From a virus, in IMG/VR virus record IMGVR_UViG_3300033149_003004, positions 18,656 through 82,655 of that record: DNA of 64,000 bases; one strand, 5' to 3'. The position numbers and the translations under genes are program-made. Numbering within the stretch: the first letter of the stretch is position 1; each line of letters starts with the position of its first letter. The notes below the pieces were generated by a model. That model did no database searches, was not told where the DNA came from, and was given only the letters and a program-made list of their open reading frames with translations. Below, in pieces: positions 1 through 64,000 of the stretch.

Positions 1-1
1 T

Positions 2-283
2 CAGGTCTTGCTCAAAGCCAAGAGCCCGAATGGTGCTGATACCGACGTTGACGTGACGGCTTATCTGTATGATGTTGGACCATTGCAACCAACCACGCGG
101 GGAAATCAGCTTACAGTATCTGGTGGAGCCGCTCTAGTTGCGGGACAAGCTGTTCGTGACTCGATGAAACTAGCCCCTACTGCCGGAGCTCCGGCAGTAG
201 GATCTATTGACAAGCATTTGGATGATATTCTGGAAGATACGGATGAACTTCAAGCTTCGATTGGAGCCCCGACGATTGAGTGA
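2..283 (+). CDS. Partial structural-region protein, 5' end outside window
   Basis: The reading frame is open at the left edge, so this is the C-terminal part of a gene that starts upstream. A TTG at 8 would be a possible start, but the frame continues before it. The visible 93 residues include a short beta-rich stretch and an acidic C-terminus with the run DDILEDTDEL. It lies 9 bases before the head-tail connector gene and is probably part of the same head operon. I do not recognise the family. The connector downstream also begins with a beta domain, so the two may be related in role (inference). Confidence 0.55.
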   Translation, partial: QVLLKAKSPNGADTDVDVTAYLYDVGPLQPTTRGNQLTVSGGAALVAGQAVRDSMKLAPTAGAPAVGSIDKHLDDILEDTDELQASIGAPTIE

Positions 284-292
284 GATAAGGGT

Positions 293-1408
293 ATGGCGGT
301 AGCAGGTGATACAATCTATCATCAGTTCGTGACGAAGGCTGTCAGTGGAGCACTGGTCGATGCCGATGCTCTGCCGGTAGGGACGCTCGTCAGGAATGGA
401 GTGGATACGGAGATCTCCGTAACGATTACGAACAAGGCGGTTGGGGTCTACGTTGCACAGTTTACGATCCCATCGGCATATGTAGCTGGCGACGAAGTAG
501 CACTCCGCATTACTGCTACCATCGGCGGAGTAACTACGGGGGCTGTGGTCTGGCAGGAAACACTCACGAGCGGACTGACTGCAGTTCCACTTCCCGGAGA
601 GGGAGCCGAACCGGGAACCATAGTGACGGTGGCCGCTTTGCGATTGGAGCTGGGTATATCTGCTTCGGCCACGGCTGAAGAGATCGCCGTGGCTGAATGG
701 GCGATTCTCAAAGCAGAGGGAGCTGTTAAGCGGTTCCTTCGCTACGATCCCGTGCTGAAGCGGAGGACGGAATACTACCCTCGTGCGGATTTGTCTTTAG
801 GCAAGGTCGATTCTGTTTGGGAAGCGAGTGAGACGGAAGCCTACGTGCGGATGGAGTCGATGGGGCAGACGAGTGGGTTGCAACTTCAGCATATTCCAGT
901 CAGGTCCTCACCTGCGATGGATTTGCGGATTGACTATAATGGCAGGTCAGGAACCAGGGCGGGAGCATTCGCCGCTGAAACCGCGAGGACGGAGGGAGAA
1001 GACTTTTGGCCGAACTATGATCTACTCGATAGCAGTGGAAATAAGATGTGCAGAGACGGGCTGCTCAGAAGTATCGGCCTCTGGCCGCTCACGGCCGGGA
1101 CAGTCAAAGTGGAGTACACTGCTGGCTACACTGCTGAGGAGCTACAGGGAGCGGACGATGTGATTGATGCGAGTCCGATCTGGGAAGCTGTGCTGGAAGA
1201 GGCGAAGCGGCGGGTTGAGCAGGTGATGGTCCGGAAAAAGTCATCGGTGGGTTGGACAGCCGGACCGAAATCATCCGAAAGATTGGGCGACTATAGCTAT
1301 TCAATCGATTCGTCGTTAGCAAAGGCTTTGTACGGAAGTTCCGCCGGATTAACGGATCAATCCATGATGCTTTTGGAACCGTTCGTCAACAAGGGATGGG
1401 AGCTATGA
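293..1408 (+). CDS. Head-tail connector protein (HK97 gp6-like) with N-terminal beta domain
   Basis: 371 residues in two parts. Residues 1-95 are a beta-sandwich-like domain with alternating Val/Thr strands. A Pro/Gly linker at about 98-107 leads to residues 108-371, which look like the phage gp6 family of head-tail connectors: an early helical part ending in KRFLRYDP, then EYYP, a RDGLL..IGLWPL segment, GTVKVEYTAGYT and a final helix EEAKRRVEQV. Connectors of this family form a ring below the portal that closes the DNA channel and recruits the tail. It sits between an unknown protein and the head closure gene, the usual order. The N-terminal extension is additional to the ordinary gp6 length. 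Confidence 0.7.
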   Translation: MAVAGDTIYHQFVTKAVSGALVDADALPVGTLVRNGVDTEISVTITNKAVGVYVAQFTIPSAYVAGDEVALRITATIGGVTTGAVVWQETLTSGLTAVPLPGEGAEPGTIVTVAALRLELGISASATAEEIAVAEWAILKAEGAVKRFLRYDPVLKRRTEYYPRADLSLGKVDSVWEASETEAYVRMESMGQTSGLQLQHIPVRSSPAMDLRIDYNGRSGTRAGAFAAETARTEGEDFWPNYDLLDSSGNKMCRDGLLRSIGLWPLTAGTVKVEYTAGYTAEELQGADDVIDASPIWEAVLEEAKRRVEQVMVRKKSSVGWTAGPKSSERLGDYSYSIDSSLAKALYGSSAGLTDQSMMLLEPFVNKGWEL

Positions 1409-1487
1409 GGACGTGATTGAGGGATTGGATGTGAAATGAAACGATGCAAGGGAAGCCAGTTATTGAAACTGATGTGGTATTGAGAAG

Positions 1488-1859
1488 ATGTCACTGTTGG
1501 ACGAACTGCCGGATCGTTGTACGATTCAGCGCCGGGTGAGAGTGAAGGATAGCCTTGGCGGAAGCAAGGACGGTTTCGTTGTTGAACAGACGGACGTTGA
1601 GTGTTGGGAACAGCAGGCTGGAGCGGCTGAATCGGCGGAGTTCGAGAAGAAGGGGATCACGGTGACGAGCAAGGTCTATTTCGTAGAAAATCCAAAACTG
1701 ACGTCTCGGCATCAGATAGTCGTAACGAGCAGGAATGGGGTGGTCATTGATGCAGCGGATCAGGCGGTGTTGGATGTGGCTGCTGCTCCGCTACCTGATG
1801 TATCTGTCGGCCGAGGATTGCTTTGGCGGGTGATGGTAGGATTCAAGGAAGGGGAGTGA
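1488..1859 (+). CDS. Head closure / head-tail joining protein
   Basis: 123 residues. The opening pattern ELPDRCTIQRR..VKDSLGG is typical of the small beta-barrel head closure proteins (SPP1 gp16-like, HK97 gp9-like) that seal the portal-connector assembly. Length and position directly after the connector gene fit. The 79-base gap before it contains no other convincing gene. Its stop is 3 bases from the next start, suggesting co-translation. Assignment rests on pattern and gene order, not on an alignment. Confidence 0.65.
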   Translation: MSLLDELPDRCTIQRRVRVKDSLGGSKDGFVVEQTDVECWEQQAGAAESAEFEKKGITVTSKVYFVENPKLTSRHQIVVTSRNGVVIDAADQAVLDVAAAPLPDVSVGRGLLWRVMVGFKEGE

Positions 1860-1862
1860 GCC

Positions 1863-2186
1863 ATGCGGGTGGTCTGCCAGACGATTGAAGCATTCGTCGA
1901 AAATCTGCGGATTGGAACGCCAGTCGAAAAAACGGTTTGGGTAGACATTACCGCAAGGGAAGTGAATGAGCACAAGATGGTGATGAACTTGCAAGCATCT
2001 GCCGTGGTCCAATTGCCGGACGGTGGCGAGTTCTTGCTCCAGTACGGCGAGGATTGTGGCTATGATTTTACGGATGGAGAACCTGAAATGGAGGGAACAA
2101 AGGCTGCGAAACACCGCCGCGGTTATTTGATCGAGCAGTGCGAGGACATGGGTTTAATGGTCAGGCCTGGCATAGTTGGGATATAG
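1863..2186 (+). CDS. Hypothetical protein in head operon
   Basis: 107 residues, not recognised. It reads as a mixed alpha/beta protein with a central strand-rich part (VVQLPDGGEFLLQYGEDCGYDF) and a basic then hydrophobic C-terminus. It follows the head closure gene after three bases and precedes two further unknown genes, all upstream of the portal. Position suggests a virion or assembly role, but no motif supports a specific one. Confidence 0.5.
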   Translation: MRVVCQTIEAFVENLRIGTPVEKTVWVDITAREVNEHKMVMNLQASAVVQLPDGGEFLLQYGEDCGYDFTDGEPEMEGTKAAKHRRGYLIEQCEDMGLMVRPGIVGI

Positions 2187-2207
2187 AAACGATGAAGGGG
2201 AGAACCA

Positions 2208-2573
2208 ATGATAAAGTACAAGCAATTGAGTACGGAAGATGAAGCATTAGAAGATGTTCGTACGAATGTCGAAGCTGTGATAGGAATGCAGTGGATGGCT
2301 GTTGTGTGGTGTGTCGAAGACGGATGGGAAGATGATTTGCAGAGCATTCGGCTTGTCGGCCGGACCACTTGGAGGTTTCCACGCGAGAAGTTCGAGGCGG
2401 CTGTGGAACTGCTACGAGAGAATCTGGAAGCTGAGAAGAGGGATGGAGAGCCGGATCGTCCATCTCCTCTCAAGCTAGCACCGTTCGTGTCCGATCTTGC
2501 TGATGGCGATTCCCTCGTCGATCAAAACATGGAGGGTTTACTCCAGCGAAGAGAGAAAGAGGAAGCAGAATGA
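2208..2573 (+). CDS. Hypothetical acidic protein
   Basis: 121 residues, acidic, not recognised. The N-terminal half has a MIKYKQLSTEDEALED start and a Trp-containing core (MQWMAVVWCVEDGWEDD). The C-terminal half is charged and probably helical. The preceding sequence GAAGGGGAG is a good ribosome binding site. The stop overlaps the start of the next gene (ATGA), so the two are probably translationally coupled. Confidence 0.5.
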   Translation: MIKYKQLSTEDEALEDVRTNVEAVIGMQWMAVVWCVEDGWEDDLQSIRLVGRTTWRFPREKFEAAVELLRENLEAEKRDGEPDRPSPLKLAPFVSDLADGDSLVDQNMEGLLQRREKEEAE

Positions 2574-2998
2574 AGATGAGTGTCTTCAGACGATTCTTTA
2601 GGACTCGTACTTCTCGTACTTCCAAGGCGATGCAATTAGCAGAGCAGGCGGCAGTCCGCTTGGAGGAGAAGCACCGTAGACTCGTTCGGCAGGAGCGAGT
2701 TCTGCTATCGTTAGAGGAAGAAATCCTTCGATTGGTCGGTTCTGCATCCAAGCTGATAGAACGGGTGAAAGTGATATCGCAAACGACAGCGGATGACATT
2801 CGTGATACTCAGAGGGACTTGGAACGGGCGGAACATGCTATGGAGGCTTTGCGTACTGCTCACCAGGTGGATGCGGAGGTGACGATCCCAACCTTGCAGG
2901 CGAGGTGGGAGGAGTTGAAAGCAAAGCATGAAGCCAACATCGCTTTGTCGAACCATCGACGGGCGACATTGGCTCCCGGTAATATGGAGGAGGTGTGA
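2570..2998 (+). CDS. Coiled-coil protein upstream of portal
   Basis: 142 residues. After a basic N-terminus (RRFFRTRTSRTS) nearly the whole chain is predicted helical with heptad-like hydrophobic spacing, for example AVRLEEKHRRL, LLSLEEEILRLVG and RDTQRDLERAEHAMEAL. This suggests an elongated coiled coil. It overlaps the preceding gene by ATGA and the portal start by TGATG, so expression is tied to portal synthesis. A scaffold or portal-associated role is possible, but only gene position supports it. Confidence 0.5.
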   Translation: MKMSVFRRFFRTRTSRTSKAMQLAEQAAVRLEEKHRRLVRQERVLLSLEEEILRLVGSASKLIERVKVISQTTADDIRDTQRDLERAEHAMEALRTAHQVDAEVTIPTLQARWEELKAKHEANIALSNHRRATLAPGNMEEV

Positions 2999-4659
2999 TG
3001 TCCGAAGCTCTGGCCAAAGCGATTCGCAGGACATCGGCGATTGCATCACTTGCATTTGCATCGACCAGACAGGTTGGAGGAAGTTCTGGTGCCATTGATC
3101 TGGTCCCGTCCGATATGGCGTCCGGTTTGGATTCTTGGCAGAAGCAACAGGCGTATGCCCATCGCTACAGTCAGATGCGGGGCTGGGTATATTCGGCGAT
3201 CAACGCTCTGGCCAGTGAAGCGGCTGGGCAACATGCAGTCGTGGCCCGATTGAGTGGGGTGAAGCGGGAGCAGAAACCGAGAGGAAGCAAGCTCCTAGAA
3301 TTGACTCGTATGCCGCTGTCGACGCGGAGAAAGGCGGCTGAGCAGGAATACGAGATTCAGAGGGATCATCCTTTGGTGGATCTGTTGGAAAGACCCAACC
3401 CGATTCAAGAGCGATGGCAATTCGTCTATTCCTTTGTCGCTAATTTGGTGATCACTGGTTGGGCATACATTGTGCTTGGCAGGGCGAAGGGCAAGGACGG
3501 GAAGCTGGAGATGTACAGTCTCCCGACAACGTGGGTTAAACCTGTGCATGATAAGGGATCGTTCTCGTCTTTCGAGGTACGGAATCCGCGGGCAACGGGA
3601 GTGGAGCCGGCCATGCTGGATAGGAGTCAAGTGGGGTTTGCTCATTTACCGAACCCTGGTGATCCGATGGCGGCACTGGCTCCGGCGTCGACTCAAATGA
3701 TGGCGATCCGAGTAGACGATCACATTCAGACTTCTCAGGAGGCGTTCTTTCGGAACGGTATCTTCCCGAGTGTGATCATCACGATGGGTCAAGGGCCGTA
3801 TCAAGACACAAAAGGGAGGCCAGTATTGACGGGGGCCCAGCGCCGGCAGATCAACTTGGCTCTGAAGAAGCGGTGGGTTGGGGATGCGAATCAAGGAAAC
3901 GCCGCGATCATCGATGGCCTGATTGACAAAATTGAGCCTTGGTCCGTTTCGCATCGAGAAATGGGTTGGGAGCGTAGTGAGGAGAAAGTGAGGACACGGA
4001 TTCTCAGTGCATTCGGTGTCCATCCGTTCATCCTGGGAGAGGCTGTCGGAGTGGGAGGGTATGCCCAGGCCGTGATTATCCAGGAGCGGTTCCACAAGCG
4101 AGTGAACACATACTTGGAGATGCTCGGTAATCTGTTGACGAACTTGCTTGGTGGATTGGATGAAAGCGAGCGGATGATCGTTTGGTTTGAGCAATGCCGG
4201 GCTAGCGACAAATCGTTAAGGCAGACTTTGTTGCAATTCATGCGTTCCAATGGAGATATTTCGCAGAATGAGCTAAGAGCCGAGGCTGGCTTTCCGCCGG
4301 ATGAGGATTTGAATCAGGCTGTGATTCAGCCGAGTATGATGGCGGGGATTGCTCAGTTTCTTTCGCTGCTCGGAACTGGGCAGATGCAACGAGAACAAGC
4401 TGTTGTCGCTTTTGAGCTTATGGGCCTACCTTCCGGAGAGGCAGAGAAGCTTGCAGGTATGGGCTTGCCCAAGGCTGAGCCTCAGCCTCTGTTGGAAGGG
4501 CCAAAGCCGTCGAGCGAGGAAGAAAAACTGGGGGAAGAAGAGAAAAGCGAGGAGGCCATGGAAGAGCTGAAGATGGCAAACCTTCTGCTGGCCAGAGCGA
4601 TGGAAGCGTCCGAATGGCAAGCGGAGCGGATCTTGAGGAGTGTCGAGTGCTCTTGCTGA
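2998..4659 (+). CDS. Phage portal protein
   Basis: 553 residues. It would form the dodecameric portal through which DNA is packaged and ejected. Recognisable family patterns are the N-terminal MRGWVYSAINALA (about 58-70), DHPLVDLLERPNPIQ, FVANLVITGWAYIVLGR, and the central PSVIITMG and HPFILGEA..VGGYAQA segments typical of HK97-type portals. The C-terminal 100 residues are acidic and helical (SSEEEKLGEEEKSEE). I chose the ATG at 2998, which overlaps the upstream stop and follows GGAGGAGG. A GTG three bases earlier is possible but too close to that site. The end overlaps the minor head gene by 46 bases. Confidence 0.85.
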   Translation: MSEALAKAIRRTSAIASLAFASTRQVGGSSGAIDLVPSDMASGLDSWQKQQAYAHRYSQMRGWVYSAINALASEAAGQHAVVARLSGVKREQKPRGSKLLELTRMPLSTRRKAAEQEYEIQRDHPLVDLLERPNPIQERWQFVYSFVANLVITGWAYIVLGRAKGKDGKLEMYSLPTTWVKPVHDKGSFSSFEVRNPRATGVEPAMLDRSQVGFAHLPNPGDPMAALAPASTQMMAIRVDDHIQTSQEAFFRNGIFPSVIITMGQGPYQDTKGRPVLTGAQRRQINLALKKRWVGDANQGNAAIIDGLIDKIEPWSVSHREMGWERSEEKVRTRILSAFGVHPFILGEAVGVGGYAQAVIIQERFHKRVNTYLEMLGNLLTNLLGGLDESERMIVWFEQCRASDKSLRQTLLQFMRSNGDISQNELRAEAGFPPDEDLNQAVIQPSMMAGIAQFLSLLGTGQMQREQAVVAFELMGLPSGEAEKLAGMGLPKAEPQPLLEGPKPSSEEEKLGEEEKSEEAMEELKMANLLLARAMEASEWQAERILRSVECSC

Positions 4660-7127
4660 CCGACCGTCGAAAGCCGAGTATTGTTCAAATTCGCCGAAAA
4701 CTCACGGCCGTCCGCCGTCGCCGGTTTGAGCTGGCTGCGAAAAGCATGCGTCTGGTGCAAAAGGTGGTGGCTAATCGGCAGTTTATGTCCACCGAGCGGG
4801 AAGTGACGAAAGCTCTTATCCCGTTTTTTGTCGAGCAGGGACGTTCGATGGCTGCTCGGCTGCGGAGGATTGAGCAGAAGACTGTAGAGAATCTATGGAC
4901 GAAACGGACTTCTCTCGGCTCTGCTGCTGGCTTGATTCAGCTGATCTTTGATCCAAAAGAATGGCGTACCAATCTGACAAATCGTTTGTTGCCGGTACTA
5001 GCCCGAAAGATGGCAGAAGCTGGCGTGGCCCACCTGATGACGCTGGGAATCGACGTGCGGAGAAAGCAAAGGAAGAAGGGATTGAAGACCACTACTGCTG
5101 CGGATTGGGCTGAGGAGAACATTGCCGATTGGGATTCGCTTGTCGAGGCTTTTGAAGCTTCTAATCTACCAATGGGAATCATGAACGAGATTCCTACTTG
5201 GATGCAGGAGAGCATCGCTGAGAGACTCTCTGAGAGTTTTGCCGAAGATTACTGGGATTCGATTAGCAAGACGACGATGGGGGATGCCGAGAAAGTCTTG
5301 CGGCAGGGATTATCTGAAGGATGGTCGATCGGTGATATGGCTGGAGAGCTACGGCAGTATTTTGAGGAGGGAGGGTTTCGATATGCCCGACGCCGGTCGG
5401 AGAACATCGCCAGAACCGAGTCCGGGAATGCTCTGAACGCTGCTAGGAAGGGCAGCGTCGCTCGACTTCAGCAGGAATTGGGACCTGAAGTGCCGATGAA
5501 ACAATCGTGGCTTTCCGTGCTAGGCATTACAACGCGAGACACACACGCGGAGCTGGATGGTGTACCGGAGAATGAACGAGGAATGTGGGTCTTATCCGGT
5601 TACGAGATACCGTGGCCCGGACATATTAGCTTGCCTCCTTCGGAGCGCTGCAATTGCTTCCCTGCTGGAACGTTGGTGTCAGGAGATTTTGTCGGGGCGC
5701 AGAGAGCGTGGTACGAGGGGACATTCACCGAAATCATAACTGGCTCTGGGAGGAGGATCACCACAACCCCACAGCACCCAATAGTGACCTTGGAGGGACT
5801 TGTTCCGGCAGGCGAGGTCAAGCCAGGCCAGAAGGTCTTGGCCTATCGTCCGGAGGCTGATTTGCCGTCGGTGGTGGCTTCCCGTGGCGATGATGTAAAG
5901 AACGAACCAGTTGCGGTCGAGCAGCTTTTTGAGGCGTTTCTTGCCGGGACGGTTGCCGCCTCGTCCAGCATTGAAGTCAAACGCGCTCAGGTGGACGATT
6001 TCTATGGCGATGCGAAATCCTTTCAGGGCGATATCGAGATTGTACGGGCCAACTGGGGCCTGTTGGACGATGGGAAATTCGGCCAGTTTGAGAAACGTGG
6101 CAATTCTGTCCTCATCTGTGTGGATTCCGGTTTGGTTTTGGAATTTAGAGATCGCTCTTTTGGCCTTGCGTCTGGTCGGATCGGATCGTCCCCTTCTAGC
6201 GGTCCACGCCTTGCTGAGCCACTGCTTAGCTGCCTTCGATCTATCGCCAGCATCACGCCATCGGGCTCGCTGTCCGTCGGAGTAGCTGCGGATTTCCACG
6301 TTCGCCTCGATCAATCGTTGAGACAGGACGGCCCTGGAATATCCGGTTTCCTTCGAGAGTCGTTGGAGCGGTATGCCGGATTGGTACAGTTTGATGATGT
6401 GGTCGAGGTCAGGGATTTCTATTCTGCGGGTCATGTTTACGATCTCCAAAGCCGGTGGGGATTGGTGGTTGCTTCCGATCCATTATACACTGACAATCGT
6501 TTTCCTCCTAGTGGAATTGTCGTGTCGAATTGCCAGTGCAGTCTCACGATTGAGTTTGGGATGGACCCTGCCGAAGCCATGCAGAGGATAGAGGAGTATT
6601 GGCAACATGTAGAAGAATGGGAATCGAAAGGCTACGTGTGGCCTTGGCAGAAGTACAATCCGAACCGTGATCCTGCAACTGGAAGATTTGCTCCTGGCGG
6701 AGGTGGAGATGATGGAGGTGGAGCAAGCGGAAGGGAAGAGGGAAGAGCCGAGCGGGCGAGACGCGCACATAAGACAAGCACAGCAGAGAAGCAGAGGAGG
6801 GGAGAAGCAGAGCAAAAGCGGATGGCCAAGGCAATCGGGGGTGAGAACGATGGGGATAATAAACCATTCGATGTGATCGTGGGAGGGAAGCATGGGATTG
6901 AAGTCAAGACTGTGATGGATAACAACAACGATAAGATCACCGTGCATCCTGAATCTCGCCGGCGGAAGGAAGCTGCCGCCAAAAAGCAAAAGCTAAAGAT
7001 TCACACTATAGCTATTGATATTCGTGAGGGAAAGCGATCTTATTATTACAGGGAGGGGGTTGGAGCCTTCCGCCTCAAAAATATGGAGAAAGTATCGCTT
7101 CGGCAGTTGAAGGAGAAGTTCCGGTGA
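4614..7127 (+). CDS. Minor head protein (SPP1 gp7 type) with intein and C-terminal nuclease-like domain
   Basis: 837 residues as translated. Residues 1-347 are the gp7-type head morphogenesis domain, ending in the PPSERCN motif that normally continues as a Cys-rich NCxC element. An intein (residues 348-639, described separately) splits this motif. Splicing at N|C would restore SERCN-CQCSLTIEFG and give a 545-residue protein. The C-terminal part has a NPNRDPATGRFAPGG linker, a basic helix and a compact domain with FDVIV then GIEVKT, resembling a PD-(D/E)xK-type nuclease core (D, then E-x-K), followed by YYYREGVGAFRL. The gp7 and intein calls are firm; the nuclease reading is inference. The stop overlaps the next gene's GTG. 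Confidence 0.8.
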   Translation: MASGADLEECRVLLLTDRRKPSIVQIRRKLTAVRRRRFELAAKSMRLVQKVVANRQFMSTEREVTKALIPFFVEQGRSMAARLRRIEQKTVENLWTKRTSLGSAAGLIQLIFDPKEWRTNLTNRLLPVLARKMAEAGVAHLMTLGIDVRRKQRKKGLKTTTAADWAEENIADWDSLVEAFEASNLPMGIMNEIPTWMQESIAERLSESFAEDYWDSISKTTMGDAEKVLRQGLSEGWSIGDMAGELRQYFEEGGFRYARRRSENIARTESGNALNAARKGSVARLQQELGPEVPMKQSWLSVLGITTRDTHAELDGVPENERGMWVLSGYEIPWPGHISLPPSERCNCFPAGTLVSGDFVGAQRAWYEGTFTEIITGSGRRITTTPQHPIVTLEGLVPAGEVKPGQKVLAYRPEADLPSVVASRGDDVKNEPVAVEQLFEAFLAGTVAASSSIEVKRAQVDDFYGDAKSFQGDIEIVRANWGLLDDGKFGQFEKRGNSVLICVDSGLVLEFRDRSFGLASGRIGSSPSSGPRLAEPLLSCLRSIASITPSGSLSVGVAADFHVRLDQSLRQDGPGISGFLRESLERYAGLVQFDDVVEVRDFYSAGHVYDLQSRWGLVVASDPLYTDNRFPPSGIVVSNCQCSLTIEFGMDPAEAMQRIEEYWQHVEEWESKGYVWPWQKYNPNRDPATGRFAPGGGGDDGGGASGREEGRAERARRAHKTSTAEKQRRGEAEQKRMAKAIGGENDGDNKPFDVIVGGKHGIEVKTVMDNNNDKITVHPESRRRKEAAAKKQKLKIHTIAIDIREGKRSYYYREGVGAFRLKNMEKVSLRQLKEKFR
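5655..6530 (+). other. Intein in minor head protein (Hint domain, 292 residues)
   Basis: Begins at Cys (CFPAGTLVSGDFVGA, block A) and contains TTTPQHPIVT (block B, with TxxH), SAGHVYDLQS (block F) and GIVVSN|C (block G with terminal Asn and +1 Cys), so all residues for protein splicing are visible. It interrupts the conserved Cys-rich end of the gp7 domain. The 190 residues between blocks B and F have no LAGLIDADG motif; that stretch of DNA encodes a nuclease on the opposite strand. Splicing activity is inferred from the motifs. Confidence 0.85.
5679..6434 (-). CDS. Vsr/EDxHD-like homing endonuclease encoded antisense inside the intein
   Basis: 251 residues on the minus strand, the only convincing minus-strand gene seen. 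It starts at ATG (6434) with GGAG about nine bases upstream on that strand. Residues 1-45 form a helix-turn-helix (IKLYQSGIPLQRLSKETGYS). A basic linker follows, then a domain with VGPYNLDIAL, FRIAIEIVHLSAF, R..KKLLDRNWFVLYI, the layout of very-short-patch-repair-like (EDxHD) phage homing endonucleases. The gene lies wholly within the intein coding sequence, so both strands carry protein. Its C-terminal 40 residues oppose intein blocks A-B and may be only read-through. No antisense promoter was identified. Confidence 0.72.
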   Translation of the reverse strand: MTRRIEIPDLDHIIKLYQSGIPLQRLSKETGYSRAVLSQRLIEANVEIRSYSDGQRARWRDAGDRSKAAKQWLSKAWTARRGRSDPTRRKAKRAISKFQNQTGIHTDEDRIATFLKLAEFPIVQQAPVGPYNLDIALKGFRIAIEIVHLSAFDFNAGRGGNRPGKKRLKKLLDRNWFVLYIIATGSHHRRQISLRTIGQDLLAWLDLACRNKSLQGHYWVLWGCGDPPPRASYDFGECPLVPRSLRPDKIS

Positions 7128-7396
7128 GCTATTGGCTAGAAGACGATAGTGGGAAGTGGCTTGGTGATTTGGCTACCAATGTTGGCATCGTAGAGTTGCG
7201 AGAGGCTGGGAGTCCTTCGCTGGTTGAATTTCTGGATGCTGGAGAAGCGGACGAGGAATTGGTTGAGAGAGTGATCATCGAGACGAGGAATTTACCAGAA
7301 GTTGCTTACATAGCAGACATGATGGAAGGGGTGAAGCCACCGATCCGCGTGACGGATGGATGCGGAGAGGCAGAGGATTTGGAGGAGGAGGCATGA
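7124..7396 (+). CDS. Small acidic protein following the minor head nuclease-like domain
   Basis: 90 residues, strongly acidic, GTG start overlapping the previous stop (GTGA). It has a short beta-rich N-terminus (SYWLEDDSGKWLGDLA) and a Glu-rich end (EAEDLEEEA). I do not recognise the family. A small acidic protein translationally coupled to a basic nuclease-like C-terminal domain is the arrangement seen for toxin-immunity pairs, but here that is only an inference from charge and position. Confidence 0.5.
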   Translation: MSYWLEDDSGKWLGDLATNVGIVELREAGSPSLVEFLDAGEADEELVERVIIETRNLPEVAYIADMMEGVKPPIRVTDGCGEAEDLEEEA

Positions 7397-7725
7397 GCCA
7401 TCGGGGAAATGGTAAACCGATTCACGCTGAGATGCTGAAGCCAAGCACGCCGGATTGTATGGCATTGGCGAGGGAGATGGAAAAGCGATTCTTAATCGTT
7501 TGCGAACTATACGGCAGGATCAGTGAAGGGCGGCCCTTGCCGATCCCAGAGGGTATGCAGGTGCACCTTGTTAGATGGCGTCAGGTAGTGACGCGGCATC
7601 GGCGAGGTGATTTCAGAAACAGCGTGTCGGAGTGGAAGTCGATGAAAGAAGTGGCACAATTTATCCTCGATTGGGGATGTAGACTGAGGGGACAGCCACA
7701 GCAGAAATTGATTTGGAGCGAATGA
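7393..7725 (+). CDS. Hypothetical protein
   Basis: 110 residues, basic, mostly helical, start ATG overlapping the preceding stop (ATGA) after GGAGGAGGAGG. The pattern ALAREMEKRFLIVCELYGRISEGRPLPIPEGM.. suggests a small helical bundle. Not recognised. It is part of the run of small genes between the minor head gene and the terminator at about 8.5 kb. Confidence 0.5.
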   Translation: MSHRGNGKPIHAEMLKPSTPDCMALAREMEKRFLIVCELYGRISEGRPLPIPEGMQVHLVRWRQVVTRHRRGDFRNSVSEWKSMKEVAQFILDWGCRLRGQPQQKLIWSE

Positions 7726-7726
7726 A

Positions 7727-7957
7727 GTGGGCTTTTTGCCAAAAGTGGCTAATGTTGACTTTTCTCGCTTGAAGATAGAACCTGGCGATCGTGTGATTGT
7801 CCGCTATTGGTGTGATCTGAGCGAGGATGAGCGAAGAAAACTGCGAAAGAGCGTGAGTCGGTGGGCCGGATCGGATGTGGAGGTATTGCTCGTGGATGTG
7901 AAGAGGTTTGACGTTGACGTGGAAAGAGCTGTTAGAGTGTCAGGATTGGGAATGTAG
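7727..7957 (+). CDS. Hypothetical small protein
   Basis: 76 residues with a GTG start two bases after the preceding stop. The chain has a beta-alpha-beta look (GDRVIVRYWCDLSEDERRKL, VEVLLVDVKRFDVDV). Not recognised. No strong ribosome binding site is seen, so coupling to the upstream gene is assumed. Could be non-functional, but codon pattern and spacing fit the neighbours. Confidence 0.4.
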   Translation: MGFLPKVANVDFSRLKIEPGDRVIVRYWCDLSEDERRKLRKSVSRWAGSDVEVLLVDVKRFDVDVERAVRVSGLGM

Positions 7958-7965
7958 ATACTGGC

Positions 7966-8062
7966 GTCGAGGTTTCTCGACGAAGAAAAGCATAGCAGTA
8001 TCATTGATGCAAAAAGTGCGTTTTCTTCGCTTTGCACAGCAGGCGTTTTCTCTTAGAGAAAA
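7966..8062. other. Gap with two short inverted repeats
   Basis: The 153-base gap before 8111 contains GTCGAG-gttt-CTCGAC (7966-7981) and TTTTCTC-tta-GAGAAAA (8046-8062). Neither has a clean T-tract terminator form. No gene or promoter was recognised. Confidence 0.35.
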
Positions 8063-8110
8063 GCAGAGCTTGCGACGTTTTGTGTAGTAGGTACTAGCCA
8101 GGATGATTGG

Positions 8111-8380
8111 ATGACAGAAGCGGCAGTTGCTCGATATTTACCGGATGAGTCACTACAAGAGTTTCTCGCTGCGATGCGGGACTTCGACAATGCTTTTGTG
8201 AATGCCCTAGCCAGCGGTGTGGATTTTACTATCAAATTGGAAGTCCGAGGCAATTGCGGAGAGCTTCTACACGCGAAGATCGACGATGGCAGGTGGAGGA
8301 GGCCGAAGGGAGTGGAGCGTAGGGTAGAGGAGAGGAGGAAGAGGGAGAAAATATCTGGGAATTTGCGGAAATTCGGCTAG
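8111..8380 (+). CDS. Hypothetical protein
   Basis: 89 residues. The N-terminal part is helical (LPDESLQEFLAAMRDFDNAF), the middle has strands, and the C-terminus is very basic (RRVEERRKREK), which could bind nucleic acid. Not recognised. It is the last gene before the strong terminator at 8457. Confidence 0.45.
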   Translation: MTEAAVARYLPDESLQEFLAAMRDFDNAFVNALASGVDFTIKLEVRGNCGELLHAKIDDGRWRRPKGVERRVEERRKREKISGNLRKFG

Positions 8381-8456
8381 GAGAGTTTCCACTCTTCCCT
8401 TATAATTCAGGGAAAGGTGGGTGAGTAGCTCACTGGCGTCCAGGCGTTCGGAAAGC

Positions 8457-8517
8457 GAAGCCGCGGCGTATGAAGCCCCTTCGATCGGGGCCTTATGCTC
8501 CAGCGGCTTTCTTTTTC
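8457..8517 (+). terminator. Intrinsic terminator before the poly-Ser gene
   Basis: AAGCCGC (8458-8464) pairs with GCGGCTT (8503-8509), with an inner stem of GCCCC against GGGGC. The hairpin is followed directly by TTTCTTTTT. This is a textbook factor-independent terminator closing the head-side operon. The next start is at 8533, so the downstream genes need read-through or a promoter that I could not identify. Confidence 0.75.
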
Positions 8518-8532
8518 AAGTGAGGATTCGGA

Positions 8533-9333
8533 ATGAATGTCACTTTCTTTTTGGGTCATGCTAGTGGGGCTCTACTGAGCCGGACCTTGACGATCACCCG
8601 TATGCCTAGGGCCGGGGATACACTACCGATCACCCCGCAGTACGGCCCGGCAAATGTGGGAGCAGCGACGCAGATCATTACGGTATCACTGCCCCCAAAC
8701 CAGATATGGCAGGCGAGATTGGATGATGTCACGCTCGCGGGAAATACGAATGCTCCTCCGGCGATTCTGAACTTTCACACCGGATCACTACAATTCCCCG
8801 GGCCGCGAGAGAAGGAAGACCTGCGATTGCAAATCCTCCACATGGAGGAACAATCCAGCTCGTCCAGTTCCAGTTCGGTCAGCAGTGAGAGCAGTTCGTC
8901 GTGGTCGAGTCATTCTGCGAGTAGCGAGAGCAGTTCCAGTAGTGCTTCGAGTGCATCGAGCAGCTCTTCGAGTAGTAGCTCCAGTAGCTCGTCAGCCACG
9001 TCTAGCTCCAGTAGCTCCAGCAGTTCTTCGGCTACATCCAGTTCCAGTAGCTCTTCGGCTACATCCAGTTCCAGTAGCAGTTCTGCCACGTCGAGTAGCA
9101 GTTCCGAGAGCAGCGTGAGTAGTAGTTCCAGCAGTAGCTCTTCGGCTACATCCAGTCCCAGTAGTGCTTCGAGTGTATCGACCAGCTCCAGTAGCTCCAG
9201 TAGCTCCAGCAGTACGTCGAGCCAATCGAGTGTCTCGACTAGCTCCAGCTCCAGTAGCACGTCGAGCCAATCGAGCAGTAGTAGCAGCAGCATGAGTAGT
9301 TCGTCGTGGTCGTCGCAGTCGACGGTTGCTTAG
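8533..9333 (+). CDS. Structural protein with poly-serine C-terminus
   Basis: 266 residues. Residues 1-108 form a beta-rich globular domain (TLTITRMPRAGDTLPI, QIITVSLPPNQIWQARLDDVTLAG). Residues 109-264 are almost only Ser with Ala, Thr, Glu, Val and Trp. Such low-complexity serine tracts occur in at least two other proteins here (15696-16574 and 23200-24528), all in the structural region. The long Ser tract is a plausible substrate for O-glycosylation, given the sugar-enzyme cassette at 26-35 kb (inference). Codon choice in the tract mixes AGC, AGT, TCG, TCC and TCT, so the repeat seems selected at protein level. Confidence 0.65.
   Translation: MNVTFFLGHASGALLSRTLTITRMPRAGDTLPITPQYGPANVGAATQIITVSLPPNQIWQARLDDVTLAGNTNAPPAILNFHTGSLQFPGPREKEDLRLQILHMEEQSSSSSSSSVSSESSSSWSSHSASSESSSSSASSASSSSSSSSSSSSSATSSSSSSSSSSATSSSSSSSATSSSSSSSATSSSSSESSVSSSSSSSSSATSSPSSASSVSTSSSSSSSSSSTSSQSSVSTSSSSSSTSSQSSSSSSSMSSSSWSSQSTVA
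8849..9330 (+). repeat. Imperfect serine-codon repeats
   Basis: About 480 bases of short imperfect repeats built from AGCTCCAGTAGC- and TCTTCGGCTACATCC-like units, inside the C-terminus of the preceding gene. Similar tracts at 16265-16570 and 23860-24510 could recombine with it. Other open frames here in either direction are artefacts of the repeat. Confidence 0.8.
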
Positions 9334-9335
9334 TA

Positions 9336-9776
9336 ATGAATAGGATTGTGGACAAGTGGAACAAGATGGCGTCTCGGTCCCGGTCCCCGGAGCCTGACGC
9401 TTTAACTTTCGAGGACGAGACTTTGGCGTTCGTTCCAGCACACGAAAGGGTTTCGAAAATGACAAAGCTTAGCGTAGCAATGAATCGCTTCGCCATCGTC
9501 GACTTGGCTATGTATGGCCCGGTTGAGAAGGTGGAGGTATTGTTTCGACAACTCCATGCCGCTGTTGTCAGAATAGGAAAGCGGGTGAGGGGCCGTGGCT
9601 TTCGCCGTCCTCCTGCCGGACAGGGAATGTGGCCGAATCTACATGATGTAATGCAGTGGCTGAATAGCTTGGACGCTTCGGAGGAAAAAGCTGAGGAGGT
9701 AGCGTTCTTACATAAACTGTACAACACATGCAAGGCCAGGGTCCGGCAGGAAGTGAAGATTGAGTTAGGAATCTGA
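9336..9776 (+). CDS. Hypothetical protein
   Basis: 146 residues, start ATG at 9336 two bases after the poly-Ser gene's stop. Mixed charge, mainly helical, with a basic patch in the middle (RIGKRVRGRGFRRPP) and an acidic helix later (NSLDASEEKAEEVAFL). Not recognised. It sits between two structural genes and the prohead protease, so an assembly role is possible. Confidence 0.5.
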   Translation: MNRIVDKWNKMASRSRSPEPDALTFEDETLAFVPAHERVSKMTKLSVAMNRFAIVDLAMYGPVEKVEVLFRQLHAAVVRIGKRVRGRGFRRPPAGQGMWPNLHDVMQWLNSLDASEEKAEEVAFLHKLYNTCKARVRQEVKIELGI

Positions 9777-9779
9777 TAT

Positions 9780-10073
9780 ATGTTCATCGGTTACCAACGA
9801 GTCGTTGTTGGCCCTGCCGTGGTGAACCTGACCGGAGTGGTCGCAGTTCCCGCAGGTACGGTCAGAGTCCAGTTACAAGCGGACTTGCTGAGCATCCGCT
9901 ACACGATGGATAATGCCACGAATCCGAACGCCGGATTCGGGATGCTTCTGATTGATGGGTTGTCACCGGAATGGTTCGAATTGGAGGATTTGCTGAGGAT
10001 GCGAGCAGTGTCCGTCGGAGCTTTATCCGGTTTGAACATCCATTACTACGCCCCGAGTTCGTTGAGTGTGTAG
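9780..10073 (+). CDS. Small beta-rich structural protein
   Basis: 97 residues, entirely strand-like (YQRVVVGPAVVNLTGVVAVP, VQLQADLLSIRYTMD, LNIHYYAPS). It has no signal peptide or membrane segment. It starts four bases after the previous stop and ends just before the prohead protease start. Size, composition and position would suit a capsid decoration or fibre-associated protein, but I do not recognise the family. Confidence 0.5.
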   Translation: MFIGYQRVVVGPAVVNLTGVVAVPAGTVRVQLQADLLSIRYTMDNATNPNAGFGMLLIDGLSPEWFELEDLLRMRAVSVGALSGLNIHYYAPSSLSV

Positions 10074-10077
10074 TGCT

Positions 10078-12297
10078 ATGCCAGAATCGAACGATGCACA
10101 TGAGCGGTTGCTAAAGCTGGTCCGGTCCAGGACGGAGAAAAGGACGGAGTTTAACTTCGGCATCCTTACAGCTGACCGCTATGTCAAAACCGTACGGGAT
10201 GCGATCGGGATGCAAGCTTGTTATCGCCATATGTGCCGGACCAAGGGCGATTGGGCATCCTTCGATGATGTGATGCGGAAAGCCGCAGGCACTCTGACCT
10301 ATAGCAACCCTCTCATGGAAGTGAAGTCCAAGGGAAGCTCGTTGGATGGCTGGGAGAAACCGAAGAACACACTGATGGTTTTCCGCCACGTGCTCACGAC
10401 GAGTACGAAGGATCGGGATGGTGACATCCTCCGAACGAAAGGGGCAAAGCCCGATCCGAAGATGCTGTTGCTGTTTCAGCACGTCCACACGTTGCCGATC
10501 GGCAAAATGCTGGGAGTGGCCAGCCACACGAAGGATGAGCTTCAGCTCTATTCTTGCATCGTGGATATGAATGAGTTATGCCACGATTGTGCTGTGATGG
10601 TAGACAATGGCATGGGGCGTTTCTCCCATGGCTTTCGGGCCTTGGATTTCCTGGAGATCAAAGAGGGACGGGATTCGACGGGTGGATTCGACGTGAAGGA
10701 GTTCGAGATTTTGGAGGAGTCACTTGTCTCTGTCCCTGCTAATCCGGATGCGGAGACGGAGGAGGTACTGTTGTCGCTGGTTGAAGGGGGGGAATTGACG
10801 AGCCCTCTGATGAAGGACTATGGCCAGTCGATTCGAGAACGGCGGCCGATTTCGATCCCGGTAGAATTGGATGTGAAGGTATCGGTCAACGGCCAGGAGG
10901 TGAGAAGTCATGCGAACGAGCCAAGAAACCAGGCGGGAAGAGGAGCGAGAGAAGGAACCAGCTCACCAGAAGAAACCGAGGATGTTTCCGGTGAAAGATG
11001 GACAGGAGAGAAAACGACCGAAGTCGAAGAAGTGAAGCGGGAGGCATTTTCTTGCGAGTGCATTGAATGTGGATATGAAATAGAATCCGAGGAGCATTGC
11101 CGGGAATTGAAATGTCCGGAATGCGGAGGTGAAATGCGGAGGAAGGAACGTCCGGGACCAGGCAAAGCTCTTTCCGTCAAGCTTAACTCTGGTGGTGCTC
11201 GTCATGCTCAATCATTGATATCTGCTGGTAAGGTGAAGAAAACCGGGTCTTGGGATGCCCCAAGCGCTGGAATGCAAAACGCATACATCGAGGAGCATGG
11301 CATGAAAGCCTACGGCAAGTGGTTCCTCGGAATCCGACCGCAGGCAGACCCAGAATTGAAGGCCGCTTGGGCCTACCCCTTCACGAGTGATTTCGTCAAC
11401 GTGGACCGCTCTGGTTTGGCAGCAATTCGACAGCGAGCTGGGCAGCAGGACGAGAAGGATGTGTTTGATGCCGCCGGAAAACTCATGGAGGCCATCGACA
11501 AGGAGGAGGAGAAGGTGTATCAGCCCGAAGGGCAGAAACCGTACCCGAACGAACATGCTCTACGTCTGAACGATCCGGACAAGTATGAGCGAATCCGTCG
11601 ACAGAACGACAAGTTCGGACCAGGTATCCATGCCATCTTCGGCATTACCGATGATGGCAAGACGGAGCTCCAGGCTATTCGATTCTCCGCCAATAAATTC
11701 ACACCAGAGGAAGCGAAAAAGTGGTTGGAGGAACACGATTACAAGACAGACGGTTTCGAGCCGGCGAAAAAGCCGGAAAAGCAATTAATCGACGATACCG
11801 TTTCGGGAGGTTCCGAGGCGGTCCCTCCCGAAACTGATTATGGGCGAGAGGATAAACAGATGGTCTGCCCTGAGTGTAATTACGTGGGTCCTGGTAAGGA
11901 CAGCAGATGCCCGGAGTGTGGGGCTAAGTTGATCCCCAGAAAGGATTTCATCTTGGAGAAAGCTGGTCGAGTGTTGAGCAAGGCTAACGAGTCGAAGATT
12001 CGAGAAGCGATCGACGACCTCGACGAGGCATTTAAGATGGAAGGGGTACCTCGTGGCTGCAAAGCGTTGATCAACCAAGCTAAGCATGTCCTGAGCGAGG
12101 TGATGGAATCTCTCGGTGAGGGAGAAAGTGTAGAAAAAGCAGAGCGAAGACCGAGCGTGAAGGAAGCTCTGGCCATTGTCTTGGCCGAGGGCGGAGAAGA
12201 GGAACTGAAGATTATGGCGTCGATGCTGAAGGCGATTGAAGACAGTCGTCGCGATGATGCCATGGTCAAGCAGTATATGGAAGTGTGTAGCAATTGA
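10078..12297 (+). CDS. Prohead protease (S78-like) with long zinc-ribbon C-terminal region
   Basis: 739 residues, far longer than the usual 150-250. Residues about 100-235 match HK97-type prohead proteases: TKDRDGDIL, LLFQHVHTLPIGK (candidate catalytic His), GRFSHGFRALDF (candidate catalytic Ser) and EILEESLVSVPANPD. It would cleave capsid scaffolding domains during maturation. The C-terminal part has a zinc ribbon (CECIECG..CPECGGEM, about 327-352), a middle domain with WFLGIRPQADPE..AAWAYPF, a KQLIDD..SGG element near 568 shared with the capsid protein, and a second ribbon (CPECNYVG..CPECGAKL). I use the ATG at 10078. The gene immediately precedes the capsid gene. Confidence 0.8.
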   Translation: MPESNDAHERLLKLVRSRTEKRTEFNFGILTADRYVKTVRDAIGMQACYRHMCRTKGDWASFDDVMRKAAGTLTYSNPLMEVKSKGSSLDGWEKPKNTLMVFRHVLTTSTKDRDGDILRTKGAKPDPKMLLLFQHVHTLPIGKMLGVASHTKDELQLYSCIVDMNELCHDCAVMVDNGMGRFSHGFRALDFLEIKEGRDSTGGFDVKEFEILEESLVSVPANPDAETEEVLLSLVEGGELTSPLMKDYGQSIRERRPISIPVELDVKVSVNGQEVRSHANEPRNQAGRGAREGTSSPEETEDVSGERWTGEKTTEVEEVKREAFSCECIECGYEIESEEHCRELKCPECGGEMRRKERPGPGKALSVKLNSGGARHAQSLISAGKVKKTGSWDAPSAGMQNAYIEEHGMKAYGKWFLGIRPQADPELKAAWAYPFTSDFVNVDRSGLAAIRQRAGQQDEKDVFDAAGKLMEAIDKEEEKVYQPEGQKPYPNEHALRLNDPDKYERIRRQNDKFGPGIHAIFGITDDGKTELQAIRFSANKFTPEEAKKWLEEHDYKTDGFEPAKKPEKQLIDDTVSGGSEAVPPETDYGREDKQMVCPECNYVGPGKDSRCPECGAKLIPRKDFILEKAGRVLSKANESKIREAIDDLDEAFKMEGVPRGCKALINQAKHVLSEVMESLGEGESVEKAERRPSVKEALAIVLAEGGEEELKIMASMLKAIEDSRRDDAMVKQYMEVCSN

Positions 12298-12324
12298 ACC
12301 TTTTGAAATAAGGAAATTGAGACA

Positions 12325-13923
12325 ATGTTGAAGTTGACTAAGGCATTGCGGGAATGGCTCATAGCCAACCGGGAGATCGAGCAGGATGCCGAAGACGAAA
12401 CGTTTCGTCTGGAGGTTGGTAAAGCGATCGCTGATGGTTCGCTATCAGTCGAAGAGTTCTCGAAATTGATTCGAGACGAAAAAGTTGGTGAAGCCAACGA
12501 GTTTGCCAAGCGATTGGAGCGGTTGGACAAGATGGCCGACAGCATCGAAGGCTTGACAAAAGCTATGGCTATCAAGGAAGAAGAAGAGAAGAAAGTGAAT
12601 CTCCAAGTCGAGGATAAGACAGATGGTCTGAAGGACGTGAGCAAGATGATTGTCGAGAACAGCACCGCTCAGGATGGCGAGCATCGTTCTGACGTCCGAT
12701 TGAAGACTGTGAAGGAAATCTTCTCTACAACCACGAAGACGATGACTTATCCAAGCACCGATCGTCGGGGAGAACGGCATCGGATGGCCGGACAACCCGT
12801 TGTGGTTGATGGACATCGAACGCTCATGGAGCCCAGCGATCTGGACAAGGCGTGTGCGGGAGCTTGGGCGAAGTTTCAGATTGCGTCGGTTACGCCCCTC
12901 TTGGCGGGCAACCCTTCGCTGGCATGGGAGCGGTTGAGCGAAACGGAAAAGATGTTGCTTGACCATCTATGCAAGGAAGGTGATTGGGATGCGACGGACC
13001 GCGATGGACATCCCCGGATGGAGAAGGGATACCGGGGTGGCACGAAGCAGCTGATCGACGATGTGATTAGCGGTGGGTTCGAGGCAACGCCGATCGTGTT
13101 CGATGATCAAGCAATCGAAACCCCGCGACTGTACGGCGAGCTGTACCCGCTAGTCAACGAGATCCCGCTGGCCCGCGGCCGGCGAGTCGAGGGAGTATCG
13201 GTAGGGACTGTGACGGTGGCTTGGGGAGGAGTCGACGCTACAGCTATCGCTCTGTTCAACACGGCGGGATTCGTCGCTGCCTTCGACACGACGATCTACC
13301 GGTGTCAAGGAGCAGTGGTGATCGGACTGGATTTCATGTCGGACTCGCCGATTGACTTTGGCAGTTTGATCACCAAGCAGTACGGTGAGCAGTTGCTTGT
13401 ATCGCTGGATAACGTGATTGCTACCGGGAATGGCACCACGCAACCGCAAGGTATTATGAATGCAGCCGGCACAACCGTTGTGGCGTTCGGTGGAACGACA
13501 ACTCTGGGAGCTTACGAGTCGTTGTTGTTCGGAGTGCACAAGCGAGAGCTACTACCTAACGTGCTGAGCAGTTACGTGTTCTGTGGCACGGATACGAGCT
13601 ACAGCCGGGCCCGCGGCCTGAATGTCACAGCCGCGGATCAACGACGTCTTGGCGGTGGCGAAGCGGGACAGGGTGATTACAGGTCGTATACTTGGATGGG
13701 ACGGCCGTACAAAATCAATGAGAGCTTGACGAATCAGCAGATCTTCTGTGGTGTCCTGGCGAACTACCAGATGTATCGACGGAAGGGATTTACGGTCCGG
13801 ACGAGCACGGAGGGAGACACGCTGATTCGGGCGAACGAGCTTTTGATTATGTTCATGGCCCGTTATGGTGGACAGTTGAAGAGAGGAGCTTGTGCTGCGG
13901 TGACGAACACTGCTCCAGCCTAG
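12325..13923 (+). CDS. Major capsid protein (HK97 fold)
   Basis: 532 residues. Residues 1-130 are helical and highly charged, like the delta/scaffold domain of HK97-type capsid precursors. Residue 241 onward (KQLIDDVISGG) starts the capsid domain, with PLVNEIPLARGRRVEGVSVG, AAFDTTIYRCQGAVVIGLDF, GEQLLVSLDNVIATGNG, TQPQGIMNAAGT, the usual P-domain and E-loop-type elements, and a C-terminal KGFTVRTSTEGDTLIRANE. If cleaved near 240-255 the mature subunit would be about 280-290 residues, the HK97 size. It lies behind the protease and is followed by a strong terminator hairpin. Confidence 0.85.
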   Translation: MLKLTKALREWLIANREIEQDAEDETFRLEVGKAIADGSLSVEEFSKLIRDEKVGEANEFAKRLERLDKMADSIEGLTKAMAIKEEEEKKVNLQVEDKTDGLKDVSKMIVENSTAQDGEHRSDVRLKTVKEIFSTTTKTMTYPSTDRRGERHRMAGQPVVVDGHRTLMEPSDLDKACAGAWAKFQIASVTPLLAGNPSLAWERLSETEKMLLDHLCKEGDWDATDRDGHPRMEKGYRGGTKQLIDDVISGGFEATPIVFDDQAIETPRLYGELYPLVNEIPLARGRRVEGVSVGTVTVAWGGVDATAIALFNTAGFVAAFDTTIYRCQGAVVIGLDFMSDSPIDFGSLITKQYGEQLLVSLDNVIATGNGTTQPQGIMNAAGTTVVAFGGTTTLGAYESLLFGVHKRELLPNVLSSYVFCGTDTSYSRARGLNVTAADQRRLGGGEAGQGDYRSYTWMGRPYKINESLTNQQIFCGVLANYQMYRRKGFTVRTSTEGDTLIRANELLIMFMARYGGQLKRGACAAVTNTAPA

Positions 13924-13957
13924 ACGATGAGAGGAAGATAGTGCTTTCCTGGCAAGG

Positions 13958-14004
13958 CCCCTGCCGGCGGACTTGGTTCTCCCGACGCCGGCAGGGGGAT
14001 TTTC
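13958..14004 (+). terminator. Strong hairpin after major capsid gene
   Basis: A perfect 12-base inverted repeat, CCCCTGCCGGCG (13958-13969) with CGCCGGCAGGGG (13986-13997), 16-base loop, followed by GATTTT. The T-run is short, so it may be a partial terminator or a 3' stabilising hairpin for the abundant capsid message. Confidence 0.7.
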
Positions 14005-14052
14005 TCTGGATCGGGGGAATCGAATGCCATTTTTTCAGGAGAGAAAACAACG

Positions 14053-14676
14053 ATGAGTACAGTGATGGAAAAAAAGGTGTCGGTGACGCCGTTCACGATC
14101 GAAGCGAGAACACCTCGTAATCAAGACTTGCTGATCCAGTGCCTCGACGGGATGCGGCTGCGAGGAGCAGTCAGTGCGACGGTTGAACTGTTCGACAAGC
14201 AATGGCAAGGGGAAGATTTCGACAGCGAAACCGAGACTGTTCCGAGTCCTGCCAAGGTTATTCCTGGCGTCGGGGAGTTGCCAGGTGAGCAATTACATGT
14301 GAATCCTGCAACCGGAGAGTGGAAGACGTTTGATCCACTCTACAAGAAGGACGGTGTGCTGGAACGAATTCGCAAAGCGATCAAGCGCGGGACCGGAATA
14401 TCAAATGTCGGTGAACGTCTTCAGGGGGTCAAGTCCAGAAAAGGCAGAGTCGATCCGGATAGGATGAAAACTCTGTGCCGCGAACTGCTCTGCTTCGTAG
14501 AGGCGAAGGAAGCTAGGGTGGTGAAAGGGATCACCCCGACTACTGAGGATATTGATGAGCTGCCCGGTCGTTACTTGTTGAACTGGTCGGACCGTGGCAA
14601 GTGGCATCAGCCGCGGTATGAGGATCAGCTCACCGACTGGACTAGGCGGGTAAATCAATTGACGGAGGAAGTGTGA
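14053..14676 (+). CDS. Hypothetical protein in head-tail region
   Basis: 207 residues, mixed alpha/beta, basic in the middle (ERIRKAIKRGTG, GVKSRKGRVDPDR). Not recognised. It starts 49 bases after the hairpin that follows the capsid gene and its stop overlaps the next start (TGATG). Position between capsid and tail completion genes would suit an adaptor or head-tail interface protein, but no motif confirms it. Confidence 0.5.
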   Translation: MSTVMEKKVSVTPFTIEARTPRNQDLLIQCLDGMRLRGAVSATVELFDKQWQGEDFDSETETVPSPAKVIPGVGELPGEQLHVNPATGEWKTFDPLYKKDGVLERIRKAIKRGTGISNVGERLQGVKSRKGRVDPDRMKTLCRELLCFVEAKEARVVKGITPTTEDIDELPGRYLLNWSDRGKWHQPRYEDQLTDWTRRVNQLTEEV

Positions 14677-15185
14677 TGGCTCTCCCGGCCGCTTTTCCCC
14701 AAGCTCCGATAGGTGGAAGGGTTTCATATCCGAAGCCTAGTGGTCAGGTTGAAGCTGCCCGACAGCGCCGGATGGCAAGGGCGGGTGCTGGGGAAGTGCG
14801 GATCGAGTGGTTCATCAAAAATGTTTGCAAAACCGTCGCGATCGCTATGAGGCAGAGAGTAGCTATCGCTACGCATCTGCTGAAAGACCGAGTAGTGCGA
14901 AACATATCGACTCCCGTTCTGAAAGGCATCGGTCCCCGTGGCGGTCGTGTAGTGACCGGGCGGAGTGTAGCCGGCGAATTTCCTCACGCAGAAACCACGC
15001 AATTGATGAAGACGATCTTTGAGGAAATTCAAGAGACAAGTCCTGGAGTATTCGATGGATTCGTTGGTACGCCGCTGGAGTACGGTCTGATTTTGGAGAC
15101 ACGGTTGAATCGATCGTTTTTGGTGCGGACTCTGTATGAGTCGATGGATGACATTCGAGCAATGTTGTCGGGGCCAGTAGCATGA
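14676..15185 (+). CDS. HK97 gp10-like tail completion protein
   Basis: 169 residues. The pattern of a basic helical start, LLKDRVVRNIS, TGRSVAGEFPHAETTQL, GVFDGFVGTPLEYGLILE and RSFLVRTLYESMDDI is typical of the HK97 gp10 / tail completion family, which caps the tail tube for joining to the head. ATG at 14676 overlaps the preceding stop. The end overlaps the next start by four bases. Confidence 0.65.
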   Translation: MALPAAFPQAPIGGRVSYPKPSGQVEAARQRRMARAGAGEVRIEWFIKNVCKTVAIAMRQRVAIATHLLKDRVVRNISTPVLKGIGPRGGRVVTGRSVAGEFPHAETTQLMKTIFEEIQETSPGVFDGFVGTPLEYGLILETRLNRSFLVRTLYESMDDIRAMLSGPVA

Positions 15186-15682
15186 GCGTTGGGCAAGCCG
15201 ATCTTGCGAAGGCGATCAATGTAGTCTGGGATGCAAGCGGGCTGAATGATCTGTTCAAGGCTCTGTGGCCGGCCGGCGTCGCTGCTGTCGAGTTCCCAGT
15301 GCTGCATGAGGGACAGGCTGGTGGGGATCAGCCCTGGCCGTACTGCGTGTTCGAAATGCCCGGAGCTTCTACGGCAACGAGAATGTCGAAAGGGGTGTCG
15401 GATCTCTGGGAGACAAGGGACGCAGCCGTGATGTTCAGAGTACATTCGTCTGCTGTATCTGGTGATGACAGATCGGCTAAGCAGATTGCTGCCTACTTGG
15501 TCGAGGAGATCATGAAGGTGTTTGGCGGGCATCCTACAGTGTCTCCGACGGATTTAGAATTGGACAACGGGAACTTTTTGAATTCGATCTTTCAGAATGA
15601 CTTTGCGGTGCGAGAAGATGAGGATCATTACGTGTGGACGGTGAGCTACATCTTCCGTCTGGATGTCCCGATCATGGCGTGA
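15182..15682 (+). CDS. Putative tail terminator protein
   Basis: 166 residues. The layout (helical start, a strand with PWPYCVFEMPG, AAVMFRVHS, a helix AAYLVEEIMKVFGG and a final DHYVWTVSYIFRLDVP strand) resembles the gpU/DUF3168-type tail terminators that stop tube polymerisation. Position after a gp10-like gene and before the tube protein fits. Similarity is at pattern level only. Confidence 0.55.
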   Translation: MSVGQADLAKAINVVWDASGLNDLFKALWPAGVAAVEFPVLHEGQAGGDQPWPYCVFEMPGASTATRMSKGVSDLWETRDAAVMFRVHSSAVSGDDRSAKQIAAYLVEEIMKVFGGHPTVSPTDLELDNGNFLNSIFQNDFAVREDEDHYVWTVSYIFRLDVPIMA

Positions 15683-15695
15683 GGAGGGAGATAAT

Positions 15696-16574
15696 ATGGC
15701 AAGACAGATGGACTCAATGAGCATATCGCTCAAGGCGAGTGGCTCGCTGAAAAACGTGCTGGATGACGGTTCCAGCTCTCCCATCAACCATCCGAACTTT
15801 GCGTACACGAAAAGCGGATCGACTCTGTCGAGTGGAATAAACGACAATGAGGCAAACCGTGCCTGGCAAAGCAAAAACAGAACGCTGATAGAAGGGACGA
15901 GCGAGACTCTTGATCTGTATGACTTGGCTGGGATAGACATTGGAGCCGGTGCCGGGATGGACGGAGTCGGACAGCCGATCATCTTCGAGGAGATTGTGTT
16001 CTTGGCGATTGTCAACGAGAATGCAGTCGGGACAGACGGAGCGTTAGAAATCGCTCCCGCTGGCGTTGCTGGGTGGGCCCCGATCGGTACGCATACGGTA
16101 GCTACAGGCGGAGCTCTGTACGGACAGGGGGTGTTGCTGAAGATTCAGCTTGATGAGCGTGGGTTCGACGTGCAGGATGGAGTCAGTCATCGGATTACGC
16201 TGGGAGCGAACGGTGGGGATGTGATTTATTCGATATACATTGTGGCCCGACATGATGATGAGGAGTCATCCAGTTCCAGCAGTTCGCTCAGTTCCAGTTC
16301 GGCCAGCAGCGAGAGTAGCTCCAGTAGTCTCAGTAGCTCCAGTAGTAGCTCTAGCAGTAGCTCTTCGAGCAGCGAGAGCAGTGTGAGTATGAGCAGTTCC
16401 AGCAGTTCGTCGGCAACGTCGAGCAGCTCTTCGGTCAGCAGCAGTTCATCGAGCAGTTCGTTTAGCTCGAAGTCTAGCAGTTCGTCGGCAACGTCTAGCT
16501 CCAGCAGTTCGTCTGCTACGTCGAGTAGCTCTTCGAGCAGTAGTTCTGCGACGAGTTCTTCATGGTCGTCATAG
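15696..16574 (+). CDS. Structural protein with poly-serine C-terminus (second copy type)
   Basis: 292 residues from the ATG at 15696, preceded by GGAGGGAG. Residues 1-187 are a beta-rich domain that contains IGAGAGMDGVGQPIIFEEIVFLAIVN in two strands and ends ITLGANGGDVIYSIYIVARHDDE. The remaining 100 residues are a serine tract like that of 8533-9333, ending in SSSWSS. The globular part resembles a tail or decoration module but is not recognised. The shared tail suggests that these proteins are displayed on the virion and handled the same way, for example glycosylated (inference). Confidence 0.6.
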   Translation: MARQMDSMSISLKASGSLKNVLDDGSSSPINHPNFAYTKSGSTLSSGINDNEANRAWQSKNRTLIEGTSETLDLYDLAGIDIGAGAGMDGVGQPIIFEEIVFLAIVNENAVGTDGALEIAPAGVAGWAPIGTHTVATGGALYGQGVLLKIQLDERGFDVQDGVSHRITLGANGGDVIYSIYIVARHDDEESSSSSSSLSSSSASSESSSSSLSSSSSSSSSSSSSSESSVSMSSSSSSSATSSSSSVSSSSSSSSFSSKSSSSSATSSSSSSSATSSSSSSSSSATSSSWSS

Positions 16575-16621
16575 TAAGCGAGGTAAGAATTGATCTACTC
16601 GTAGAAGAGAGGAGATAGCGG

Positions 16622-17053
16622 ATGAGTTCCGAAAATACTCTAACTGGACGCTCTGGAAAATTCATGGTCGACGGCAGCTTGGTAGCGAGGTGCACTCAGT
16701 GGCAAGTGACAAGAACACTCGCCTCGAAATCTGAGTGGGGGGATTCCGATTCGGGAGGACATACGAACCGAGCGGCAGGTAGAAGAGATTCCACTTTCAC
16801 AGCAGAGGGCAAGTACGATACGTCCAATGAGGTGTTTGACCTGTTCGAGGAAGGTGACATTGTGCAGGCGACACTGTTCTTGAATGCCACAGCCCCACTC
16901 CTCTACTATGATTTTCCAAGGGCTTTATGTGATAACTTTCAATTGACGGTGAATGTGGATTCCGGTGAAGTGATTGGTTGGACATCGTCTTGGGGTGAAG
17001 ACGGGAAGAGCTATTATCCTGGCGAGGTCGGTGCTCCTGAGAGGACACTATAA
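16622..17053 (+). CDS. Major tail tube protein
   Basis: 143 residues with the small tube-protein pattern: TQWQVTRTLASKSEWGDSDS, a GGHTNRAAGRRDSTFTAEGK strand, FDLFEEGDIVQATLFL and a late LTVNVDSGEVIGWTSSWGEDG strand. Proteins of this kind stack as hexamer rings to form the siphovirus tail tube. It has its own GAGGAGATAGCGG leader. Downstream one normally finds the assembly chaperone, which here lies 2 kb further on because of an insert at 17.06-19.1 kb. Confidence 0.65.
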   Translation: MSSENTLTGRSGKFMVDGSLVARCTQWQVTRTLASKSEWGDSDSGGHTNRAAGRRDSTFTAEGKYDTSNEVFDLFEEGDIVQATLFLNATAPLLYYDFPRALCDNFQLTVNVDSGEVIGWTSSWGEDGKSYYPGEVGAPERTL

Positions 17054-17065
17054 GGAAGTGAGAGC

Positions 17066-17107
17066 ATGGGCTGTATCTACGTAGTAAAGACATTCATCAG
17101 AAGTTAG
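17066..17107 (+). pseudogene. N-terminal relic of a GIY-YIG endonuclease
   Basis: Thirteen codons after GTGAGAGC encode MGCIYVVKTFIRS then stop. GCIYVVK matches the GIY strand that opens GIY-YIG nucleases (usual form G-x-IYxxxN). The YIG half is missing. It is followed within ten bases by a NUMOD3-type fragment, so this is read as the eroded start of one homing endonuclease gene. Confidence 0.55.
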
Positions 17108-17114
17108 GCGAAAG

Positions 17115-17318
17115 ATGAGTGCTTCACATATTGGAATCGTGTTTTCAGAGGAGCACAAACGCAGGATTAGTGAGGCAAAATGTGGAAAACCTCGTCCAGA
17201 TATGATTGGCAATCAGTTCGCTAGAAGGATGAAGCATACAGAAGAATGGAAGCAAGCCAGAAGGGAAGCAATGCTGAAGTTCTATCGCTACAAGGATTGG
17301 GAATTATGCCTATTGTAG
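17115..17318 (+). pseudogene. NUMOD3-type DNA-binding remnant of a homing endonuclease
   Basis: 67 residues. EEHKRRISEAKCGKPRPD followed by a basic KHTEEWKQARREAMLKF repeat is the NUMOD3 helix motif found in the DNA-binding tails of GIY-YIG and HNH homing endonucleases. The catalytic domain is absent apart from the short GIY-like relic directly upstream. The open frame runs into the start of the radical SAM gene. It is probably a degraded free-standing endonuclease. A residual DNA-binding peptide is possible. Confidence 0.6.
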
Positions 17319-18172
17319 CTGGCCATGATCCATTGAATTGGTCGATGCAAATTGCGGTCACCTATCGCTGCAACTCTGCTTGCAAATGGTGTGTACAGCA
17401 TTTGGACAAGATACGATGGCAAGTGGACACGGACATCACAGCTGAGGAAATTAGGACTGCCGCTCGCTTGCTGAAGCACTATGGGATAAGGATTAACAAG
17501 CTCCGCATCACTGGTGGAGAGCCTCTAGTACATCCTGGATTAAGGCAAATACTTGAAGTGGTCAATGAAACGTGGGCACCGCGGTCTGGTTGGTTCCGCA
17601 TCTACTCGAATGGCAAGCTGCCCCGACTTCGTGGAGTACCCGGACGATTTTCCGTGGTGCCGGTAGACAGTGCAAAAAAGACGGATGCTTTCACGCCATT
17701 CAACGTCTCGCCGGCTGACTTAGGAATCGAGCCTAAGTTTGGCTTCATTCGACCCTGCGTGCAGCAGCTCTACTGTGGACGATGGTTCGACTGCTTCGGA
17801 TTCACATCGTGTGGCGTGGCCGGTGTGCTCGGGGCGATGCTTGGGGAGGATACGTACGAACCGCTGCCTGTGATGATGGGCCGACCATCCGTTTGCCAGC
17901 ATTGTCTCTATAGCTTGTCGAAGAAGGAGAGGCACGCCATCACGTATCGAGTGAAGGCCGGGGACATCCCGGATGTGACGAAGACGTTTGAGCGTGCAAT
18001 AGAGCGGTGGCATGATGATCCTCCCCATCCTCGCCGTTTTTGGGATCGTTTGCCTACAGAGTATCTCTTGCCAGGAGAACACGACGATCATGAGGATAGA
18101 TCCGAAACAACTTTTGACCATCACGAAAACGGAAGTACACTACTGGCCTTTGTGCCAGTGCAAAGCGTGTGA
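17306..18172 (+). CDS. Radical SAM enzyme
   Basis: 288 residues from the ATG at 17306. VTYRCNSACKWCVQH provides the CxxxCxxC [4Fe-4S] site that cleaves S-adenosylmethionine. KLRITGGEPLVHPGLRQIL is the glycine-rich SAM-binding element. A second Cys cluster in the C-terminal half (FIRPCVQQLYCGRWFDCFGFTSC, CQHC) could bind an auxiliary cluster, as in SPASM-like enzymes. The substrate is unknown. It is not QueE-like in Cys spacing. It sits between tail tube and tail chaperone genes with a sulfotransferase, an unusual place that suggests an acquired insert brought in beside homing-endonuclease relics. Confidence 0.75.
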   Translation: MPIVAGHDPLNWSMQIAVTYRCNSACKWCVQHLDKIRWQVDTDITAEEIRTAARLLKHYGIRINKLRITGGEPLVHPGLRQILEVVNETWAPRSGWFRIYSNGKLPRLRGVPGRFSVVPVDSAKKTDAFTPFNVSPADLGIEPKFGFIRPCVQQLYCGRWFDCFGFTSCGVAGVLGAMLGEDTYEPLPVMMGRPSVCQHCLYSLSKKERHAITYRVKAGDIPDVTKTFERAIERWHDDPPHPRRFWDRLPTEYLLPGEHDDHEDRSETTFDHHENGSTLLAFVPVQSV

Positions 18173-18314
18173 AGTCGAGCGGGCCCGCCGGAAGACCCTT
18201 CCCGAGTCCCACCTGCTAAGCGTCTCGGTCGAGACTGCCTATGTTCTGGGCTTAATCCCCTCCCGATGTCCGGAAGGTTCGTTGGCAAGGAAGCTGAGTC
18301 GCACGCCGAAGTAA
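18090..18314 (+). CDS. Small Cys-containing protein overlapping the radical SAM gene
   Basis: 74 residues, ATG at 18090 after CCAGGAGAAC, overlapping the last 83 bases of the radical SAM frame. It contains YWPLCQCKACEVERARR and a basic C-terminus. Not recognised. The tail of the radical SAM frame in the overlap is low in hydrophobics, so one of the two may be the true coding frame there. The ribosome binding site supports this one. About 50 bases separate it from the next gene. Confidence 0.45.
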   Translation: MRIDPKQLLTITKTEVHYWPLCQCKACEVERARRKTLPESHLLSVSVETAYVLGLIPSRCPEGSLARKLSRTPK

Positions 18315-18365
18315 TTTGGTAACGGTCAAAGGAAAACTCCATCAGGAAGTGTTTCCGATGGAGCC

Positions 18366-19160
18366 ATGGAGAGGGAGCCAACGACTGTGTCATGGTATCT
18401 ACCAGAACGACGAACTTTGTTTCTCCATGTGCCAAGGACGGGAGGCACATGGGTCAAGGAAGCGTTGTATCAATCCGGCATACCGATTCAGAAATGGGGC
18501 AAGATCGGTGAACCGTGGCAGCAGCAAAAACATACGATTCCGATGCATGTGCGGACGGAGCTAATGCAGAAGGTCAATCTTATGTTTGCGTTCGTCCGTC
18601 GGCCGGTTGAGTATTACATATCCGTTTGGCGATTCACGTGCCGGAGTGTCAAGCAGCAGCCAGATAAGATGAAATTGGTCTTCGATCGTCGCGATCCAGC
18701 TGTTCACAACGAAGCGATCTTGCGATGGAAACCGGACTTCCGCGATTGGCTGGCCGAGATGCTTGAGGAGGAGCCTGGTTGGGCTACGCGGTGGTTTGAA
18801 CGGTATGTCGGACCGGAGCGAGGGGAATATTGCCATTACATTGGCCGGACGGAGACGGTGGAGCAGGACTTCCGCGAGATTATGGATCTGCTTGGCTTTG
18901 GGAATCGCTGGCGAAAAAACGAGGACAAGATAAATCGGATTCACCATGCGAAGAACAGAATCCGAGTGACGAAGGCTCCTCACATACAGCTTACTGATAC
19001 CGAGATCGGGTTAATAGAGCGAAGTGAGCGGGTACTGCTTCGTCGTTTCTATGGGGAAACGACTGTGAATAGGCGAGTGTATCGAAACTTTGAGACAGGA
19101 GAGCCAGCATGGGTGAAAAAGAAGCCAGGGCTTTGGGATCGGGTAGCAAGATCGTTGTAA
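18366..19160 (+). CDS. Sulfotransferase
   Basis: 264 residues. RTLFLHVPRTGGTWVKEAL (about 18-36) is the P-loop-like 5'-phosphosulfate-binding motif of PAPS-dependent sulfotransferases. NLMFAFVRRPVEYYISVW (about 69-86) is the 3'-phosphate-binding strand with the conserved R..P. It would transfer sulfate from PAPS to a sugar or protein hydroxyl. The gene overlaps the tail chaperone start by about 50 bases. A second shorter sulfotransferase-like gene lies at 33386. Both may serve the same glycan. Confidence 0.75.
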   Translation: MEREPTTVSWYLPERRTLFLHVPRTGGTWVKEALYQSGIPIQKWGKIGEPWQQQKHTIPMHVRTELMQKVNLMFAFVRRPVEYYISVWRFTCRSVKQQPDKMKLVFDRRDPAVHNEAILRWKPDFRDWLAEMLEEEPGWATRWFERYVGPERGEYCHYIGRTETVEQDFREIMDLLGFGNRWRKNEDKINRIHHAKNRIRVTKAPHIQLTDTEIGLIERSERVLLRRFYGETTVNRRVYRNFETGEPAWVKKKPGLWDRVARSL

Positions 19161-19747
19161 ATGATGTGGAGTACACGCTTCGTCCGATCACTGTGCAGCA
19201 CTTGTGTGATCTGGAACGAGAAGCGTTGCAGTTCTACAAGAGGCAGAGTCTGGAGACGATCACGGCGAACGCTGATCTGTTGGGGAGTAGGGCCGATGAA
19301 TTGATTCGTGATAAGCTGGAAGAGCTGGCCAAGCTATCTCTGGACGATTTGCCGAGGAAGATGGCCTATGATGCTTCTCGCTTGCCTGTGACAGACAAGC
19401 TACGAGCGTGGGCACAGAAATACAATGCTGAGATTGGTGGGATGGATGGGAAGTTGAGCGATGCCAGAGTCAAGACTCTGGTTGTTACCGCTCTAGATCG
19501 GGAGCAGCTGACTTCGGACAAGGTGAAGGAGCTGACAGGCAGGCGTCCGGTACAGGCTCGTGTGCGTTACGATCAGTGGTGGGTGACGGGTTGTTTTGAG
19601 GGAATGGTATCATTTATCCATAGCTCGATCCGGCATGATCATCCGAACGTATCTAAACAGCAGATTCGGGACTGGCCGGTGTCAGCTATATTCGAGTCCG
19701 CGAGGGAGGTGGAATCCATCACCATGCCGAATTTGGGAAATGGGTAG
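19109..19747 (+). CDS. Tail assembly chaperone, short product
   Basis: 212 residues, helical. It begins with a small strand motif (KIVVNDVEYTLRPITVQHLCDLEREAL) typical of the gpG/TAC proteins that coat the tape measure during tail assembly. It ends at TAG 19745 just after a TTTGGGA heptamer placed in the right phase for -1 slippage, giving an extended product (next entry). The position directly before the tape measure gene is diagnostic. The start overlaps the sulfotransferase gene. Confidence 0.7.
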   Translation: MGEKEARALGSGSKIVVNDVEYTLRPITVQHLCDLEREALQFYKRQSLETITANADLLGSRADELIRDKLEELAKLSLDDLPRKMAYDASRLPVTDKLRAWAQKYNAEIGGMDGKLSDARVKTLVVTALDREQLTSDKVKELTGRRPVQARVRYDQWWVTGCFEGMVSFIHSSIRHDHPNVSKQQIRDWPVSAIFESAREVESITMPNLGNG

Positions 19748-20169
19748 GGTCCGCCGATCTCGATGCTACGGAGAGCAAGGGGGTAATTGAGACCGGTGGA
19801 CTCTTAGGAGAGCTAAACGTATGGGTGCTGCGAATACTGTGTGAGAATCCTTGGGAGGGAGGTGGTGGGTATTCACCGCGAGAGGTGGCCGAATGGACAC
19901 TGGACCAGTGCTGGTTCCGGATGTGTGATCGAAACATCTTGAAACTTGCCGGCAGAACGATGGCGGTCGACCCGAAGGCAGTTAAAGCATCCGACTCTGG
20001 AGAAATAGCGGGCAGAGCGGCAGACGGAACGCCAATCAAGGGAAGGATAGCGGGAAAGTCCGTAGCCCGGCAACTTATGGAACGGAAGCGGGAGAGAGAA
20101 GCAGCTGAGCAAGCGAAGATTAAGGCAAGGATGAGGCGGAGAAGTCGACGAAAGAGAAAAGGGTGCTGA
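19732..20169 (+). CDS. Tail assembly chaperone, -1 frameshift extension (gpGT-like)
   Basis: After slipping at TTTGGGA (19732-19738), translation in the -1 frame stays open without a stop to 20169, adding about 143 residues. The extension contains VWVLRILCENPWEGGGGYSPRE in two phrases and a very basic end (RMRRRSRRKRKGC). This mirrors the lambda G/GT arrangement, where a minor fraction of ribosomes makes the longer chaperone that bridges tube and tape measure proteins. A GTG at 19825 could also start it independently. The heptamer phase makes frameshifting the better reading. Confidence 0.7.
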   Translation, partial: FGKWVGSADLDATESKGVIETGGLLGELNVWVLRILCENPWEGGGGYSPREVAEWTLDQCWFRMCDRNILKLAGRTMAVDPKAVKASDSGEIAGRAADGTPIKGRIAGKSVARQLMERKREREAAEQAKIKARMRRRSRRKRKGC

Positions 20170-20170
20170 T

Positions 20171-20308
20171 GTGGGCTACATCTATCTGGTTCGCAATTTG
20201 GTGGACGGGAAGGGCTGCGTCCTCCTGAACAACTCGGAAAGAGTAGAGAATAGAGAAGTGGCAAGCATAAGAAGCGTGATAAGCAAGGGCGTTTTCTCCC
20301 GAAAGTAA
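20171..20308 (+). pseudogene. Second GIY-YIG endonuclease relic
   Basis: 45 codons beginning VGYIYLVRNLVDGKGC, a clear GIY strand (GYIYLVRN.VDGK) with the following YIG strand lost. The rest shows no endonuclease features. It lies in the 165-base gap between the chaperone and tape measure genes, a second decayed homing endonuclease in the tail operon. Confidence 0.6.
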
Positions 20309-20334
20309 AAACTGCCACATAGGAGGATACCACG

Positions 20335-22221
20335 GTGGGTCTAGAGCTCGCAAAAGCGTATGTAACGGCTCGTGGCGACGTGAGCCAGGTGGCTGGCGAC
20401 TTCCATGCTGGCCGGGGACAAGTCGAGCAGGCAGCCAAATCGCTGCAACTATCTGTGAATCGCATCCTCGGGATGATCGGGATTGGGGTATCGATCGGCG
20501 CAATCATCAGTGAGATGCGACAGGGGATAGTCCTTGCCGAGAGGCAGATAGATGCCGAAGCACGCATAGCTGCTGTGGTCAAGGGCACTGGGATGGCAGC
20601 CGGCTTTACTGCCGATCAGTTGAAAGCCATGGCTAGTCAGATGCAGAGGATCACGACAGTGGGAGATGAGGAGATTCTGGAGTCGATGGGGATCTTGCTC
20701 ACGTTCAAAAAAGTACAGAGAGATGTATTCACGTCAGCCATAGATACGATACTCGATATGTCGGCTGTGATGGGCACGAACGCTCGTGGGGCAGCAATGC
20801 AGCTCGGACGCGCTTTGGAAGACCCGATTTATGGAATGACGGCCCTGCGGCGAACTGGAGTCTCGTTTAGCGAGGAGCAGAAGGATCACATCAAGCAGTT
20901 GCAGGAAACGAACAGGTTGGCCGAAGCTCAGGCTTTGATCCTAGACATAGTCCGCGGCCAGCTCGGAGACGTGGCGGAGGCGATGGCACAAACGGATTCC
21001 GGAAAGCTGAAGCAAGCACGAAACGTACTGGGTGATTTGCGGGAGGAACTTGGAAAGAAAATGATTCCGCTTCAGATGAAGTTTGTCGAAATGCAGCAGA
21101 AGTGGATAGGACTCCTGATGAAGGCTATAGAGGTGGTAACAAGTATTGGCAGCAGGGTCAGGGAATGGCTATCTACGCCGTTTGGTGTCTACTTGACGAA
21201 CATGGCCAAAACGGTATTTTTGGGTGGGCTTGTATTAGCAGGGACTTGGGCGTTAGTGTGGGCTGCTGGAGCTATGGCCGGAGCTTTCACCGTTGCTTGG
21301 ACTTCTGCACTCGGTCCCATTGCGTTGCTCATACCTGCCATGGCGCTTGTCGGAGTAGCTATAGTCGAGCTTTGGGGGAAGGGTGACACGTTTGGGGAGA
21401 AGATGAAGGATGTATTTGAGAACAAGATACCAGACGCTATAGATGCAACGGCATTTGCTGTACGAAACTTCAGCATGATCATGGAACTTGTTGCTGTGCG
21501 ATGGTCAATCAAACTATTAGAGTTGTTCGGCGGGTTGTACGAAAAGTTCTGGGAGATAGTTCCTGTGTTCGCCGGAGTCTGTGCTGGAATGAGAGCTGCC
21601 TTCGGTGCTGTTATCGACTGGATGGCCAACAAAGTTCTCAGTTTGAAGAACATCATGGCTGCCGTGGGAGCAGGCATCCAGGCGATGTTCGTTGCGGTCT
21701 TGTCTGGAAATCTTCGGGGGGCCGCCGTCGAATTCGGAAAGGCTTTCGACGCTGCAATGGCCAAAGTAGGTGCTCCTCCCAAAGTGGACATAGCTGCTCG
21801 TTTGAGAACAGCTTTCAAGATCACAGAGGATATCGTCAAGGCGATGATCGTTGAGTTAGGCATGGATGATGCACAAAAGATGCTCGACATTCTCAGGGCT
21901 AGAGAACAAGCTCTGCTTGAAGCGATAGCAAGAATGGAGCTGGAGAGAAAGAAAAAGAAGGAAGATGAAGACAAAGAGGATAAAAAGAAACCATCGCCGG
22001 AGAAAGTAGCAGAAGCAGTAGCAGAAGCCGAGCGGTCGATGGCCGGACGATACGGATTCCTGGAGTATAGTAGGGCATTGCAGGATATGTTGCTTACGAG
22101 AGACGATTCTGCGAAGAAGACAGCCGAGAACACGAAGAAGGCAAATGAACAATTAGAAGATGCAAATGCAAAGTTGGCGAAGCTAATCGAAGTTGGTAAG
22201 GGACCAAGCGTCTTCGTGTGA
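20335..22221 (+). CDS. Tail tape measure protein
   Basis: 628 residues, GTG start after AGGAGG. Long helical protein with a hydrophobic N-terminal stretch (ILGMIGIGVSIGAIIS), the tape-measure pattern TADQLKAMASQMQRIT..GDEEIL and DILDMSAVMGTNARGAAMQLGRALEDP (about 140-165), several hydrophobic central segments at about 290-350, and a charged coiled-coil end (ARMELERKKKKEDEDKEDKKK). It sets tail length and is later ejected into the host envelope. At roughly 1.5 angstrom per residue the tail would be short for a siphovirus, near 90-95 nm (inference). Confidence 0.8.
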   Translation: MGLELAKAYVTARGDVSQVAGDFHAGRGQVEQAAKSLQLSVNRILGMIGIGVSIGAIISEMRQGIVLAERQIDAEARIAAVVKGTGMAAGFTADQLKAMASQMQRITTVGDEEILESMGILLTFKKVQRDVFTSAIDTILDMSAVMGTNARGAAMQLGRALEDPIYGMTALRRTGVSFSEEQKDHIKQLQETNRLAEAQALILDIVRGQLGDVAEAMAQTDSGKLKQARNVLGDLREELGKKMIPLQMKFVEMQQKWIGLLMKAIEVVTSIGSRVREWLSTPFGVYLTNMAKTVFLGGLVLAGTWALVWAAGAMAGAFTVAWTSALGPIALLIPAMALVGVAIVELWGKGDTFGEKMKDVFENKIPDAIDATAFAVRNFSMIMELVAVRWSIKLLELFGGLYEKFWEIVPVFAGVCAGMRAAFGAVIDWMANKVLSLKNIMAAVGAGIQAMFVAVLSGNLRGAAVEFGKAFDAAMAKVGAPPKVDIAARLRTAFKITEDIVKAMIVELGMDDAQKMLDILRAREQALLEAIARMELERKKKKEDEDKEDKKKPSPEKVAEAVAEAERSMAGRYGFLEYSRALQDMLLTRDDSAKKTAENTKKANEQLEDANAKLAKLIEVGKGPSVFV

Positions 22222-22233
22222 GGAGCGTAATAG

Positions 22234-23196
22234 ATGCAACACTCATCGGAGTGGAAATTGACCTCGCCAGGTGGAGTACCTTACAAGTTGATCCGGCAGT
22301 CGGGATCATTTGGTTGTGAAGATGCTTCATGGAATATGGAGATCTGTATACGGTCGCACGATTTGACTGCGTTCATTGCCGAATGTTTCCCCGCTCCGTA
22401 TGTGTCCGGTTCGTTCGTCATCTATCCAAAGCGATTCTATCCGGCTGGCTTGCCCTCGCTAGAGTGTAAGACTGTAAATGTCGAGGGGTTCACTTCGGGA
22501 AAGCCGATCGATCCGTTCGGCGTCGGCATTAGTCTTTACTCTCCGGAAGAATATGTTGCAACGTATGAGCCTTATCTACGACTGACTTTAGCATTTGGAC
22601 CATGTCCGTCTAATGATCAAGAGCAAGATACTTCCAACCCATTCACGTGGCTGGAGGTCACCGCTAACGAGAGCGGTGAGTTCCTGACGAGCGATATTGA
22701 TCAAGAGAAGATTCGCTGGCAGGATGAGGATGGGAACACAGAACTTCCGAGTGAGGAAGATACTCAGCTCAGTCAGCCGGTCAAGACCGTAGGAACGGAG
22801 TGGACTTGTAGATGGCCCCAGATACCATTTGATTTCTTTCAAGATACACTCGTGCCTAGGATGCGTGCGGTTGAGGGACAGGTCAACGACGCTCCAATGG
22901 AGTTATTTGCTAATGCTCCAGCCGAGACTATATTGTTCTTGGGTTTTCAGAATAGCTACGAATACACGTGGCGTGAGGGGCGTTCTGGAACGAGTCCTGT
23001 GCAGGCCACGCTGAGGTTCGCCGAAAAGAATTTCATCGGTCGGCAGATGGTGATCGATCCTGTCTTCAGCTTTTGGCAGGATGTACAGGTGACCCACAAC
23101 CATATCTGGCGACCAAACCATGGCTGGCAGCGAATGTTGATCGGTACTGAGCCTCTGTATAAGAGCGGCAATCTGAACAGCATTTTCACTGGATAA
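22234..23196 (+). CDS. Tail tip / baseplate protein
   Basis: 320 residues, beta-rich, 12 bases after the tape measure gene, the usual place of a distal tail protein. Patterns include SFVIYPKRFYPAGLPSLEC, LRLTLAFGPCPS, a LEVTANESGEFLT strand and a C-terminal TSPVQATLRFAEKNF..GWQRMLIGTEPLY segment. I do not recognise a named family. Position and fold suggest the adaptor between tube and fibres. Confidence 0.55.
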   Translation: MQHSSEWKLTSPGGVPYKLIRQSGSFGCEDASWNMEICIRSHDLTAFIAECFPAPYVSGSFVIYPKRFYPAGLPSLECKTVNVEGFTSGKPIDPFGVGISLYSPEEYVATYEPYLRLTLAFGPCPSNDQEQDTSNPFTWLEVTANESGEFLTSDIDQEKIRWQDEDGNTELPSEEDTQLSQPVKTVGTEWTCRWPQIPFDFFQDTLVPRMRAVEGQVNDAPMELFANAPAETILFLGFQNSYEYTWREGRSGTSPVQATLRFAEKNFIGRQMVIDPVFSFWQDVQVTHNHIWRPNHGWQRMLIGTEPLYKSGNLNSIFTG

Positions 23197-23199
23197 GCG

Positions 23200-24528
23200 A
23201 TGGCTGGAGAAAAGTTCCCCGACGTCAAACCGGGACAGCCGATCACAGCCGATCGGGCCAACCGCGAAGCTGCTGTTCTTGAGCGTTGGGCCGCGTTTTT
23301 GCCAAGCTCCAATCTCAGTGGAGAGCAGAGTAACTCCCGTGTAAATATCGTTGGGATGTTTCCCGCGGTGCTGGCCGTGCTCAAGGTTACGGAGGACCTC
23401 GGGTCTTCCGTCTATAAGGGAGTGCTACGGCGATATAGTTTCCAAACTAATGCTTGGACGGATGGTACGAAAGAGTGGAGGATAGACGCCGGAGCTACTG
23501 AGTCGGAGTTGGACGTGTCTCAGCTTGTCGTGTGCTACTATGATCGCAAGCGAGGGGCGTTCATCCCGGCTAACCCAAACGAGGTGAGGTTTCGGGTCTT
23601 CGAGCTGAAGACCAGTCTGCCTTACGGAGGCTTGGCAACTGCCTACGTCCGCTACTCGACGGCTCCGGCCATCGACATTACCGACACAACACAGACGATC
23701 ATTGTATGGGATTACATCGGCGACCGGCGAGGAACTGGACGTGATGATAACGAGGATGGTAGCCGTGGGGCAATCGGACTCGCTATGCAACTTCCAGGCG
23801 AAACAACTGTGTGGCGAGTAATCGATTTGGAGTGCTACTTCCCTCCCGTGGAGGCACTGTCCAGTTCGTCTTCTGGAGACGTGTCATCGGTCAGTTCTGC
23901 TTCTAGTTTATCGTCTGCGAGTTCTGGGAGTTCGGCAAGCTCGATGAGCTCCGGAAGTGAATCATCGTCTGGAAGTTCGGCAAGCTCAGCGAGTTCCGGA
24001 AGCGAGTCATCATCATACAGTTCGTATAGTTCTACTCTCAGCCAATCGTCGGCTAGTTCGGAATCATCCGAGTTGGCTTGCGAACCGTGCGATGGTTATT
24101 GCTGGTGGCATTGCAACAACGGCGTGTGGTCGATCATTAGCGAAGGATGCCAACAAGACTACGGAAAGCCATGCTACTGTGTACCGCCGGGTATCTACTA
24201 TCTCAATGATCCGAGAGGAGATTGCACTTATGAGCACTATGAGGTGACTGGCTGCTGCTACGAGGAGCAGGAGTCGGAATCGTCTGCAAGCTCGGGTAGC
24301 TTGTCATCGGCCAGTTCGCAGAGCGAGCAGTCTGAGAGTTCTGCTTCTAGTCCGTCTTCGCTTAGTTCTGCTTCTAGTCCGTCTTCGCTTAGTTCGCTAA
24401 GTCAATCATCCGCGAGTTCTGTTTCTATCTCCAGTCAATCGTCTGTAAGTTCGGGAGGATCATATGCGAGTTCTGTTTCTATCTCCAGTCAATCGTCTGT
24501 AAGTTCGGGAGGATCATATGCAAGCTGA
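23200..24528 (+). CDS. Poly-serine tail fibre protein with Cys-rich island
   Basis: 442 residues. Residues 1-215 are a globular beta domain (VLRRYSFQTNAWTDGTKEWR, ELDVSQLVVCYYDRKRG). Two serine-rich tracts (about 220-288 and 352-441) flank a cysteine-rich island of about 60 residues (CEPCDGYCWWHCNNG, then GCQQDYGKPCYC and TGCCYEEQ). The island has about a dozen Cys and could be a small disulfide or metal-bound domain. The C-terminus ends in a perfect 54-base tandem duplication. Likely displayed at the tail tip. Its serine tracts are candidate glycosylation sites (inference). Confidence 0.6.
   Translation: MAGEKFPDVKPGQPITADRANREAAVLERWAAFLPSSNLSGEQSNSRVNIVGMFPAVLAVLKVTEDLGSSVYKGVLRRYSFQTNAWTDGTKEWRIDAGATESELDVSQLVVCYYDRKRGAFIPANPNEVRFRVFELKTSLPYGGLATAYVRYSTAPAIDITDTTQTIIVWDYIGDRRGTGRDDNEDGSRGAIGLAMQLPGETTVWRVIDLECYFPPVEALSSSSSGDVSSVSSASSLSSASSGSSASSMSSGSESSSGSSASSASSGSESSSYSSYSSTLSQSSASSESSELACEPCDGYCWWHCNNGVWSIISEGCQQDYGKPCYCVPPGIYYLNDPRGDCTYEHYEVTGCCYEEQESESSASSGSLSSASSQSEQSESSASSPSSLSSASSPSSLSSLSQSSASSVSISSQSSVSSGGSYASSVSISSQSSVSSGGSYAS
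24412..24519 (+). repeat. Perfect 54-bp tandem duplication
   Basis: Two identical 54-base units, 24412-24465 and 24466-24519, each containing GGGAGGATCATATG. The second copy provides the ribosome binding site and start of the next gene. The first keeps a duplicate site inside the fibre frame. Just upstream, a 27-base unit (AGTTCTGCTTCTAGTCCGTC...) is also duplicated. Confidence 0.85.
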
Positions 24529-25165
24529 ATCGATAAGTTCTACGGATGCCCTGTCTGCGTATGCCGATTTCCCAGTGACGATTCACACAGTCGACTCGAT
24601 TGCCGATTTCCCAGTGACGATCCACGCGGTCGATCCAATTGTCGATTTCGTTTCCTCGTGTATGAGCACAGTCGATCTTCCGTTCGGTTCTGCGAACGGT
24701 CTGTACGATTCGATCATTGTTGCAGATCGTCAAGGAATTACATGGGAGACTAGTCCACACGACGCCCAAGCGGAGAATCCAACGGAGGGTGTTAATCTTC
24801 CGAAACTCAAGCCGTTCAGGAGACAAGTCAAGACTGAGAGGCGAAGAGCAAGACGTTCGGTGTCGGTGCCGTCCTTGCCAGCGGTTCCGCGAGGCAATTG
24901 TGGCCAGCAGCTTCCGTCCGTGCCTCGAATGGCGGCAAACATGGCCAAACATGCGGCGAAGCATGTGTTGACCGGAGCCAAGCAGGCAAGTCCGGAGCTG
25001 GTTGAAGCCCGCTTGGCAGCGTGCAAAGTCTGCCGGCATAGGACGATGGTAGCTCATTGCGCGAAGTGCGGTTGTGTTATTGAGGCTCTTGCCCGCTGGG
25101 AATCGAGCAAATGCAAAGCGAAGAAGTGGCCGGAACCGGAGAGCGTGACAGCGGGGAGGGAATGA
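24518..25165 (+). CDS. Fibre-associated protein with C-terminal zinc-ribbon motif
   Basis: 215 residues. The N-terminus has a duplicated phrase (YADFPVTIHTVDSI / ADFPVTIHAVDPI). The middle is basic (RRQVKTERRRARRS). The C-terminus has ACKVCRHRTMVAHCAKCGCVIEA..RWESSKCKAKKWPE, a CxxC..CxxCGC..C arrangement resembling DUF6171-type zinc ribbons seen near phage fibre and glycosyltransferase genes. The start codon lies in the 54-bp duplication. Function unknown. It may bind or deliver a modification enzyme (inference). Confidence 0.5.
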   Translation: MQAESISSTDALSAYADFPVTIHTVDSIADFPVTIHAVDPIVDFVSSCMSTVDLPFGSANGLYDSIIVADRQGITWETSPHDAQAENPTEGVNLPKLKPFRRQVKTERRRARRSVSVPSLPAVPRGNCGQQLPSVPRMAANMAKHAAKHVLTGAKQASPELVEARLAACKVCRHRTMVAHCAKCGCVIEALARWESSKCKAKKWPEPESVTAGRE

Positions 25166-25168
25166 TCG

Positions 25169-26335
25169 GTGGGAAGCGATTGGTGCTGCCGATGCTTGCC
25201 AGTAACTTGTGGTTACTTCGGTGATTCCTTCAATCGCCAGAACAGTAGTAACCTGGGCGCTGAATGGTCGGAGATCATTGGCAATTGGAGTATATCGGGA
25301 CAGAACTTGGTTACGAGTGACAGCAATGCTTTGTGCCTGGCATTGACGGAGCATCCCGAAGGCTTATTGAACGTACATGTCAGGGTTTACGTGAGATTAG
25401 ACGAAGCAGTGGTGGGAGACGGTCAAGAGGTTCGGGTAGTAGTCAACTATAGGGACTCGCAGAACTATGACTATGTGCAGTACACGTTTTGTCAGTATAC
25501 CACTTGGCCTAGAGGGGACGTGTTGTGTGGATTAGTGCGAGTGGATGTATATTCAGTTGTCTCTGGAGTACACGAGCTCCGAGAAGATTCTTCTGGATTC
25601 CTCTATTGGCACCCCGATCCTCCGCATAATCAATGGTATTCTTGCTATGTCGATGTGAGAAGAGTCAACACTGAAACGCGAATTCTCGCAAGTTGCTCTC
25701 CAGGCGGCTACGGATTTTTTCCTGCGATGGTCGAAGCGGTTATTCCAGAAGCGACCAGTTCGCTGTGTGGAGTTGCCACGGGGAGCATATCGGCTACAGC
25801 TATCAGATTCGACAACTTTCAATTGTTCCGTCATCGATTGGACATGGAAGGATGCCCATACATATTCCCTCAGTGTGGCCTTTGCTACTCGTGGCCATTT
25901 GGACCTGCCGAAGCTCCGGCCAGCTACATCATTGCGTTGAGAGATTTCACCGACGATACTTGTTCAGATTGCGAAGGCTTGAACGGCGATTACGTGTTGG
26001 GCGATCGTGAAGTTGAGTACAGCGTGGTTGGTGTACCGCAGACGTGCATTTGGAAATGGGAGGGAAGCGGATCGTGCTGTCTTGAGAGAATTGAACTGAG
26101 GCGTAATACTGTCCCACAGACTTTCCTCGGAGTTCCGATTGGTACGCTTGTCCTATGGGTGTATTTTAGGCACTCAGATGATCCATACTGGCCGACGGGA
26201 TACATGGTTTTTTACAATCCAGTTGACGATGACTGTTGGCCGACAGGGAAGATCGCGTTTCAGAATAATCTTACAAGTCCCACACCGCTCGGGATTTGCA
26301 TTCCGGGCACCGCTTCGTTCAGTCTCAACGCTTAG
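25169..26335 (+). CDS. Tail fibre protein with jelly-roll-like domain
   Basis: 388 residues, GTG start. CGYFGDSFNRQNSSNLG..WSEIIGNWSI (about 14-45) is the opening of a concanavalin/laminin-G-like beta sandwich of the kind found in fibre and secreted proteins (DSFNR..S..LG..W). Residues 50-215 continue as strands ending IRFDNFQLFRHR. The C-terminal 170 residues contain many Cys (CPYIFPQCGLCYSW, CSDCEG, GSGSCC). Probably carbohydrate-binding receptor recognition (inference). It is the last structural gene before the sugar-enzyme cassette. Confidence 0.6.
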   Translation: MGSDWCCRCLPVTCGYFGDSFNRQNSSNLGAEWSEIIGNWSISGQNLVTSDSNALCLALTEHPEGLLNVHVRVYVRLDEAVVGDGQEVRVVVNYRDSQNYDYVQYTFCQYTTWPRGDVLCGLVRVDVYSVVSGVHELREDSSGFLYWHPDPPHNQWYSCYVDVRRVNTETRILASCSPGGYGFFPAMVEAVIPEATSSLCGVATGSISATAIRFDNFQLFRHRLDMEGCPYIFPQCGLCYSWPFGPAEAPASYIIALRDFTDDTCSDCEGLNGDYVLGDREVEYSVVGVPQTCIWKWEGSGSCCLERIELRRNTVPQTFLGVPIGTLVLWVYFRHSDDPYWPTGYMVFYNPVDDDCWPTGKIAFQNNLTSPTPLGICIPGTASFSLNA

Positions 26336-26337
26336 CC

Positions 26338-27378
26338 ATGATCTCTCTTGATAAATCATCGTGCGTTTACTTTGGCAAAGCCATCGGCTTGACGAAATGC
26401 AACCAACCTGCCCATCACTGTGAGTTGTTCGATTGCCATGTCGTTGAGGGCGTCGGCAACCGAACGGTTCCAGGGTGCAAGACTTGCAATAAGCGATTGC
26501 TGCCGAGCGAGGCAAAGTTTGTCATCGATCCATTAGAGGTGATTGATCGACGCAGAAAACGGACGGACTGCTTACGGGACATGCTTGCCGGAGCATCAGT
26601 ATTTTTGGCCTGTTCTGGTCCCTCCGCCAACGATCTGCCGTTGGAGCAATTGAATCGGAGGGGGATTTGGACGATGGCTGTGAACAACATGGCAGGCCAC
26701 GATAGATTCCGTCCGCAAGCGTTCGTCTGCTCCGATCCACCGCTGAAGTTCTCACACTCGATATGGCTTGATCCGGCGATAATGAAATTCGTGCCGACAC
26801 CGAAGCTCGCCGGTGATCGGGCCAAGTTGAGAAGAAAGACGAAGCAGAACCAATTCGAGATACTTGACAAGAGGGTTCTCGATTGCCCGAACGTCTGGGC
26901 ATTTCGACGAGAGGTATGGTTGAAACCGGATGATAGCTTCTTCACGTCGCCGGGAGCTTGCTGGGGCAATTTGGCGGTCGGTGTACAGCGAACCGGAGAA
27001 CCGAAGACTGTGAATACGATGTTCTTGGCGTTGCGGTTGTTACGGTATCTCGGAGCAAGACGAGTGTTCATGATCGGCGTGGACTTCCGCATGTCTGCCA
27101 ATTACGGCTATGCTTTCGCTCAAGAGGTCGGCTACAAACAATCGAGGGATGATCCGTCTTCTGTCAGCGACAACAGGCAGTACGTCGTAGCAAACGATTG
27201 GCTATGCCGCATGGAGCAAGGCGGGGTGTTTCGACGGTTCGGAATCGAGTTTTTCAATTGCTTTCGAGAATCGAGTTTGCGGGCGTTTCCGTACGTACCT
27301 TTTTCGGTGGCTTTGCGTGAATGCAAGGGAATCGTCGAAGACGTGCCGGACTTGTCAGGCTGGTACGAGAAGAAATAG
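26338..27378 (+). CDS. Glycosyltransferase-like protein with N-terminal zinc motif (GT42 / MptE-like)
   Basis: 346 residues from the ATG at 26338. The N-terminus has a Cys/His cluster (KCNQPAHHCELFDCH, GCKTCNKR). The main domain carries SVFLACSGPSANDLPLEQLNRRG, TMAVNNMAG, AFVCSDPP and LGARRVFMIGVDFRM, a pattern shared by GT42 sialyltransferases and MptE/DUF115-like proteins (S/C-GPS at the first loop, D-P at the second, GVDF near the end). It could transfer a CMP-activated sugar. A CMP-sugar synthetase-like gene lies at 33984. The exact activity is uncertain. Confidence 0.6.
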   Translation: MISLDKSSCVYFGKAIGLTKCNQPAHHCELFDCHVVEGVGNRTVPGCKTCNKRLLPSEAKFVIDPLEVIDRRRKRTDCLRDMLAGASVFLACSGPSANDLPLEQLNRRGIWTMAVNNMAGHDRFRPQAFVCSDPPLKFSHSIWLDPAIMKFVPTPKLAGDRAKLRRKTKQNQFEILDKRVLDCPNVWAFRREVWLKPDDSFFTSPGACWGNLAVGVQRTGEPKTVNTMFLALRLLRYLGARRVFMIGVDFRMSANYGYAFAQEVGYKQSRDDPSSVSDNRQYVVANDWLCRMEQGGVFRRFGIEFFNCFRESSLRAFPYVPFSVALRECKGIVEDVPDLSGWYEKK

Positions 27379-27427
27379 AAACATTCCGATAATCCGATAA
27401 TAGGGGTATAGTATGGAGGAAAGATCA

Positions 27428-27937
27428 ATGAAGAAGTTGAAGATAATGCCGTTCAGCGGAGAAGAGGACCTGTCTCGAATCATGGAGATAGAGCACGCCA
27501 GCTTCGACGAACCATGGACGGACGAGTTGTATTTTCGCGTGTTGTGCCGCAGGAATGTGTCGTGCATGGTGTTGAGGATCAGCGCTTTCTTTCACGCCAA
27601 GCAGATCGTCGGGTATATCGTGTTCCGCACTGGGCTGAAGAAGCTGGAGATTTGGAATCTAGCCGTTCACCCCGATCATAGAAGGAGAGGATACGGAACG
27701 CTACTGATTTTGTATTTGAAGAGGCGAGCCGAGCGGGGAGTAAGAAAGCCTATCGAACTGGAGATTAGTGAGCGAAATCTGCTGGGCCAGCTATTCTTTC
27801 GCTCCAATGGATTTCAAGCTACAAGCGTCTTGCGAGGACACTACTCTGAGGAGCACGATGCTTACAAGATGATATGGACTCCATCATCGTCCGTGCGAAA
27901 TCGGTTGCTGAAACATTGCCATGCTTCTGACTTTTAG
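27428..27937 (+). CDS. GNAT acetyltransferase (RimI-like)
   Basis: 169 residues from the ATG at 27428, which follows GGAGGAAAG. Another ATG at 27413 would leave no ribosome binding site. Family motifs are IVGYIVFR, EIWNLAVHPDHRRRGYGTLLI (acetyl-CoA binding V.P..R..G.G..L) and ERNLLGQLFFRSNGFQATSV. It would acetylate an amine on a protein N-terminus, an amino sugar or a small molecule. Its place inside the sugar cassette favours an amino-sugar substrate (inference). Confidence 0.75.
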   Translation: MKKLKIMPFSGEEDLSRIMEIEHASFDEPWTDELYFRVLCRRNVSCMVLRISAFFHAKQIVGYIVFRTGLKKLEIWNLAVHPDHRRRGYGTLLILYLKRRAERGVRKPIELEISERNLLGQLFFRSNGFQATSVLRGHYSEEHDAYKMIWTPSSSVRNRLLKHCHASDF

Positions 27938-27966
27938 CGACTCGTTAGTAGAACCCCAGAATCTCA

Positions 27967-28008
27967 CCAGAAGTCAAAAGTCTTGGCTGCTGTCAACAGA
28001 CTTTGCAG
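27967..28008. repeat. Single copy of the 49-bp repeat family
   Basis: CCAGAAGTCAAAAGTCTTGG, then CTGCTGTCAACAGACTTTGCAG, matches the core of the arrays at 49436 and 63872 (AGAAGTCAAAAGTCTTGGCTG...GCAGACTTT). It lies just upstream of the cupin gene's ribosome binding site, between two genes. Confidence 0.75.
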
Positions 28009-28022
28009 TAAAGGAGTTTCTT

Positions 28023-28475
28023 ATGGAGCAGATTCCTGAAAATCTTGCCAATGCGTCTTGGGAAGTCAAAGCTTGGGGTATGGTCCGTCACTTGTTCAGA
28101 TCCGATCAAGCGGCGGTGAGTTATCTGTGTGTAAATAGGGGAACGTGTTGTTCCAGACATCTCCATCAGCATCGTGCTAACCAATTCGTAATTCTCTCCG
28201 GCAAGATAGTTGTGGAAGAATGGCTACCGGAGCAAAATCCGGTGACGGAGCAACCCAAGCAACGGGTACTGCTCACGCCCGGCTCCATCCATGTAGTAAG
28301 TAGTCTTGTGCCGCACAGGTTCCGCGTAGCAGAAAGCGGTCAAGTAATCGAGGTCTATTGGCCAGACCGGGGTGGGAAGGTAGAGTTTAGCGACATCACA
28401 AGATTTGATGTGGGTGGCCCGGATATTCAAATCTGTGACATCGCTAGCCTCGATGGGTTGAAGCATTTGTCATGA
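28023..28475 (+). CDS. Cupin-fold sugar-isomerase-like protein
   Basis: 150 residues from the ATG at 28023, preceded by AAAGGAG. An in-frame longer form from 27921 would cross the repeat element and is less likely. GTCCSRHLHQHRANQFVILSG supplies the metal-binding His residues of the first cupin motif, and LLTPGSIHVVSSLVPHRFRV resembles the second. It resembles the C-terminal cupin of mannose-6-phosphate isomerase types. Could act on a nucleotide sugar or hexose phosphate for the cassette. Confidence 0.65.
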   Translation: MEQIPENLANASWEVKAWGMVRHLFRSDQAAVSYLCVNRGTCCSRHLHQHRANQFVILSGKIVVEEWLPEQNPVTEQPKQRVLLTPGSIHVVSSLVPHRFRVAESGQVIEVYWPDRGGKVEFSDITRFDVGGPDIQICDIASLDGLKHLS

Positions 28476-29281
28476 GTGTTCCAAACTACACATTGATCGC
28501 CGGTGTGGACAAATACCATCTCCGGCAACTTGCTTTGACGTGGCCGACCTGGAAGAAGCACAAGCCAAGTACGATTCTTGCTAATCCGATGATCGTATTC
28601 TACGATTGGCAACAGGTGACTGAATCCGATATCCTCGCAGTAGTGGATCATCCCGATTTACGAACGATTGAGTGGCCACTTTCGGGATTCGATTGGCATA
28701 GAGAAAACAAGAGGGAAGACAAGTTCAGTGACCCACATCGGGCGATGATGCTGAGCGGATTCGTTTACGTTCCCGCTCTGTTCGCCAACACTCCGTATTG
28801 GCTCAAGTTGGACACCGACGTTGTAGCGACTGGAATGGACGATTGGATTGATCCCACATGGTTCGCTGACCAGCCGGCAATCATATCTCATCGTTGGACA
28901 TTTACCAGACCACCCGACCAGATGTTACAGATGGATAAGTGGGTGGAAGATAACAAGGAGAGGATGCCCGAAATCGCTCGACATCCTCCGCTGAACTTGA
29001 TACCGACTCCGGGTTGGGATCGGGTGAAGCACAATCGCATCATATCATGGTGTGGATTCTTCGACTCGATGTGGACATTCAAGATGGCTCGGTTAACAGA
29101 AACGGGCGAGAGAAAGTTCAAGTTGCCGATACCGTCGCAAGACGGATTCCTATTTTATCTCGCCAAGAGAGGAGGACAGAAGATAGTTCGGGTGAATATG
29201 AAATCACGGGGATGGCAGCATTGGTCAACGTGGACCAATGTAAAAAAGCACGCAGGAAAAGCAATGGAGCTAGCGAACTGA
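28472..29281 (+). CDS. Glycosyltransferase, GT-A fold
   Basis: 269 residues, start overlapping the cupin stop by four bases (ATGA). PYWLKLDTDVVAT (about 109-121) gives the DxD metal and nucleotide-sugar site of GT-A enzymes. The surrounding order (IVFYDW, LSGFDWHRENKREDKFSDPHRAMM, later GWDRVKHNRIISWCGFFDSMW) fits small phage-encoded hexosyltransferases. Donor and acceptor unknown. Likely one step in building a glycan with the neighbouring transferases. Confidence 0.7.
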   Translation: MSVPNYTLIAGVDKYHLRQLALTWPTWKKHKPSTILANPMIVFYDWQQVTESDILAVVDHPDLRTIEWPLSGFDWHRENKREDKFSDPHRAMMLSGFVYVPALFANTPYWLKLDTDVVATGMDDWIDPTWFADQPAIISHRWTFTRPPDQMLQMDKWVEDNKERMPEIARHPPLNLIPTPGWDRVKHNRIISWCGFFDSMWTFKMARLTETGERKFKLPIPSQDGFLFYLAKRGGQKIVRVNMKSRGWQHWSTWTNVKKHAGKAMELAN

Positions 29282-29312
29282 AGATCGGCCAGAATCTACC
29301 GAGTGAGAAGTA

Positions 29313-30014
29313 ATGAGAAGCAAGCAGTCTCTTATGCGCCGGAGTGGAATCGCTGTCTATCAAGTGGTAGAGTTGCTGGAGTGGAAACCGACGGTGATCC
29401 TTCAAGTTGGTGTCGGTCAGTATGCAAAAGAGATAGATGTGTTCACCGAAGCGTGGCCAGAAGCTGACTTGATCGGGTTTGAGCCACACCCGGACATCGT
29501 TCGCCGAATCGAGTATCCCGGTCTGATTGTCCGCAAAGCGTTGGGTCGGTACATCGGTTGGGCAAAGTTGTTCTATGATCCCGCTCATATCGATGGAGGC
29601 TCGGTCTATACCGATCCAACAAGCGGTAGATTGCAAGAGATCGACGTAGAAATCGATACCTTGGACAACTACTACCATGGAACGAAGTGGTATCGAGAAG
29701 ATGATCGGGTGTTGCTGTGGCTTGATTGCGAAGGTTCAGAACTAGATGTGCTGGTAGGTGGGGAAACAAGCATCGAACAAGTACAAATGATCAATGTGGA
29801 ACTGACTGGTAAGGTTTCAAGACCTGGCTGGCCAGATCCTATAATTGTGAATCGATGGCTACTAGGTCATGGTTTTCTGCTTCAATTCGTTCATACGCAG
29901 CGAATAGCTATTGGACAGTACGACGCAATCTATGTACGTCCTGAATTGTTCCGGCCCGAGTATTGCTCATGCCCGCTGCAAGTAGAAGCTTGGAGGAAGC
30001 GAAGTGAGGCATGA
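29313..30014 (+). CDS. FkbM-family methyltransferase
   Basis: 233 residues. VILQVGVGQYAKEIDVF is the SAM-binding motif I region, LIGFEPHPDIV motif II, and DRVLLWLDCEGSELDVLVGG with QVQMINVELTG is the diagnostic FkbM core (DxEG.E). FkbM enzymes O-methylate sugars or polyketide hydroxyls. The end overlaps the next gene by 11 bases. This and three further methyltransferases suggest a multiply methylated sugar product (inference). Confidence 0.75.
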   Translation: MRSKQSLMRRSGIAVYQVVELLEWKPTVILQVGVGQYAKEIDVFTEAWPEADLIGFEPHPDIVRRIEYPGLIVRKALGRYIGWAKLFYDPAHIDGGSVYTDPTSGRLQEIDVEIDTLDNYYHGTKWYREDDRVLLWLDCEGSELDVLVGGETSIEQVQMINVELTGKVSRPGWPDPIIVNRWLLGHGFLLQFVHTQRIAIGQYDAIYVRPELFRPEYCSCPLQVEAWRKRSEA

Positions 30015-30912
30015 AGTCATCTATTTGATTTCGGGTATTGCACATATTCCTTATCTCACTGTCTCGCTGATGACGCTCCGCGAGCATTGGCAAGGACCGG
30101 TGCGAGTGTTTGCTTGGCCCGAGTCGATTGATCTAGTGCGGGAGATTGCCGAGGACGAAGGACTACACATTGAATGTGAATTGAGTGAACCTGCGTATCG
30201 AGCAAGGCGTGACGAAGGGAGACAGGGAAAAAACGATCAATTTCTGGCGAAAATCAGATTGATGCGGTCCCTCGAAAGTGGCGGCCCGGTTCTGTATTTG
30301 GATGCAGACACGTCGATTCATGGTGACTTATCACCTCTGTTCGAGCTTGCTTTGGTCCGTACATTTGTAGCTACGCGATTTTCGTCTTGGACGACAGCCG
30401 GCGAAGTGGTGCGAGCCAGAATCGAACGGCTGCGGGACTTTTCTGCTATAGACCGGAATTGCATCGGGGAAGTGCTACGAGAGCCCTGGCCCAGCGTGAA
30501 CGGCGGGGTGTTCTGCTGTTCGCCTAGCTCTCATGTGCTTGAAATCTGGGAACGGTGGACGTGGGAAGCTCGCCACGTATTCATCGCTGACGAAGCCGTG
30601 CTCCATATTCTCCAACCGCTATTCGTACCGTCGGGACAAATGGAGGTGTGGCCGGACGGTCGGTTCAACTGTTCGTGCAATCCGAAGTGGCTGCCGGAAG
30701 GTTTCAGCGAGCAGGACATCATCATATGGCACTATCATGGCGACTCGAATGTAAGACCACAGAAGCACGATGGATATGGCTATCGGCGATGGTGGTCGCT
30801 ATGGCAGAAATGTCTAGAAGAGGATGTGGGCAGGTGTCGGAGCTGGCAACCATGTGAAGCAAATGGATGGCTAGGGAACAAGTGGTTCGCAATTTTGGAA
30901 GGGAAGAAGTAA
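30004..30912 (+). CDS. Glycosyltransferase, GT8-like GT-A fold
   Basis: 302 residues, GTG start. PVLYLDADTSIHGDLSPLFEL (about 98-118) is the DxD motif in its typical GT8 setting (LYLDaD..v.gdl.plf). Later NGGVFCCSPSSHVLEIWERW and DEAVLHILQPLF match the acceptor-side elements of the same fold, and IWHYHGDSN is the terminal His motif. A nucleotide-sugar transferase acting on an unknown acceptor. Confidence 0.75.
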   Translation: MRHEVIYLISGIAHIPYLTVSLMTLREHWQGPVRVFAWPESIDLVREIAEDEGLHIECELSEPAYRARRDEGRQGKNDQFLAKIRLMRSLESGGPVLYLDADTSIHGDLSPLFELALVRTFVATRFSSWTTAGEVVRARIERLRDFSAIDRNCIGEVLREPWPSVNGGVFCCSPSSHVLEIWERWTWEARHVFIADEAVLHILQPLFVPSGQMEVWPDGRFNCSCNPKWLPEGFSEQDIIIWHYHGDSNVRPQKHDGYGYRRWWSLWQKCLEEDVGRCRSWQPCEANGWLGNKWFAILEGKK

Positions 30913-30913
30913 A

Positions 30914-31549
30914 ATGAGAAGGGGTATTGTGAATCCTATCCATTTGCTTAGATCACTGTTCCCATGGCCTGCCGAGAAGCCGGACGTACCAGAGAGACAT
31001 GAGCGATGGTTCAATCAGCAGAAGCAGATCTTGCTTCGCAAAGTGATCCCCCATGACGTGGGTCTCGTAGTCGAGCTAGGCTCCTGGCTTGGAGATTCGA
31101 CCCGTTGGTTTTGCGAATGGTGTCCAGAGGCGACGGTAATCGCTGTGGATACATGGTTCGGATCTGTCGAACATCTGCTGAGGCGGAGATCTGTCCTTCC
31201 CATGCTCTACGATACGTTCCTCGCTAATTGTTGGGAGTATCGAAATCGATTGATCCCGTTTCGCAATACATCGCTGGCGGCTCTGAACTTTTTGTACCGG
31301 TTAGAGCTGGAGCCAGACATGATATACTTCGATTCCGATCACAGTTTCTGGGGACTGCTGGCCGAGCTAGAAACATCACATGCCTTGTTCCCACGTTGCA
31401 TCTTCGTCGGGGATGATTACGGTGACCCGACAATAGGCAATGCCTTGAAGACGTTCGTCGAATACCAACAACCCTCCAAAGGAATATCAGTACAGAGAAG
31501 ATTCAAGGTCAACAACATCGGCAACACTTGGCACATTGTGAAAGAATGA
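30914..31549 (+). CDS. Class I SAM methyltransferase (TylF / Methyltransf_24-like)
   Basis: 211 residues. GLVVELGSWLGDSTRWF is motif I, ATVIAVDTWFGS motif II, and MIYFDSDHSFWGLLAELE with CIFVGDDYGDP the metal-site region seen in TylF/cephalosporin-hydroxylase-like O-methyltransferases. Start one base after the preceding stop with AAGAAGT upstream. Likely O-methylates a sugar hydroxyl. Confidence 0.65.
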   Translation: MRRGIVNPIHLLRSLFPWPAEKPDVPERHERWFNQQKQILLRKVIPHDVGLVVELGSWLGDSTRWFCEWCPEATVIAVDTWFGSVEHLLRRRSVLPMLYDTFLANCWEYRNRLIPFRNTSLAALNFLYRLELEPDMIYFDSDHSFWGLLAELETSHALFPRCIFVGDDYGDPTIGNALKTFVEYQQPSKGISVQRRFKVNNIGNTWHIVKE

Positions 31550-31559
31550 AAGAGGTGGA

Positions 31560-32105
31560 ATGAGAAAACATGAGCGTTCCCTGATTCGGATAATGCGAGA
31601 GCAATTGAATTGCCCCAGGTTCGGTGTCGAGATCGGTGTTTGGAAGGGAGAATTGTCGGCTCAGCTTCTCCGGGTGTTTCCTGATCTCACGCTCGTTATG
31701 GTCGATCTTTGGGCTGTGCCTAAGGGACGGTCCTCGATGCAAGCGAAAGACAATACGGATGAGGCCATGCGAAAAGCTATGCAGGAAGCAGAAGAGAATA
31801 CACGATTTGCTCAAGATCGACGATCGTTAATCCAAAACGACAGTATACGTGAAGCGAAGCAATGGCCTGACGATACATTCGATGTAGGTTTTCTCGATGC
31901 TGAGCATTTCGAGACGAAGCGGGACATTGTAGCTTGGTGGCCCAAGATTCAACAAGGGGGCATTCTTGCGGGACACGACTACAACGGCATGGGTGATCGC
32001 CGGAAGGGGTGGGGAGTGAAGCGGGACGTGGATGAATTTTTTAGCCGACTTGGACTGGACGTATATGTGGAGCCTGGTCTGGTTTGGTGGGCGAAGAAAC
32101 CATGA
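31560..32105 (+). CDS. Class I SAM methyltransferase (Methyltransf_24-like)
   Basis: 181 residues. RFGVEIGVWKGELSAQLLR is motif I, LTLVMVDLWAV motif II, and FDVGFLDAEHFETKRDIVAWW then GGILAGHDYNG gives the HD-type metal site of the Methyltransf_24 group. Related in layout to the preceding gene but not closely similar in sequence. The stop overlaps the next start. Confidence 0.65.
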   Translation: MRKHERSLIRIMREQLNCPRFGVEIGVWKGELSAQLLRVFPDLTLVMVDLWAVPKGRSSMQAKDNTDEAMRKAMQEAEENTRFAQDRRSLIQNDSIREAKQWPDDTFDVGFLDAEHFETKRDIVAWWPKIQQGGILAGHDYNGMGDRRKGWGVKRDVDEFFSRLGLDVYVEPGLVWWAKKP

Positions 32106-32728
32106 GCGATACAGGTGAATATTCGGAATCGTTTCAGCGACGGAAGAAGATTGAGCACGAAAGTAAACCTCCTCACGAGGGCACATTAGCGCTCATCCGT
32201 GCTATCTCAGCAGTCGTTCCGAAGAGCGACTCGATAATAGACCTGGGAGCCGGGACAGGACGCCATGTGAGGATGCTGCGGGAAGAAGGATACAATTGCA
32301 TAGGAGTCGATGGCACGCCTAGGATATCAGATATCACGGACGGTTTGGTGATAGAGCGTAATCTTTTGGAATCTCCACTGAGGAGCCCATTGCTTCATCC
32401 TCTCGGTGATTCTGATTTCCTGTGCATCTGGGATTGGGGACTTTTCTACGATGTGGGCGAGCACGTGCCAAGGAAGCACGAGCAGAAGTTGATCGATAAC
32501 ATCTGCAAGATTCCACGCAAAGGATTGATCGTGTCGTGGGGATATCCCGGCGAGCGGGGTAGAGGCCATGTTAACTGCCGTACACAAGTCTACATAGCGT
32601 GCGAATTCGCCAAGCGGGGCTTCTGGCCCGACGATAGGTTGACGACGGTAGCACGTGATGCCTCCAGTTTCTGGACTAAGCACCACATTCGACTGTTCGT
32701 AGCGAAGAGGATGGAGAAATCTATCTGA
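32102..32728 (+). CDS. SAM-dependent methyltransferase
   Basis: 208 residues from the ATG at 32102, overlapping the previous stop (ATGA). SIIDLGAGTGRHVRMLREEGYNCIGVD is a standard motif I-II pair of class I methyltransferases (shown by SIIDLGAGTGRH and NCIGVDGTP). DFLCIWDWGLFYDVGEHVP is the motif IV region. Later HVNCRTQVYIACEFAKRGF has no family assignment. Acceptor unknown, probably a sugar or polyprenyl-linked glycan. Confidence 0.65.
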   Translation: MSDTGEYSESFQRRKKIEHESKPPHEGTLALIRAISAVVPKSDSIIDLGAGTGRHVRMLREEGYNCIGVDGTPRISDITDGLVIERNLLESPLRSPLLHPLGDSDFLCIWDWGLFYDVGEHVPRKHEQKLIDNICKIPRKGLIVSWGYPGERGRGHVNCRTQVYIACEFAKRGFWPDDRLTTVARDASSFWTKHHIRLFVAKRMEKSI

Positions 32729-32738
32729 GATTAGAGGA

Positions 32739-33395
32739 ATGAAGCAGATCAAGTTCTCGTCCTACGAGCAGTATCTCCATGCTCAACGACTGACCGTGAT
32801 GAAACGCGGCTTCGGTCCATACTTTTGTGACATGGAAATGATCCGCATTGCTGAATGGTGTAGACGAAACGGGCTACAGGTCCGCTATGGTATCTGCCAT
32901 GGAGCGAGGAATGGACTGGAGTGTGATGAGCTGATGCGGCATCTACCGATGTCCGAAATCATCGGTACAGACATCGCTCCATATAGCGGCAAGAGCAAGC
33001 AGATGGCAGGTCAAGCCAAAGTAATAGAGTGGGATTTCAACAAGCAGAGGAAAGAGTGGATTGGTCGTTTCGACCTAGTCTATACGAACAGTCTTGATCA
33101 CTCAAACGATCCTCCGACTACGCTATCGGTCTGGTTAGAGCAGCTAGTATGGAACGGGGCTTTGTTTGTGCAATGGAATCGATCTAATCTCAATGTGAAG
33201 GGAGGAGATTGCTTCGGTGCCGATCTACTGGAGATGATCGACCTGTTAAACTCTACCGGTCGCTTAGTCGACATGATCTATGTGAAGACAGACTGGCAGA
33301 AGGGAAGCATGTTCCGGAGGCATGGACTAGAGTGTGTCATCTACGTAGTCAGGAAGAAACAGCCATCTCGGTCAGGAGAAATGACATGCCCTTGA
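32739..33395 (+). CDS. Putative SAM methyltransferase
   Basis: 218 residues. A less canonical class I layout: RYGICHGARNGLECDELM (motif I position), MSEIIGTDIAPYSG (motif II), RFDLVYTNSLDHSNDPPTTL (motif IV) and then a strand with GALFVQWNR. The glycine-rich loop is atypical, so the enzyme could be diverged. It is part of the methyltransferase run and overlaps the next gene by 10 bases. Confidence 0.55.
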   Translation: MKQIKFSSYEQYLHAQRLTVMKRGFGPYFCDMEMIRIAEWCRRNGLQVRYGICHGARNGLECDELMRHLPMSEIIGTDIAPYSGKSKQMAGQAKVIEWDFNKQRKEWIGRFDLVYTNSLDHSNDPPTTLSVWLEQLVWNGALFVQWNRSNLNVKGGDCFGADLLEMIDLLNSTGRLVDMIYVKTDWQKGSMFRRHGLECVIYVVRKKQPSRSGEMTCP

Positions 33396-33970
33396 TCTTG
33401 CCAGGGATGTTTGAATTCGCCGCTCCGCCTAGAACTGGCGTCCGCTGGTTTGTCGAAGCTTGTCACACCGCCGGCTTGGTGTCACTTCCATCTACTGCTT
33501 CTGTCACAGCGTCTTACCGTCCGTGGCCGATCACTGCCTCTGCCGATTCGTTGCGAGTGTCGTTAGTTCGCCATCCGTGTCATTGGTTCCGCAGTCTCTA
33601 TGATTCGCTTCGCTTCGGCTTGCATTTGGAATGCGTTGCTCTGGAACAGTTGCGAGAGCAGTTCGTAGGGCTGAGGAAGGAATCGTTCGAGTCTTTCGCT
33701 CTGGACTATCTCGAAAAGATGCCGGGAAAGATCACTTCCGTTTTCGACTCTTACAAATCCGATATACGCATCAAGTTAGAAGACATGCCTTGGGCACTGG
33801 CTGAGCTTCTCAATTCGCTTGACGCTAAGAAAAGAGAGCTACACAAGGTCTTTTCGTTGCCGTCAATAGGACGACTTCCGAGCATGTGCAAATCAAAGTG
33901 GAAGGCCCCTCTATTTGACCAAATGATCGAAGCAGAGAAGCAATTTTGCGAAGATTTGGACTACTACTGA
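33386..33970 (+). CDS. Sulfotransferase-like protein
   Basis: 194 residues. FEFAAPPRTGVRWFVEA occupies the place of the 5'-PSB loop (P-R-T-G) and LRVSLVRHPCHWFRSLYDSL is the 3'-PB strand with R-H-P as in sulfotransferases and in the gene at 18366. It is shorter than usual, and the region after residue 120 is poorly conserved. Probably sulfates the same glycan that the neighbouring enzymes build (inference). Confidence 0.6.
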   Translation: MPLILPGMFEFAAPPRTGVRWFVEACHTAGLVSLPSTASVTASYRPWPITASADSLRVSLVRHPCHWFRSLYDSLRFGLHLECVALEQLREQFVGLRKESFESFALDYLEKMPGKITSVFDSYKSDIRIKLEDMPWALAELLNSLDAKKRELHKVFSLPSIGRLPSMCKSKWKAPLFDQMIEAEKQFCEDLDYY

Positions 33971-33983
33971 GCAGGATCATAGC

Positions 33984-34724
33984 ATGGCCAAATCGATTTG
34001 GAAGTCTAAGAGGAGCAAAAGCCTAATCGTTATCCCGGCTCGGATGGTAAGCACCCGCTTGTTCGGGAAACCGATGTTGACAGTCGCTGGAAAACCGCTG
34101 GTCCAATGGACCTACGAGCGGGCCAAGCAGACTGATGCTGATTACGTGATGGTGGCCACACCGGATCGGGAAGTGGCTCAATATTGTCAGAACAACGGAC
34201 TTGTCTGGATGCTCACGGGACCAGATCATCCGAATGGCACCTCCAGGGTAGCCGAGGTGTTCGGCAAACTCCACCCCGAGGACAAGAGGCAGATATGCAC
34301 GATAGTGAATTGGCAAGTGGACGAGCCGGTGGTATCGCCCACTGCTGTCAACATGCTATTGCCTCTGCATGTCAGAGCCGTATCGACATTGGTTTGCCCA
34401 ATATGCGAATCGCCAAGAGATCCAAATCGAGTGAAGGTCGTGTACTCACAAGATAGATGCCATTGGTTTTCACGTGCTCCGATGGCAGGAGCAGGCAGTC
34501 ACATTGGCATCTATGCGTTCTGCCCGTTTCTGCTGCAGATGATTTCGCTGTTAAGACCGTCGCGGCTCGCCAAGCTGGAATCTTTGGAGCAGTTGACGTG
34601 GATTGAGAACGGGGTCATGATAAGACCCGTCGAAATCGATACTGAGCCATTGTCGATAAATGATGATACGAGTTGGCAAGCATTCAGAGAACTGAAGGAA
34701 GGAGGGAATGCCAGTGGCGATTAA
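33984..34724 (+). CDS. CMP-Kdo synthetase-like cytidylyltransferase
   Basis: 246 residues. SLIVIPARMVSTRLFGKPML is the CTP-binding N-terminus (IPAR..S.R..gKp). Further KdsB-type elements are GKPLVQWTYERA, DHPNGTSRVAEV, NWQVDEPVV (NxQgDEP) and VKVVYSQD..HWFSRAP, GIYAF, SLEQLTWIENG. KdsB activates 3-deoxy-D-manno-octulosonate to CMP-Kdo in Gram-negative cells. Here it may activate Kdo or a related acid sugar for a CMP-sugar-using transferase such as 26338. Near full length for the family. Confidence 0.8.
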   Translation: MAKSIWKSKRSKSLIVIPARMVSTRLFGKPMLTVAGKPLVQWTYERAKQTDADYVMVATPDREVAQYCQNNGLVWMLTGPDHPNGTSRVAEVFGKLHPEDKRQICTIVNWQVDEPVVSPTAVNMLLPLHVRAVSTLVCPICESPRDPNRVKVVYSQDRCHWFSRAPMAGAGSHIGIYAFCPFLLQMISLLRPSRLAKLESLEQLTWIENGVMIRPVEIDTEPLSINDDTSWQAFRELKEGGNASGD

Positions 34725-35553
34725 GCCGAAGACAAAGGGACAAGCAAAGCAGACGGGACGGCTTCCCTTAATCGAAATCATTTCGCATTGTTACGCCGCG
34801 GAGCTTCCACAGTACGCCACGTTCCTGGCATATCAAGCAAGCAGTTTGGTGATACACAAGCCGAAGAATTGCGACGTTTGTCTGTCTGTCTGCGTCTGGA
34901 GCGAGAAGGAAGATTCGAATAATCCGACGATCCCGTGGAGTATTGCCGATGCGAACGTTGCTGAGGTAATGCTTTGGGTGAAGCAGACATTGATTAGGTA
35001 TGGTATTGATTGGTCGATCTGCCACCTAACAAAGAGGGAGATCGGCAGACGCAGCATCGGGCGAAATCATTTAGCACTGGCTAGCGAGGCAGATATCGTG
35101 TGGTTTGCGGATGTAGACCAAGTGTTTCGAGACGGCATACTAGATCGGCTCGCCGCGATGGAGTGGCCAGAGGGAGCAACGATGCTTTATCCCAGAGAGA
35201 TCATGATTCACCAAGATTGGAAAACAGGGGACGCTTTAGTGCGAAACGTACCGATCGAAGCATTGTTTGCTTATGGCCCGTTTGACATCGATCCATCCGG
35301 ATTTGTGCCGAAACGATATCGCAAGGCGATCGGTGGTGTACAGATCGTCCGCGGAGACTTCGCCCGAGAGCACGGTTATCTGAATGGGGTGGAGAAGTGG
35401 CAGCAACCCACCGATCGACCATTCGGAGACTTTCGTGATGACGTAGCATACAGAAGATATTGCGAGCAGCGCGGCTCAATCATGGGAGTAGACCTGGTTG
35501 GGATGTACAGGCTGAGACATACGAGGACGACTTATCAAGAGGTCAGGGTGTGA
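34708..35553 (+). CDS. Glycosyltransferase, GT-A fold
   Basis: 281 residues, start overlapping KdsB by 17 bases after GGAAGGAGGG. ADIVWFADVDQVFRDGILDRL (about 129-149) has the DxD motif. LALASEADI before it and GGVQIVRGDFAREHGYLNG, GDFRDDVAYRRY after it fit an inverting or retaining GT-A hexosyltransferase. Donor unknown. It is the last sugar enzyme of the cassette. Confidence 0.65.
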   Translation: MPVAIKPKTKGQAKQTGRLPLIEIISHCYAAELPQYATFLAYQASSLVIHKPKNCDVCLSVCVWSEKEDSNNPTIPWSIADANVAEVMLWVKQTLIRYGIDWSICHLTKREIGRRSIGRNHLALASEADIVWFADVDQVFRDGILDRLAAMEWPEGATMLYPREIMIHQDWKTGDALVRNVPIEALFAYGPFDIDPSGFVPKRYRKAIGGVQIVRGDFAREHGYLNGVEKWQQPTDRPFGDFRDDVAYRRYCEQRGSIMGVDLVGMYRLRHTRTTYQEVRV

Positions 35554-35759
35554 ATAGAAAGATGATGGAACTGCTATTTCAGTACCGCTGCCGGCGCTGC
35601 GGATCACTCGACGAAGTTCGGCGTGATTCGAGTTATCTCATCACTGATGATGGGGTAGATACCCCTATAGTGCAATCACCCCGTTGGCACCAGTGCATCG
35701 ATGGGGGTACGGGTGTAGCTGAGTTCATCGGTTTTCGGCCGGCGGGCGAGGCGGGTTAG
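35550..35759 (+). CDS. Small zinc-ribbon-like protein
   Basis: 69 residues if the GTG at 35550 is used (GTGA overlap with the preceding stop). ATG at 35562 is the alternative. LLFQYRCRRCGSLDEVRR has a CxxC knuckle and the second half a single Cys (HQC), so a complete four-Cys site is not seen. Not recognised. It ends the cassette operon. Confidence 0.45.
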   Translation: MNRKMMELLFQYRCRRCGSLDEVRRDSSYLITDDGVDTPIVQSPRWHQCIDGGTGVAEFIGFRPAGEAG

Positions 35760-35952
35760 GCTACTACGGATGCCATGTGTAGTAGTAGCCAGTCTATGTT
35801 TGGAACCCCCTAGTAGGGGGAGTTCTGGGGATTTCTGCTGCCCACCCCCCCCCCACCAGGTTGTCCCGCTAGGGGCTTTGCCTGGAGGTCTTGGCGTAGA
35901 CCCCCTTCTGGGGAAAATTTTCGAGAAAATGCCCGTGCCACCTATTTTCCTA
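35760..35952. other. Hairpin-rich non-coding gap
   Basis: After the cassette lie CTACTAC/GTAGTAG (35761-35785) and CCCCC-TAGTA-GGGGG (35806-35820), then a run of ten C (35845-35854) and GGGGAAAATTTTCGAGAAAAT. A 66-codon open frame here crosses the C-run and has no family features, so I treat the stretch as non-coding, possibly a terminator region between two operons. Confidence 0.55.
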
Positions 35953-35980
35953 TTGACCTATGTTTCTTAGTACATATAAT
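35953..35980 (+). promoter_or_regulatory. Sigma-70-like promoter
   Basis: TTGACC (35953-35958), 16 bases, then TATAAT (35975-35980), close to consensus, about 50 bases before the start at 36033. It is the best promoter seen in the window and would drive the small-gene module and perhaps the genes beyond. Confidence 0.6.
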
Positions 35981-36002
35981 AATAGTAGAGGCAAGGGAAA
36001 AG

Positions 36003-36032
36003 GGGCACAACACTTACACAGGAGACTGGGAC
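36003..36032 (+). repeat. Repeated leader / ribosome binding site, first of five copies
   Basis: GCACAACACTTACACAGGAG followed by ACTGGGAC precedes the gene at 36033. Near copies (CACTTACYACAGGAGACTGAGAG) stand directly before 36293, 36651, 37091 and 37517 (36237-36292, 36624-36650, 37064-37090 and 37488-37516). Each carries AGGAGACT as ribosome binding site. The first two also share the upstream TAATAGTAGAGG...GGGGCACAA. Shorter forms (GGAGACTYGA) recur before 37596, 38718 and 40218. Confidence 0.8.
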
Positions 36033-36230
36033 ATGAAGACGAAGAGAACAGCACGAGCCGAGGTCAAATGCGAGTCCGGTCTGCCCCAGGCCCGGTATCT
36101 CGGCTGGGATGAGAGCGAGCAAGCCTGGCGATTCCTCGAACTCGAAACAGGCGAAGTGTTCTTCGTGGACATCTTCGCTGTCACGCCGGGCCACTACGAG
36201 ATCGCGGGCAAGGTCTACCGCAGGGGCTAG
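36033..36230 (+). CDS. Small protein of the repeated-leader module
   Basis: 65 residues. Its first residues MKTKRTARAEV resemble those of the next two genes, but the rest differs (YLGWDESEQAWRFLELETGE, VDIFAVTPGHYEIAGKVYR) and reads as a small beta barrel. Not recognised. Expressed from the promoter at 35953 through the repeated leader. Confidence 0.5.
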   Translation: MKTKRTARAEVKCESGLPQARYLGWDESEQAWRFLELETGEVFFVDIFAVTPGHYEIAGKVYRRG

Positions 36231-36292
36231 CAGATAGTAATAGTAGAGGTGAGGGAAAAAGGGGCACAACACCTACCACAGGAGACTGAGAG

Positions 36293-36589
36293 ATGAAGAC
36301 GAAACGAACAGCACAAGTTGAGGTGAGGGGTCAGCACAGCCGGGGTGCTAATGCTCAGGGGTTTGGCGGGCCCGACACCTACGTGGCGGTCCAGGTGGTG
36401 CCGGAGGGAGTCGAGCCTCTCCGTCGCCTTGACCGCAAGGCGGCTGCCCGTCGCGGCATCGAACTCATCTACGTGGGTGAGGGATATGATGAGCACCGTG
36501 GGCCGCGGAGCTCGCTGGGGAGGGCAATCCGCAAGGCCACGGAGATTGCGGACCGGATCAACGGGAGAGTGGGAGGCTGGCCCATCTGA
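36293..36589 (+). CDS. Duplicated small protein, copy A
   Basis: 98 residues, very similar to the following gene: GFGGPDTYVAVQVVPEGVE, RRLDRKAAARRGIELIYVGE and a C-terminal helix AIRKATEIADRING. The pair is an obvious tandem duplication. The domain has a beta-beta-alpha look with a conserved basic helix. Function unknown. It is followed by a 10-bp hairpin at 36595. Confidence 0.6.
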   Translation: MKTKRTAQVEVRGQHSRGANAQGFGGPDTYVAVQVVPEGVEPLRRLDRKAAARRGIELIYVGEGYDEHRGPRSSLGRAIRKATEIADRINGRVGGWPI

Positions 36590-36594
36590 TGCTT

Positions 36595-36620
36595 CCTCAG
36601 GCGCACGGAAGCGCCTGAGG
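36595..36620. other. Perfect 10-bp hairpin after copy A
   Basis: CCTCAGGCGC-acggaa-GCGCCTGAGG, without a T-run. A near copy with one mismatch stands after copy B at 37035-37060. It sits between stop codon and the next repeated leader, so it may stabilise or separate the messages rather than terminate. Confidence 0.7.
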
Positions 36621-36650
36621 ATCCTAACACTTACCACAGGAGACTGAGAG

Positions 36651-37013
36651 ATGAAGCCGAAAAGAACAGCACGAGTCGAGGTGAGAAGCAAGCACAGCCG
36701 AGGTGTTGGTCCTCGGAGATTTGGCGGGCCCGACACCTACGTGGCGGTCCAGGTGGTGCCGGAGAGGGTTGAGCCTCTCCGTCGCCTCGACCGCAAGGCG
36801 GCTGCCCGTCGTGGGATCGAACTTATCTACGTGGGTGAGGGATACGCGAAGCACTTTGGCCCCCGCAGCACGTTGGGGGAGGCAATCCGCAAGGCCACGG
36901 AGATTGTGGATCGGATCAACGCGGAAGAGGGAACTGGAGAGACTAAGTCAGTCCACTGGGGCATCCAGTCCGCGAAGCTGTGGAGATTGCGGTTCGGACT
37001 AGCGAAGAGGTAG
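36651..37013 (+). CDS. Duplicated small protein, copy B
   Basis: 120 residues. Residues 1-90 match copy A closely (GGPDTYVAVQVVPE, RRLDRKAAARRGIELIYVGEGY). The C-terminal 30 residues are a new basic extension (SAKLWRLRFGLAKR). Divergence outside the shared core suggests an old duplication with retained function. Not recognised as a family. Confidence 0.6.
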   Translation: MKPKRTARVEVRSKHSRGVGPRRFGGPDTYVAVQVVPERVEPLRRLDRKAAARRGIELIYVGEGYAKHFGPRSTLGEAIRKATEIVDRINAEEGTGETKSVHWGIQSAKLWRLRFGLAKR

Positions 37014-37034
37014 AGGCCGAATCATTCGTTGCTT

Positions 37035-37060
37035 CCTCAGGTGCACGGAAGCGCCTGAGG
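37035..37060. other. Hairpin after copy B
   Basis: CCTCAGGTGC-acggaa-GCGCCTGAGG, the second copy of the hairpin at 36595 with one G-T wobble. It was duplicated together with the gene. Confidence 0.7.
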
Positions 37061-37090
37061 AGCATAGCACTTACTACAGGAGACTGAGAA

Positions 37091-37513
37091 ATGAATCAGC
37101 ACACAACTCAAGACGAACAGGCAAACGTCGTTAGCAAGCTAATTGACGACGCCGCGGAAATCGCTGCCTCAGCGTGGGGTCCAATCGTAGCAGCTATCGC
37201 GAGATCCACTGCCGCTTCGGTGGAGCAGGCGCAGCAAGCCGCTCGATCCGCCAGTGAGGCGGTCGATGGAGCTGAGGACGTACACGCATTGGCTACTTCG
37301 ACCGCGACGGTCGCAGAAGTGGCTGTCGCAGCGTGGGAATCGGCCATGCTGGCTGCCGCGGCGTCCACTGCCGCTTCCAAGGCCGCTGAAGCGGCGCTAG
37401 AAGCAGCGAGAGCGGCACAGGAGGCCGCTGACCTGGCCAAAGCCGCTGATTTGGCCAAAGCCGCTGACTTGGCCGAAGCCATTGATAGCATAACACTTAC
37501 TACAGGAGACTGA
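37091..37513 (+). CDS. Alanine-rich helical protein
   Basis: 140 residues, about one third Ala, predicted to be one long helix or coiled coil (AAASTAASKAAEAALEAARAA). The end carries three 18-base repeats coding AADLAK. Its last codons double as the leader of the next gene (SITLTTGD overlaps CACTTACTACAGGAGACTGA). Not recognised. Could be a structural or DNA-compacting helix, but it has little positive charge. Confidence 0.5.
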   Translation: MNQHTTQDEQANVVSKLIDDAAEIAASAWGPIVAAIARSTAASVEQAQQAARSASEAVDGAEDVHALATSTATVAEVAVAAWESAMLAAAASTAASKAAEAALEAARAAQEAADLAKAADLAKAADLAEAIDSITLTTGD

Positions 37514-37516
37514 GAG

Positions 37517-37615
37517 ATGGAGACGAACCAGCAGAACGATTTGGGCGTTGGCGACGACTTGGAGATTTTTGTGGTCAAGCAAAGGAGACTCGACAATGGT
37601 AGACTATCGTATTGA
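37517..37615 (+). CDS. Small peptide of the repeated-leader module
   Basis: 32 codons behind the fifth leader copy (METNQQNDLGVGDDLEIFVV..). It overlaps the next gene's start by 20 bases, whose ribosome binding site (AAAGGAGACTCGAC) lies inside this frame. It may serve mainly as a translational lead-in. Confidence 0.4.
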   Translation: METNQQNDLGVGDDLEIFVVKQRRLDNGRLSY

Positions 37616-38042
37616 GCTGCCTGGCGATGCAGAGGAATCACTCCGTCGGCGTTGGTCCGCCGATGATGAGCATGTGTCTCGCGTTACCACCTCTTTCGGC
37701 GACCGAGAAGTGGTCAACGATACGGCGTGCTCTTTCTGCCGAGCCTATTACTGCTACACCACTGGCGAATTCAGTAAGCCTCGGCCTCATTGCCCGTTTG
37801 CCGAATGGGCACTACGAGAGGGCATATACTCCGCGTGTGCCTGTCTTGTGTGGCTTGATGGCGTGATGCCGCCTCGACTGTACAAGCTCTTGGAGATTGA
37901 CGCAGGGAGTATCAGATGGTCTGCGGCACATCACAGTAAGGTCAAAATTCTTATGCGGAAGTTCCGCGAGCAGGCAGCTGATTTGATCACGTGGGTCAGA
38001 GCCGAAGCCGATCTTGCTCCGGTACCCCAGGGCCGATCATAA
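37596..38042 (+). CDS. Hypothetical Cys-containing protein
   Basis: 148 residues from the ATG at 37596. The N-terminal half contains ACSFCRAYYCYTTGEF and PHCPFAEW, a possible metal site (CxxC, C, C). The C-terminal half is helical and basic (SKVKILMRKFREQAADLI). Not recognised. The following 151 bases (38043-38193) hold nothing convincing. Confidence 0.5.
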   Translation: MVDYRIELPGDAEESLRRRWSADDEHVSRVTTSFGDREVVNDTACSFCRAYYCYTTGEFSKPRPHCPFAEWALREGIYSACACLVWLDGVMPPRLYKLLEIDAGSIRWSAAHHSKVKILMRKFREQAADLITWVRAEADLAPVPQGRS

Positions 38043-38193
38043 CGCTGGGGGCGAGGCAGGCGACCTCGACACAGAAAAGGATCCCACGTCCGCCGGGGGA
38101 CGGCAAACAAGCCCGGAGGATTTATCCATGTGTTGAGCAGGGAATAGGCATAGGTGAATTATCCCCTTCTCGTAATCGAAAGGAGAGTGAGTC

Positions 38194-38586
38194 ATGGCGA
38201 AGAAGAGTCAAAGCAACAGCATGGTCGTTGAACAGGCGGCCGAGCCCGAGAAGCCAAGGAAGAGGGCACAAGAGCCACTCGATCCAGCTACGCTGAAGCC
38301 CGACGCTGCCAAGCATTTGGCCAAGGGTGAGGATGCGAGGGCGAAATTGCATGTGGCGGCCGAAGCCGTCGAGTTGCTGGGCTTGGGCGGGACAGCCAAG
38401 CAGTTATGGGAGATCGCGACGAAGGCGTATCGAGCGGCTGAGCGGGAAGCCCGGAGAATCCAGAAGGCCTCCAAAAAGGCTGAGCGGAAAGCGAAGATGC
38501 GAGAGAAGAAGCTGGCCCGCATCGCCAAGCTTCGGGAGATGCTCGAGCGGTTGGAGGCTGAGGACGAAGCCAAACACGAAGCGTGA
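38194..38586 (+). CDS. Basic helical protein
   Basis: 130 residues. The N-terminus is disordered and charged. Residues 55-125 form a Lys/Arg/Ala-rich helix (AAEREARRIQKASKKAERKAKMREKKLA), typical of nucleic-acid-binding or internal-head-like proteins. Preceded by GAAAGGAGAG. Family unknown. Confidence 0.5.
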   Translation: MAKKSQSNSMVVEQAAEPEKPRKRAQEPLDPATLKPDAAKHLAKGEDARAKLHVAAEAVELLGLGGTAKQLWEIATKAYRAAEREARRIQKASKKAERKAKMREKKLARIAKLREMLERLEAEDEAKHEA

Positions 38587-38607
38587 CGTAATGGCGAGAA
38601 GATCAAG

Positions 38608-38679
38608 CAGCCCCGTCGGTAGAACGCCGAACCAGAAATTAAGGAACGGTAGAAACTCTGGTCCGGACCGCCGGGGCTG
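38608..38679 (+). ncRNA. Possible structured RNA between basic protein and AAA+ gene
   Basis: CAGCCCCG (38608-38615) pairs with CGGGGCTG (38672-38679) around two inner stems, TCGG/CCGA and CCAG/CTGG, followed by TTTGG. It could be a folded leader or terminator. It was tested as a tRNA and does not fit. Weak evidence, from base pairing only. Confidence 0.3.
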
Positions 38680-38717
38680 TTTGGTTATAACTGTTTTTCT
38701 AAGAGGAGACTTGAGAC

Positions 38718-40190
38718 ATGAAGACTTTGGAGATGCTCCGGAATGCCCGCCGTGCCGGGGTCCCGTTGATAGCGATAAATACGCCGGACCCGAAGGACAC
38801 GATGGAGATGCTGGCCTCGCTGGCCAACGGGAAGAGCCCTGTCGTATGCTGGGACTGCATATCGGGACTAAGGCCAGTGAACGAGGCAGGACGCGATGCC
38901 ATCGCTCTAGTCAACGCCGAGGAGGCCGAAGGGAGCCCAATCGGGTTTTTGGAAGCGGCTGCTGATTTACCAGACGGTACGATAGTTTGTTTCCTCCAGG
39001 CCGATGCCTGGATCAACGAGCCTCCGGTGATCCAGGGTATCTGGAATCTGCGTGATCCGTACAAGCGGAGCCAGAGGACATTGATACTGTTGGGCAGACA
39101 GATCCGCCTACCGCTGTCTCTGCAAGGGGACGTGGTGACGATAGACGGAGGGCTCCCTAGCAGGGAGGAGCTAAAGGCGATCGCCAGATCGATGGACGAA
39201 GCAGCGGTTACGGCCTATGCCGAGAGGCCGGAGACAGACGAAGAGACAATCTGTAGAGTGGCTGATTTGACAGCCGGGTTGTCTGCTTTCCTAGCCGAGC
39301 AGGCCGTGGCCATGAGTCTGCGAAGAGATGGCTTTAATTTCGAAGTACTCGCGGAGAATCGACGATCCATGATCGAGCAGACCAGAGGTCTGAGTGTCGA
39401 CCGCGGGCGGGAGACGTTCAACGACATCGGCGGTCTGGATCAGGCCAAGCTATTCGGCCGAGCTTTGTTCGAGGGCCCACATCCGCCTAGTCTGGTTGTC
39501 AGAGTGGAGGAAATCGAGAAGGTGATGGCTGGGTCGCAAGGTGACTTGAGTGGTACGAGTCAGGACGCTCTCCAAGTCATGCTCAATGCGATGGAGGATA
39601 ACGGTTGGGATGGCATTGTCGCGTTCGGTTGTCCTGGAGCAGGCAAGTCATTGTACAGCAAGGCGCTGGCCAACACGTTCGGGCGAATGTCACTCTCTCT
39701 CGATTTGAATGCCACGAAGGGCAGCTTGGTTGGCGAATCGGAAAAATATGTCCGCGAGGCAATGGGTGTGATCCGAGCGATCGGTGGTGATCGCGTGTTC
39801 TTCGTCGCCACCGCCAACCGTCTGAACACGATTCCCGGTGAGCTGTTGCGAAGGTTCCGCGGCGGCATCTGGATGTTCGACTTCCCAGGTGACGAGGAAC
39901 GGTCGCGAATCTGGCCAATTCACCTCGCCAAGTACGGCGTGGATGAAAGCGAGAAGCCAGACGACAAGATGTACGCTGGTTCCGACATCCGGAACTGCTG
40001 CGAGCGGGCTTGGAAGATGGGCAAGAGCTTACGATTCGCGTCGCAGTTCATCGCTCCGGTCGGCAAGACAGCTAAGGACGTGATCCGCGACGCTCAGCGA
40101 TTAGCAGACGGTAACTTCCTCTCGGCATCGCAGCCCGGCCTATACAGATTGGGCGAGTCAGGAGGAGGCCGGCGGAGCGTGGAGTTGTAA
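38718..40190 (+). CDS. Ycf46-like AAA+ ATPase with permuted Walker order
   Basis: 490 residues. Residues 1-230 resemble the N-terminal part of Ycf46-type ATPases (RRAGVPLIAINTPDPKDTME, QRTLILLGRQIRLPLSLQGD, GGLPSREELKAIA). The ATPase core is in an unusual order: VRVEEIEKVMAGS (263-275, Walker B-like) and TSQDALQVMLNAMED come first, then FGCPGAGKS (303-311, Walker A), KGSLVGESEKYVREA, FFVATANR (361-368, sensor 1) and LLRRFRGG. In standard AAA+ proteins Walker B lies between the LVGESE helix and sensor 1. The neighbours are DUF3150-, DUF1257- and DUF2997-like genes. Likely an ATP-driven remodelling factor acting with them. Confidence 0.75.
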   Translation: MKTLEMLRNARRAGVPLIAINTPDPKDTMEMLASLANGKSPVVCWDCISGLRPVNEAGRDAIALVNAEEAEGSPIGFLEAAADLPDGTIVCFLQADAWINEPPVIQGIWNLRDPYKRSQRTLILLGRQIRLPLSLQGDVVTIDGGLPSREELKAIARSMDEAAVTAYAERPETDEETICRVADLTAGLSAFLAEQAVAMSLRRDGFNFEVLAENRRSMIEQTRGLSVDRGRETFNDIGGLDQAKLFGRALFEGPHPPSLVVRVEEIEKVMAGSQGDLSGTSQDALQVMLNAMEDNGWDGIVAFGCPGAGKSLYSKALANTFGRMSLSLDLNATKGSLVGESEKYVREAMGVIRAIGGDRVFFVATANRLNTIPGELLRRFRGGIWMFDFPGDEERSRIWPIHLAKYGVDESEKPDDKMYAGSDIRNCCERAWKMGKSLRFASQFIAPVGKTAKDVIRDAQRLADGNFLSASQPGLYRLGESGGGRRSVEL

Positions 40191-40217
40191 TAGCAGAAAG
40201 AAAAAGGAGACTCGACT

Positions 40218-41162
40218 ATGGGAAATCGACTATTCGACAACACGGTGTGCTTGGCGGTGACATTTCACCGAGCCGGCAAGAACCGCAGAGTCCGCAAGTC
40301 AGAGGTCAATGTGGTCCCTGTCTCTTCTCTCAAGCAGTCAGAAGAGAGAGAAGAGAAAGAAGAGAAACCCGACCAATCACTCTTTTCGACTGTCAAGCAA
40401 ATCTTCGAGTCCGAGCACTATCACGAGGCAGAACGAATCGCTCGGGAATTTGACGCCTGGGTCAGCAAGCGGGCAGTACCTTGTCCGCTCAAGCGCGGCA
40501 CGCACCTGATCCCGATAGCGATGCTTGATGAAGTCTATACGAGGTTAGACAATGATCAGGCGAAGTATGACGCTGAGGCTGATGCTTTGCTGGCAGAGTA
40601 CGACACACTGAAGATCGAAGCTCGAAAAGGGTTGGGAGAACTGTACCGAGAAGAGGATTACCCGAAGCCAGAAAGACTCCGGGCATCATTCTGGGTGGGG
40701 CGTCGCATATTCGACTTCTCCCCGCCAGGCGAGGGAAAGCTCAGCGAAGTCGTATACAAGCAGGAGCGGGCCCGCTGGCAGCAGACGTTTGCTGAGGCTG
40801 AGAATGAGGTAAGGCTGGCATTACGAGAATCGATGCTGGCACTGGTGTCCCATCTAGCCGAGCGGTTGCAACCCGATCCAGATGGCCGACGGAAGGTGCT
40901 TCGCAACCCCGCTGTCGACAAGGTGGTAGAGTTCCTTGAGCTGTTCGACCGCCGGAACGTGCTCAATGACGAAGAACTGAAGGCTCTGGTTGTCCGTGCT
41001 CGCCGCGTGCTTAACGGCGACCCAATGATGGCTGAAGCCCTGCGTCAGGATGAATCAGTCCGGGAGATCGTCCGTCGCAGAATGGAGGAAGTCAAGTCCC
41101 GACTGGACGTGCTCATTAAAAGCGGTCCGGCTCGGGTAATCTCTTTCGACGAGGAGGAATAG
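40218..41162 (+). CDS. DUF3150-like helical protein next to AAA+ ATPase
   Basis: 314 residues, mostly helical. The N-terminus has NTVCLAVTFHRAGKNRRVRKSE. Later blocks are REFDAWVSKRAVPCPLKRG, LDEVYTRLDNDQAKYDAEADAL and a C-terminal RRMEEVKSRLDVLIKSG. Length and order resemble DUF3150-type phage proteins that accompany an AAA+ ATPase. Function unknown. Probably the ATPase's partner or substrate adaptor (inference). Confidence 0.55.
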   Translation: MGNRLFDNTVCLAVTFHRAGKNRRVRKSEVNVVPVSSLKQSEEREEKEEKPDQSLFSTVKQIFESEHYHEAERIAREFDAWVSKRAVPCPLKRGTHLIPIAMLDEVYTRLDNDQAKYDAEADALLAEYDTLKIEARKGLGELYREEDYPKPERLRASFWVGRRIFDFSPPGEGKLSEVVYKQERARWQQTFAEAENEVRLALRESMLALVSHLAERLQPDPDGRRKVLRNPAVDKVVEFLELFDRRNVLNDEELKALVVRARRVLNGDPMMAEALRQDESVREIVRRRMEEVKSRLDVLIKSGPARVISFDEEE

Positions 41163-41164
41163 AC

Positions 41165-41479
41165 ATGCCATGCTGGGAAGTGAGAACGATGTCCGTGGAG
41201 TTCAAAGCCAAGCATCGTAAGCTACTTGAGCAGGCGATTGAATCTCTTGGTTGGGAACACGAAAGCGTTGCAAGAGGTATTCGAATAAAGACATCCACAT
41301 GGAATTCTTTCACGATTGATCTTGCTTCGCAGAAGGCCGAGATCCAACCAGGTCAACAAACCAATCTGAACCGGCTCAAGCAGCAATATAGCAAGGAAGC
41401 CTTGAGACGTGTGGCTAAGCTCCAAGGATGGCGATTTAAGCAGCAGAAAGCTCAACTGAAAGGAGTGCTCCGAAAATGA
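41165..41479 (+). CDS. DUF1257 (Ycf35-like) protein
   Basis: 104 residues after GAGGAGGAATAG. Patterns VEFKAKHRKLLEQAIESLGW, TWNSFTIDLASQKAEI and LNRLKQQYSKEALRRVAKLQGW match the small DUF1257 family, known as Ycf35 in chloroplasts and cyanobacteria and common in phages. Activity unknown. The stop overlaps the DUF2997 start (ATGA). Confidence 0.7.
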   Translation: MPCWEVRTMSVEFKAKHRKLLEQAIESLGWEHESVARGIRIKTSTWNSFTIDLASQKAEIQPGQQTNLNRLKQQYSKEALRRVAKLQGWRFKQQKAQLKGVLRK

Positions 41480-41682
41480 ACGATTCGATTAGCTGGGAGA
41501 TTCTCGAAGATGGAACGGTGACGATCACAACCGACCAAATCAGTAGACAAAATCATTTGTCCGCCGATGAGCTATTGGAGAAGTTAGCAGACATGCTTGG
41601 CGGGCCAGTGAAGATCGAAGAGCGGAGGGGGCATGTGCATAAGCATCGCGGTGTTGTTCACCAGCACCGCCACACTCATTGA
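41476..41682 (+). CDS. DUF2997-like small protein
   Basis: 68 residues. ISWEILEDGTVTITTDQIS followed by HLSADELLEKLADMLGG is the DUF2997 layout. The end is His-rich (HVHKHRGVVHQHRHTH), perhaps metal-binding. DUF2997 commonly follows DUF1257, supporting both calls. The preceding ATPase completes the set. Confidence 0.65.
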   Translation: MNDSISWEILEDGTVTITTDQISRQNHLSADELLEKLADMLGGPVKIEERRGHVHKHRGVVHQHRHTH

Positions 41683-41694
41683 AGCAAGTCTCCG

Positions 41695-41744
41695 CCCCGG
41701 TGGAACCGAGGGAGCGAGCTCGTCGCTCGCCCCTCGGGCCGGGG
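41695..41744 (+). terminator. Large GC hairpin after DUF2997 gene
   Basis: CCCCGG (41695-41700) pairs with CCGGGG (41739-41744), and CCGAGGGAGCGAG with CTCGCCCCTCGG inside. It is followed by TTACAATTTCTC, a poor T-run. Probably the end of the ATPase operon. A weak TAAAAT -10-like box at about 41782 could start the next one. Confidence 0.55.
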
Positions 41745-41817
41745 TTACAATTTCTCACGCAATAGCGATAGAGAATCAGATAAAATAGTAGACAGCACAA
41801 AGCAAAGGGAGATCATC

Positions 41818-42339
41818 ATGCAACAGCAAGACGCTGTGGAAGAAACCTACGATGATGTGAAGATGCTAATTCACAAAATCTGTCGTAGCTTCATGCGACG
41901 GAAGAGAATTCATCAACGATACTACGAGGACTGGCACGCCGAAGCGTGCTTGGCCTTCGTTCGTGCCTATCAGAGCTACAATCAGTTGCGGGGTCGTTTT
42001 AGCACGTGGCTTTGGCACTCCGTCTGGAACGCCTTGAGTGAGCAGCTTCGGACGGAGGCCGTTCACCATCTGACCCCGCATCTGACAGAATCGCAGATGA
42101 ACAGGATCATCGATAACCAAAGTCCCCAATATGACAAGAGCAACCTGGACTCATCACTGTCGCAAGATGCTAAAGCAGTGATGATGCTATTGCTTGATAC
42201 GTTCGGCCATATCGACTCGCAGGAGGAGAAGCCAGGGGAGATTCGGTTGTCCATCCACGATCTGCTCAGCAGTCTAGGATGGTCGTTCCGGCGGATTGTG
42301 GAATCGTTCCGCGAGATACAGATTGCGTTAACAGAATAG
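41818..42339 (+). CDS. RNA polymerase sigma-factor-like protein
   Basis: 173 residues. The pattern LIHKICRSFMRR..YEDWHAEACLAFVRAYQSYNQLRGRFSTWLWHSVWNALSEQLR (seen as EDWHAEACLAFVRAY and RGRFSTWLWHSVWNAL) is region 2 of sigma-70 family factors, which binds core polymerase and the -10 element. The C-terminal part (SIHDLLSSLGWSFRRIVESF) could be a helix-turn-helix like region 4. A phage-encoded sigma factor could direct late transcription. Promoter specificity unknown. Confidence 0.65.
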   Translation: MQQQDAVEETYDDVKMLIHKICRSFMRRKRIHQRYYEDWHAEACLAFVRAYQSYNQLRGRFSTWLWHSVWNALSEQLRTEAVHHLTPHLTESQMNRIIDNQSPQYDKSNLDSSLSQDAKAVMMLLLDTFGHIDSQEEKPGEIRLSIHDLLSSLGWSFRRIVESFREIQIALTE

Positions 42340-42352
42340 GGGGTTGGGCCTC

Positions 42353-42580
42353 ATGAGTTGCGATTTGACATTCCGTGTCGAGAAGGTATCAATCTTTACC
42401 GGTAAGGAAAGAGCCGATAGAGTCAGTATACATACTACAGTGGAGAGTCCAATGCCTAGCATCACAGCAGGACCACTCCGTCTCGACTTCGACGTGACAG
42501 CCGGTAACGGCTATCAATACGTGACGAGAGTCCTCCGAGTCAATGAGCAAGACGTTGAAGTAATCTCCATAGAAAAGTGA
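42353..42580 (+). CDS. Small beta-rich protein
   Basis: 75 residues from the ATG at 42353. Alternating strands (LTFRVEKVSIFTGKERADRV, GPLRLDFDVTAGNGYQYVTRVL) suggest a small barrel. Not recognised. Its stop overlaps the GTG start of the helicase. Confidence 0.45.
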   Translation: MSCDLTFRVEKVSIFTGKERADRVSIHTTVESPMPSITAGPLRLDFDVTAGNGYQYVTRVLRVNEQDVEVISIEK

Positions 42581-43944
42581 AAGCCAATCCCCTCAACTAT
42601 CAGATTTCGTCGATCACCAAGATCGAGAAGTTTCATGGACGCTGTCTGTTGGCTCACGAAATGGGGCTTGGGAAAACCCTTATCTCGCTATGGTGGTGGC
42701 AACGGCATCCAGAAGCACACCCCGCGCTGGTGATTTGTCCGGCTTCGGCCAAGTGGGTCTGGGCACACGAAGCCGCTCAGAACATTGGCATCCAACCATT
42801 GGTGATCGAAGGCACAAAAGCGAAGAACATAGGTGCCGAAAGAACGAAGCCAGATATTGTCATTATCAATTACGACGTGCTCCATCATTGGGTGGGCCAG
42901 TTGCAAAAATTCGGCTTTTGTTCGCTGTTCATTGATGAGTGCCACTTCACGAAATCCACTTCCGCAAAGCGGACCAAGGCCGTACGAGCAGTGGCTAAAG
43001 GAATCCGGTACGTGATCGCCATTTCCGGCACACCACTACTTCAGCGACCAATCGAACTGTTTCCCACGTTGCAAATGCTCCGACCGAGCGTGTTCCGGAG
43101 CCGTTGGGCTTACGCCCACAAGTATTGCAATCCGCGTTGGACGCCGTGGGGATGGAAGTATGATGGAGCCAGTCGGCTGCCGGAGCTGCACAATCTGCTT
43201 CAGCACACCGTCATGATCCGCTATCGAAAACAGGACGTAATGCCGGAACTGCCGGAGAAGGTACGTCGTGTGCTGCCACTACCTTTGTCGGACGAAAGCG
43301 AATACTTGGAGGCTAAGGATTCGTTTCTGCTGTGGTTGGGCCGGAGAAATCCTACTCGATTACGGTCAGCGGAGCGGTCTGAAGCTCTGGTGCAGCTCGG
43401 CTACCTGAAGCGATTGGCGGCTCGGCTGAAGCTCAGGGCAGCAGTCGATTGGGTAAACAGGTGGATCGAAAGCTATCCCACGGAGAAAATCGTGTTGTTC
43501 GCTGTGCATCGCAAGGCAATTGAAGCACTGCAGCACCGGATAAAAGCCAAGATGGTAACAGTAGATGGATCTATCACCGGCAGAAAGAGAAAGACAGCAG
43601 TTCAGCAATTCCAGCAAGACAGCAGGACGAAGGTGTTCCTAGGCAACATTCGAGCCACGGGAACAAGCATTACCCTCACAGCGGCAACTACGGTGGCATT
43701 CATCGAGTTAGATTGGGTGCCAGCCGTCCACACGCAAGCAGAGGATCGCATCCATCGTATCGGGCAGCGGGAGAAGTCATGGATTTGGTATCTTGTCGCG
43801 GCAGGGACAATAGAGGAGAGACTCTGCAAGATTCTGGAGCAGAAGCAACGAGTAGTAACAAGTACATTGGATGGCTTTGGCAAGGCTGACGAATTAGACG
43901 TGTACAAGCAGTTACTGAAGCAGTTAGCAGAAGAAAGGGCGTGA
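42577..43944 (+). CDS. SNF2-family helicase (SMARCAL1-like)
   Basis: 455 residues, GTG start overlapping the preceding stop. Superfamily 2 motifs in order: I LLAHEMGLGKTLISLWWW, Ia ALVICPASAKWVWAHE, II FIDECHFTKS (DECH), III IAISGTPLLQRP, V FLGNIRATGTSITLTAA and VI EDRIHRIGQREKSWIW. The Q motif is short (NYQISSI). SMARCAL1-type enzymes anneal or remodel forked DNA. It may help at phage replication forks or in recombination, near the primase. Confidence 0.8.
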   Translation: MKANPLNYQISSITKIEKFHGRCLLAHEMGLGKTLISLWWWQRHPEAHPALVICPASAKWVWAHEAAQNIGIQPLVIEGTKAKNIGAERTKPDIVIINYDVLHHWVGQLQKFGFCSLFIDECHFTKSTSAKRTKAVRAVAKGIRYVIAISGTPLLQRPIELFPTLQMLRPSVFRSRWAYAHKYCNPRWTPWGWKYDGASRLPELHNLLQHTVMIRYRKQDVMPELPEKVRRVLPLPLSDESEYLEAKDSFLLWLGRRNPTRLRSAERSEALVQLGYLKRLAARLKLRAAVDWVNRWIESYPTEKIVLFAVHRKAIEALQHRIKAKMVTVDGSITGRKRKTAVQQFQQDSRTKVFLGNIRATGTSITLTAATTVAFIELDWVPAVHTQAEDRIHRIGQREKSWIWYLVAAGTIEERLCKILEQKQRVVTSTLDGFGKADELDVYKQLLKQLAEERA

Positions 43945-43947
43945 GAC

Positions 43948-44142
43948 ATGAATGCAAAACATGAACTCTCCGATAATAGCAAGGAAGAGGATCGGGATAG
44001 CACAACGCTGATTGTCTGTGGGGTGCCGGAGGAGTTGAAGATACGATTCAAGCTCTCCTGTGTTCGCCGTGGCCTATCTATGAGCGAGGTGCTGGTGGAA
44101 GCCATCAGAAGGATCGTAGAGCAGAGCGAGGATCGTCTATGA
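43948..44142 (+). CDS. Ribbon-helix-helix DNA-binding protein
   Basis: 64 residues. After a charged start, TTLIVCGVPEELKIRFKLSC gives the strand and first helix, and RRGLSMSEVLVEAIRRIVEQ the second helix of an Arc/CopG-type fold. Such dimers bind DNA in the major groove as repressors. The stop overlaps the primase start, so it may regulate this replication operon. Confidence 0.65.
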   Translation: MNAKHELSDNSKEEDRDSTTLIVCGVPEELKIRFKLSCVRRGLSMSEVLVEAIRRIVEQSEDRL

Positions 44143-45014
44143 GTTTGCGACAGTTGTTGAGAGATCACAACATTTCATTCGCAGAGGGCGATTCTCACCA
44201 CCACGTACGCAATGGGTGGGTAGGAGTAGATTGTCCATGGTGCGGCACTATCGGTAAGTGGCACTTGGGCATTCATCTTGAGACTCTCACTGCTACCTGC
44301 TGGCGTTGTGGCAGGCACGACTTCGTCTCTGTGTTATCCAGACTGCTCAGGATAAATCGGAGTATGGCAAGGCAACTTGCGAAGGAATTGCCCAAGAGCA
44401 GGAGGCTGCCGAAACGGTCTGGGCTGTCTAGGGGAACGCTGCGAACGCCCCCTGGACTGGAGCAGCTCTCCCGAGTGCATAAGCAATACCTGCTCAGGAG
44501 AGGATTCGATCCGGAGCATCTAATCCGCCTGTGGGGCTTGCGAGGATTGGGCCCATTGGCAGGACCGCTGAGCTGGAGGATTTGGATCCCAGTCCACCTG
44601 AGCGGTGAAGTCGTTTCCTGGACCACTCGATCTATCGGAATCACAGAGCATCGGTATGTCCACGCCTCACCGCAGGAGGAGGTATGGCCGATCAAGACGA
44701 TCCTGTACGGCTGGGACTACGTTTGGGACACCGTGATCGTTTGCGAGGGGCCGACGGATGTGTGGAGAATAGGACCAGGAGCCGTGGCGGTCTTCGGGCA
44801 AACAGTAAGCGATGCTCAGCTCAGCCTGCTGGCAACGATACCAAAACGAATTGTGTGTTTCGATAGTGAACCATCGGCTCAAGAGCAAGCTACTCGGTTA
44901 TGTGAGCAGTTACAGTGCTTTCCAGGCGAGACAATCCGCATAGAGATTGAAGCAAACGATCCTGGATCTGCTTCTGAGCAAGAGCTTAGCGAACTCAAAA
45001 GACTATTGAGATAG
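44139..45014 (+). CDS. DNA primase with CHC2 zinc finger and Toprim domain
   Basis: 291 residues. VDCPWCGTIGKWHLGIHLE and TCWRCGRHDFVSVL form the CHC2-type zinc finger (about 27-70). The Toprim domain carries DTVIVCEGPTDVWRIG (EGxxD) and IVCFDSEPSAQEQA (DxD-like metal site as D-S-E). It makes primers for replication. It lacks a helicase domain, which is supplied by 49561. Directly before the DUF6745-like gene. Confidence 0.8.
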   Translation: MSLRQLLRDHNISFAEGDSHHHVRNGWVGVDCPWCGTIGKWHLGIHLETLTATCWRCGRHDFVSVLSRLLRINRSMARQLAKELPKSRRLPKRSGLSRGTLRTPPGLEQLSRVHKQYLLRRGFDPEHLIRLWGLRGLGPLAGPLSWRIWIPVHLSGEVVSWTTRSIGITEHRYVHASPQEEVWPIKTILYGWDYVWDTVIVCEGPTDVWRIGPGAVAVFGQTVSDAQLSLLATIPKRIVCFDSEPSAQEQATRLCEQLQCFPGETIRIEIEANDPGSASEQELSELKRLLR

Positions 45015-45025
45015 GAGGCTAGCTA

Positions 45026-46516
45026 ATGAGTAGAATAAGAAAGCTCACACCAGAGCAAGAGGAGGCCATACCAGAATGGCTAGATCGATATTGGAAGATC
45101 GGAACTTGTACCGACCCGACTGACAAGAAAACCGTTGCCAGTGTACTAGCTGACATGTACCGGCTTATCTCAGAAAAACCCCCCTTACCCATATGGTGTG
45201 ACTCGCCACTGACTAGTTGCTTGGCCATATCCATATTGAAGGCAGGATCACCAGAAAAACCACTCGGGGATTCGCTCAGGGATTCGCTTTGGAGTCCGCT
45301 CGGGGATTCGCTCTGGAGTTCGCTCAGGGATCCGCTCTGGAATTCGCTCAGGGATTCGCTCTGGAGTTCGCTCAGGGATTCGCTCTGGAGTTCGCTCTGG
45401 AATCCGCTCTGGAATCCGCTCTGGAGTTCACTCGGAGGTTCGCTCAGGGATTCGCTCAGAAAGTCATTCGGAAAGTCACTCGGATATCCGCTCGGACGTT
45501 CACTAAGACACTCGCTCGGGCATTCACTTAGGCATTCGCTCTGGATGTCACTTAGGCATTCGCTCTGGATGTCACTTGCAAACTCATTTGAGGAGTCGTT
45601 CGGGGATCCACTCAGGCATTTACTCGGGGGCTCGCTCGGATATTCATCTGAGCATTCGCTCGGGACTCTGTTTGAGAGATCGCTAGGACTTTCGCTTTGG
45701 AGCTCATTCGGGCATTCGGTTTGGGATTCGCTTAGGAATTCGCTTGGGGATTTGTCCGGGGAATTACCCCAGAGAGCATTCTGGGGCTCCACCAATGCAT
45801 TTTGGCTTTGCCTGTACTCGTTCTGCAGATGGATTGGAGTCCAATACACGGAAGAGAGTTGCGCCAAGCTTGATTTACAAGAGCGATTGGCCCGATCATC
45901 ATTCTGGATCTGGCCATACACAAACTACTGCATTGTATCAGCAAGGCCATCGGAATTACATTGGACACGGCCTTTCGGTGTCCTGCACCGAGATGGCGGA
46001 CCTGCTATAGCCTTTCGCGATGGCTGGAAGTTCTGGCTACTGAACGGAGTTCATGTTCCACAATGGCTAGCCGAACAACGAGACATCGAAATCGATCCCA
46101 AGCGGATTGCAGAATGCGATAATGCCGAGGTACGTAGAGAATTCGTGCGGAAGGTTGGGCTCGACAGAATCTATCACAAGCTTGGCGGCAAGGTGATTCA
46201 CGAGCGGACAGTATATCTCAAGACTCCATACAACGAGCATTGGCCTTGTCACTACAAGCTAGTTGACCTAGCGTATGCAGAAGGCGTGTTGAGGCGGGTG
46301 TTAGAAATGCCAAACCCGTCGCTGCCTGGAGTCAAGCACGTAGAATATGTGCCGAACGAATGTGAAACAGTGGAGCAGGCAATGAACTTCCGCTTGAATC
46401 GAACAGAAAACCAGGTCGATGACGAAGCGGGAGTTGAATGGTATCTGCATGGGGATGTTATCGTTACTCCAAAGAGAGCCACCAGTTTCAAGCGGTGGCC
46501 GGAAAGGATCGCATGA
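45026..46516 (+). CDS. DUF6745-like protein with tetrapeptide repeats
   Basis: 496 residues. Residues 1-70 form a helical start (LTPEQEEAIPEWLDRYWKIG). Residues 79-245 are about 41 tetrapeptides of the type L-x-D/S-S/P (LRDSLWSPLGDSLWSS...), from a 12-base DNA repeat. Residues 246-496 form a folded domain (WPYTNYCIVSARPSELHWT, GVLHRDGGPAIAFRDGWKFW, LNGVHVPQWLAE). The repeat resembles pentapeptide-like helical or beta solenoids seen in DUF6745 proteins. Function unknown. Its small partner follows immediately (46513), as in other members known to me. Confidence 0.6.
   Translation: MSRIRKLTPEQEEAIPEWLDRYWKIGTCTDPTDKKTVASVLADMYRLISEKPPLPIWCDSPLTSCLAISILKAGSPEKPLGDSLRDSLWSPLGDSLWSSLRDPLWNSLRDSLWSSLRDSLWSSLWNPLWNPLWSSLGGSLRDSLRKSFGKSLGYPLGRSLRHSLGHSLRHSLWMSLRHSLWMSLANSFEESFGDPLRHLLGGSLGYSSEHSLGTLFERSLGLSLWSSFGHSVWDSLRNSLGDLSGELPQRAFWGSTNAFWLCLYSFCRWIGVQYTEESCAKLDLQERLARSSFWIWPYTNYCIVSARPSELHWTRPFGVLHRDGGPAIAFRDGWKFWLLNGVHVPQWLAEQRDIEIDPKRIAECDNAEVRREFVRKVGLDRIYHKLGGKVIHERTVYLKTPYNEHWPCHYKLVDLAYAEGVLRRVLEMPNPSLPGVKHVEYVPNECETVEQAMNFRLNRTENQVDDEAGVEWYLHGDVIVTPKRATSFKRWPERIA
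45261..45762 (+). repeat. 12-base repeat tract (about 41 units)
   Basis: Variants of CTCKGGGATTCG/CTCTGGAGTTCG follow each other in phase for about 500 bases, coding the solenoid. Frames on both strands stay open here, so apparent overlapping or antisense ORFs are artefacts of the period. The tract may vary in length by recombination. Confidence 0.85.
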
Positions 46517-46755
46517 TGAGTAAAAAGCACAAGAGGTTGGCTGAAGGTGAAGTCACAGGACATGCACACGTCGCGTTAGCAAACGACGCATGGGTCATGG
46601 GTAATGGTGATCAGAGGGAGCTGTTTGCTCCCTCCGGAACGCAGATCACCCACGAGGAGCACAGCACAATTCTGCTTCCTCCCGGAAAGTATGATGTGAG
46701 TAGGCAGCAAGAGTTCGATCCGGATGAGGAGGAAATGAGAAGCGTCCAAGACTGA
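46513..46755 (+). CDS. Small partner of DUF6745-like protein
   Basis: 80 residues, ATG overlapping the preceding stop (ATGA). KRLAEGEVTGHAHVALA at the start and HEEHSTILLPPGKYDVSRQQEFDPDEEEMRSV at the end (seen as HEEHSTILLPPGKYDVSRQQ and DPDEEEMR) match the short proteins usually found behind DUF6745 genes. His residues in GHAH and HEEH could bind a metal. Function unknown. Confidence 0.6.
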   Translation: MMSKKHKRLAEGEVTGHAHVALANDAWVMGNGDQRELFAPSGTQITHEEHSTILLPPGKYDVSRQQEFDPDEEEMRSVQD

Positions 46756-46777
46756 CCGGGATTAGCACTACTGCGGA

Positions 46778-46936
46778 GAGGCAAGGGGTCAACCTCCCTG
46801 TCCTCTGCGCTAGGACCCCGTTTAAGGGCCCTAGCACAGCGATAGACGGCCTCTAAAGCCTCTGCTCCTATTCTGGGCACCCCTCGCCTCTCCGTCCCTT
46901 CAGACACCGCTCAGAGCGTTCCACCGACTGCTCCAT
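46778..46936. repeat. 165-bp repeat element, copy 1
   Basis: A GC-rich stretch of about 160 bases that recurs at 49203-49361 with roughly 85-90% identity, by eye. Shared parts include CCAACCTCCCT/TCAACCTCCCT, GACCCCGTTTAAGGGCCCT (a hairpin AGGaCCC/GGGcCCT) and CTGGGCACCCCTCGCCTCTC. Non-coding on my reading. Origin unknown, possibly a small mobile or host-derived repeat. Confidence 0.75.
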
Positions 46937-47199
46937 CCGGGACTTCTGGGAACCGAGTGGGAAATGGACAAATCTCCCGAATCCCGCTAGGTGAAAAAGC
47001 AGCCCATATCCTATAATAAGGGTGTTCCGGAAACGAGTGTTCGTATCCCTAGGGCTCGGGGCCGGAATGGGGAAGAGGCACCCCCGACAATCGATAGGAC
47101 CCAGAGAGGTGAGAAAGAACCAATTTAATGTTATTCATATATTCATATTCGACACAAGCGAGAAGCATTGGGTTGGTTCTTCCCTTGCTTCTGAGTCCG
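46937..47199. other. Intergenic region with AT-rich motif and weak promoter
   Basis: Contains TATAAT at 47012 without a clear -35 box, and TTCATATATTCATATTCG (about 47132-47149), the reverse complement of the AT-rich motif near 49398-49424. No gene with a good start or motif was seen. Confidence 0.4.
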
Positions 47200-47238
47200 A
47201 GCCCGTCCTGGCCACGAACCCGGGACGGGCTTCTTTTT
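47200..47238 (+). terminator. Intrinsic terminator
   Basis: AGCCCGTCC (47200-47208) pairs with GGACGGGCT (47223-47231), loop of 14 bases, then TTCTTTTT. A classic factor-independent terminator that separates the primase/DUF6745 operon from the replication initiator genes. Confidence 0.85.
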
Positions 47239-47291
47239 GCCGCGAGTGGGCCTTTGTCGTGAATGAGCTCTTGTTGTGAAAAGGAAATGAA

Positions 47292-47678
47292 ATGAGCCAA
47301 TTCAGACGAAAAAAGAACGAGAAGAATGCAAGCGTGGGGAAACCCCTCAACACACCACTTTCTGCTGAGGAACGACGTGAAAAGGGATTCAACGGAGTAT
47401 ATATTCCTTGGCACGTCCTCAAGTTGATTGAGCGGGGAGAGCTAAAAGCGATTGATGCTTTGATGCTGTGCATGATCCATTCCTCGTGCGATAGAAAGCA
47501 CGAATGCTTCGCATCGAATGCCTATCTCGGAAAACTCATCGGAGTGGGCAAATCGCGGGCAGGTGTGATCATTTCCAAGCTTCGGCGGTTGGGGCTAGTC
47601 AAAATCGCAGCTTACGACGCGGGAAGATATCGAGCACTACAAGTCGTTTACAATATGGGCTCAACTTGTGAGACATAA
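47292..47678 (+). CDS. Winged-helix protein (replication or regulatory)
   Basis: 128 residues. KAIDALMLCMIHSSCDRKHECFASNAYLGKLIGVGKSRAGVIISKLRRLGLVKI (about 57-110) is a winged helix-turn-helix as in phage replisome organisers (seen as ECFASNAYLGKLIGVGKSRAG and SKLRRLGLVKI). N-terminal tail basic. It starts after AAAAGGAAATGAA, 53 bases behind the terminator, and precedes a larger initiator-like gene. Could bind the nearby origin or regulate it. Confidence 0.6.
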   Translation: MSQFRRKKNEKNASVGKPLNTPLSAEERREKGFNGVYIPWHVLKLIERGELKAIDALMLCMIHSSCDRKHECFASNAYLGKLIGVGKSRAGVIISKLRRLGLVKIAAYDAGRYRALQVVYNMGSTCET

Positions 47679-47692
47679 GAGAGGAGAATGAA

Positions 47693-49144
47693 ATGAACCA
47701 ATTCAAAGGATTCGTCTACCCAAAGTCTAACTATTTTTCGCTGCCAAACGAGTGGACAGACATCACCCACGATATGACATCACTCGCTGAAATGAAACTT
47801 GTCGAATACGTACTTCGGCACACATGGGGATACAAAGGACAAGAGGATCAGCCAAAAAGGATCACAATCGACGAATTTGTGAACGGCAGGAAAAAAAGAG
47901 GAGGTGGGCGGATAGACCGCGGCACTGGCTTGTCTGTCGGCTCCGTCTCTACAGGATTGAGGGCTGCTGTCAAACATGGATACTTGAAAATGTATGAAGA
48001 CAAGACTGATGCTGGACGAGTCAAACGCTACTATTCCCTGGTCATGTATGGCGATGAAGAAAACGACGAGATCGGGGAGAATGACGAGATCGAAGAAAAC
48101 GCAGAGGGCGAAAGCGAAGAAGCAGAAAGCGAAGAAGCGGTAAGAAATAGAAGCGGTGATTGGTATACATGCGTTACCCACACCCCCCTAGATTCAGGGG
48201 CAGATTTTAGGGGCCAGGGTTCGGAAATCGAAACCCGGAGTTCAGAAATTGAACCCCAGAGTTCAGAAATTGGGGATCGTACGAAGAAAGACAATACTAA
48301 GAAAGACAACACGGAGAAAGACAACCGAGAAATATCCAAAGATATTTCTCGGGGCGTCCAAGGACGCCGCGGGGGTAATGTTCAAATCACTCTCTACGAA
48401 GCGAAGCATGTGCGCCGAAAAAAGTCCAACCAGGGACGCTGTGATCATGGCGCGCAAATCACTCTCTACAAGACGGGGCATGTGCGTCGGAGAAAGCCCA
48501 ACCCTCGCCTCTCAAAGTTTGACAAAAGGGCTGGTTCTCGTCTCTTACAGATCGTCACCGAAAACAACGAGACATCTCTGTGGAAGATAAGGGAAGAGAC
48601 AATAGCGGAAAGAGTGCGCCGTCTCCGAGAGGATGCCGGGATAGAGAAAGAGAAGCTCAAAAAGTGGATCGACTGGCTCCGGCATCACTACATGGACGAT
48701 GATGTGGCGAAGTTTCGTCGAGCAGACGATTTCTTCGATCATTACAAGAGACACGTCGATGCCATGAAGCGGCACGCCAAGAATGGTCGATCGTTGGCTT
48801 CGACGTCACCCAACGGTCCGGTGGTTGCCGGACCATTGGTCTTGTCCAATGGTCGAAAGCTCACCCGCGAGAACATGTGGGATGAGCCGGAGAATCTCGG
48901 TCCCGGTGGCACGCTGAAGTACGAAGTCGGATTTGATGGGATGTGCTATGACGGTCTGTTACTCTACAAGATTCGTCGCCGCCTGGGTGAAAAGGGCATC
49001 GAAGGGGTGCCGTCCGAAGAGAAATTGAATCAGGTGCTCGTTGAAGATTTCGGTTTGAAGTCGGGGGCCATTTCGCCGATGACGGTAGGGAATGTGATGT
49101 CCCTGGCATCGCCGAAGAAAGAAGTATCGGCAGATGACATATGA
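47693..49144 (+). CDS. Phage replication initiator-like protein
   Basis: 483 residues. N-terminal winged helix (FVYPKSNYFSLPNEWTD, LAEMKLVEYVLRHTWGY, ITIDEFVNGRKKRGGGRIDRG) resembles O/DnaD-type phage initiators. An acidic linker (NDEIGENDEIEENAE) follows, then a duplicated phrase (VQITLYEAKHVRRKKSN / AQITLYKTGHVRRRKPN), a helical middle and a C-terminal domain. It could open the origin and load the helicase at 49561. The candidate origin region lies immediately downstream. The terminal codons SPKKEVSADDI are duplicated further on. Confidence 0.6.
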   Translation: MNQFKGFVYPKSNYFSLPNEWTDITHDMTSLAEMKLVEYVLRHTWGYKGQEDQPKRITIDEFVNGRKKRGGGRIDRGTGLSVGSVSTGLRAAVKHGYLKMYEDKTDAGRVKRYYSLVMYGDEENDEIGENDEIEENAEGESEEAESEEAVRNRSGDWYTCVTHTPLDSGADFRGQGSEIETRSSEIEPQSSEIGDRTKKDNTKKDNTEKDNREISKDISRGVQGRRGGNVQITLYEAKHVRRKKSNQGRCDHGAQITLYKTGHVRRRKPNPRLSKFDKRAGSRLLQIVTENNETSLWKIREETIAERVRRLREDAGIEKEKLKKWIDWLRHHYMDDDVAKFRRADDFFDHYKRHVDAMKRHAKNGRSLASTSPNGPVVAGPLVLSNGRKLTRENMWDEPENLGPGGTLKYEVGFDGMCYDGLLLYKIRRRLGEKGIEGVPSEEKLNQVLVEDFGLKSGAISPMTVGNVMSLASPKKEVSADDI

Positions 49145-49202
49145 GTATATGAATATGAATAAATATGACGATGCAACAAAGTGAAGCTCACACGCTAGGG
49201 TG

Positions 49203-49361
49203 GAGGGGCTACGGGCCAACCTCCCTATCCTCTGCGCCGGGACCCCGTTTAAGGGCCCTAGCACGGCGACTGACGGGCTCTGAGTCGCTGCCCCTATTCT
49301 GGGCACCCCTCGCCTCTCCGTCCCTTCAGACGCCGCTCAGAGCGTTCCACCGACTGCTCCT
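49203..49361. repeat. 165-bp repeat element, copy 2
   Basis: Second copy of the element at 46778. Flanked on both sides by the duplicated gene-junction sequence, so it was inserted with or between the duplication. No coding function is apparent. Confidence 0.75.
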
Positions 49362-49435
49362 CGATGTCGCCGGAGAAGGGAGTACCGGCAAGTGACATAT
49401 AAATATATGAATATATGAATATGACGATACGACAA

Positions 49436-49546
49436 GCAGACTTTTCGAAACCCGGCCAGAAGTCAAAAGTCTCGGCTACTGTCGGCAGACTTTTCGAAAC
49501 CCGGCCAGAAGTCAAAAGTCTTGGCTGTCGCCGGCAGAGTTTTCAG
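49436..49546. repeat. 49-bp direct repeats (2.3 units)
   Basis: Units start at GCAGAC/GCAGAG at 49436, 49485 and 49534 (partial). Each contains GACTTTT...AAAAGTC, an inverted repeat around CGAAACCCGGCCAGAAGTC. The same family is found at 27967 (single) and 63872 (array). No spacers, so not CRISPR. Confidence 0.85.
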
Positions 49547-49560
49547 AATGATGCAGCGAA

Positions 49561-50925
49561 GTGAAGCTCACACGCTACAGCGGGAATGACGCTCGGCGGG
49601 TGCTGATTGGCATGGTGACCGATCGGACGGTCTGTGCTAGGATAGCCTCGCAGTGGGCATCGGAAGGCTTGTTCGCTACCCGGTGGGAAAACATGGTAGC
49701 GTCATGGTGTCTGAAGCATTTTGCTCGCTATGGAACGCCCATCGGCCGGGGCATCGAACCGGAGTTCGAGCGGTGGGCAGAGAAGCGGGTGGACGAAAAG
49801 ACGATCCAGTTCGCTGAGCGGTTCCTTCGATGTCTCAACGATGAGTATGATCGGGAAGACAAGTTGGCTTCGGACTATGTGCTTGACCTTGCTGGCAAAC
49901 ATTTCAACGCGGTGCGAATGCGGCGATTGATTGAAGAAGTGGAAAACGATTTGGAGTTGGGCCAAGTAGATGACGCTTCCGAACAGATACGATCGTTCCG
50001 ACGAGTTGAGCTCGGTGTTGGGTCTGTCACGATACCGGGCAAGGATTTTTTGGCATGGCTGGATGCTTTCGATCCGGAGCAATCCTGTCCGCTAGTGGAG
50101 TTTCCAGAGCCGTTCGGAAAGTTTGTGGGGGATACGTTTTCACGAGATTCATTTGTTTCGATCACGGGGGCATACGGCCGAGGAAAGTCTTGGTGGCTAC
50201 AAGATATTGCTTTTCGAGCTGTGCGGCAGAAGCGACGAGTACTGATGATCGACTGCGGGGATATGTCGAAGCGTCAGCTTTTGAAAAGAATGGGACAGCG
50301 GGCTGCCCGTCGACCTAGGCGAGAAATGATTGTGAGATACCCGGTCCGATTCGAAACAATTGAGGAGGGGCCGATAATAGAAGAGAGGAAGTTGGAAGCA
50401 GTCGATGCGAGAGCAGCCTATCGCATCTGGAACAAGTTGGATAAGATTGGCAGGTTTCGCCTCATGACATATTCGTCCGGAAGCTTGTCTGCTGAGCAAA
50501 TAGCTTCCCACGTGGCAAATGGGGAGCGAGAAGGCTGGGTGCCAGATGTCATTGTGATCGACTACGCGGACCTTCTCGCTCCCCCTCACGGGATCACTGA
50601 GAAGCGCGAGGGGATTGACGAGACGTGGAGGCGGTTGCGTCGCTTGAGCCAGGATTTTCACTGCTGCGTTGTGACAGCTACGCAAGGGGATGCTGCGAGC
50701 TATCGAACAGGTTTGATTCGCGGAAGTAACTTCAGCGACTCTCGAACGAAGAATGATCATGTGACGGCCGGGTTCGGTTTGAATGTGAACGATGAGGATC
50801 GGAGGAAGGGGGTAACGCGGGTGAATTGGCTGAAGCGTCGTGACGATGCATATTCAGAAGATTGGGTGATTGAGGTGGCTGGTTGTTTGGCGATTGGTTG
50901 TCCGATGATCGTGTCTTGTAGGTGA
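49561..50925 (+). CDS. DnaB-like replicative helicase
   Basis: 454 residues, GTG start within the duplicated sequence GTGAAGCTCACACGCTA. N-terminal helical domain (KLTRYSGNDARRVLIGMVTD, WASEGLFATRWENMVASW). RecA-like domain with Walker A SITGAYGRGKSWWLQDIAFRA (about 198-218), RRVLMIDCGDMSKRQLLKR, Walker B VIVIDYADLLAPP (about 328-340) and CVVTATQGDAAS, the sensor region. ATP-driven 5'-3' unwinding at the fork. It is shorter than bacterial DnaB but of ordinary phage size. Confidence 0.75.
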   Translation: MKLTRYSGNDARRVLIGMVTDRTVCARIASQWASEGLFATRWENMVASWCLKHFARYGTPIGRGIEPEFERWAEKRVDEKTIQFAERFLRCLNDEYDREDKLASDYVLDLAGKHFNAVRMRRLIEEVENDLELGQVDDASEQIRSFRRVELGVGSVTIPGKDFLAWLDAFDPEQSCPLVEFPEPFGKFVGDTFSRDSFVSITGAYGRGKSWWLQDIAFRAVRQKRRVLMIDCGDMSKRQLLKRMGQRAARRPRREMIVRYPVRFETIEEGPIIEERKLEAVDARAAYRIWNKLDKIGRFRLMTYSSGSLSAEQIASHVANGEREGWVPDVIVIDYADLLAPPHGITEKREGIDETWRRLRRLSQDFHCCVVTATQGDAASYRTGLIRGSNFSDSRTKNDHVTAGFGLNVNDEDRRKGVTRVNWLKRRDDAYSEDWVIEVAGCLAIGCPMIVSCR

Positions 50926-50929
50926 CAAC

Positions 50930-51160
50930 ATGAATGATGCTTTAATTCGTCGCTGGGAGCATTGTAAGAGTGATTTTCTGGAATTGTCGAAGAAGGAGTT
51001 CGACGATATGGTGAAAGCTGGAAAGTTTGCGGAAGGCCCTATTAAAACGGGGCTTTCTGCGTTCATGCGGGAGTTTGGTCCCTACTCGCCAGAGCGATGG
51101 GCTTTTGGAAAGCTCTGCGATGGGCGGTTGGTTTGCGCTAAGATTCAACCTTTGCATTAG
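50930..51160 (+). CDS. Hypothetical small protein
   Basis: 76 residues, start five bases after the helicase stop. Helical first half (RWEHCKSDFLELSKKEFDDMVK), then FGPYSPERWAFGKLCDGRLVC. Not recognised. It lies between helicase and a wHTH protein in the replication operon. Confidence 0.45.
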   Translation: MNDALIRRWEHCKSDFLELSKKEFDDMVKAGKFAEGPIKTGLSAFMREFGPYSPERWAFGKLCDGRLVCAKIQPLH

Positions 51161-51171
51161 GAGAACGTAAC

Positions 51172-51996
51172 ATGTTGGTGAAGCAGGCGGATGCTGTGGC
51201 AATTTGCCAAGACTATGGTTTTGCCACCGCTGATGGTTGGACGGTAGCGAGGCTTAGCAAAAAGCTCTCTGAGCTAGTGCAATTGTACCGCAACGGGGAG
51301 TTTGAGCCGAGCGGCGATCTGTCTCTGTTATTGAAGCGGATTGCCGAGCTTGAGTCCGGTGGGGAGTCCATCGAGATCGGAGACGACTCAGCTGGTGACG
51401 AAACCATATCCGATGTTGGGAGTGACGATTCGGAGACGGAAGCGTGTCTCCTCAGTGTCGGTGACCGAGTGATTGTCCACGATTCTGAGGAGGATTGGAA
51501 AGGGATCGTGGGCGAGATAATCCGAAGTGATCGGGTGATGGTCCGTGATCGTCGGGGAGAGACTTGGGAAGTGGCTGTGGAGAAATGCGAAATTGTCAAG
51601 CACGCTGCCGACATAGATCGGGAGAAGAAGGGGATGAAGAAGCCCAGCTTTGCCAGGCAGAAACAGCAGCCGAAGGCAAGGACGCCAGAGGATGAGGAGA
51701 TTCGTGAATTGGAAGAGCGTTTGCGAGTGTTACGATTCAAGCGTGCTGGCTATAAAAAGACTGGCCGGTCCAAGCTGAAGCGGGATGAGCTGGCGGTGAA
51801 GGTTTTGCAAGCCCATCCGGAGGGAGACACACTGGAGCAATTAGCCGAAGAGCTTGACTTGCGATGGCAAAGGCAAGGCAGGCAATCGAATCCTCGAATG
51901 TCAGTCTCCTGCCTGAAGCGTATTGTGAAAGCTGGGATTTTGTTCGGTCTGTTGCGAATGGAGGGAGGGAAAGTGCTATGGCTCAGTTCCGAGTGA
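51172..51996 (+). CDS. Multi-domain protein with KOW/SH3-like and C-terminal helical domains
   Basis: 274 residues. An N-terminal helical part (ARLSKKLSELVQLYRNGEF), an acidic linker, a beta barrel like KOW/SH3 folds (LLSVGDRVIVHDSEEDWKGIVGEIIRSDRVMVRD), a basic coiled stretch and a C-terminal helix-turn-helix-like region (LEQLAEELDLRW, SCLKRIVKAGILFGLLRM). Possibly binds nucleic acid. No family recognised. The end overlaps the QueD start. Confidence 0.5.
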   Translation: MLVKQADAVAICQDYGFATADGWTVARLSKKLSELVQLYRNGEFEPSGDLSLLLKRIAELESGGESIEIGDDSAGDETISDVGSDDSETEACLLSVGDRVIVHDSEEDWKGIVGEIIRSDRVMVRDRRGETWEVAVEKCEIVKHAADIDREKKGMKKPSFARQKQQPKARTPEDEEIRELEERLRVLRFKRAGYKKTGRSKLKRDELAVKVLQAHPEGDTLEQLAEELDLRWQRQGRQSNPRMSVSCLKRIVKAGILFGLLRMEGGKVLWLSSE

Positions 51997-52388
51997 CAGT
52001 CCGTTTCAGATTTGAAGCTGCCCATCGACTCTATGGATATAATGGCCCCTGTGGGCGAATTCATGGACATACTTACGCAGTGGAGGTTACGTTGCGTGGG
52101 GAAACGCTTGATTGGCGAGGAATGCTGATAGACTTTGGGGAATTGAAGCGCGTGGTTTGCCCGCTGATGGATAAGTGGGATCATCGATTGCTTCTTCATA
52201 AAGAGGATAGCTTAACTGGCTTGTTGAATCCTTATTCGTATTGCCTTTTTCCAATGAATCCTACGGCCGAGGTCATGGCTCGGATGGTTTGGGAGGAGGT
52301 AAAGCGAAAACTACCGACTGGAGTTCATGTAGATAACGTGCGAGTCTATGAGACTCCTGATTGCTGGGTGGATTATTATGAAAAGTAA
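51978..52388 (+). CDS. queD: 6-carboxytetrahydropterin synthase (QueD)
   Basis: 136 residues from the ATG at 51978. FRFEAAHRLYGYNGPCGRIHGHTYAVEVTLRG (seen as FEAAHRLYGYNGPCGRIHGHT) holds the zinc-binding His residues and the catalytic Cys. WDHRLLLHKED has the second His. VYETPDCWVDY the substrate-binding Glu. QueD makes the precursor of preQ0, used for queuosine in tRNA and for 7-deazaguanine DNA modification in phages. No queC, queE, queF or transglycosylase gene is visible here, so the partners must lie outside or come from the host. Confidence 0.85.
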   Translation: MAQFRVTVRFRFEAAHRLYGYNGPCGRIHGHTYAVEVTLRGETLDWRGMLIDFGELKRVVCPLMDKWDHRLLLHKEDSLTGLLNPYSYCLFPMNPTAEVMARMVWEEVKRKLPTGVHVDNVRVYETPDCWVDYYEK

Positions 52389-52455
52389 GCGGTGCCTGAA
52401 CTTGGCACAAATGCCGTCGGGAAGGATGTGTGCCGATTCGTAGGTTAGAGAAACT

Positions 52456-52578
52456 ATGACGAATCGCTTATTGTCTTATGCTGATTGGTTGAAAGGCGGT
52501 AGTGATAGGATAAAGACGTTCGAGTTTCACTTTGCCCGCATGCGGGAGAAGGAGTTAGGAAATGCTAGTCTTGACTAG
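52456..52578 (+). CDS. Small ORF overlapping csrA start
   Basis: 40 codons ([20 protein letters not shown]..). It overlaps csrA by 17 bases and could couple translation. No family is recognised. The 173-base gap before csrA has nothing else convincing. Confidence 0.35.
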
Positions 52579-52738
52579 AAGAAAGGATGAATCGATCGTC
52601 ATTGGTGATGACATAGTTGTGACTATCGTTGAGATTCGCGGAGACAAAGTACGATTGGGCATCAAGGCCCCGAAGGAAGTGCCTGTCCATCGGAGAGAGA
52701 TCCATGATGCTATCAGACAGAAGGAAAGAGGTGAATAG
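52562..52738 (+). CDS. csrA: Carbon storage regulator CsrA
   Basis: 58 residues. [45 protein letters not shown] and a C-terminal helix (REIHDAIRQ) are the full CsrA signature, including R44 equivalent in VPVHRREI. CsrA dimers bind GGA-containing hairpins in mRNA leaders and block or stabilise translation. A phage copy could shift host or phage mRNA use. It lies between queD and the sliding clamp gene. Confidence 0.9.
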
Positions 52739-52741
52739 AAG

Positions 52742-53785
52742 ATGGCAATAGTAGCACGAAGTGAATTGATGAAGAGCTTAGTAGCTGTAGATGCTGGGCT
52801 TTCTAATCGAGATATCCTTGAACAGTCCTCCTGCTATATCTTTCGAGAAGGTCGGATCTGGACGTACAATGATGATGTGGCTTGCTCAATCCCTTTGCCA
52901 CCGCCGATGGAGAAGATGGAATGCGCAGTACCAGCTGTAGAGCTTCGGGGCCTGTTAGCAAGACTTGACGAGGAGCGTGTAGACATTTCGCTGGATGATG
53001 AAGAGCAGATTGCAGAAGGGCAGCTAGTGCTGAAGACGAAGCGGAGACGGGCAGGGATTCGTGTCCATCTTCAGATAGCATCGCCTGTTGGGGAAATTTC
53101 GTTGCCGGAAAGGTGGGATAAAATCCCAGACGGTTTGGAGGAAGCTGTGGATACTGTTCACGAGTGTGCCGGGAAAGATGAGTCAACTTTTGTGCTGACC
53201 TGCTTGAGATTTACCTCAGCGGGAGTTGAAGCGAGCGATGGATATCAAGCTATTCGGTATCGACTCAAGACTGGTTTGAATAACCCAATCTTGGTGAAGC
53301 AAAGGGAAATGATGAAGGTTATCAAGCTGGATCTTGAGGAGTGGGCGATGACTGAATCGTGGTTGCACAGTCGCAATTCGGCGGGTCTGATAGCAAGCTG
53401 CCGTCGATGGAACGAGCGATATCCGAATCTTACTCCCTATTTTGAAGTCAGTGGGCAGGAGACAACCTTGCCGAAGAGTCTAGTCGAAGCTGTTTCCAAG
53501 GTAGAGATCTTCGTTGATACAAAAACGAATATAGCTGGGTTGACAGTCGATTTGAATTCAACCCGTCTGCTACTTCGCGGAGAGGGACCAGTGGGATGGT
53601 ATGAGGAGCGGCAAAGAGTCCAGTATTCGGGTAAAGCTTTACGGTTTCGAATTGCTCCTCGATTGCTCCGCGAAGTATGCCATCGATCTGACCGATGTGT
53701 GATCGGGGAGGATAAACTACAAGTGGTTGGGGACCACTACATCTATGTTACTTGCTTGGCTATAGATAAGAGCAGATCTGAATAA
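52742..53785 (+). CDS. Sliding clamp-like protein
   Basis: 347 residues. Three-part beta-clamp layout by eye: SSCYIFREGRIWTYNDDVACSIPLP and LRGLLARLDEERVDISLDDE in the first part, TCLRFTSAGVEASDGYQAIRYRL in the second and VDLNSTRLLLRGEGPVGWYEERQRV in the third. The placement with polymerase, loader and SSB supports this. Sequence similarity to bacterial DnaN is low, so this is a structural guess. It would tether the polymerase at 55479. Confidence 0.6.
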   Translation: MAIVARSELMKSLVAVDAGLSNRDILEQSSCYIFREGRIWTYNDDVACSIPLPPPMEKMECAVPAVELRGLLARLDEERVDISLDDEEQIAEGQLVLKTKRRRAGIRVHLQIASPVGEISLPERWDKIPDGLEEAVDTVHECAGKDESTFVLTCLRFTSAGVEASDGYQAIRYRLKTGLNNPILVKQREMMKVIKLDLEEWAMTESWLHSRNSAGLIASCRRWNERYPNLTPYFEVSGQETTLPKSLVEAVSKVEIFVDTKTNIAGLTVDLNSTRLLLRGEGPVGWYEERQRVQYSGKALRFRIAPRLLREVCHRSDRCVIGEDKLQVVGDHYIYVTCLAIDKSRSE

Positions 53786-55035
53786 TGACGCTGTTCCCGA
53801 TGTCGGAGCTTAGTACCTTGAAGAATGACCCTCGACTGCCTCGGTGTGGTCGTTGTGGTCTGTTGTCGGGTTGCAAATCGCCGCGAATGCCAGTGACTGG
53901 AGAAGGAAAGCGGGAAGTGCTTGTCGTGGCCGAGGCCCCGGGCGAAGAGGAAGACAAGCGAAACACTCAACTGATTGGTCCCTCCGGACGGACGCTAAGG
54001 AAGCATCTGAGGAAGGTTGGTGTAGATCTAGACCGCGACTGCTGGAAGACGAACGCCGTGATCTGCTGCCCACATCGGAATCCGACCACAGAGGAAGTGA
54101 CGGCGTGCAGACCGAACTTGCTGAAGACGATCCGCGAATTGAATCCGAAGATGATCCTGTTGTTGGGAGGTCAAGCCATAGCGTCGCTAATTGGATGGAT
54201 GTTACGAGAAGAGCCTGGAGCGGTAGGACGATGGGCCGGGTGGCGGATTCCCAGTCAACGACTCAATACCTGGATTTGCCCGACATGGCATCCATCCTAT
54301 GTGATGAGAGCCGAGAACGCTGGTGGACAGGCAGAGCGGAATCGCCAGCAGATGCAAGTGGTTTCTGTTATGTTTGATCGGCATCTGAGGCGAGCGTTCG
54401 AGTTGAGAGGAAGACCGTGGCGAAAGCTACCGGAGTTTGCTAAGCAGGTGAAAGTCGAAATACTTGCTGGCGAGGCGGCCAAATTGATCCGTAGATGGTT
54501 CTGTCGAAGCGAGCAGCCGGTGGCTTTCGATTTCGAGACTGATATGCTGAAGCCCGATTCAGAGCAGTCAAAGATCGTATCTTGTGCGATGTCGGAAGGG
54601 GATCATACGCTTGCTTTTCTGGTGGTGAGGGAGACGCGGGAGGCGGTGGTCGAGTTCCTTCGCTCTCGTGTGCCGAAGGTAGCTCACAATGCGAAGTTTG
54701 AGGATCGGTGGGCCCGTCGAGTATTGGGGGTATCGGTCAGAAGCTGGCACTGGGACACGATGCAAGCGGCTCATGTTTTGGACAATCGCAGGGGCGTTTC
54801 CGGATTGAAATTTCAGGCATTCGTGCAACTCGGACAGGAGCCGTACAATGAGACTGTCGCTCCGTTCCTGGAGGGCAGTTCCAACGTGCCGAATCGAGTT
54901 ACTCAAGCGGATGCTCATGATTTGCTACTGTACAATGGACTGGACGCCCTACTCACCTGGAGCCTTTATCGGAAACAGAGGAAGGACTTGGATGCGATTT
55001 GTACCGAGAGGAGCATCGGAGGAAGCTCAGTATAG
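53785..55035 (+). CDS. Uracil-DNA glycosylase fused to 3'-5' exonuclease
   Basis: 416 residues. N-terminal UDG domain of the family 4/SPUDG type: CGRCGLLSGCKSPRMPV (Fe-S-like Cys cluster), VLVVAEAPGEEEDK (motif A), KTNAVICCPHRNP, LGGQAIASLIG and WICPTWHPSYVMR (motif B). C-terminal PolA-type exonuclease: PVAFDFETDMLK (DxE), VAHNAKFEDRWAR and WDTMQAAHVL, LLYNGLDALLTW (YxxxD). The exonuclease is the proofreading activity missing from the polymerase gene. It overlaps the clamp gene by one base (TAATG). Confidence 0.8.
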   Translation: MTLFPMSELSTLKNDPRLPRCGRCGLLSGCKSPRMPVTGEGKREVLVVAEAPGEEEDKRNTQLIGPSGRTLRKHLRKVGVDLDRDCWKTNAVICCPHRNPTTEEVTACRPNLLKTIRELNPKMILLLGGQAIASLIGWMLREEPGAVGRWAGWRIPSQRLNTWICPTWHPSYVMRAENAGGQAERNRQQMQVVSVMFDRHLRRAFELRGRPWRKLPEFAKQVKVEILAGEAAKLIRRWFCRSEQPVAFDFETDMLKPDSEQSKIVSCAMSEGDHTLAFLVVRETREAVVEFLRSRVPKVAHNAKFEDRWARRVLGVSVRSWHWDTMQAAHVLDNRRGVSGLKFQAFVQLGQEPYNETVAPFLEGSSNVPNRVTQADAHDLLLYNGLDALLTWSLYRKQRKDLDAICTERSIGGSSV

Positions 55036-55147
55036 CTTTGAGAGGCCATGTGGTTTCAGAAGAAGTGCGGAGAAAATAAGCGAGACGAGGAAGAAGTGAT
55101 TTGCTGCTAACATGGCATTTGTTTCGCAAGCAGGAGGAGGAGTTGAA

Positions 55148-55222
55148 ATGAAGACTTACTTTTCGCCGAAGATGCTGTCGTTCTGGCAGCCGACGGTTGA
55201 CAAGCAGTATTCTCCCCATTGA
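55148..55222 (+). CDS. Short ORF with strong ribosome binding site
   Basis: 24 codons (MKTYFSPKMLSFWQPTVDKQ..) directly behind AGGAGGAGGAGTTGAA. No family. The surrounding 257 bases between exonuclease and zinc-finger genes hold nothing else convincing. Confidence 0.35.
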   Translation: MKTYFSPKMLSFWQPTVDKQYSPH

Positions 55223-55293
55223 CCATCGAAATACCGACTCCGTCGTCGAAACGGACGTAGGCTTGGAGTGACTACTGTGAAGGAAGTTGGGCT

Positions 55294-55482
55294 ATGCAGA
55301 AGCAAGCACAAGGACAAGGAACCGTGAAGCTGCGACGCTGCTTGCGGTGCGGCAAGAAGTTCGAGAGCAGGGGGCCAGGTAATCGGATTTGCCTTCGGTG
55401 TAACAAGATCAACAGCCGAATCGTTGACGGCTGCTGCCGCAGCCGAGTGATGCAATCTGCTTGGAGAGCCGAGAAAGAATGA
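55294..55482 (+). CDS. Small zinc-ribbon protein
   Basis: 62 residues. LRRCLRCGKKFESRGPGNRICLRCNK gives a CxxC...CxxC ribbon of the type common in phage genomes next to replication genes. The end overlaps the polymerase start. Function unknown, perhaps DNA or RNA binding. Confidence 0.6.
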   Translation: MQKQAQGQGTVKLRRCLRCGKKFESRGPGNRICLRCNKINSRIVDGCCRSRVMQSAWRAEKE

Positions 55483-56879
55483 GGGCGACGAGAAGAGACG
55501 CCGTTCGCTTACTGCGTGACGGGGCCCTGGCTTTGTCCCGCGTTGAGGAAGCTGGTATACGGATCGATGTTGGATTGCTCGATCGGACAATCGAAAAGGT
55601 GAAGCGACGAATCGACACTCTGAGCGAACGGCTGAAGCAGAGTGAAGAGTGGAAGGAATGGAAGCGGGCGTTCAGGGAAAAGGCGTCGATGGGCTCCAGA
55701 CTACAACTTGTCAAGGTACTTAAGCGAATGGGACACGAGTTCGCAGAGCAGACTCGCTCTGGGACGAGAGAGAGGGCAGACAGAGTCTCGTTGGAACGCT
55801 TGGATGTGCCGTTTGTGCGGGACTATTTGGAAGTAGAAAAGCTGAAGAAGCTGCGCGGTACGTATCTACTGGGCGTTCGGCGGGAGGTAGTCGACGGGCT
55901 GCTTCATCCATTCTTCAATTTGCACACAGTCGTGACATACCGTTCTTCGAGTGATCGGCCAAATTTCCAGAACATTCCCATCCGAGACAAGAGAGTCGGG
56001 AAGCTGATCCGACGGTGCTTCATCCCGCGAGACGGTCACGTGTTGGTGGAAGTCGATTTCAAGCAACTGGAGGTATCCATCAGCACGGCATATCATCGTG
56101 ATCCGGTGATGATCCACTACTTGGAGACGGGTTACGATTTTCATCGGGCTTTGGCAGCAGAGTTATACATGTTGACCGAAGAGCAGGTGAATGACGAAGT
56201 CAGGTACTGTGCGAAGAATAAGTTCGTATTTCCGGAGTTCTATGGCAGCTACTTCGCTCAATGCGCTCCGGATTTGTGGAACGCTATCGACGGAATGAGA
56301 TTGACCGTCGATGGGAAGCCGTTGAGGGAACACTTGGCCGAGCAAGGGATCATGAAGCTGGGCCGTGCCAAGTCGAAATGGGAAAGGGACGGAGCAGGAA
56401 ACACCGGATGGATTGATACGGACAACGGCACGTTTGTGGACCATGTCCGGGACGTAGAAGAGCGGTTCTGGGGTGAACGGTTCAAAGTATATGCTCAATG
56501 GAAAAAGGATTGGTGGGAGATGTATCTGAAGCGAGGGTGGTTCGATCTGCTGACTGGGTTTCGGGAGGAAGGTCTATATAAGCGGAACGATGTGATCAAT
56601 CATCCGGTGCAAGGAACCGCGTTTCACTGCTTGTTATGGAGCTTGATCCAGACGGTGAAATGGTTAGTCAAGAACAAGATGCGATCGAAGGTGGTTGGAC
56701 AGATTCACGATAGCATGTTGGCGGACGTCCACCATGGCGAGTTGGATGACTTTCTCGCAGAGGTGAAGAAGATTACGACAGTGAGATTGCGAGAACAGTG
56801 GGATTGGATTCCGGTGCCATTGGCTGTCGATGTGGCGATAGCGGAAGAAAACTGGTTCGAGAAACGAAAGATGGAGTGA
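55479..56879 (+). CDS. DNA polymerase A, polymerase domain only
   Basis: 466 residues from the ATG at 55479, overlapping the zinc-ribbon stop. Motif A is VLVEVDFKQLEVSI (about 187-200), motif B (O helix) RYCAKNKFVFPEFYGS (about 242-257) and motif C VGQIHDSMLAD (about 406-416). The order and spacing fit family A. There is no N-terminal exonuclease domain. The fused gene at 53785 carries that domain instead. In motif C the usual Glu after HD is Ser. It would copy the phage genome, tethered by the clamp at 52742. Confidence 0.85.
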   Translation: MRATRRDAVRLLRDGALALSRVEEAGIRIDVGLLDRTIEKVKRRIDTLSERLKQSEEWKEWKRAFREKASMGSRLQLVKVLKRMGHEFAEQTRSGTRERADRVSLERLDVPFVRDYLEVEKLKKLRGTYLLGVRREVVDGLLHPFFNLHTVVTYRSSSDRPNFQNIPIRDKRVGKLIRRCFIPRDGHVLVEVDFKQLEVSISTAYHRDPVMIHYLETGYDFHRALAAELYMLTEEQVNDEVRYCAKNKFVFPEFYGSYFAQCAPDLWNAIDGMRLTVDGKPLREHLAEQGIMKLGRAKSKWERDGAGNTGWIDTDNGTFVDHVRDVEERFWGERFKVYAQWKKDWWEMYLKRGWFDLLTGFREEGLYKRNDVINHPVQGTAFHCLLWSLIQTVKWLVKNKMRSKVVGQIHDSMLADVHHGELDDFLAEVKKITTVRLREQWDWIPVPLAVDVAIAEENWFEKRKME

Positions 56880-56985
56880 TGGGTGGACTGCTTGGATTTG
56901 ATCCCGATTGAGAAGAATGCTGGTGTGGGATGCCATCGTTTGATTTGAGCAGTCAGATGGCATTTTGGTGGGAGATCCTGCAAAG

Positions 56986-58362
56986 ATGGTGAAGGTGAAC
57001 GAGGCAAAAATCTACCGCGAATTCTTGGCGAAGAAGATCCAGGTTGGGATCGATGCCGGATTCAAGCCCCTGTGGATACCAGATTTTCTGTTCGGCTTTC
57101 AGCAGCTATTGGTTGAGTGGGCGATCCGGAAGGGCCGTGGGGCTATCTTCGCCGATTGTGGGCTTGGCAAGACACCCATATCGTTGGTTTGGGCGGAAAA
57201 TGTGGCCCGGAAAACGAACCGCCCGGTGCTGATATTGACGCCGCTTGCTGTGGCGCAGCAGTTCGTCCGCGAGGGGAGGAAGTTTGGCATAGAAGTGAAA
57301 CTTGCCCGCGATGGTAAGGTGAGGAATGGCATTAACGTTGTCAACTACCAACGTCTTCATTATTTCAATCCTGGTGATTTCGCTGGCTTAGTCTGTGATG
57401 AATCTGGCGTGTTGAAACATTACGATTCCAGAACCAGGGCAAATGTTGTGAGGTTTGCGTCTGCAATTCCATATAGACTACTTGGCACAGCCACGCCGGC
57501 ACCCAATGACTACATGGAGCTTGGCAACTCATCGGAGGTCTTGGGCGTAATGCGACACGCCCAAATGCTAGCAATGTTCTTCGTGAACGACAGTGACACA
57601 GTACAGCAGTGGAGATTGCGAGGACATGCCCAGCGCCAATTCTGGCGGTGGCTCGCTGGATGGGCCCGTGCCGTGCGGAAGCCCAGCGATTTGGGATTCG
57701 AGGATGGCCCGTTCATCTTGCCGGAACTGACTGTAGAGCAGCATTTAGTTCAGAGTGGGCGAAAGCCCGAAGGCTTGTTCGTGCTGCCGGCTGTTACTTG
57801 GCGAGAGCAGAGACAGGAGCGAAATTCTACGATCCGAAGTCGTTGCGAGAAGGTAGCGGAGTTGGCTCCGCAGGATAGACCGTTCATCGCTTGGTGCCAT
57901 CTGAACGCTGAAGGGGATTTGCTGGAGAAGCTGATTCCCGATGCTGTGCAGGTCAAGGGGGCTGATAGTGATGATCGGAAGGAGTCGGTGTTGAGTGATT
58001 TCGCTGAGGGAAACCTGCGAGTGCTGGTGACGAAGCCGAAGATCGGCGGTTTTGGATTGAACTTCCAGCATTGCTCTGACCTGAGCTACTTCCCCTCCTA
58101 TTCGTTTGAGCAATGGTATCAGGTGGTTCGGCGGTGCTGGAGGTTCGGACAGCAGCGACAAGTGAGTGTATCAGTTGTGGCGACAGAGGCGGAATCCAGG
58201 GTGAGCGATGCTATGTGGAGGAAGGAAAGACAGTCTATAAGATTGTATGATTCGATAATAAGGGAAATGGGTGAATTTCAGACTGTCGAGAAAATGCCTG
58301 TGGATGATACTGCTTCGGTGGGAAGTGTGAAGCTGCCTGTATGGTTGGGGAGTAAGGAATGA
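56986..58362 (+). CDS. DEAD/SNF2-type helicase paired with DNA methyltransferase
   Basis: 458 residues from the ATG at 56986. Motifs: FQQLLVEWAIRKGRGAIFADCGLGKTPISL (shown by GAIFADCGLGKTPISL, motif I), LILTPLAVAQQFVREG (Ia), LVCDESGVLK (II, DESG), RLLGTATPAPNDYMELG (III) and VLVTKPKIGGFGLNFQHC..QWYQVVRRCWRFGQQ (V/VI, seen as KIGGFGLNFQHC and RCWRFGQQ). The stop overlaps the methyltransferase start (ATGA). Such helicase plus methyltransferase pairs recur in phages, perhaps for modifying or remodelling phage DNA. Confidence 0.75.
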   Translation: MVKVNEAKIYREFLAKKIQVGIDAGFKPLWIPDFLFGFQQLLVEWAIRKGRGAIFADCGLGKTPISLVWAENVARKTNRPVLILTPLAVAQQFVREGRKFGIEVKLARDGKVRNGINVVNYQRLHYFNPGDFAGLVCDESGVLKHYDSRTRANVVRFASAIPYRLLGTATPAPNDYMELGNSSEVLGVMRHAQMLAMFFVNDSDTVQQWRLRGHAQRQFWRWLAGWARAVRKPSDLGFEDGPFILPELTVEQHLVQSGRKPEGLFVLPAVTWREQRQERNSTIRSRCEKVAELAPQDRPFIAWCHLNAEGDLLEKLIPDAVQVKGADSDDRKESVLSDFAEGNLRVLVTKPKIGGFGLNFQHCSDLSYFPSYSFEQWYQVVRRCWRFGQQRQVSVSVVATEAESRVSDAMWRKERQSIRLYDSIIREMGEFQTVEKMPVDDTASVGSVKLPVWLGSKE

Positions 58363-60320
58363 GCTCTATGCCAGTAAAGAAGCAGAAGGTGACGAAGGCT
58401 TTTGCTTTGTACTGCGGAGACTGCTGTGAAGTGCTACCGAATTTACCGGACGAATCTGTAGGGTTGTGTGTGTTCAGTCCGCCGTTTGCCGATTTGTATA
58501 CTTACACAGACGATCCGAAAGACATGAGCAATTGCCGATCCTACGACGAGTTTTTTGAACACTTCACATTTTTGGTGGAGCAACTGGAGCGGCTGATGAT
58601 GCCAGGTAGGATAGTTGCTGTTCATTGTATGGAGTTGTCATTGCACAAGTCTCGCGGAGAGGAAATTGGTATCAGGGACTTTCCCGGAGACATCGTACGA
58701 TGCTTTCTACGATTTGATTTCGTACAACACTCTCCTAGGATAACGATCTGGAAGGATCCATTGACAGCCGCTGTGCGAACGAAGGCGATCGGGTTGGCAC
58801 ACAAGCAAATCATCAAGGATTCGGCGTTTTGTCGCACTGGGATTCCGGATTACGTGATTGCATTTCGCAAACGCGGGGAGAATAGCGTTCCAGTGAAGCA
58901 CGAGCGAGGATTGACAGAGTACTATGGTTCCAGAAAAGTCCCTACTAAGCTGGATCGTTATCTCGTCGAAGATGTGGAGCAGAAGCATAATAAGCGTTCG
59001 CATTGGATATGGCAGCAGTATGCCAGCCCGGTATGGTCTGATATCCGGCAAACCTATGTGCTGGAGTATCGAGAAGCTAGGGACGGTGATGACGAGAAGC
59101 ATATATGCCTCGCTAGGGATAGCAGGGTGTTGGTGAAGAAGCGGGGATATGTGCCGATTCAGTTAGTGGAAACTAGTGATCGTGTCTTAACGCATAAGGG
59201 AAGGTGGCGGCGAGTGTTGGCTGTTGAATGTACCGGGATTAACCCAGTAGTTACAGTTCGTTCACAAGGAGTGCCCGGATTGACCGTTACTCCGGATCAT
59301 AAGTTGTGGGCCAGGAAATCTGATTGGATCCGGCAGCGTGATGGAGCGGAACGTGTGGATGCTACGTGGGTCGAAGCAGAGAATTGTTTGGGAAGTTATC
59401 TTAATTTGAAATTGCCGGAGGAAGAGGAGCCAATTAACCTCAATCCTCTGCATTGGTGGATAGTAGGTCGGTGGCTTGCTGATGGATGCTGGGGTGCTAA
59501 GGGAGAGGCGTTGATTGGTTGTGGTTACCATGAGTTAGGTAAATTGATCGACTGCTTGGGCGATCATGCTGGGACCGTCAGCGATTGCGGAACTGCAAAT
59601 CAGATTAGGTTGCGAGATCGGGGTGGTAAGGTTAGAGCTATTTTGGAGCGTTGTGGCATCGGAGCCGTTGGGAAGCATCTCCCTCCGGGGGCATTCACGT
59701 TGCCGTCGCGTTTGGCAAAATCGCTAGTCGATGGCTACCTCTCTGGGGATGGGCATTTGTTGGAGGATCGGCAGAGATGGACGGCCAGTAGCGTCAGCCG
59801 CGATCTTTTGATGGGCCTGGCTATGTTGATCCAGAGAGCTTACGGAAGTATTGCCAGTGTTTACGCGGGACGGCCTGCTAGGGAAGGCATGATCGAAGGA
59901 AGGCTTGTTCAATGCGAGCAAGAGTGGATATTGTCATTCGATTTGGTTGGGGATGGTCGACGCAAGCGGCAATTCATCGTAAATGATGGAGCCTGGAAAA
60001 AGGTTCGATCTGTCGAGGATGCTGGTCGATGTGAAACGTGGAATCTTAGGGTTGAGGAAGACGAAAGCTATACGGCAGAAGGGTGTGTCGTAAAAAACTG
60101 TCCACTACAGCTGGATGTGATCGAACGCTGTGTCGCATTGTGGAGTGCGAGAGGGGATGTTGTGCTGAGTCCCTTTATGGGAGTTGGCTCCGAGGTCTAC
60201 GTCGCTGTGAAGAATCATAGAAAGGCTATCGGCGTCGAATTGAAAGAGTCCTACTTCGACCAGGCTCTAAAGAATCTTGAGAGTTTAAGACGTTCTAGAG
60301 AGGTAAGGCTTAAGCCATGA
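58359..60320 (+). CDS. Intein-containing DNA methyltransferase
   Basis: 653 residues as translated. Exteins at 1-249 and 581-653. YCGDCCEVLPNLPDESVGLCVFSPPFADLYTYTD (seen as GLCVFSPPFADLY) is motif IV of a beta-class N4-cytosine or N6-adenine methyltransferase. The C-terminal extein CPLQLDVIERCV..DVVLSPFMGVGSEVYVAV is motif I (seen as SPFMGVGSEVY). The intein splits KHI|CPLQ, a conserved site. Spliced length is 322 residues. It overlaps the helicase gene and the clamp loader start. Likely protects phage DNA against restriction. Confidence 0.8.
   Translation: MSSMPVKKQKVTKAFALYCGDCCEVLPNLPDESVGLCVFSPPFADLYTYTDDPKDMSNCRSYDEFFEHFTFLVEQLERLMMPGRIVAVHCMELSLHKSRGEEIGIRDFPGDIVRCFLRFDFVQHSPRITIWKDPLTAAVRTKAIGLAHKQIIKDSAFCRTGIPDYVIAFRKRGENSVPVKHERGLTEYYGSRKVPTKLDRYLVEDVEQKHNKRSHWIWQQYASPVWSDIRQTYVLEYREARDGDDEKHICLARDSRVLVKKRGYVPIQLVETSDRVLTHKGRWRRVLAVECTGINPVVTVRSQGVPGLTVTPDHKLWARKSDWIRQRDGAERVDATWVEAENCLGSYLNLKLPEEEEPINLNPLHWWIVGRWLADGCWGAKGEALIGCGYHELGKLIDCLGDHAGTVSDCGTANQIRLRDRGGKVRAILERCGIGAVGKHLPPGAFTLPSRLAKSLVDGYLSGDGHLLEDRQRWTASSVSRDLLMGLAMLIQRAYGSIASVYAGRPAREGMIEGRLVQCEQEWILSFDLVGDGRRKRQFIVNDGAWKKVRSVEDAGRCETWNLRVEEDESYTAEGCVVKNCPLQLDVIERCVALWSARGDVVLSPFMGVGSEVYVAVKNHRKAIGVELKESYFDQALKNLESLRRSREVRLKP
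59106..60098 (+). other. Intein with LAGLIDADG endonuclease in methyltransferase
   Basis: 331 residues. It starts CLARDSRVLVKKRGYVPIQL and ends GCVVKN|C, with TVTPDHKLWA (block B) and DESYTAEGCVVKN (blocks F-G). Two LAGLIDADG motifs are visible, LHWWIVGRWLADGCWG and LAKSLVDGYLSGDGHLL. A full maxi-intein, so it may still home. Confidence 0.8.
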
Positions 60321-61834
60321 CGGAAGAACTCTATAAACGATATCGTCCGGCGAACTTCGGGGAAGTGATCGGGCAAGACGACGTGGTTCGGCAGTTGGTC
60401 GACTTCGGCCGAAGGCGACAAATACCTCACTTCTTACTGCTTGTTGGGCCTAGCGGTACGGGCAAAACGACGGTAGCTAGGATTCTCCGTAAGAAGATGG
60501 GCTGCGGGGATGTGGACTACAGGGAGATCAATGCCAGCGACTATCGCGGGATCGACATGGTGCGGGAGATTCGCTCCAACATGTCGTTGGCTCCGATCTC
60601 CGGCAAGTGCAGGATGTGGATGATTGATGAATGCTTCCCGGCTGGCACGGTGGTTTCGGTTGTGGGTGGGAAGAAGCCTATTGAGCGGGTACAGATGGGA
60701 GACCGAGTTTATACTGTAGATGGTATCTCTTGTGTCAAAAAAGTGTTTCAGAATGCAGTTACTTTGGATCGGCTTGTGCGATTGCATTTCAGTGATGGCA
60801 GGACGATTGTTACTACACGACAACACAGATTTTTGACGGAGGAAGGTTGGGTTGAGGCTGGTGATCTGGATATTGGATTGGGTATTTATAGAGTTGGCGA
60901 TTCCGACAAGGGTTCCGAAAGGCATGGGATATCCGACTTGCTACAAAGCCGACATTGGGAGCAGGAAACGCAGATTGGTAATCGAGGTCGATGGGAATGG
61001 CCATCGGTCGAAAAAGGCTATATCGCTAGACAGAAAGAAAACCCATCGGCTCGAGCAGTTAGGGTGGACTGTGTTGAGATTTACAAACCAGGATGTAATG
61101 ATGAATCTTTCGCGGGTGTTGTCGGAGATTCAGAGCGTCGTTCAGGTTTGGTGACGTTCTATGATTTGCAGGTTGCTGGTCACCCATCCTATTTTGTAGA
61201 AGGATTGCCTGTGCACAATTGCCATCAGCTTACTTCGGATGCTCAGAATGGACTCCTTAAGATCTTGGAAGACACTCCACCTCATTGTTATTTTGTCCTG
61301 TCCACAACTGACCCGCAAAAGCTCAAGCGGACGATTATTACGCGAGCAACACAACTCAACTTTCGCTTGTTGTCAAGTAAGGATCTGAGGCAGGTGATTG
61401 ATGACGTAGTAGAGAAAGAGAAGACATCGCTGTCTGACGAAGTCATGGATCGACTGGTTGATGTTGCGGAAGGCTCGGCGCGCAAAGCACTAGTTTTGCT
61501 CCATTCGATAATAGGGATGAAGACGGAGGACGATCAATTACAAGCGATAGCCAAAGGGGACTTCAAAGCGAAGTCGATTGAGCTAGCAAGGCTTTTGATG
61601 AAGCCTGGGGCGAATTGGGCGGAAGTCTCTGCTCTGCTGAAGGGGATGGACGAGGAGGTGGAGCAGATGCGATACATGGTGTTGGGCTATTGCCGATCCG
61701 TGCTGCTCGGAGGGGGAAGGATGGCGAGGCGGGCTGCTGCTGTGATTGACCGCTTCCAGGATGCGATGTATGAATCCAAAGCTGCTGGCTTCGCTTTGGC
61801 TTGTTGGGATGTACTGAATCCACCGAGGGAATAG
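60317..61834 (+). CDS. Clamp loader subunit with intein in Walker B
   Basis: 505 residues as translated, start overlapping the methyltransferase stop. Loader exteins: LYKRYRPANFGEVIGQDDVV, LLLVGPSGTGKTTVARIL (Walker A, about 39-56) and, after splicing at MWMIDE|CHQLT, the Walker B DECHQ, LKILEDTPPHCYFVLSTT, RTIITRATQLNF (sensor/SRC). Spliced length 309 residues. It loads the clamp at 52742. An intein in this catalytic motif makes activity depend on splicing. The C-terminal part is a helical collar (SKDLRQVIDDVVEKEK..). Confidence 0.85.
   Translation: MTEELYKRYRPANFGEVIGQDDVVRQLVDFGRRRQIPHFLLLVGPSGTGKTTVARILRKKMGCGDVDYREINASDYRGIDMVREIRSNMSLAPISGKCRMWMIDECFPAGTVVSVVGGKKPIERVQMGDRVYTVDGISCVKKVFQNAVTLDRLVRLHFSDGRTIVTTRQHRFLTEEGWVEAGDLDIGLGIYRVGDSDKGSERHGISDLLQSRHWEQETQIGNRGRWEWPSVEKGYIARQKENPSARAVRVDCVEIYKPGCNDESFAGVVGDSERRSGLVTFYDLQVAGHPSYFVEGLPVHNCHQLTSDAQNGLLKILEDTPPHCYFVLSTTDPQKLKRTIITRATQLNFRLLSSKDLRQVIDDVVEKEKTSLSDEVMDRLVDVAEGSARKALVLLHSIIGMKTEDDQLQAIAKGDFKAKSIELARLLMKPGANWAEVSALLKGMDEEVEQMRYMVLGYCRSVLLGGGRMARRAAAVIDRFQDAMYESKAAGFALACWDVLNPPRE
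60632..61219 (+). other. Mini-intein in clamp loader
   Basis: 196 residues. CFPAGTVVSVVGGKKPIERV (block A), TTRQHRFLTEEGW (block B) and FYDLQVAGHPSYFVEGLPVHN|C (blocks F-G) are intact. No LAGLIDADG motif is present in its own frame. A separate open frame with a Vsr/DUF559-like nuclease core runs through its middle (next entry). Confidence 0.8.
60852..61154 (+). CDS. Vsr/DUF559-like nuclease in overlapping frame inside intein
   Basis: 100 residues in the +1 frame relative to the intein. Start TTG 60852 with GGAGGA eight bases before it. ATG at 60924 is the alternative. GYPTCYKADIGSRKRRLVIEVDGNGHRS and RLEQLGWTVLRFTNQDVMMN are the nuclease core (seen as RRLVIEVDGNGH and LEQLGWTVLRFTNQ) found in phage homing endonucleases. 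It may be an independent product or the remnant of a frame-shifted fused endonuclease. Short and possibly inactive. Confidence 0.6.
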   Translation: MRLVIWILDWVFIELAIPTRVPKGMGYPTCYKADIGSRKRRLVIEVDGNGHRSKKAISLDRKKTHRLEQLGWTVLRFTNQDVMMNLSRVLSEIQSVVQVW

Positions 61835-61838
61835 TGTA

Positions 61839-62036
61839 ATGACGAAAGCTGAAGTGAGTTACTCGCTAACGAGAACGCTGAATATGGGAAACTACGAATC
61901 GACGAAGATCCATGTCGGATTGTCGTTGGAATGCGAGGGATCGAAAGAGGAAATCGATCGGGCGTTCGAGAGGACAAAGCACTTTGTGGAGACTAAGATA
62001 GCGGTCCAGGAACACGAATGGGAGGCGGGAGAATGA
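61839..62036 (+). CDS. Hypothetical small protein
   Basis: 65 residues. TLNMGNYESTKIHVGLSLECEG and a C-terminal helix (KEEIDRAFERTKHFVETK). This NxGNYES beta pattern is common in small phage proteins next to SSB or recombination genes, but the function is unknown. The stop overlaps the next start. Confidence 0.5.
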   Translation: MTKAEVSYSLTRTLNMGNYESTKIHVGLSLECEGSKEEIDRAFERTKHFVETKIAVQEHEWEAGE

Positions 62037-62527
62037 TGGACCAAGAAGGCGTGGGCGGTTCGATCTTGGAGATCGACGAGTACAATTTGGAGCAGGAGTG
62101 GAGTCGGCAACCGAAACTGTTTTTTGAATGGGCGAAGAAAGCGGCGGACTCCCGCTTGAAAATGGATGAGGCGAAAACAGCAGTGGAGATAACGAGGGCA
62201 GAAGTAGATAGCGAAGTAAGGGCCAATCCGGCTCGATTCGGCATTGAAGGCAGGATCACAGAGAAAGTCGTAGAGGCTGCTGTGTGCCAATCGTCTCGCT
62301 ATGCTGGTGCCGTTCGGAAATTGGGTGTGGCAAAGCACAGATATGATGTGCTCTCCGCTTTAGTGTCGGCTTTGGAACAGCGGAAGTCGGCTTTGGAGAA
62401 CCTCGTGCGGTTGTACCTATCGAATTACTACTCGGAACCGAAAGCGCCGAAAGATTGCAAGGAGGAACTGGAAGAGATGCAGAAAGATCGGGCATTCCGC
62501 CCGCGTCGGAGAAGAGAAGATGATTGA
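62033..62527 (+). CDS. UvsY-like recombination mediator
   Basis: 164 residues from the ATG at 62033. Fully helical (LEQEWSRQPKLFFEWAKKAADSRLKMDEAK, VEAAVCQSSRYAGAVRKLGVAKHRYDVLSA in fragments). The ordering resembles the phage UvsY-like family, which loads recombinase on SSB-coated DNA. It lies two genes before the SSB gene, which supports the call. No recombinase gene was recognised in the window. Confidence 0.55.
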   Translation: MMDQEGVGGSILEIDEYNLEQEWSRQPKLFFEWAKKAADSRLKMDEAKTAVEITRAEVDSEVRANPARFGIEGRITEKVVEAAVCQSSRYAGAVRKLGVAKHRYDVLSALVSALEQRKSALENLVRLYLSNYYSEPKAPKDCKEELEEMQKDRAFRPRRRREDD

Positions 62528-62720
62528 GAAAATAGTGTGGATCGTGCTGTTTGTGCTGTGCTTTCCGTGGCTTGTATTCGTCTCGGTGAAGCTTGGCACG
62601 TATGCATTTTTCAGAGGCAAGAATCTGTTCGAGCAAGAGGAGAAATGTAATGGGGAGAAGCAGAAAATCGATGAAGCGAGTGAGTGCGAAGCGATGGCGA
62701 GAAGAAATCCGGGGAGGTAG
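62520..62720 (+). CDS. Small single-pass membrane protein
   Basis: 66 residues. IVWIVLFVLCFPWLVFVSV (about 5-23) is one transmembrane segment near the N-terminus. The rest is charged. Start overlaps the preceding stop (ATGA) and the end overlaps the SSB gene. Not recognised. A holin role is unlikely from its place among replication genes. Confidence 0.5.
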   Translation: MIEKIVWIVLFVLCFPWLVFVSVKLGTYAFFRGKNLFEQEEKCNGEKQKIDEASECEAMARRNPGR

Positions 62721-63825
62721 CAACTATCTGCAATTGCCGGAGGGGGTGAAGTTCTTCCTTGGCAAGCCTGGCACGTACCGATTGGATTTCATGAGCTACA
62801 TTGCGGGCAAAGGCAATCCGCGGGCGGAAGAGGGTGAGGCGTACTTCGAGCGAACTTTCTTCGTTCACCAAGGCGTCGGGCCGAACCAGGATTGGTACCT
62901 ATGCCCGGCCCGCACGATGAAGAAACCGTGTCCGATCTGCGAGCACCGATCGAAGCTTTCAGCCGATCCGGAAGGGGATGAGCAGTTGATCAAGTCGCTG
63001 GCTCCGAAGGAACGGCAGCTTTGGATCGTGAAGGATTTGTTGAACGATCCGGATTCGATCTTGATCTGGGAAGTGAGCTATCACTTGTTTGGTAGGGCAT
63101 TGAAAGACAAAATCAACAATGCCGACGAGGAGGATGGCTACGATTTCTTCGCCGATCCGGTCGACGGATTCACGTTGCGTGTAGCGTTGCAGCAATCGGA
63201 TAGAGGCAAGTGGACTGAAACGGCCGACATCGAATTCCGCCCGCGCAAGCAGAAGTATGATCCGGAGATTGTCGAAGAGATGCCTTGTCTGGATGATATG
63301 ATTGTGGCTACTCCATACGACAAGCTCAAGGCTGTCTTCTTACAGACTGATGAGGATCAAGAGGATGTTGAAGACGAAGGATTTGAAGAGAAGGAAAAGA
63401 AGAGGCGTTCTCCGAAATCGAAGGCTCTCGACGAGAGCGTAGCTGAAGAGAAAGAGGAACGGTCTTCTCGAAAGAAGACGAGACGCTGCGAATTGTCGGC
63501 TGGCGACGAAGTGTGGTATAAGGGAGAGCGCTGTGAGGTGCTGCGAGTGTCTGGTGACGGTACGAGCTTGACACTCGAAGATTCGGAGGGCGAGATTCTC
63601 AAGGCTGTGGACTTTGAAGACGTGGAGATGGAAGAGGCGAAGGAACCGTCGAAGGCGGAGAGGGAGGAAGTAGATGACGATTGGGATGATTGGGATGATG
63701 GACCCGAGCAGAAGAAGCGGAAGGGTACGTCTAGCAAAAGGCGGGCCGAAGAAGAGAAAGACGAGTCGAAACCGAAGCCGAAGAGATCGAAGAAGGTCGA
63801 TGATGACTGGGATGACTGGGATTGA
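62650..63825 (+). CDS. Single-strand DNA binding protein (gp32-like)
   Basis: 391 residues from the ATG at 62650 after GAGGAGAAATGTA. The core has LQLPEGVKFFLGKPGTYRLDF, a zinc-like cluster WYLCPARTMKKPCPICEHRSKL (Cys, CxxC, His), RQLWIVKDLLNDPDSILIWE and the OB-type strands typical of gp32-like proteins. After residue 250 the chain is charged and disordered. It ends with two copies of an acidic DDDWDDWD tip, the part that recruits partners in SSB proteins. A KOW-like segment (LSAGDEVWYKGERCEV) is inserted. Confidence 0.75.
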   Translation: MGRSRKSMKRVSAKRWREEIRGGSNYLQLPEGVKFFLGKPGTYRLDFMSYIAGKGNPRAEEGEAYFERTFFVHQGVGPNQDWYLCPARTMKKPCPICEHRSKLSADPEGDEQLIKSLAPKERQLWIVKDLLNDPDSILIWEVSYHLFGRALKDKINNADEEDGYDFFADPVDGFTLRVALQQSDRGKWTETADIEFRPRKQKYDPEIVEEMPCLDDMIVATPYDKLKAVFLQTDEDQEDVEDEGFEEKEKKRRSPKSKALDESVAEEKEERSSRKKTRRCELSAGDEVWYKGERCEVLRVSGDGTSLTLEDSEGEILKAVDFEDVEMEEAKEPSKAEREEVDDDWDDWDDGPEQKKRKGTSSKRRAEEEKDESKPKPKRSKKVDDDWDDWD

Positions 63826-63871
63826 GATTGGTCCCGCCGTTCTGGATAAGCGGTTAGCTACTGTCATGTCA

Positions 63872-64000
63872 CCGGCAGACTTTCCGAAACCTGGCCGGAA
63901 GTCAAAAGTCTTGGCTGTCACCGGCAGAGTTTTCAAAACCTGGCCGGAAGTCAAAAGTCTTGGCTGTCACCGGCAGAGTTTTCAAAACCTGGCCGGAAGT
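63872..64000. repeat. 49-bp direct repeats at right edge
   Basis: Units start at CCGGCAGA at 63872, 63921 and 63970 (cut by the window edge). Each contains GAAGTCAAAAGTCTTGGCTG and an inverted repeat ACTTTCCG...CGGAAGT in the first unit. The array continues beyond the window. Confidence 0.85.

What the first reader, a model, noticed from the sequence alone, without database searches (positions are those of the whole stretch)
60852..61154. Second nuclease nested in an intein, this time in an overlapping same-strand frame
The clamp loader mini-intein is complete in its own frame, yet its middle encodes a GYPT..YK.DI...IEVDGNGH...GW.V.RFTN core in the +1 frame with a good ribosome binding site at a TTG. 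Two unrelated inteins in this genome therefore both seem to hide a Vsr-like nuclease in an alternative frame. It may be a true double-coding gene, a relic of a fused endonuclease after two compensating frameshifts, or an independently inserted gene that kept the host frame open.
Basis: partly seen in the sequence, partly recalled or inferred. Interest (0 to 1): 0.8.

Follow-up and report, generated by a model that had tools for sequence, protein, structure and literature searches.

The report
Homing nuclease gene overlapping an intein
A self-splicing insert in a phage DNA-replication gene also carries, in a shifted reading of the same DNA letters, the catalytic half of a gene-copying nuclease; about 150 unique viral relatives use the same +1 double-coding layout, so it is a real and apparently undescribed class of mobile element, of which this copy has lost its DNA-binding half.

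Summary
Confirmed, and wider than claimed. The clamp loader (60317-61834) carries an intein at Walker B (DE|C...HN|C, 60632-61219). The +1 ORF 60852-61154 is a genuine EDxHD/Vsr-like (DUF559) nuclease: Pfam E=7e-15, AlphaFold pLDDT 93.6, best PDB fold hit I-Bth0305I. The same DNA read in the intein frame is disordered between two confident Hint halves. Of 159 unique relatives, 148 have the nuclease inside a longer open frame, always +1, nearly all with both intein junctions (helicases, clamp loaders, terminase-like genes). Host-frame stops are purged (about 10 expected per gene, none seen), substitutions fall on the nuclease wobble base, and intein plus nuclease move as a block; empty, HEG-less and full alleles exist at one Vibrio phage site. 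Most likely a homing endonuclease gene nested in the intein and translated from its own internal start. The window copy is the only short one: it lacks the zinc-finger DNA-binding half, so it is probably decaying. A second intein in this phage hides an antisense nuclease. Only two alternative frames let any protein keep the host frame open; these two nucleases use exactly those.

The parts
60317..61834 (+). DNA polymerase clamp loader (AAA+) host gene, interrupted by the intein at Walker B (IDE|C...HN|CHQ)
   Evidence: PHROG 5846 clamp loader E=4e-58; Pfam DNA_pol3_delta2
60632..61219 (+). Intein, 196 aa, C1 to N196, followed by Cys+1 (61220-61222)
   Evidence: Pfam Intein_splicing and PT-HINT matches; all splicing residues present; Hint halves predicted at pLDDT about 97
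60632..60895 (+). N-terminal Hint half of the intein (blocks A-B)
   Evidence: pLDDT about 97 for residues 1-80
60896..61051 (+). In-frame intein linker; disordered as protein, it is the shadow of the nuclease gene
   Evidence: pLDDT about 47-56 for residues 91-140
61052..61219 (+). C-terminal Hint part (strand RVDCVEIYK, blocks F-G)
   Evidence: pLDDT 88-97
60852..61154 (+). Overlapping +1-frame EDxHD/Vsr-like nuclease ORF, 100 aa, TTG start; N-terminal DNA-binding half missing
   Evidence: DUF559 E=7e-15; 3hrl and 3r3p; pLDDT 93.6
60882..61145 (+). Part of the nuclease ORF homologous to the family (HMM positions 164-251 of 264)
   Evidence: family HMM E=4e-40
60838..60842 (+). GGAGG, Shine-Dalgarno-like, 9 nt before the TTG; also codes the intein's TEEGW segment
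60887..60892 (+). Inferred deletion junction (intein ...GIY|RVG...), where roughly 100 to 170 codons present in relatives are missing
   Evidence: host-frame alignment A6; intein 196 aa against a median of 320
61062..61085 (+). Truly dual-coded stretch: nuclease GWTVLRFT over intein VDCVEIY
   Evidence: alignments; conservation in both frames among relatives

Best explanation
This is a mobile intein whose homing endonuclease is not a fused domain but a separate gene nested in the +1 frame of the intein's linker. In intact relatives the gene has its own ATG, often with a ribosome-binding site, inside the intein and encodes zinc-finger-like DNA-binding modules plus a C-terminal EDxHD/Vsr-like nuclease. 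The host gene is translated through the same DNA in the other frame, giving a disordered loop between the two Hint halves, which splice out of the protein. The nuclease is inferred to cut intein-free alleles at the Walker B coding sequence (GATGARTGYCAY...), and repair copies the whole intein. The intein frame stays open because every stop in it would need T at the nuclease's wobble base, and NNT to NNC is always synonymous. In the window an in-phase deletion removed the nuclease's start and DNA-binding half, leaving an intact, potentially translated catalytic core in a still splice-competent intein: most likely a homing gene in decay. Shown: homology, frame, selection pattern in relatives, mobility signature, truncation. 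Inferred: splicing, translation, cutting, loss of homing.
For: Nuclease identity and fold. Intein with disorder in the overlap. Census: 148 of 159 unique relatives overlapped, all +1; 137 of 149 with both junctions by regular expression; 12 more clear cases in bacterial genome contigs. Purged stops: 2338 of 2338 at-risk wobbles are C, against 75 of 220 in non-overlapped relatives. Substitutions on the nuclease wobble in the overlap and on host position 3 outside it; nuclease aa identity at or above host-frame identity in all 49 pairs, scored greater in 49. Shine-Dalgarno of 5 nt or more at 44 of 143 first ATGs, against 4-6% of control Met codons. Homing: in the closest pairs intein plus nuclease are mostly 95-99% identical while exteins are 75-96% identical; empty, HEG-less and full alleles at the same Vibrio phage site. 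Truncation: the window is the only one of 149 lacking the N-terminal half without a contig end.
Against: No experiment: splicing, translation and cutting are inferred. All catalytic and invariant positions are intact in the window copy and it is predicted as a complete fold with a plausible start, so it might still act as a small nuclease. No close relative of the window copy was found, so selection on it cannot be measured. The 159 loci were picked by similarity to this nuclease, so 148 of 159 is not the overlap rate of the wider EDxHD family. Below about 70% nucleotide identity the pairwise counts lean on a nuclease-frame alignment; at 90% or more they do not.
Confidence: 0.87

Rival explanations
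1. The 100-aa window nuclease is not decaying but a functional minimal nuclease, translated from the TTG with GGAGG, relying on a partner or on the intein for DNA binding.
For: All invariant residues kept; complete fold at pLDDT 93.6 with an N-terminal helix starting right after the TTG; GGAGG 9 nt upstream.
Against: No other member with a complete 5' end lacks the DNA-binding half; no separate DNA-binding half elsewhere in the window and only one nuclease of this family in the whole record; GGAGG is also part of the intein's codons.
Confidence: 0.25
2. Remains of an endonuclease once fused in frame to the intein, displaced by two compensating frameshifts.
For: Canonical inteins carry in-frame endonucleases at this position (established knowledge).
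Against: Full-length intact nucleases sit in +1 in all 148 overlapped relatives, none in frame; start codons with Shine-Dalgarno sites.
Confidence: 0.02
3. Expression by programmed frameshifting, giving an N-intein-nuclease fusion instead of independent initiation.
For: The frame offset is always +1, as a programmed frameshift would need.
Against: Nuclease frames commonly have an ATG just before the first CxxC motif, with enriched Shine-Dalgarno sites. A conserved slippery site was not looked for.
Confidence: 0.06
4. Coincidental open frame with a chance DUF559 match.
For: Long alternative ORFs do occur by chance.
Against: E=4e-40 to the family, a predicted fold at pLDDT 93.6 and conserved architecture.
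Confidence: 0.002

Closest known systems
[quoted passage not shown]
   Same: An endonuclease hidden in an alternative frame of an insertion that keeps the host frame open; disjunct, homing-like distribution; internal GTG start proposed.
   Different: HNH rather than EDxHD/Vsr; the insertion has no intein splicing domain and is thought not to be spliced out; the paper places it in the third frame; methylase hosts; described for few phage clusters.
EDxHD/Vsr-like homing endonucleases: I-Bth0305I (PDB 3r3p) and the family of Dassa et al. 2009 (not held; cited in PMC12350094)
   Same: Nuclease fold and E, D, H, D motif; best fold hit; mobile elements.
   Different: I-Bth0305I is named a mobile intron protein; the Dassa family is tied to split inteins in fractured genes; neither is described in the held texts as a gene overlapping an intact intein.
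Canonical large inteins with an in-frame LAGLIDADG or HNH domain
   Same: Hint splicing domain with an endonuclease between blocks B and F; homing cycle of full, HEG-less and empty alleles.
   Different: Here the endonuclease is a separate gene in another frame, so it is not a domain of the spliced-out intein.
CapR-like plus EDxHD/Vsr HEGs of phage group II introns (PMC12350094)
   Same: N-terminal DNA-binding modules followed by a C-terminal EDxHD/Vsr-like nuclease of about 100 aa.
   Different: Encoded in group II introns; no splice-competent protein is described as overlapping them.

Membership tests
Intein (Hint) | C1, TxxH (block B), HN and Cys+1 (block G) | tested here: met
   CFPAGT, TTRQH, VHN|C; invariant C1, H65, N196
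Intein (Hint) | Hint fold | tested here: met
   two halves at pLDDT about 97 by AlphaFold; Pfam Intein_splicing E=4e-7, 30.3 bits, just under the gathering score of 35.8; PT-HINT above its cut-off. No fold search of the intein model was run.
Intein (Hint) | protein splicing activity | not testable with these tools
   needs expression
Canonical homing intein | endonuclease domain in the intein's own frame | tested here: not met
   nuclease always in +1; in-frame middle disordered
EDxHD/Vsr-like homing endonuclease | catalytic pattern D34, E45, D47, H51, D60 and GWxVxRFxN | tested here: met
   invariant or nearly invariant over 63 relatives and present in the window copy
EDxHD/Vsr-like homing endonuclease | nuclease fold | tested here: met
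   3r3p is the best fold hit, Foldseek E=1.8e-3, prob 1.00, TM 0.58
EDxHD/Vsr-like homing endonuclease | DNA-binding modules for site specificity | tested here: not met
   absent in the window copy, present in relatives with a complete 5' end
EDxHD/Vsr-like homing endonuclease | site-specific cleavage | not testable with these tools
   needs protein
ShiLan-type hidden endonuclease | insertion without a splicing domain, HNH nuclease | tested here: not met
   intein motifs present; nuclease is DUF559/EDxHD
Split intein / fractured gene | host gene broken into two genes | tested here: not met
   single 505-aa ORF
Overlapping gene pair | both frames open beyond chance and selection visible in the inner frame | tested here: met
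   (inner-frame selection shown for relatives, not for the window copy itself)

The most novel reading that the evidence does not exclude
There is an unrecognised, widespread class of mobile inteins whose homing endonuclease is a separate overlapping gene, and the genetic code sets which frame it may use: of the five alternative frames only same-strand +1 and codon-aligned antisense let any protein be encoded while the host frame stays open, and the two hidden nucleases of this one phage occupy exactly those two frames.
Probability: 0.75. Interest if true: 0.88.

Novelty: new variant of a known kind. Interest (0 to 1): 0.82.

Why it matters
Inteins are thought to move by endonuclease domains fused in their own frame. 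Here is a large set of inteins, in phages of several hosts and inserted at Walker B of several kinds of P-loop NTPase, in which the endonuclease is a separate gene nested in another frame. Annotation misses it: the phage records inspected list only the helicase or head protein at the site. It shows how overlapping genes can arise at little cost, by synonymous wobble changes alone, gives a testable code-based rule for frame choice, and means that some apparently HEG-free inteins may still be mobile.

Tried and rejected
In-frame fusion and compensating-frameshift origin: no in-frame relative in 159. A second copy of this nuclease family in the window or in the rest of the record: none. A missing DNA-binding half encoded separately: only a non-significant hit at 55261 (E=0.86). 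Close relatives of the window's intein: only short matches at 58-67% identity, so selection on the window copy itself could not be tested. P0004 gave no viral contigs relatives with single-sequence patterns, but tblastn on phage records did. A +1 ORF at 5911-6285 in the other intein has no family match. Freestanding relatives fall inside the overlapped clade (FastTree, several weak supports), so they look like escapes rather than ancestors, but this was not tested formally.

Full report
What is there. The window lies in an 82,655-base IMG/VR virus record. ORF 60317-61834 is a phage clamp loader (PHROG 5846, E=4e-58) interrupted after Asp-Glu of Walker B by a 196-residue intein (C1 at 60632, N196 at 61217-61219, Cys+1 at 61220). 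The +1 ORF 60852-61154 matches Pfam DUF559 (E=7.2e-15) and, below its cut-off, MTES_1575; a profile of its relatives matches PDB 3hrl (1.6e-13) and 3r3p, I-Bth0305I (2e-4). AlphaFold gives 93.6 mean pLDDT for the 100 residues, with 3r3p as first fold match. The intein read in its own frame is predicted as two Hint halves at about 97 and a stretch of about 50 residues at about 50: the disordered part lies within the stretch that codes for the nuclease.

It is a family, and the frame never varies. Searching phage records with the nuclease alone hit genes annotated as helicases in Vibrio, Pseudomonas and Corynebacterium phages; in the six inspected, a 215-263 codon nuclease frame lies in +1 inside an intein. 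Viral-contig scans plus these gave 159 unique sequences; 148 have a host frame open across the whole nuclease, in +1, none in frame and none in the other same-strand frame except one distant DUF559 hit; the rest are not overlapped, and some of those are distant DUF559 proteins. Simple patterns find both junctions (DE|C and HN|C) in 137 of 149 including the window. Hosts among the 122 that could be cut cleanly: 98 helicase-like, 20 clamp loaders including the window, and a few others such as terminase-like genes. Twelve clear cases occur in bacterial genome contigs; a thirteenth, L280, is partial.

Selection. With the nuclease protein fixed and its synonymous codons permuted, about 10 host-frame stops are expected per gene and none are seen, while the other frame has 17.4 against 16.1 expected. 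At codons whose next codon starts AA, AG or GA, 2338 of 2338 pyrimidine wobbles are C in overlapped genes and 75 of 220 in the others. In 49 pairs the substitutions in the overlap fall 50% on the nuclease wobble (host position 1), whereas downstream host-only sequence has 52% on host position 3; nuclease identity exceeds host-frame identity in every pair. In the 12 pairs at 90% identity or more the counts sum to 69, 76 and 237 for nuclease positions 1, 2 and 3. The nuclease frame is therefore the protein-coding frame in the overlap, and the intein frame is kept open. Towards the 3' end both are conserved: GWxVLRF of the nuclease overlaps the RVDSVEI strand of the intein, and host identity rises from 0.61 to 0.77 there.

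Mobility. In the most similar pairs, intein plus nuclease are mostly 95-99% identical while flanking exteins are 75-96%, as expected for recent transfer of the whole unit. One Vibrio phage helicase site exists empty (PS17B.1), with an intein lacking the nuclease (K459, PS65A.1, 268E42.1) and with the full element (1.088.O, 1.194.O). Distances of nuclease, intein and extein correlate (r 0.51-0.67).

Expression. 44 of 143 first ATGs of the nuclease frame have a Shine-Dalgarno match of 5 nt or more, against 4-6% of control methionines. This favours independent internal initiation; it is inference.

The window copy. It begins at family position 164 of 264, the only short member not cut by a contig end, and its intein is the shortest (196 against a median of 320). 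The alignment places a clean gap after GIY, so an in-phase deletion is inferred to have removed start, zinc fingers and linker. All catalytic residues remain. I read this as a homing gene in decay with a still splice-competent intein; a residual small nuclease is the main rival.

A second hidden nuclease. The antisense ORF 5682-6449 inside the intein of the MuF-like head gene encodes a helix-turn-helix-like segment and a GPYNLD...IAIEI nuclease-like core (by eye, no family match). tblastn finds it in 63 phage records; in all five first inspected it lies antisense to a large gene, annotated as head morphogenesis or minor capsid in three of them. It contains no TTA, CTA or TCA codon in 11 of 11 sequences, and antisense identity exceeds sense identity in the close pairs that differ, though both frames are constrained there and the evidence is weaker. 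In one of the five (L299) the frame script picked the wrong sense ORF, so that case rests on the annotation.

Code rule. Only +1 on the same strand and codon-aligned antisense have no residue or dipeptide that forces a host stop; the other three frames are forced closed by pairs such as Met-Lys, Phe-Lys or Asp-Tyr, and only 17-32% of random 200-residue proteins can be accommodated there. 138 of 149 family members would be impossible in +2 without protein change.

Literature. Eight searches of an open-access library found one close precedent, the ShiLan domain (PMC11855218), which is not an intein and is HNH. The paper defining the EDxHD family with split inteins (10.1093/nar/gkp095) is not held, so an earlier description outside the library cannot be excluded.

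Noticed in passing
window 5682-6449 (-): Antisense ORF with a helix-turn-helix-like segment and an EDxHD-like core inside the intein of the MuF-like head gene 4614-7127; relatives lie antisense in head genes of Pseudomonas, Gordonia, Vibrio and Cronobacter phages. The in-frame motif DFHGD of these inteins appears to be the shadow of the nuclease's VAVEV.
   Followed up: partly
window 58359-60320 (+): DNA methyltransferase just upstream carries another intein, with what looks by eye like an in-frame LAGLIDADG-type endonuclease (DGYLSGDGH), so canonical and hidden designs sit side by side.
   Followed up: no
L050 3611-4264 and 4254-6074: Free-standing relative of the nuclease directly upstream of an intein-free terminase-like gene (DE|LAQ); its sisters are nested in terminase-like inteins L079 and L085. 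Possible escape from the intein.
   Followed up: partly
L291, L293, L294 against L012, L014, L292: Vibrio phage helicase site with intein lacking the nuclease, intein with nuclease, and empty alleles: a natural system for a homing test.
   Followed up: partly
L092/L094, L060/L077, L204/L205, L012/L014: Sharp identity steps at intein borders indicate recent transfers of intein plus nuclease.
   Followed up: yes
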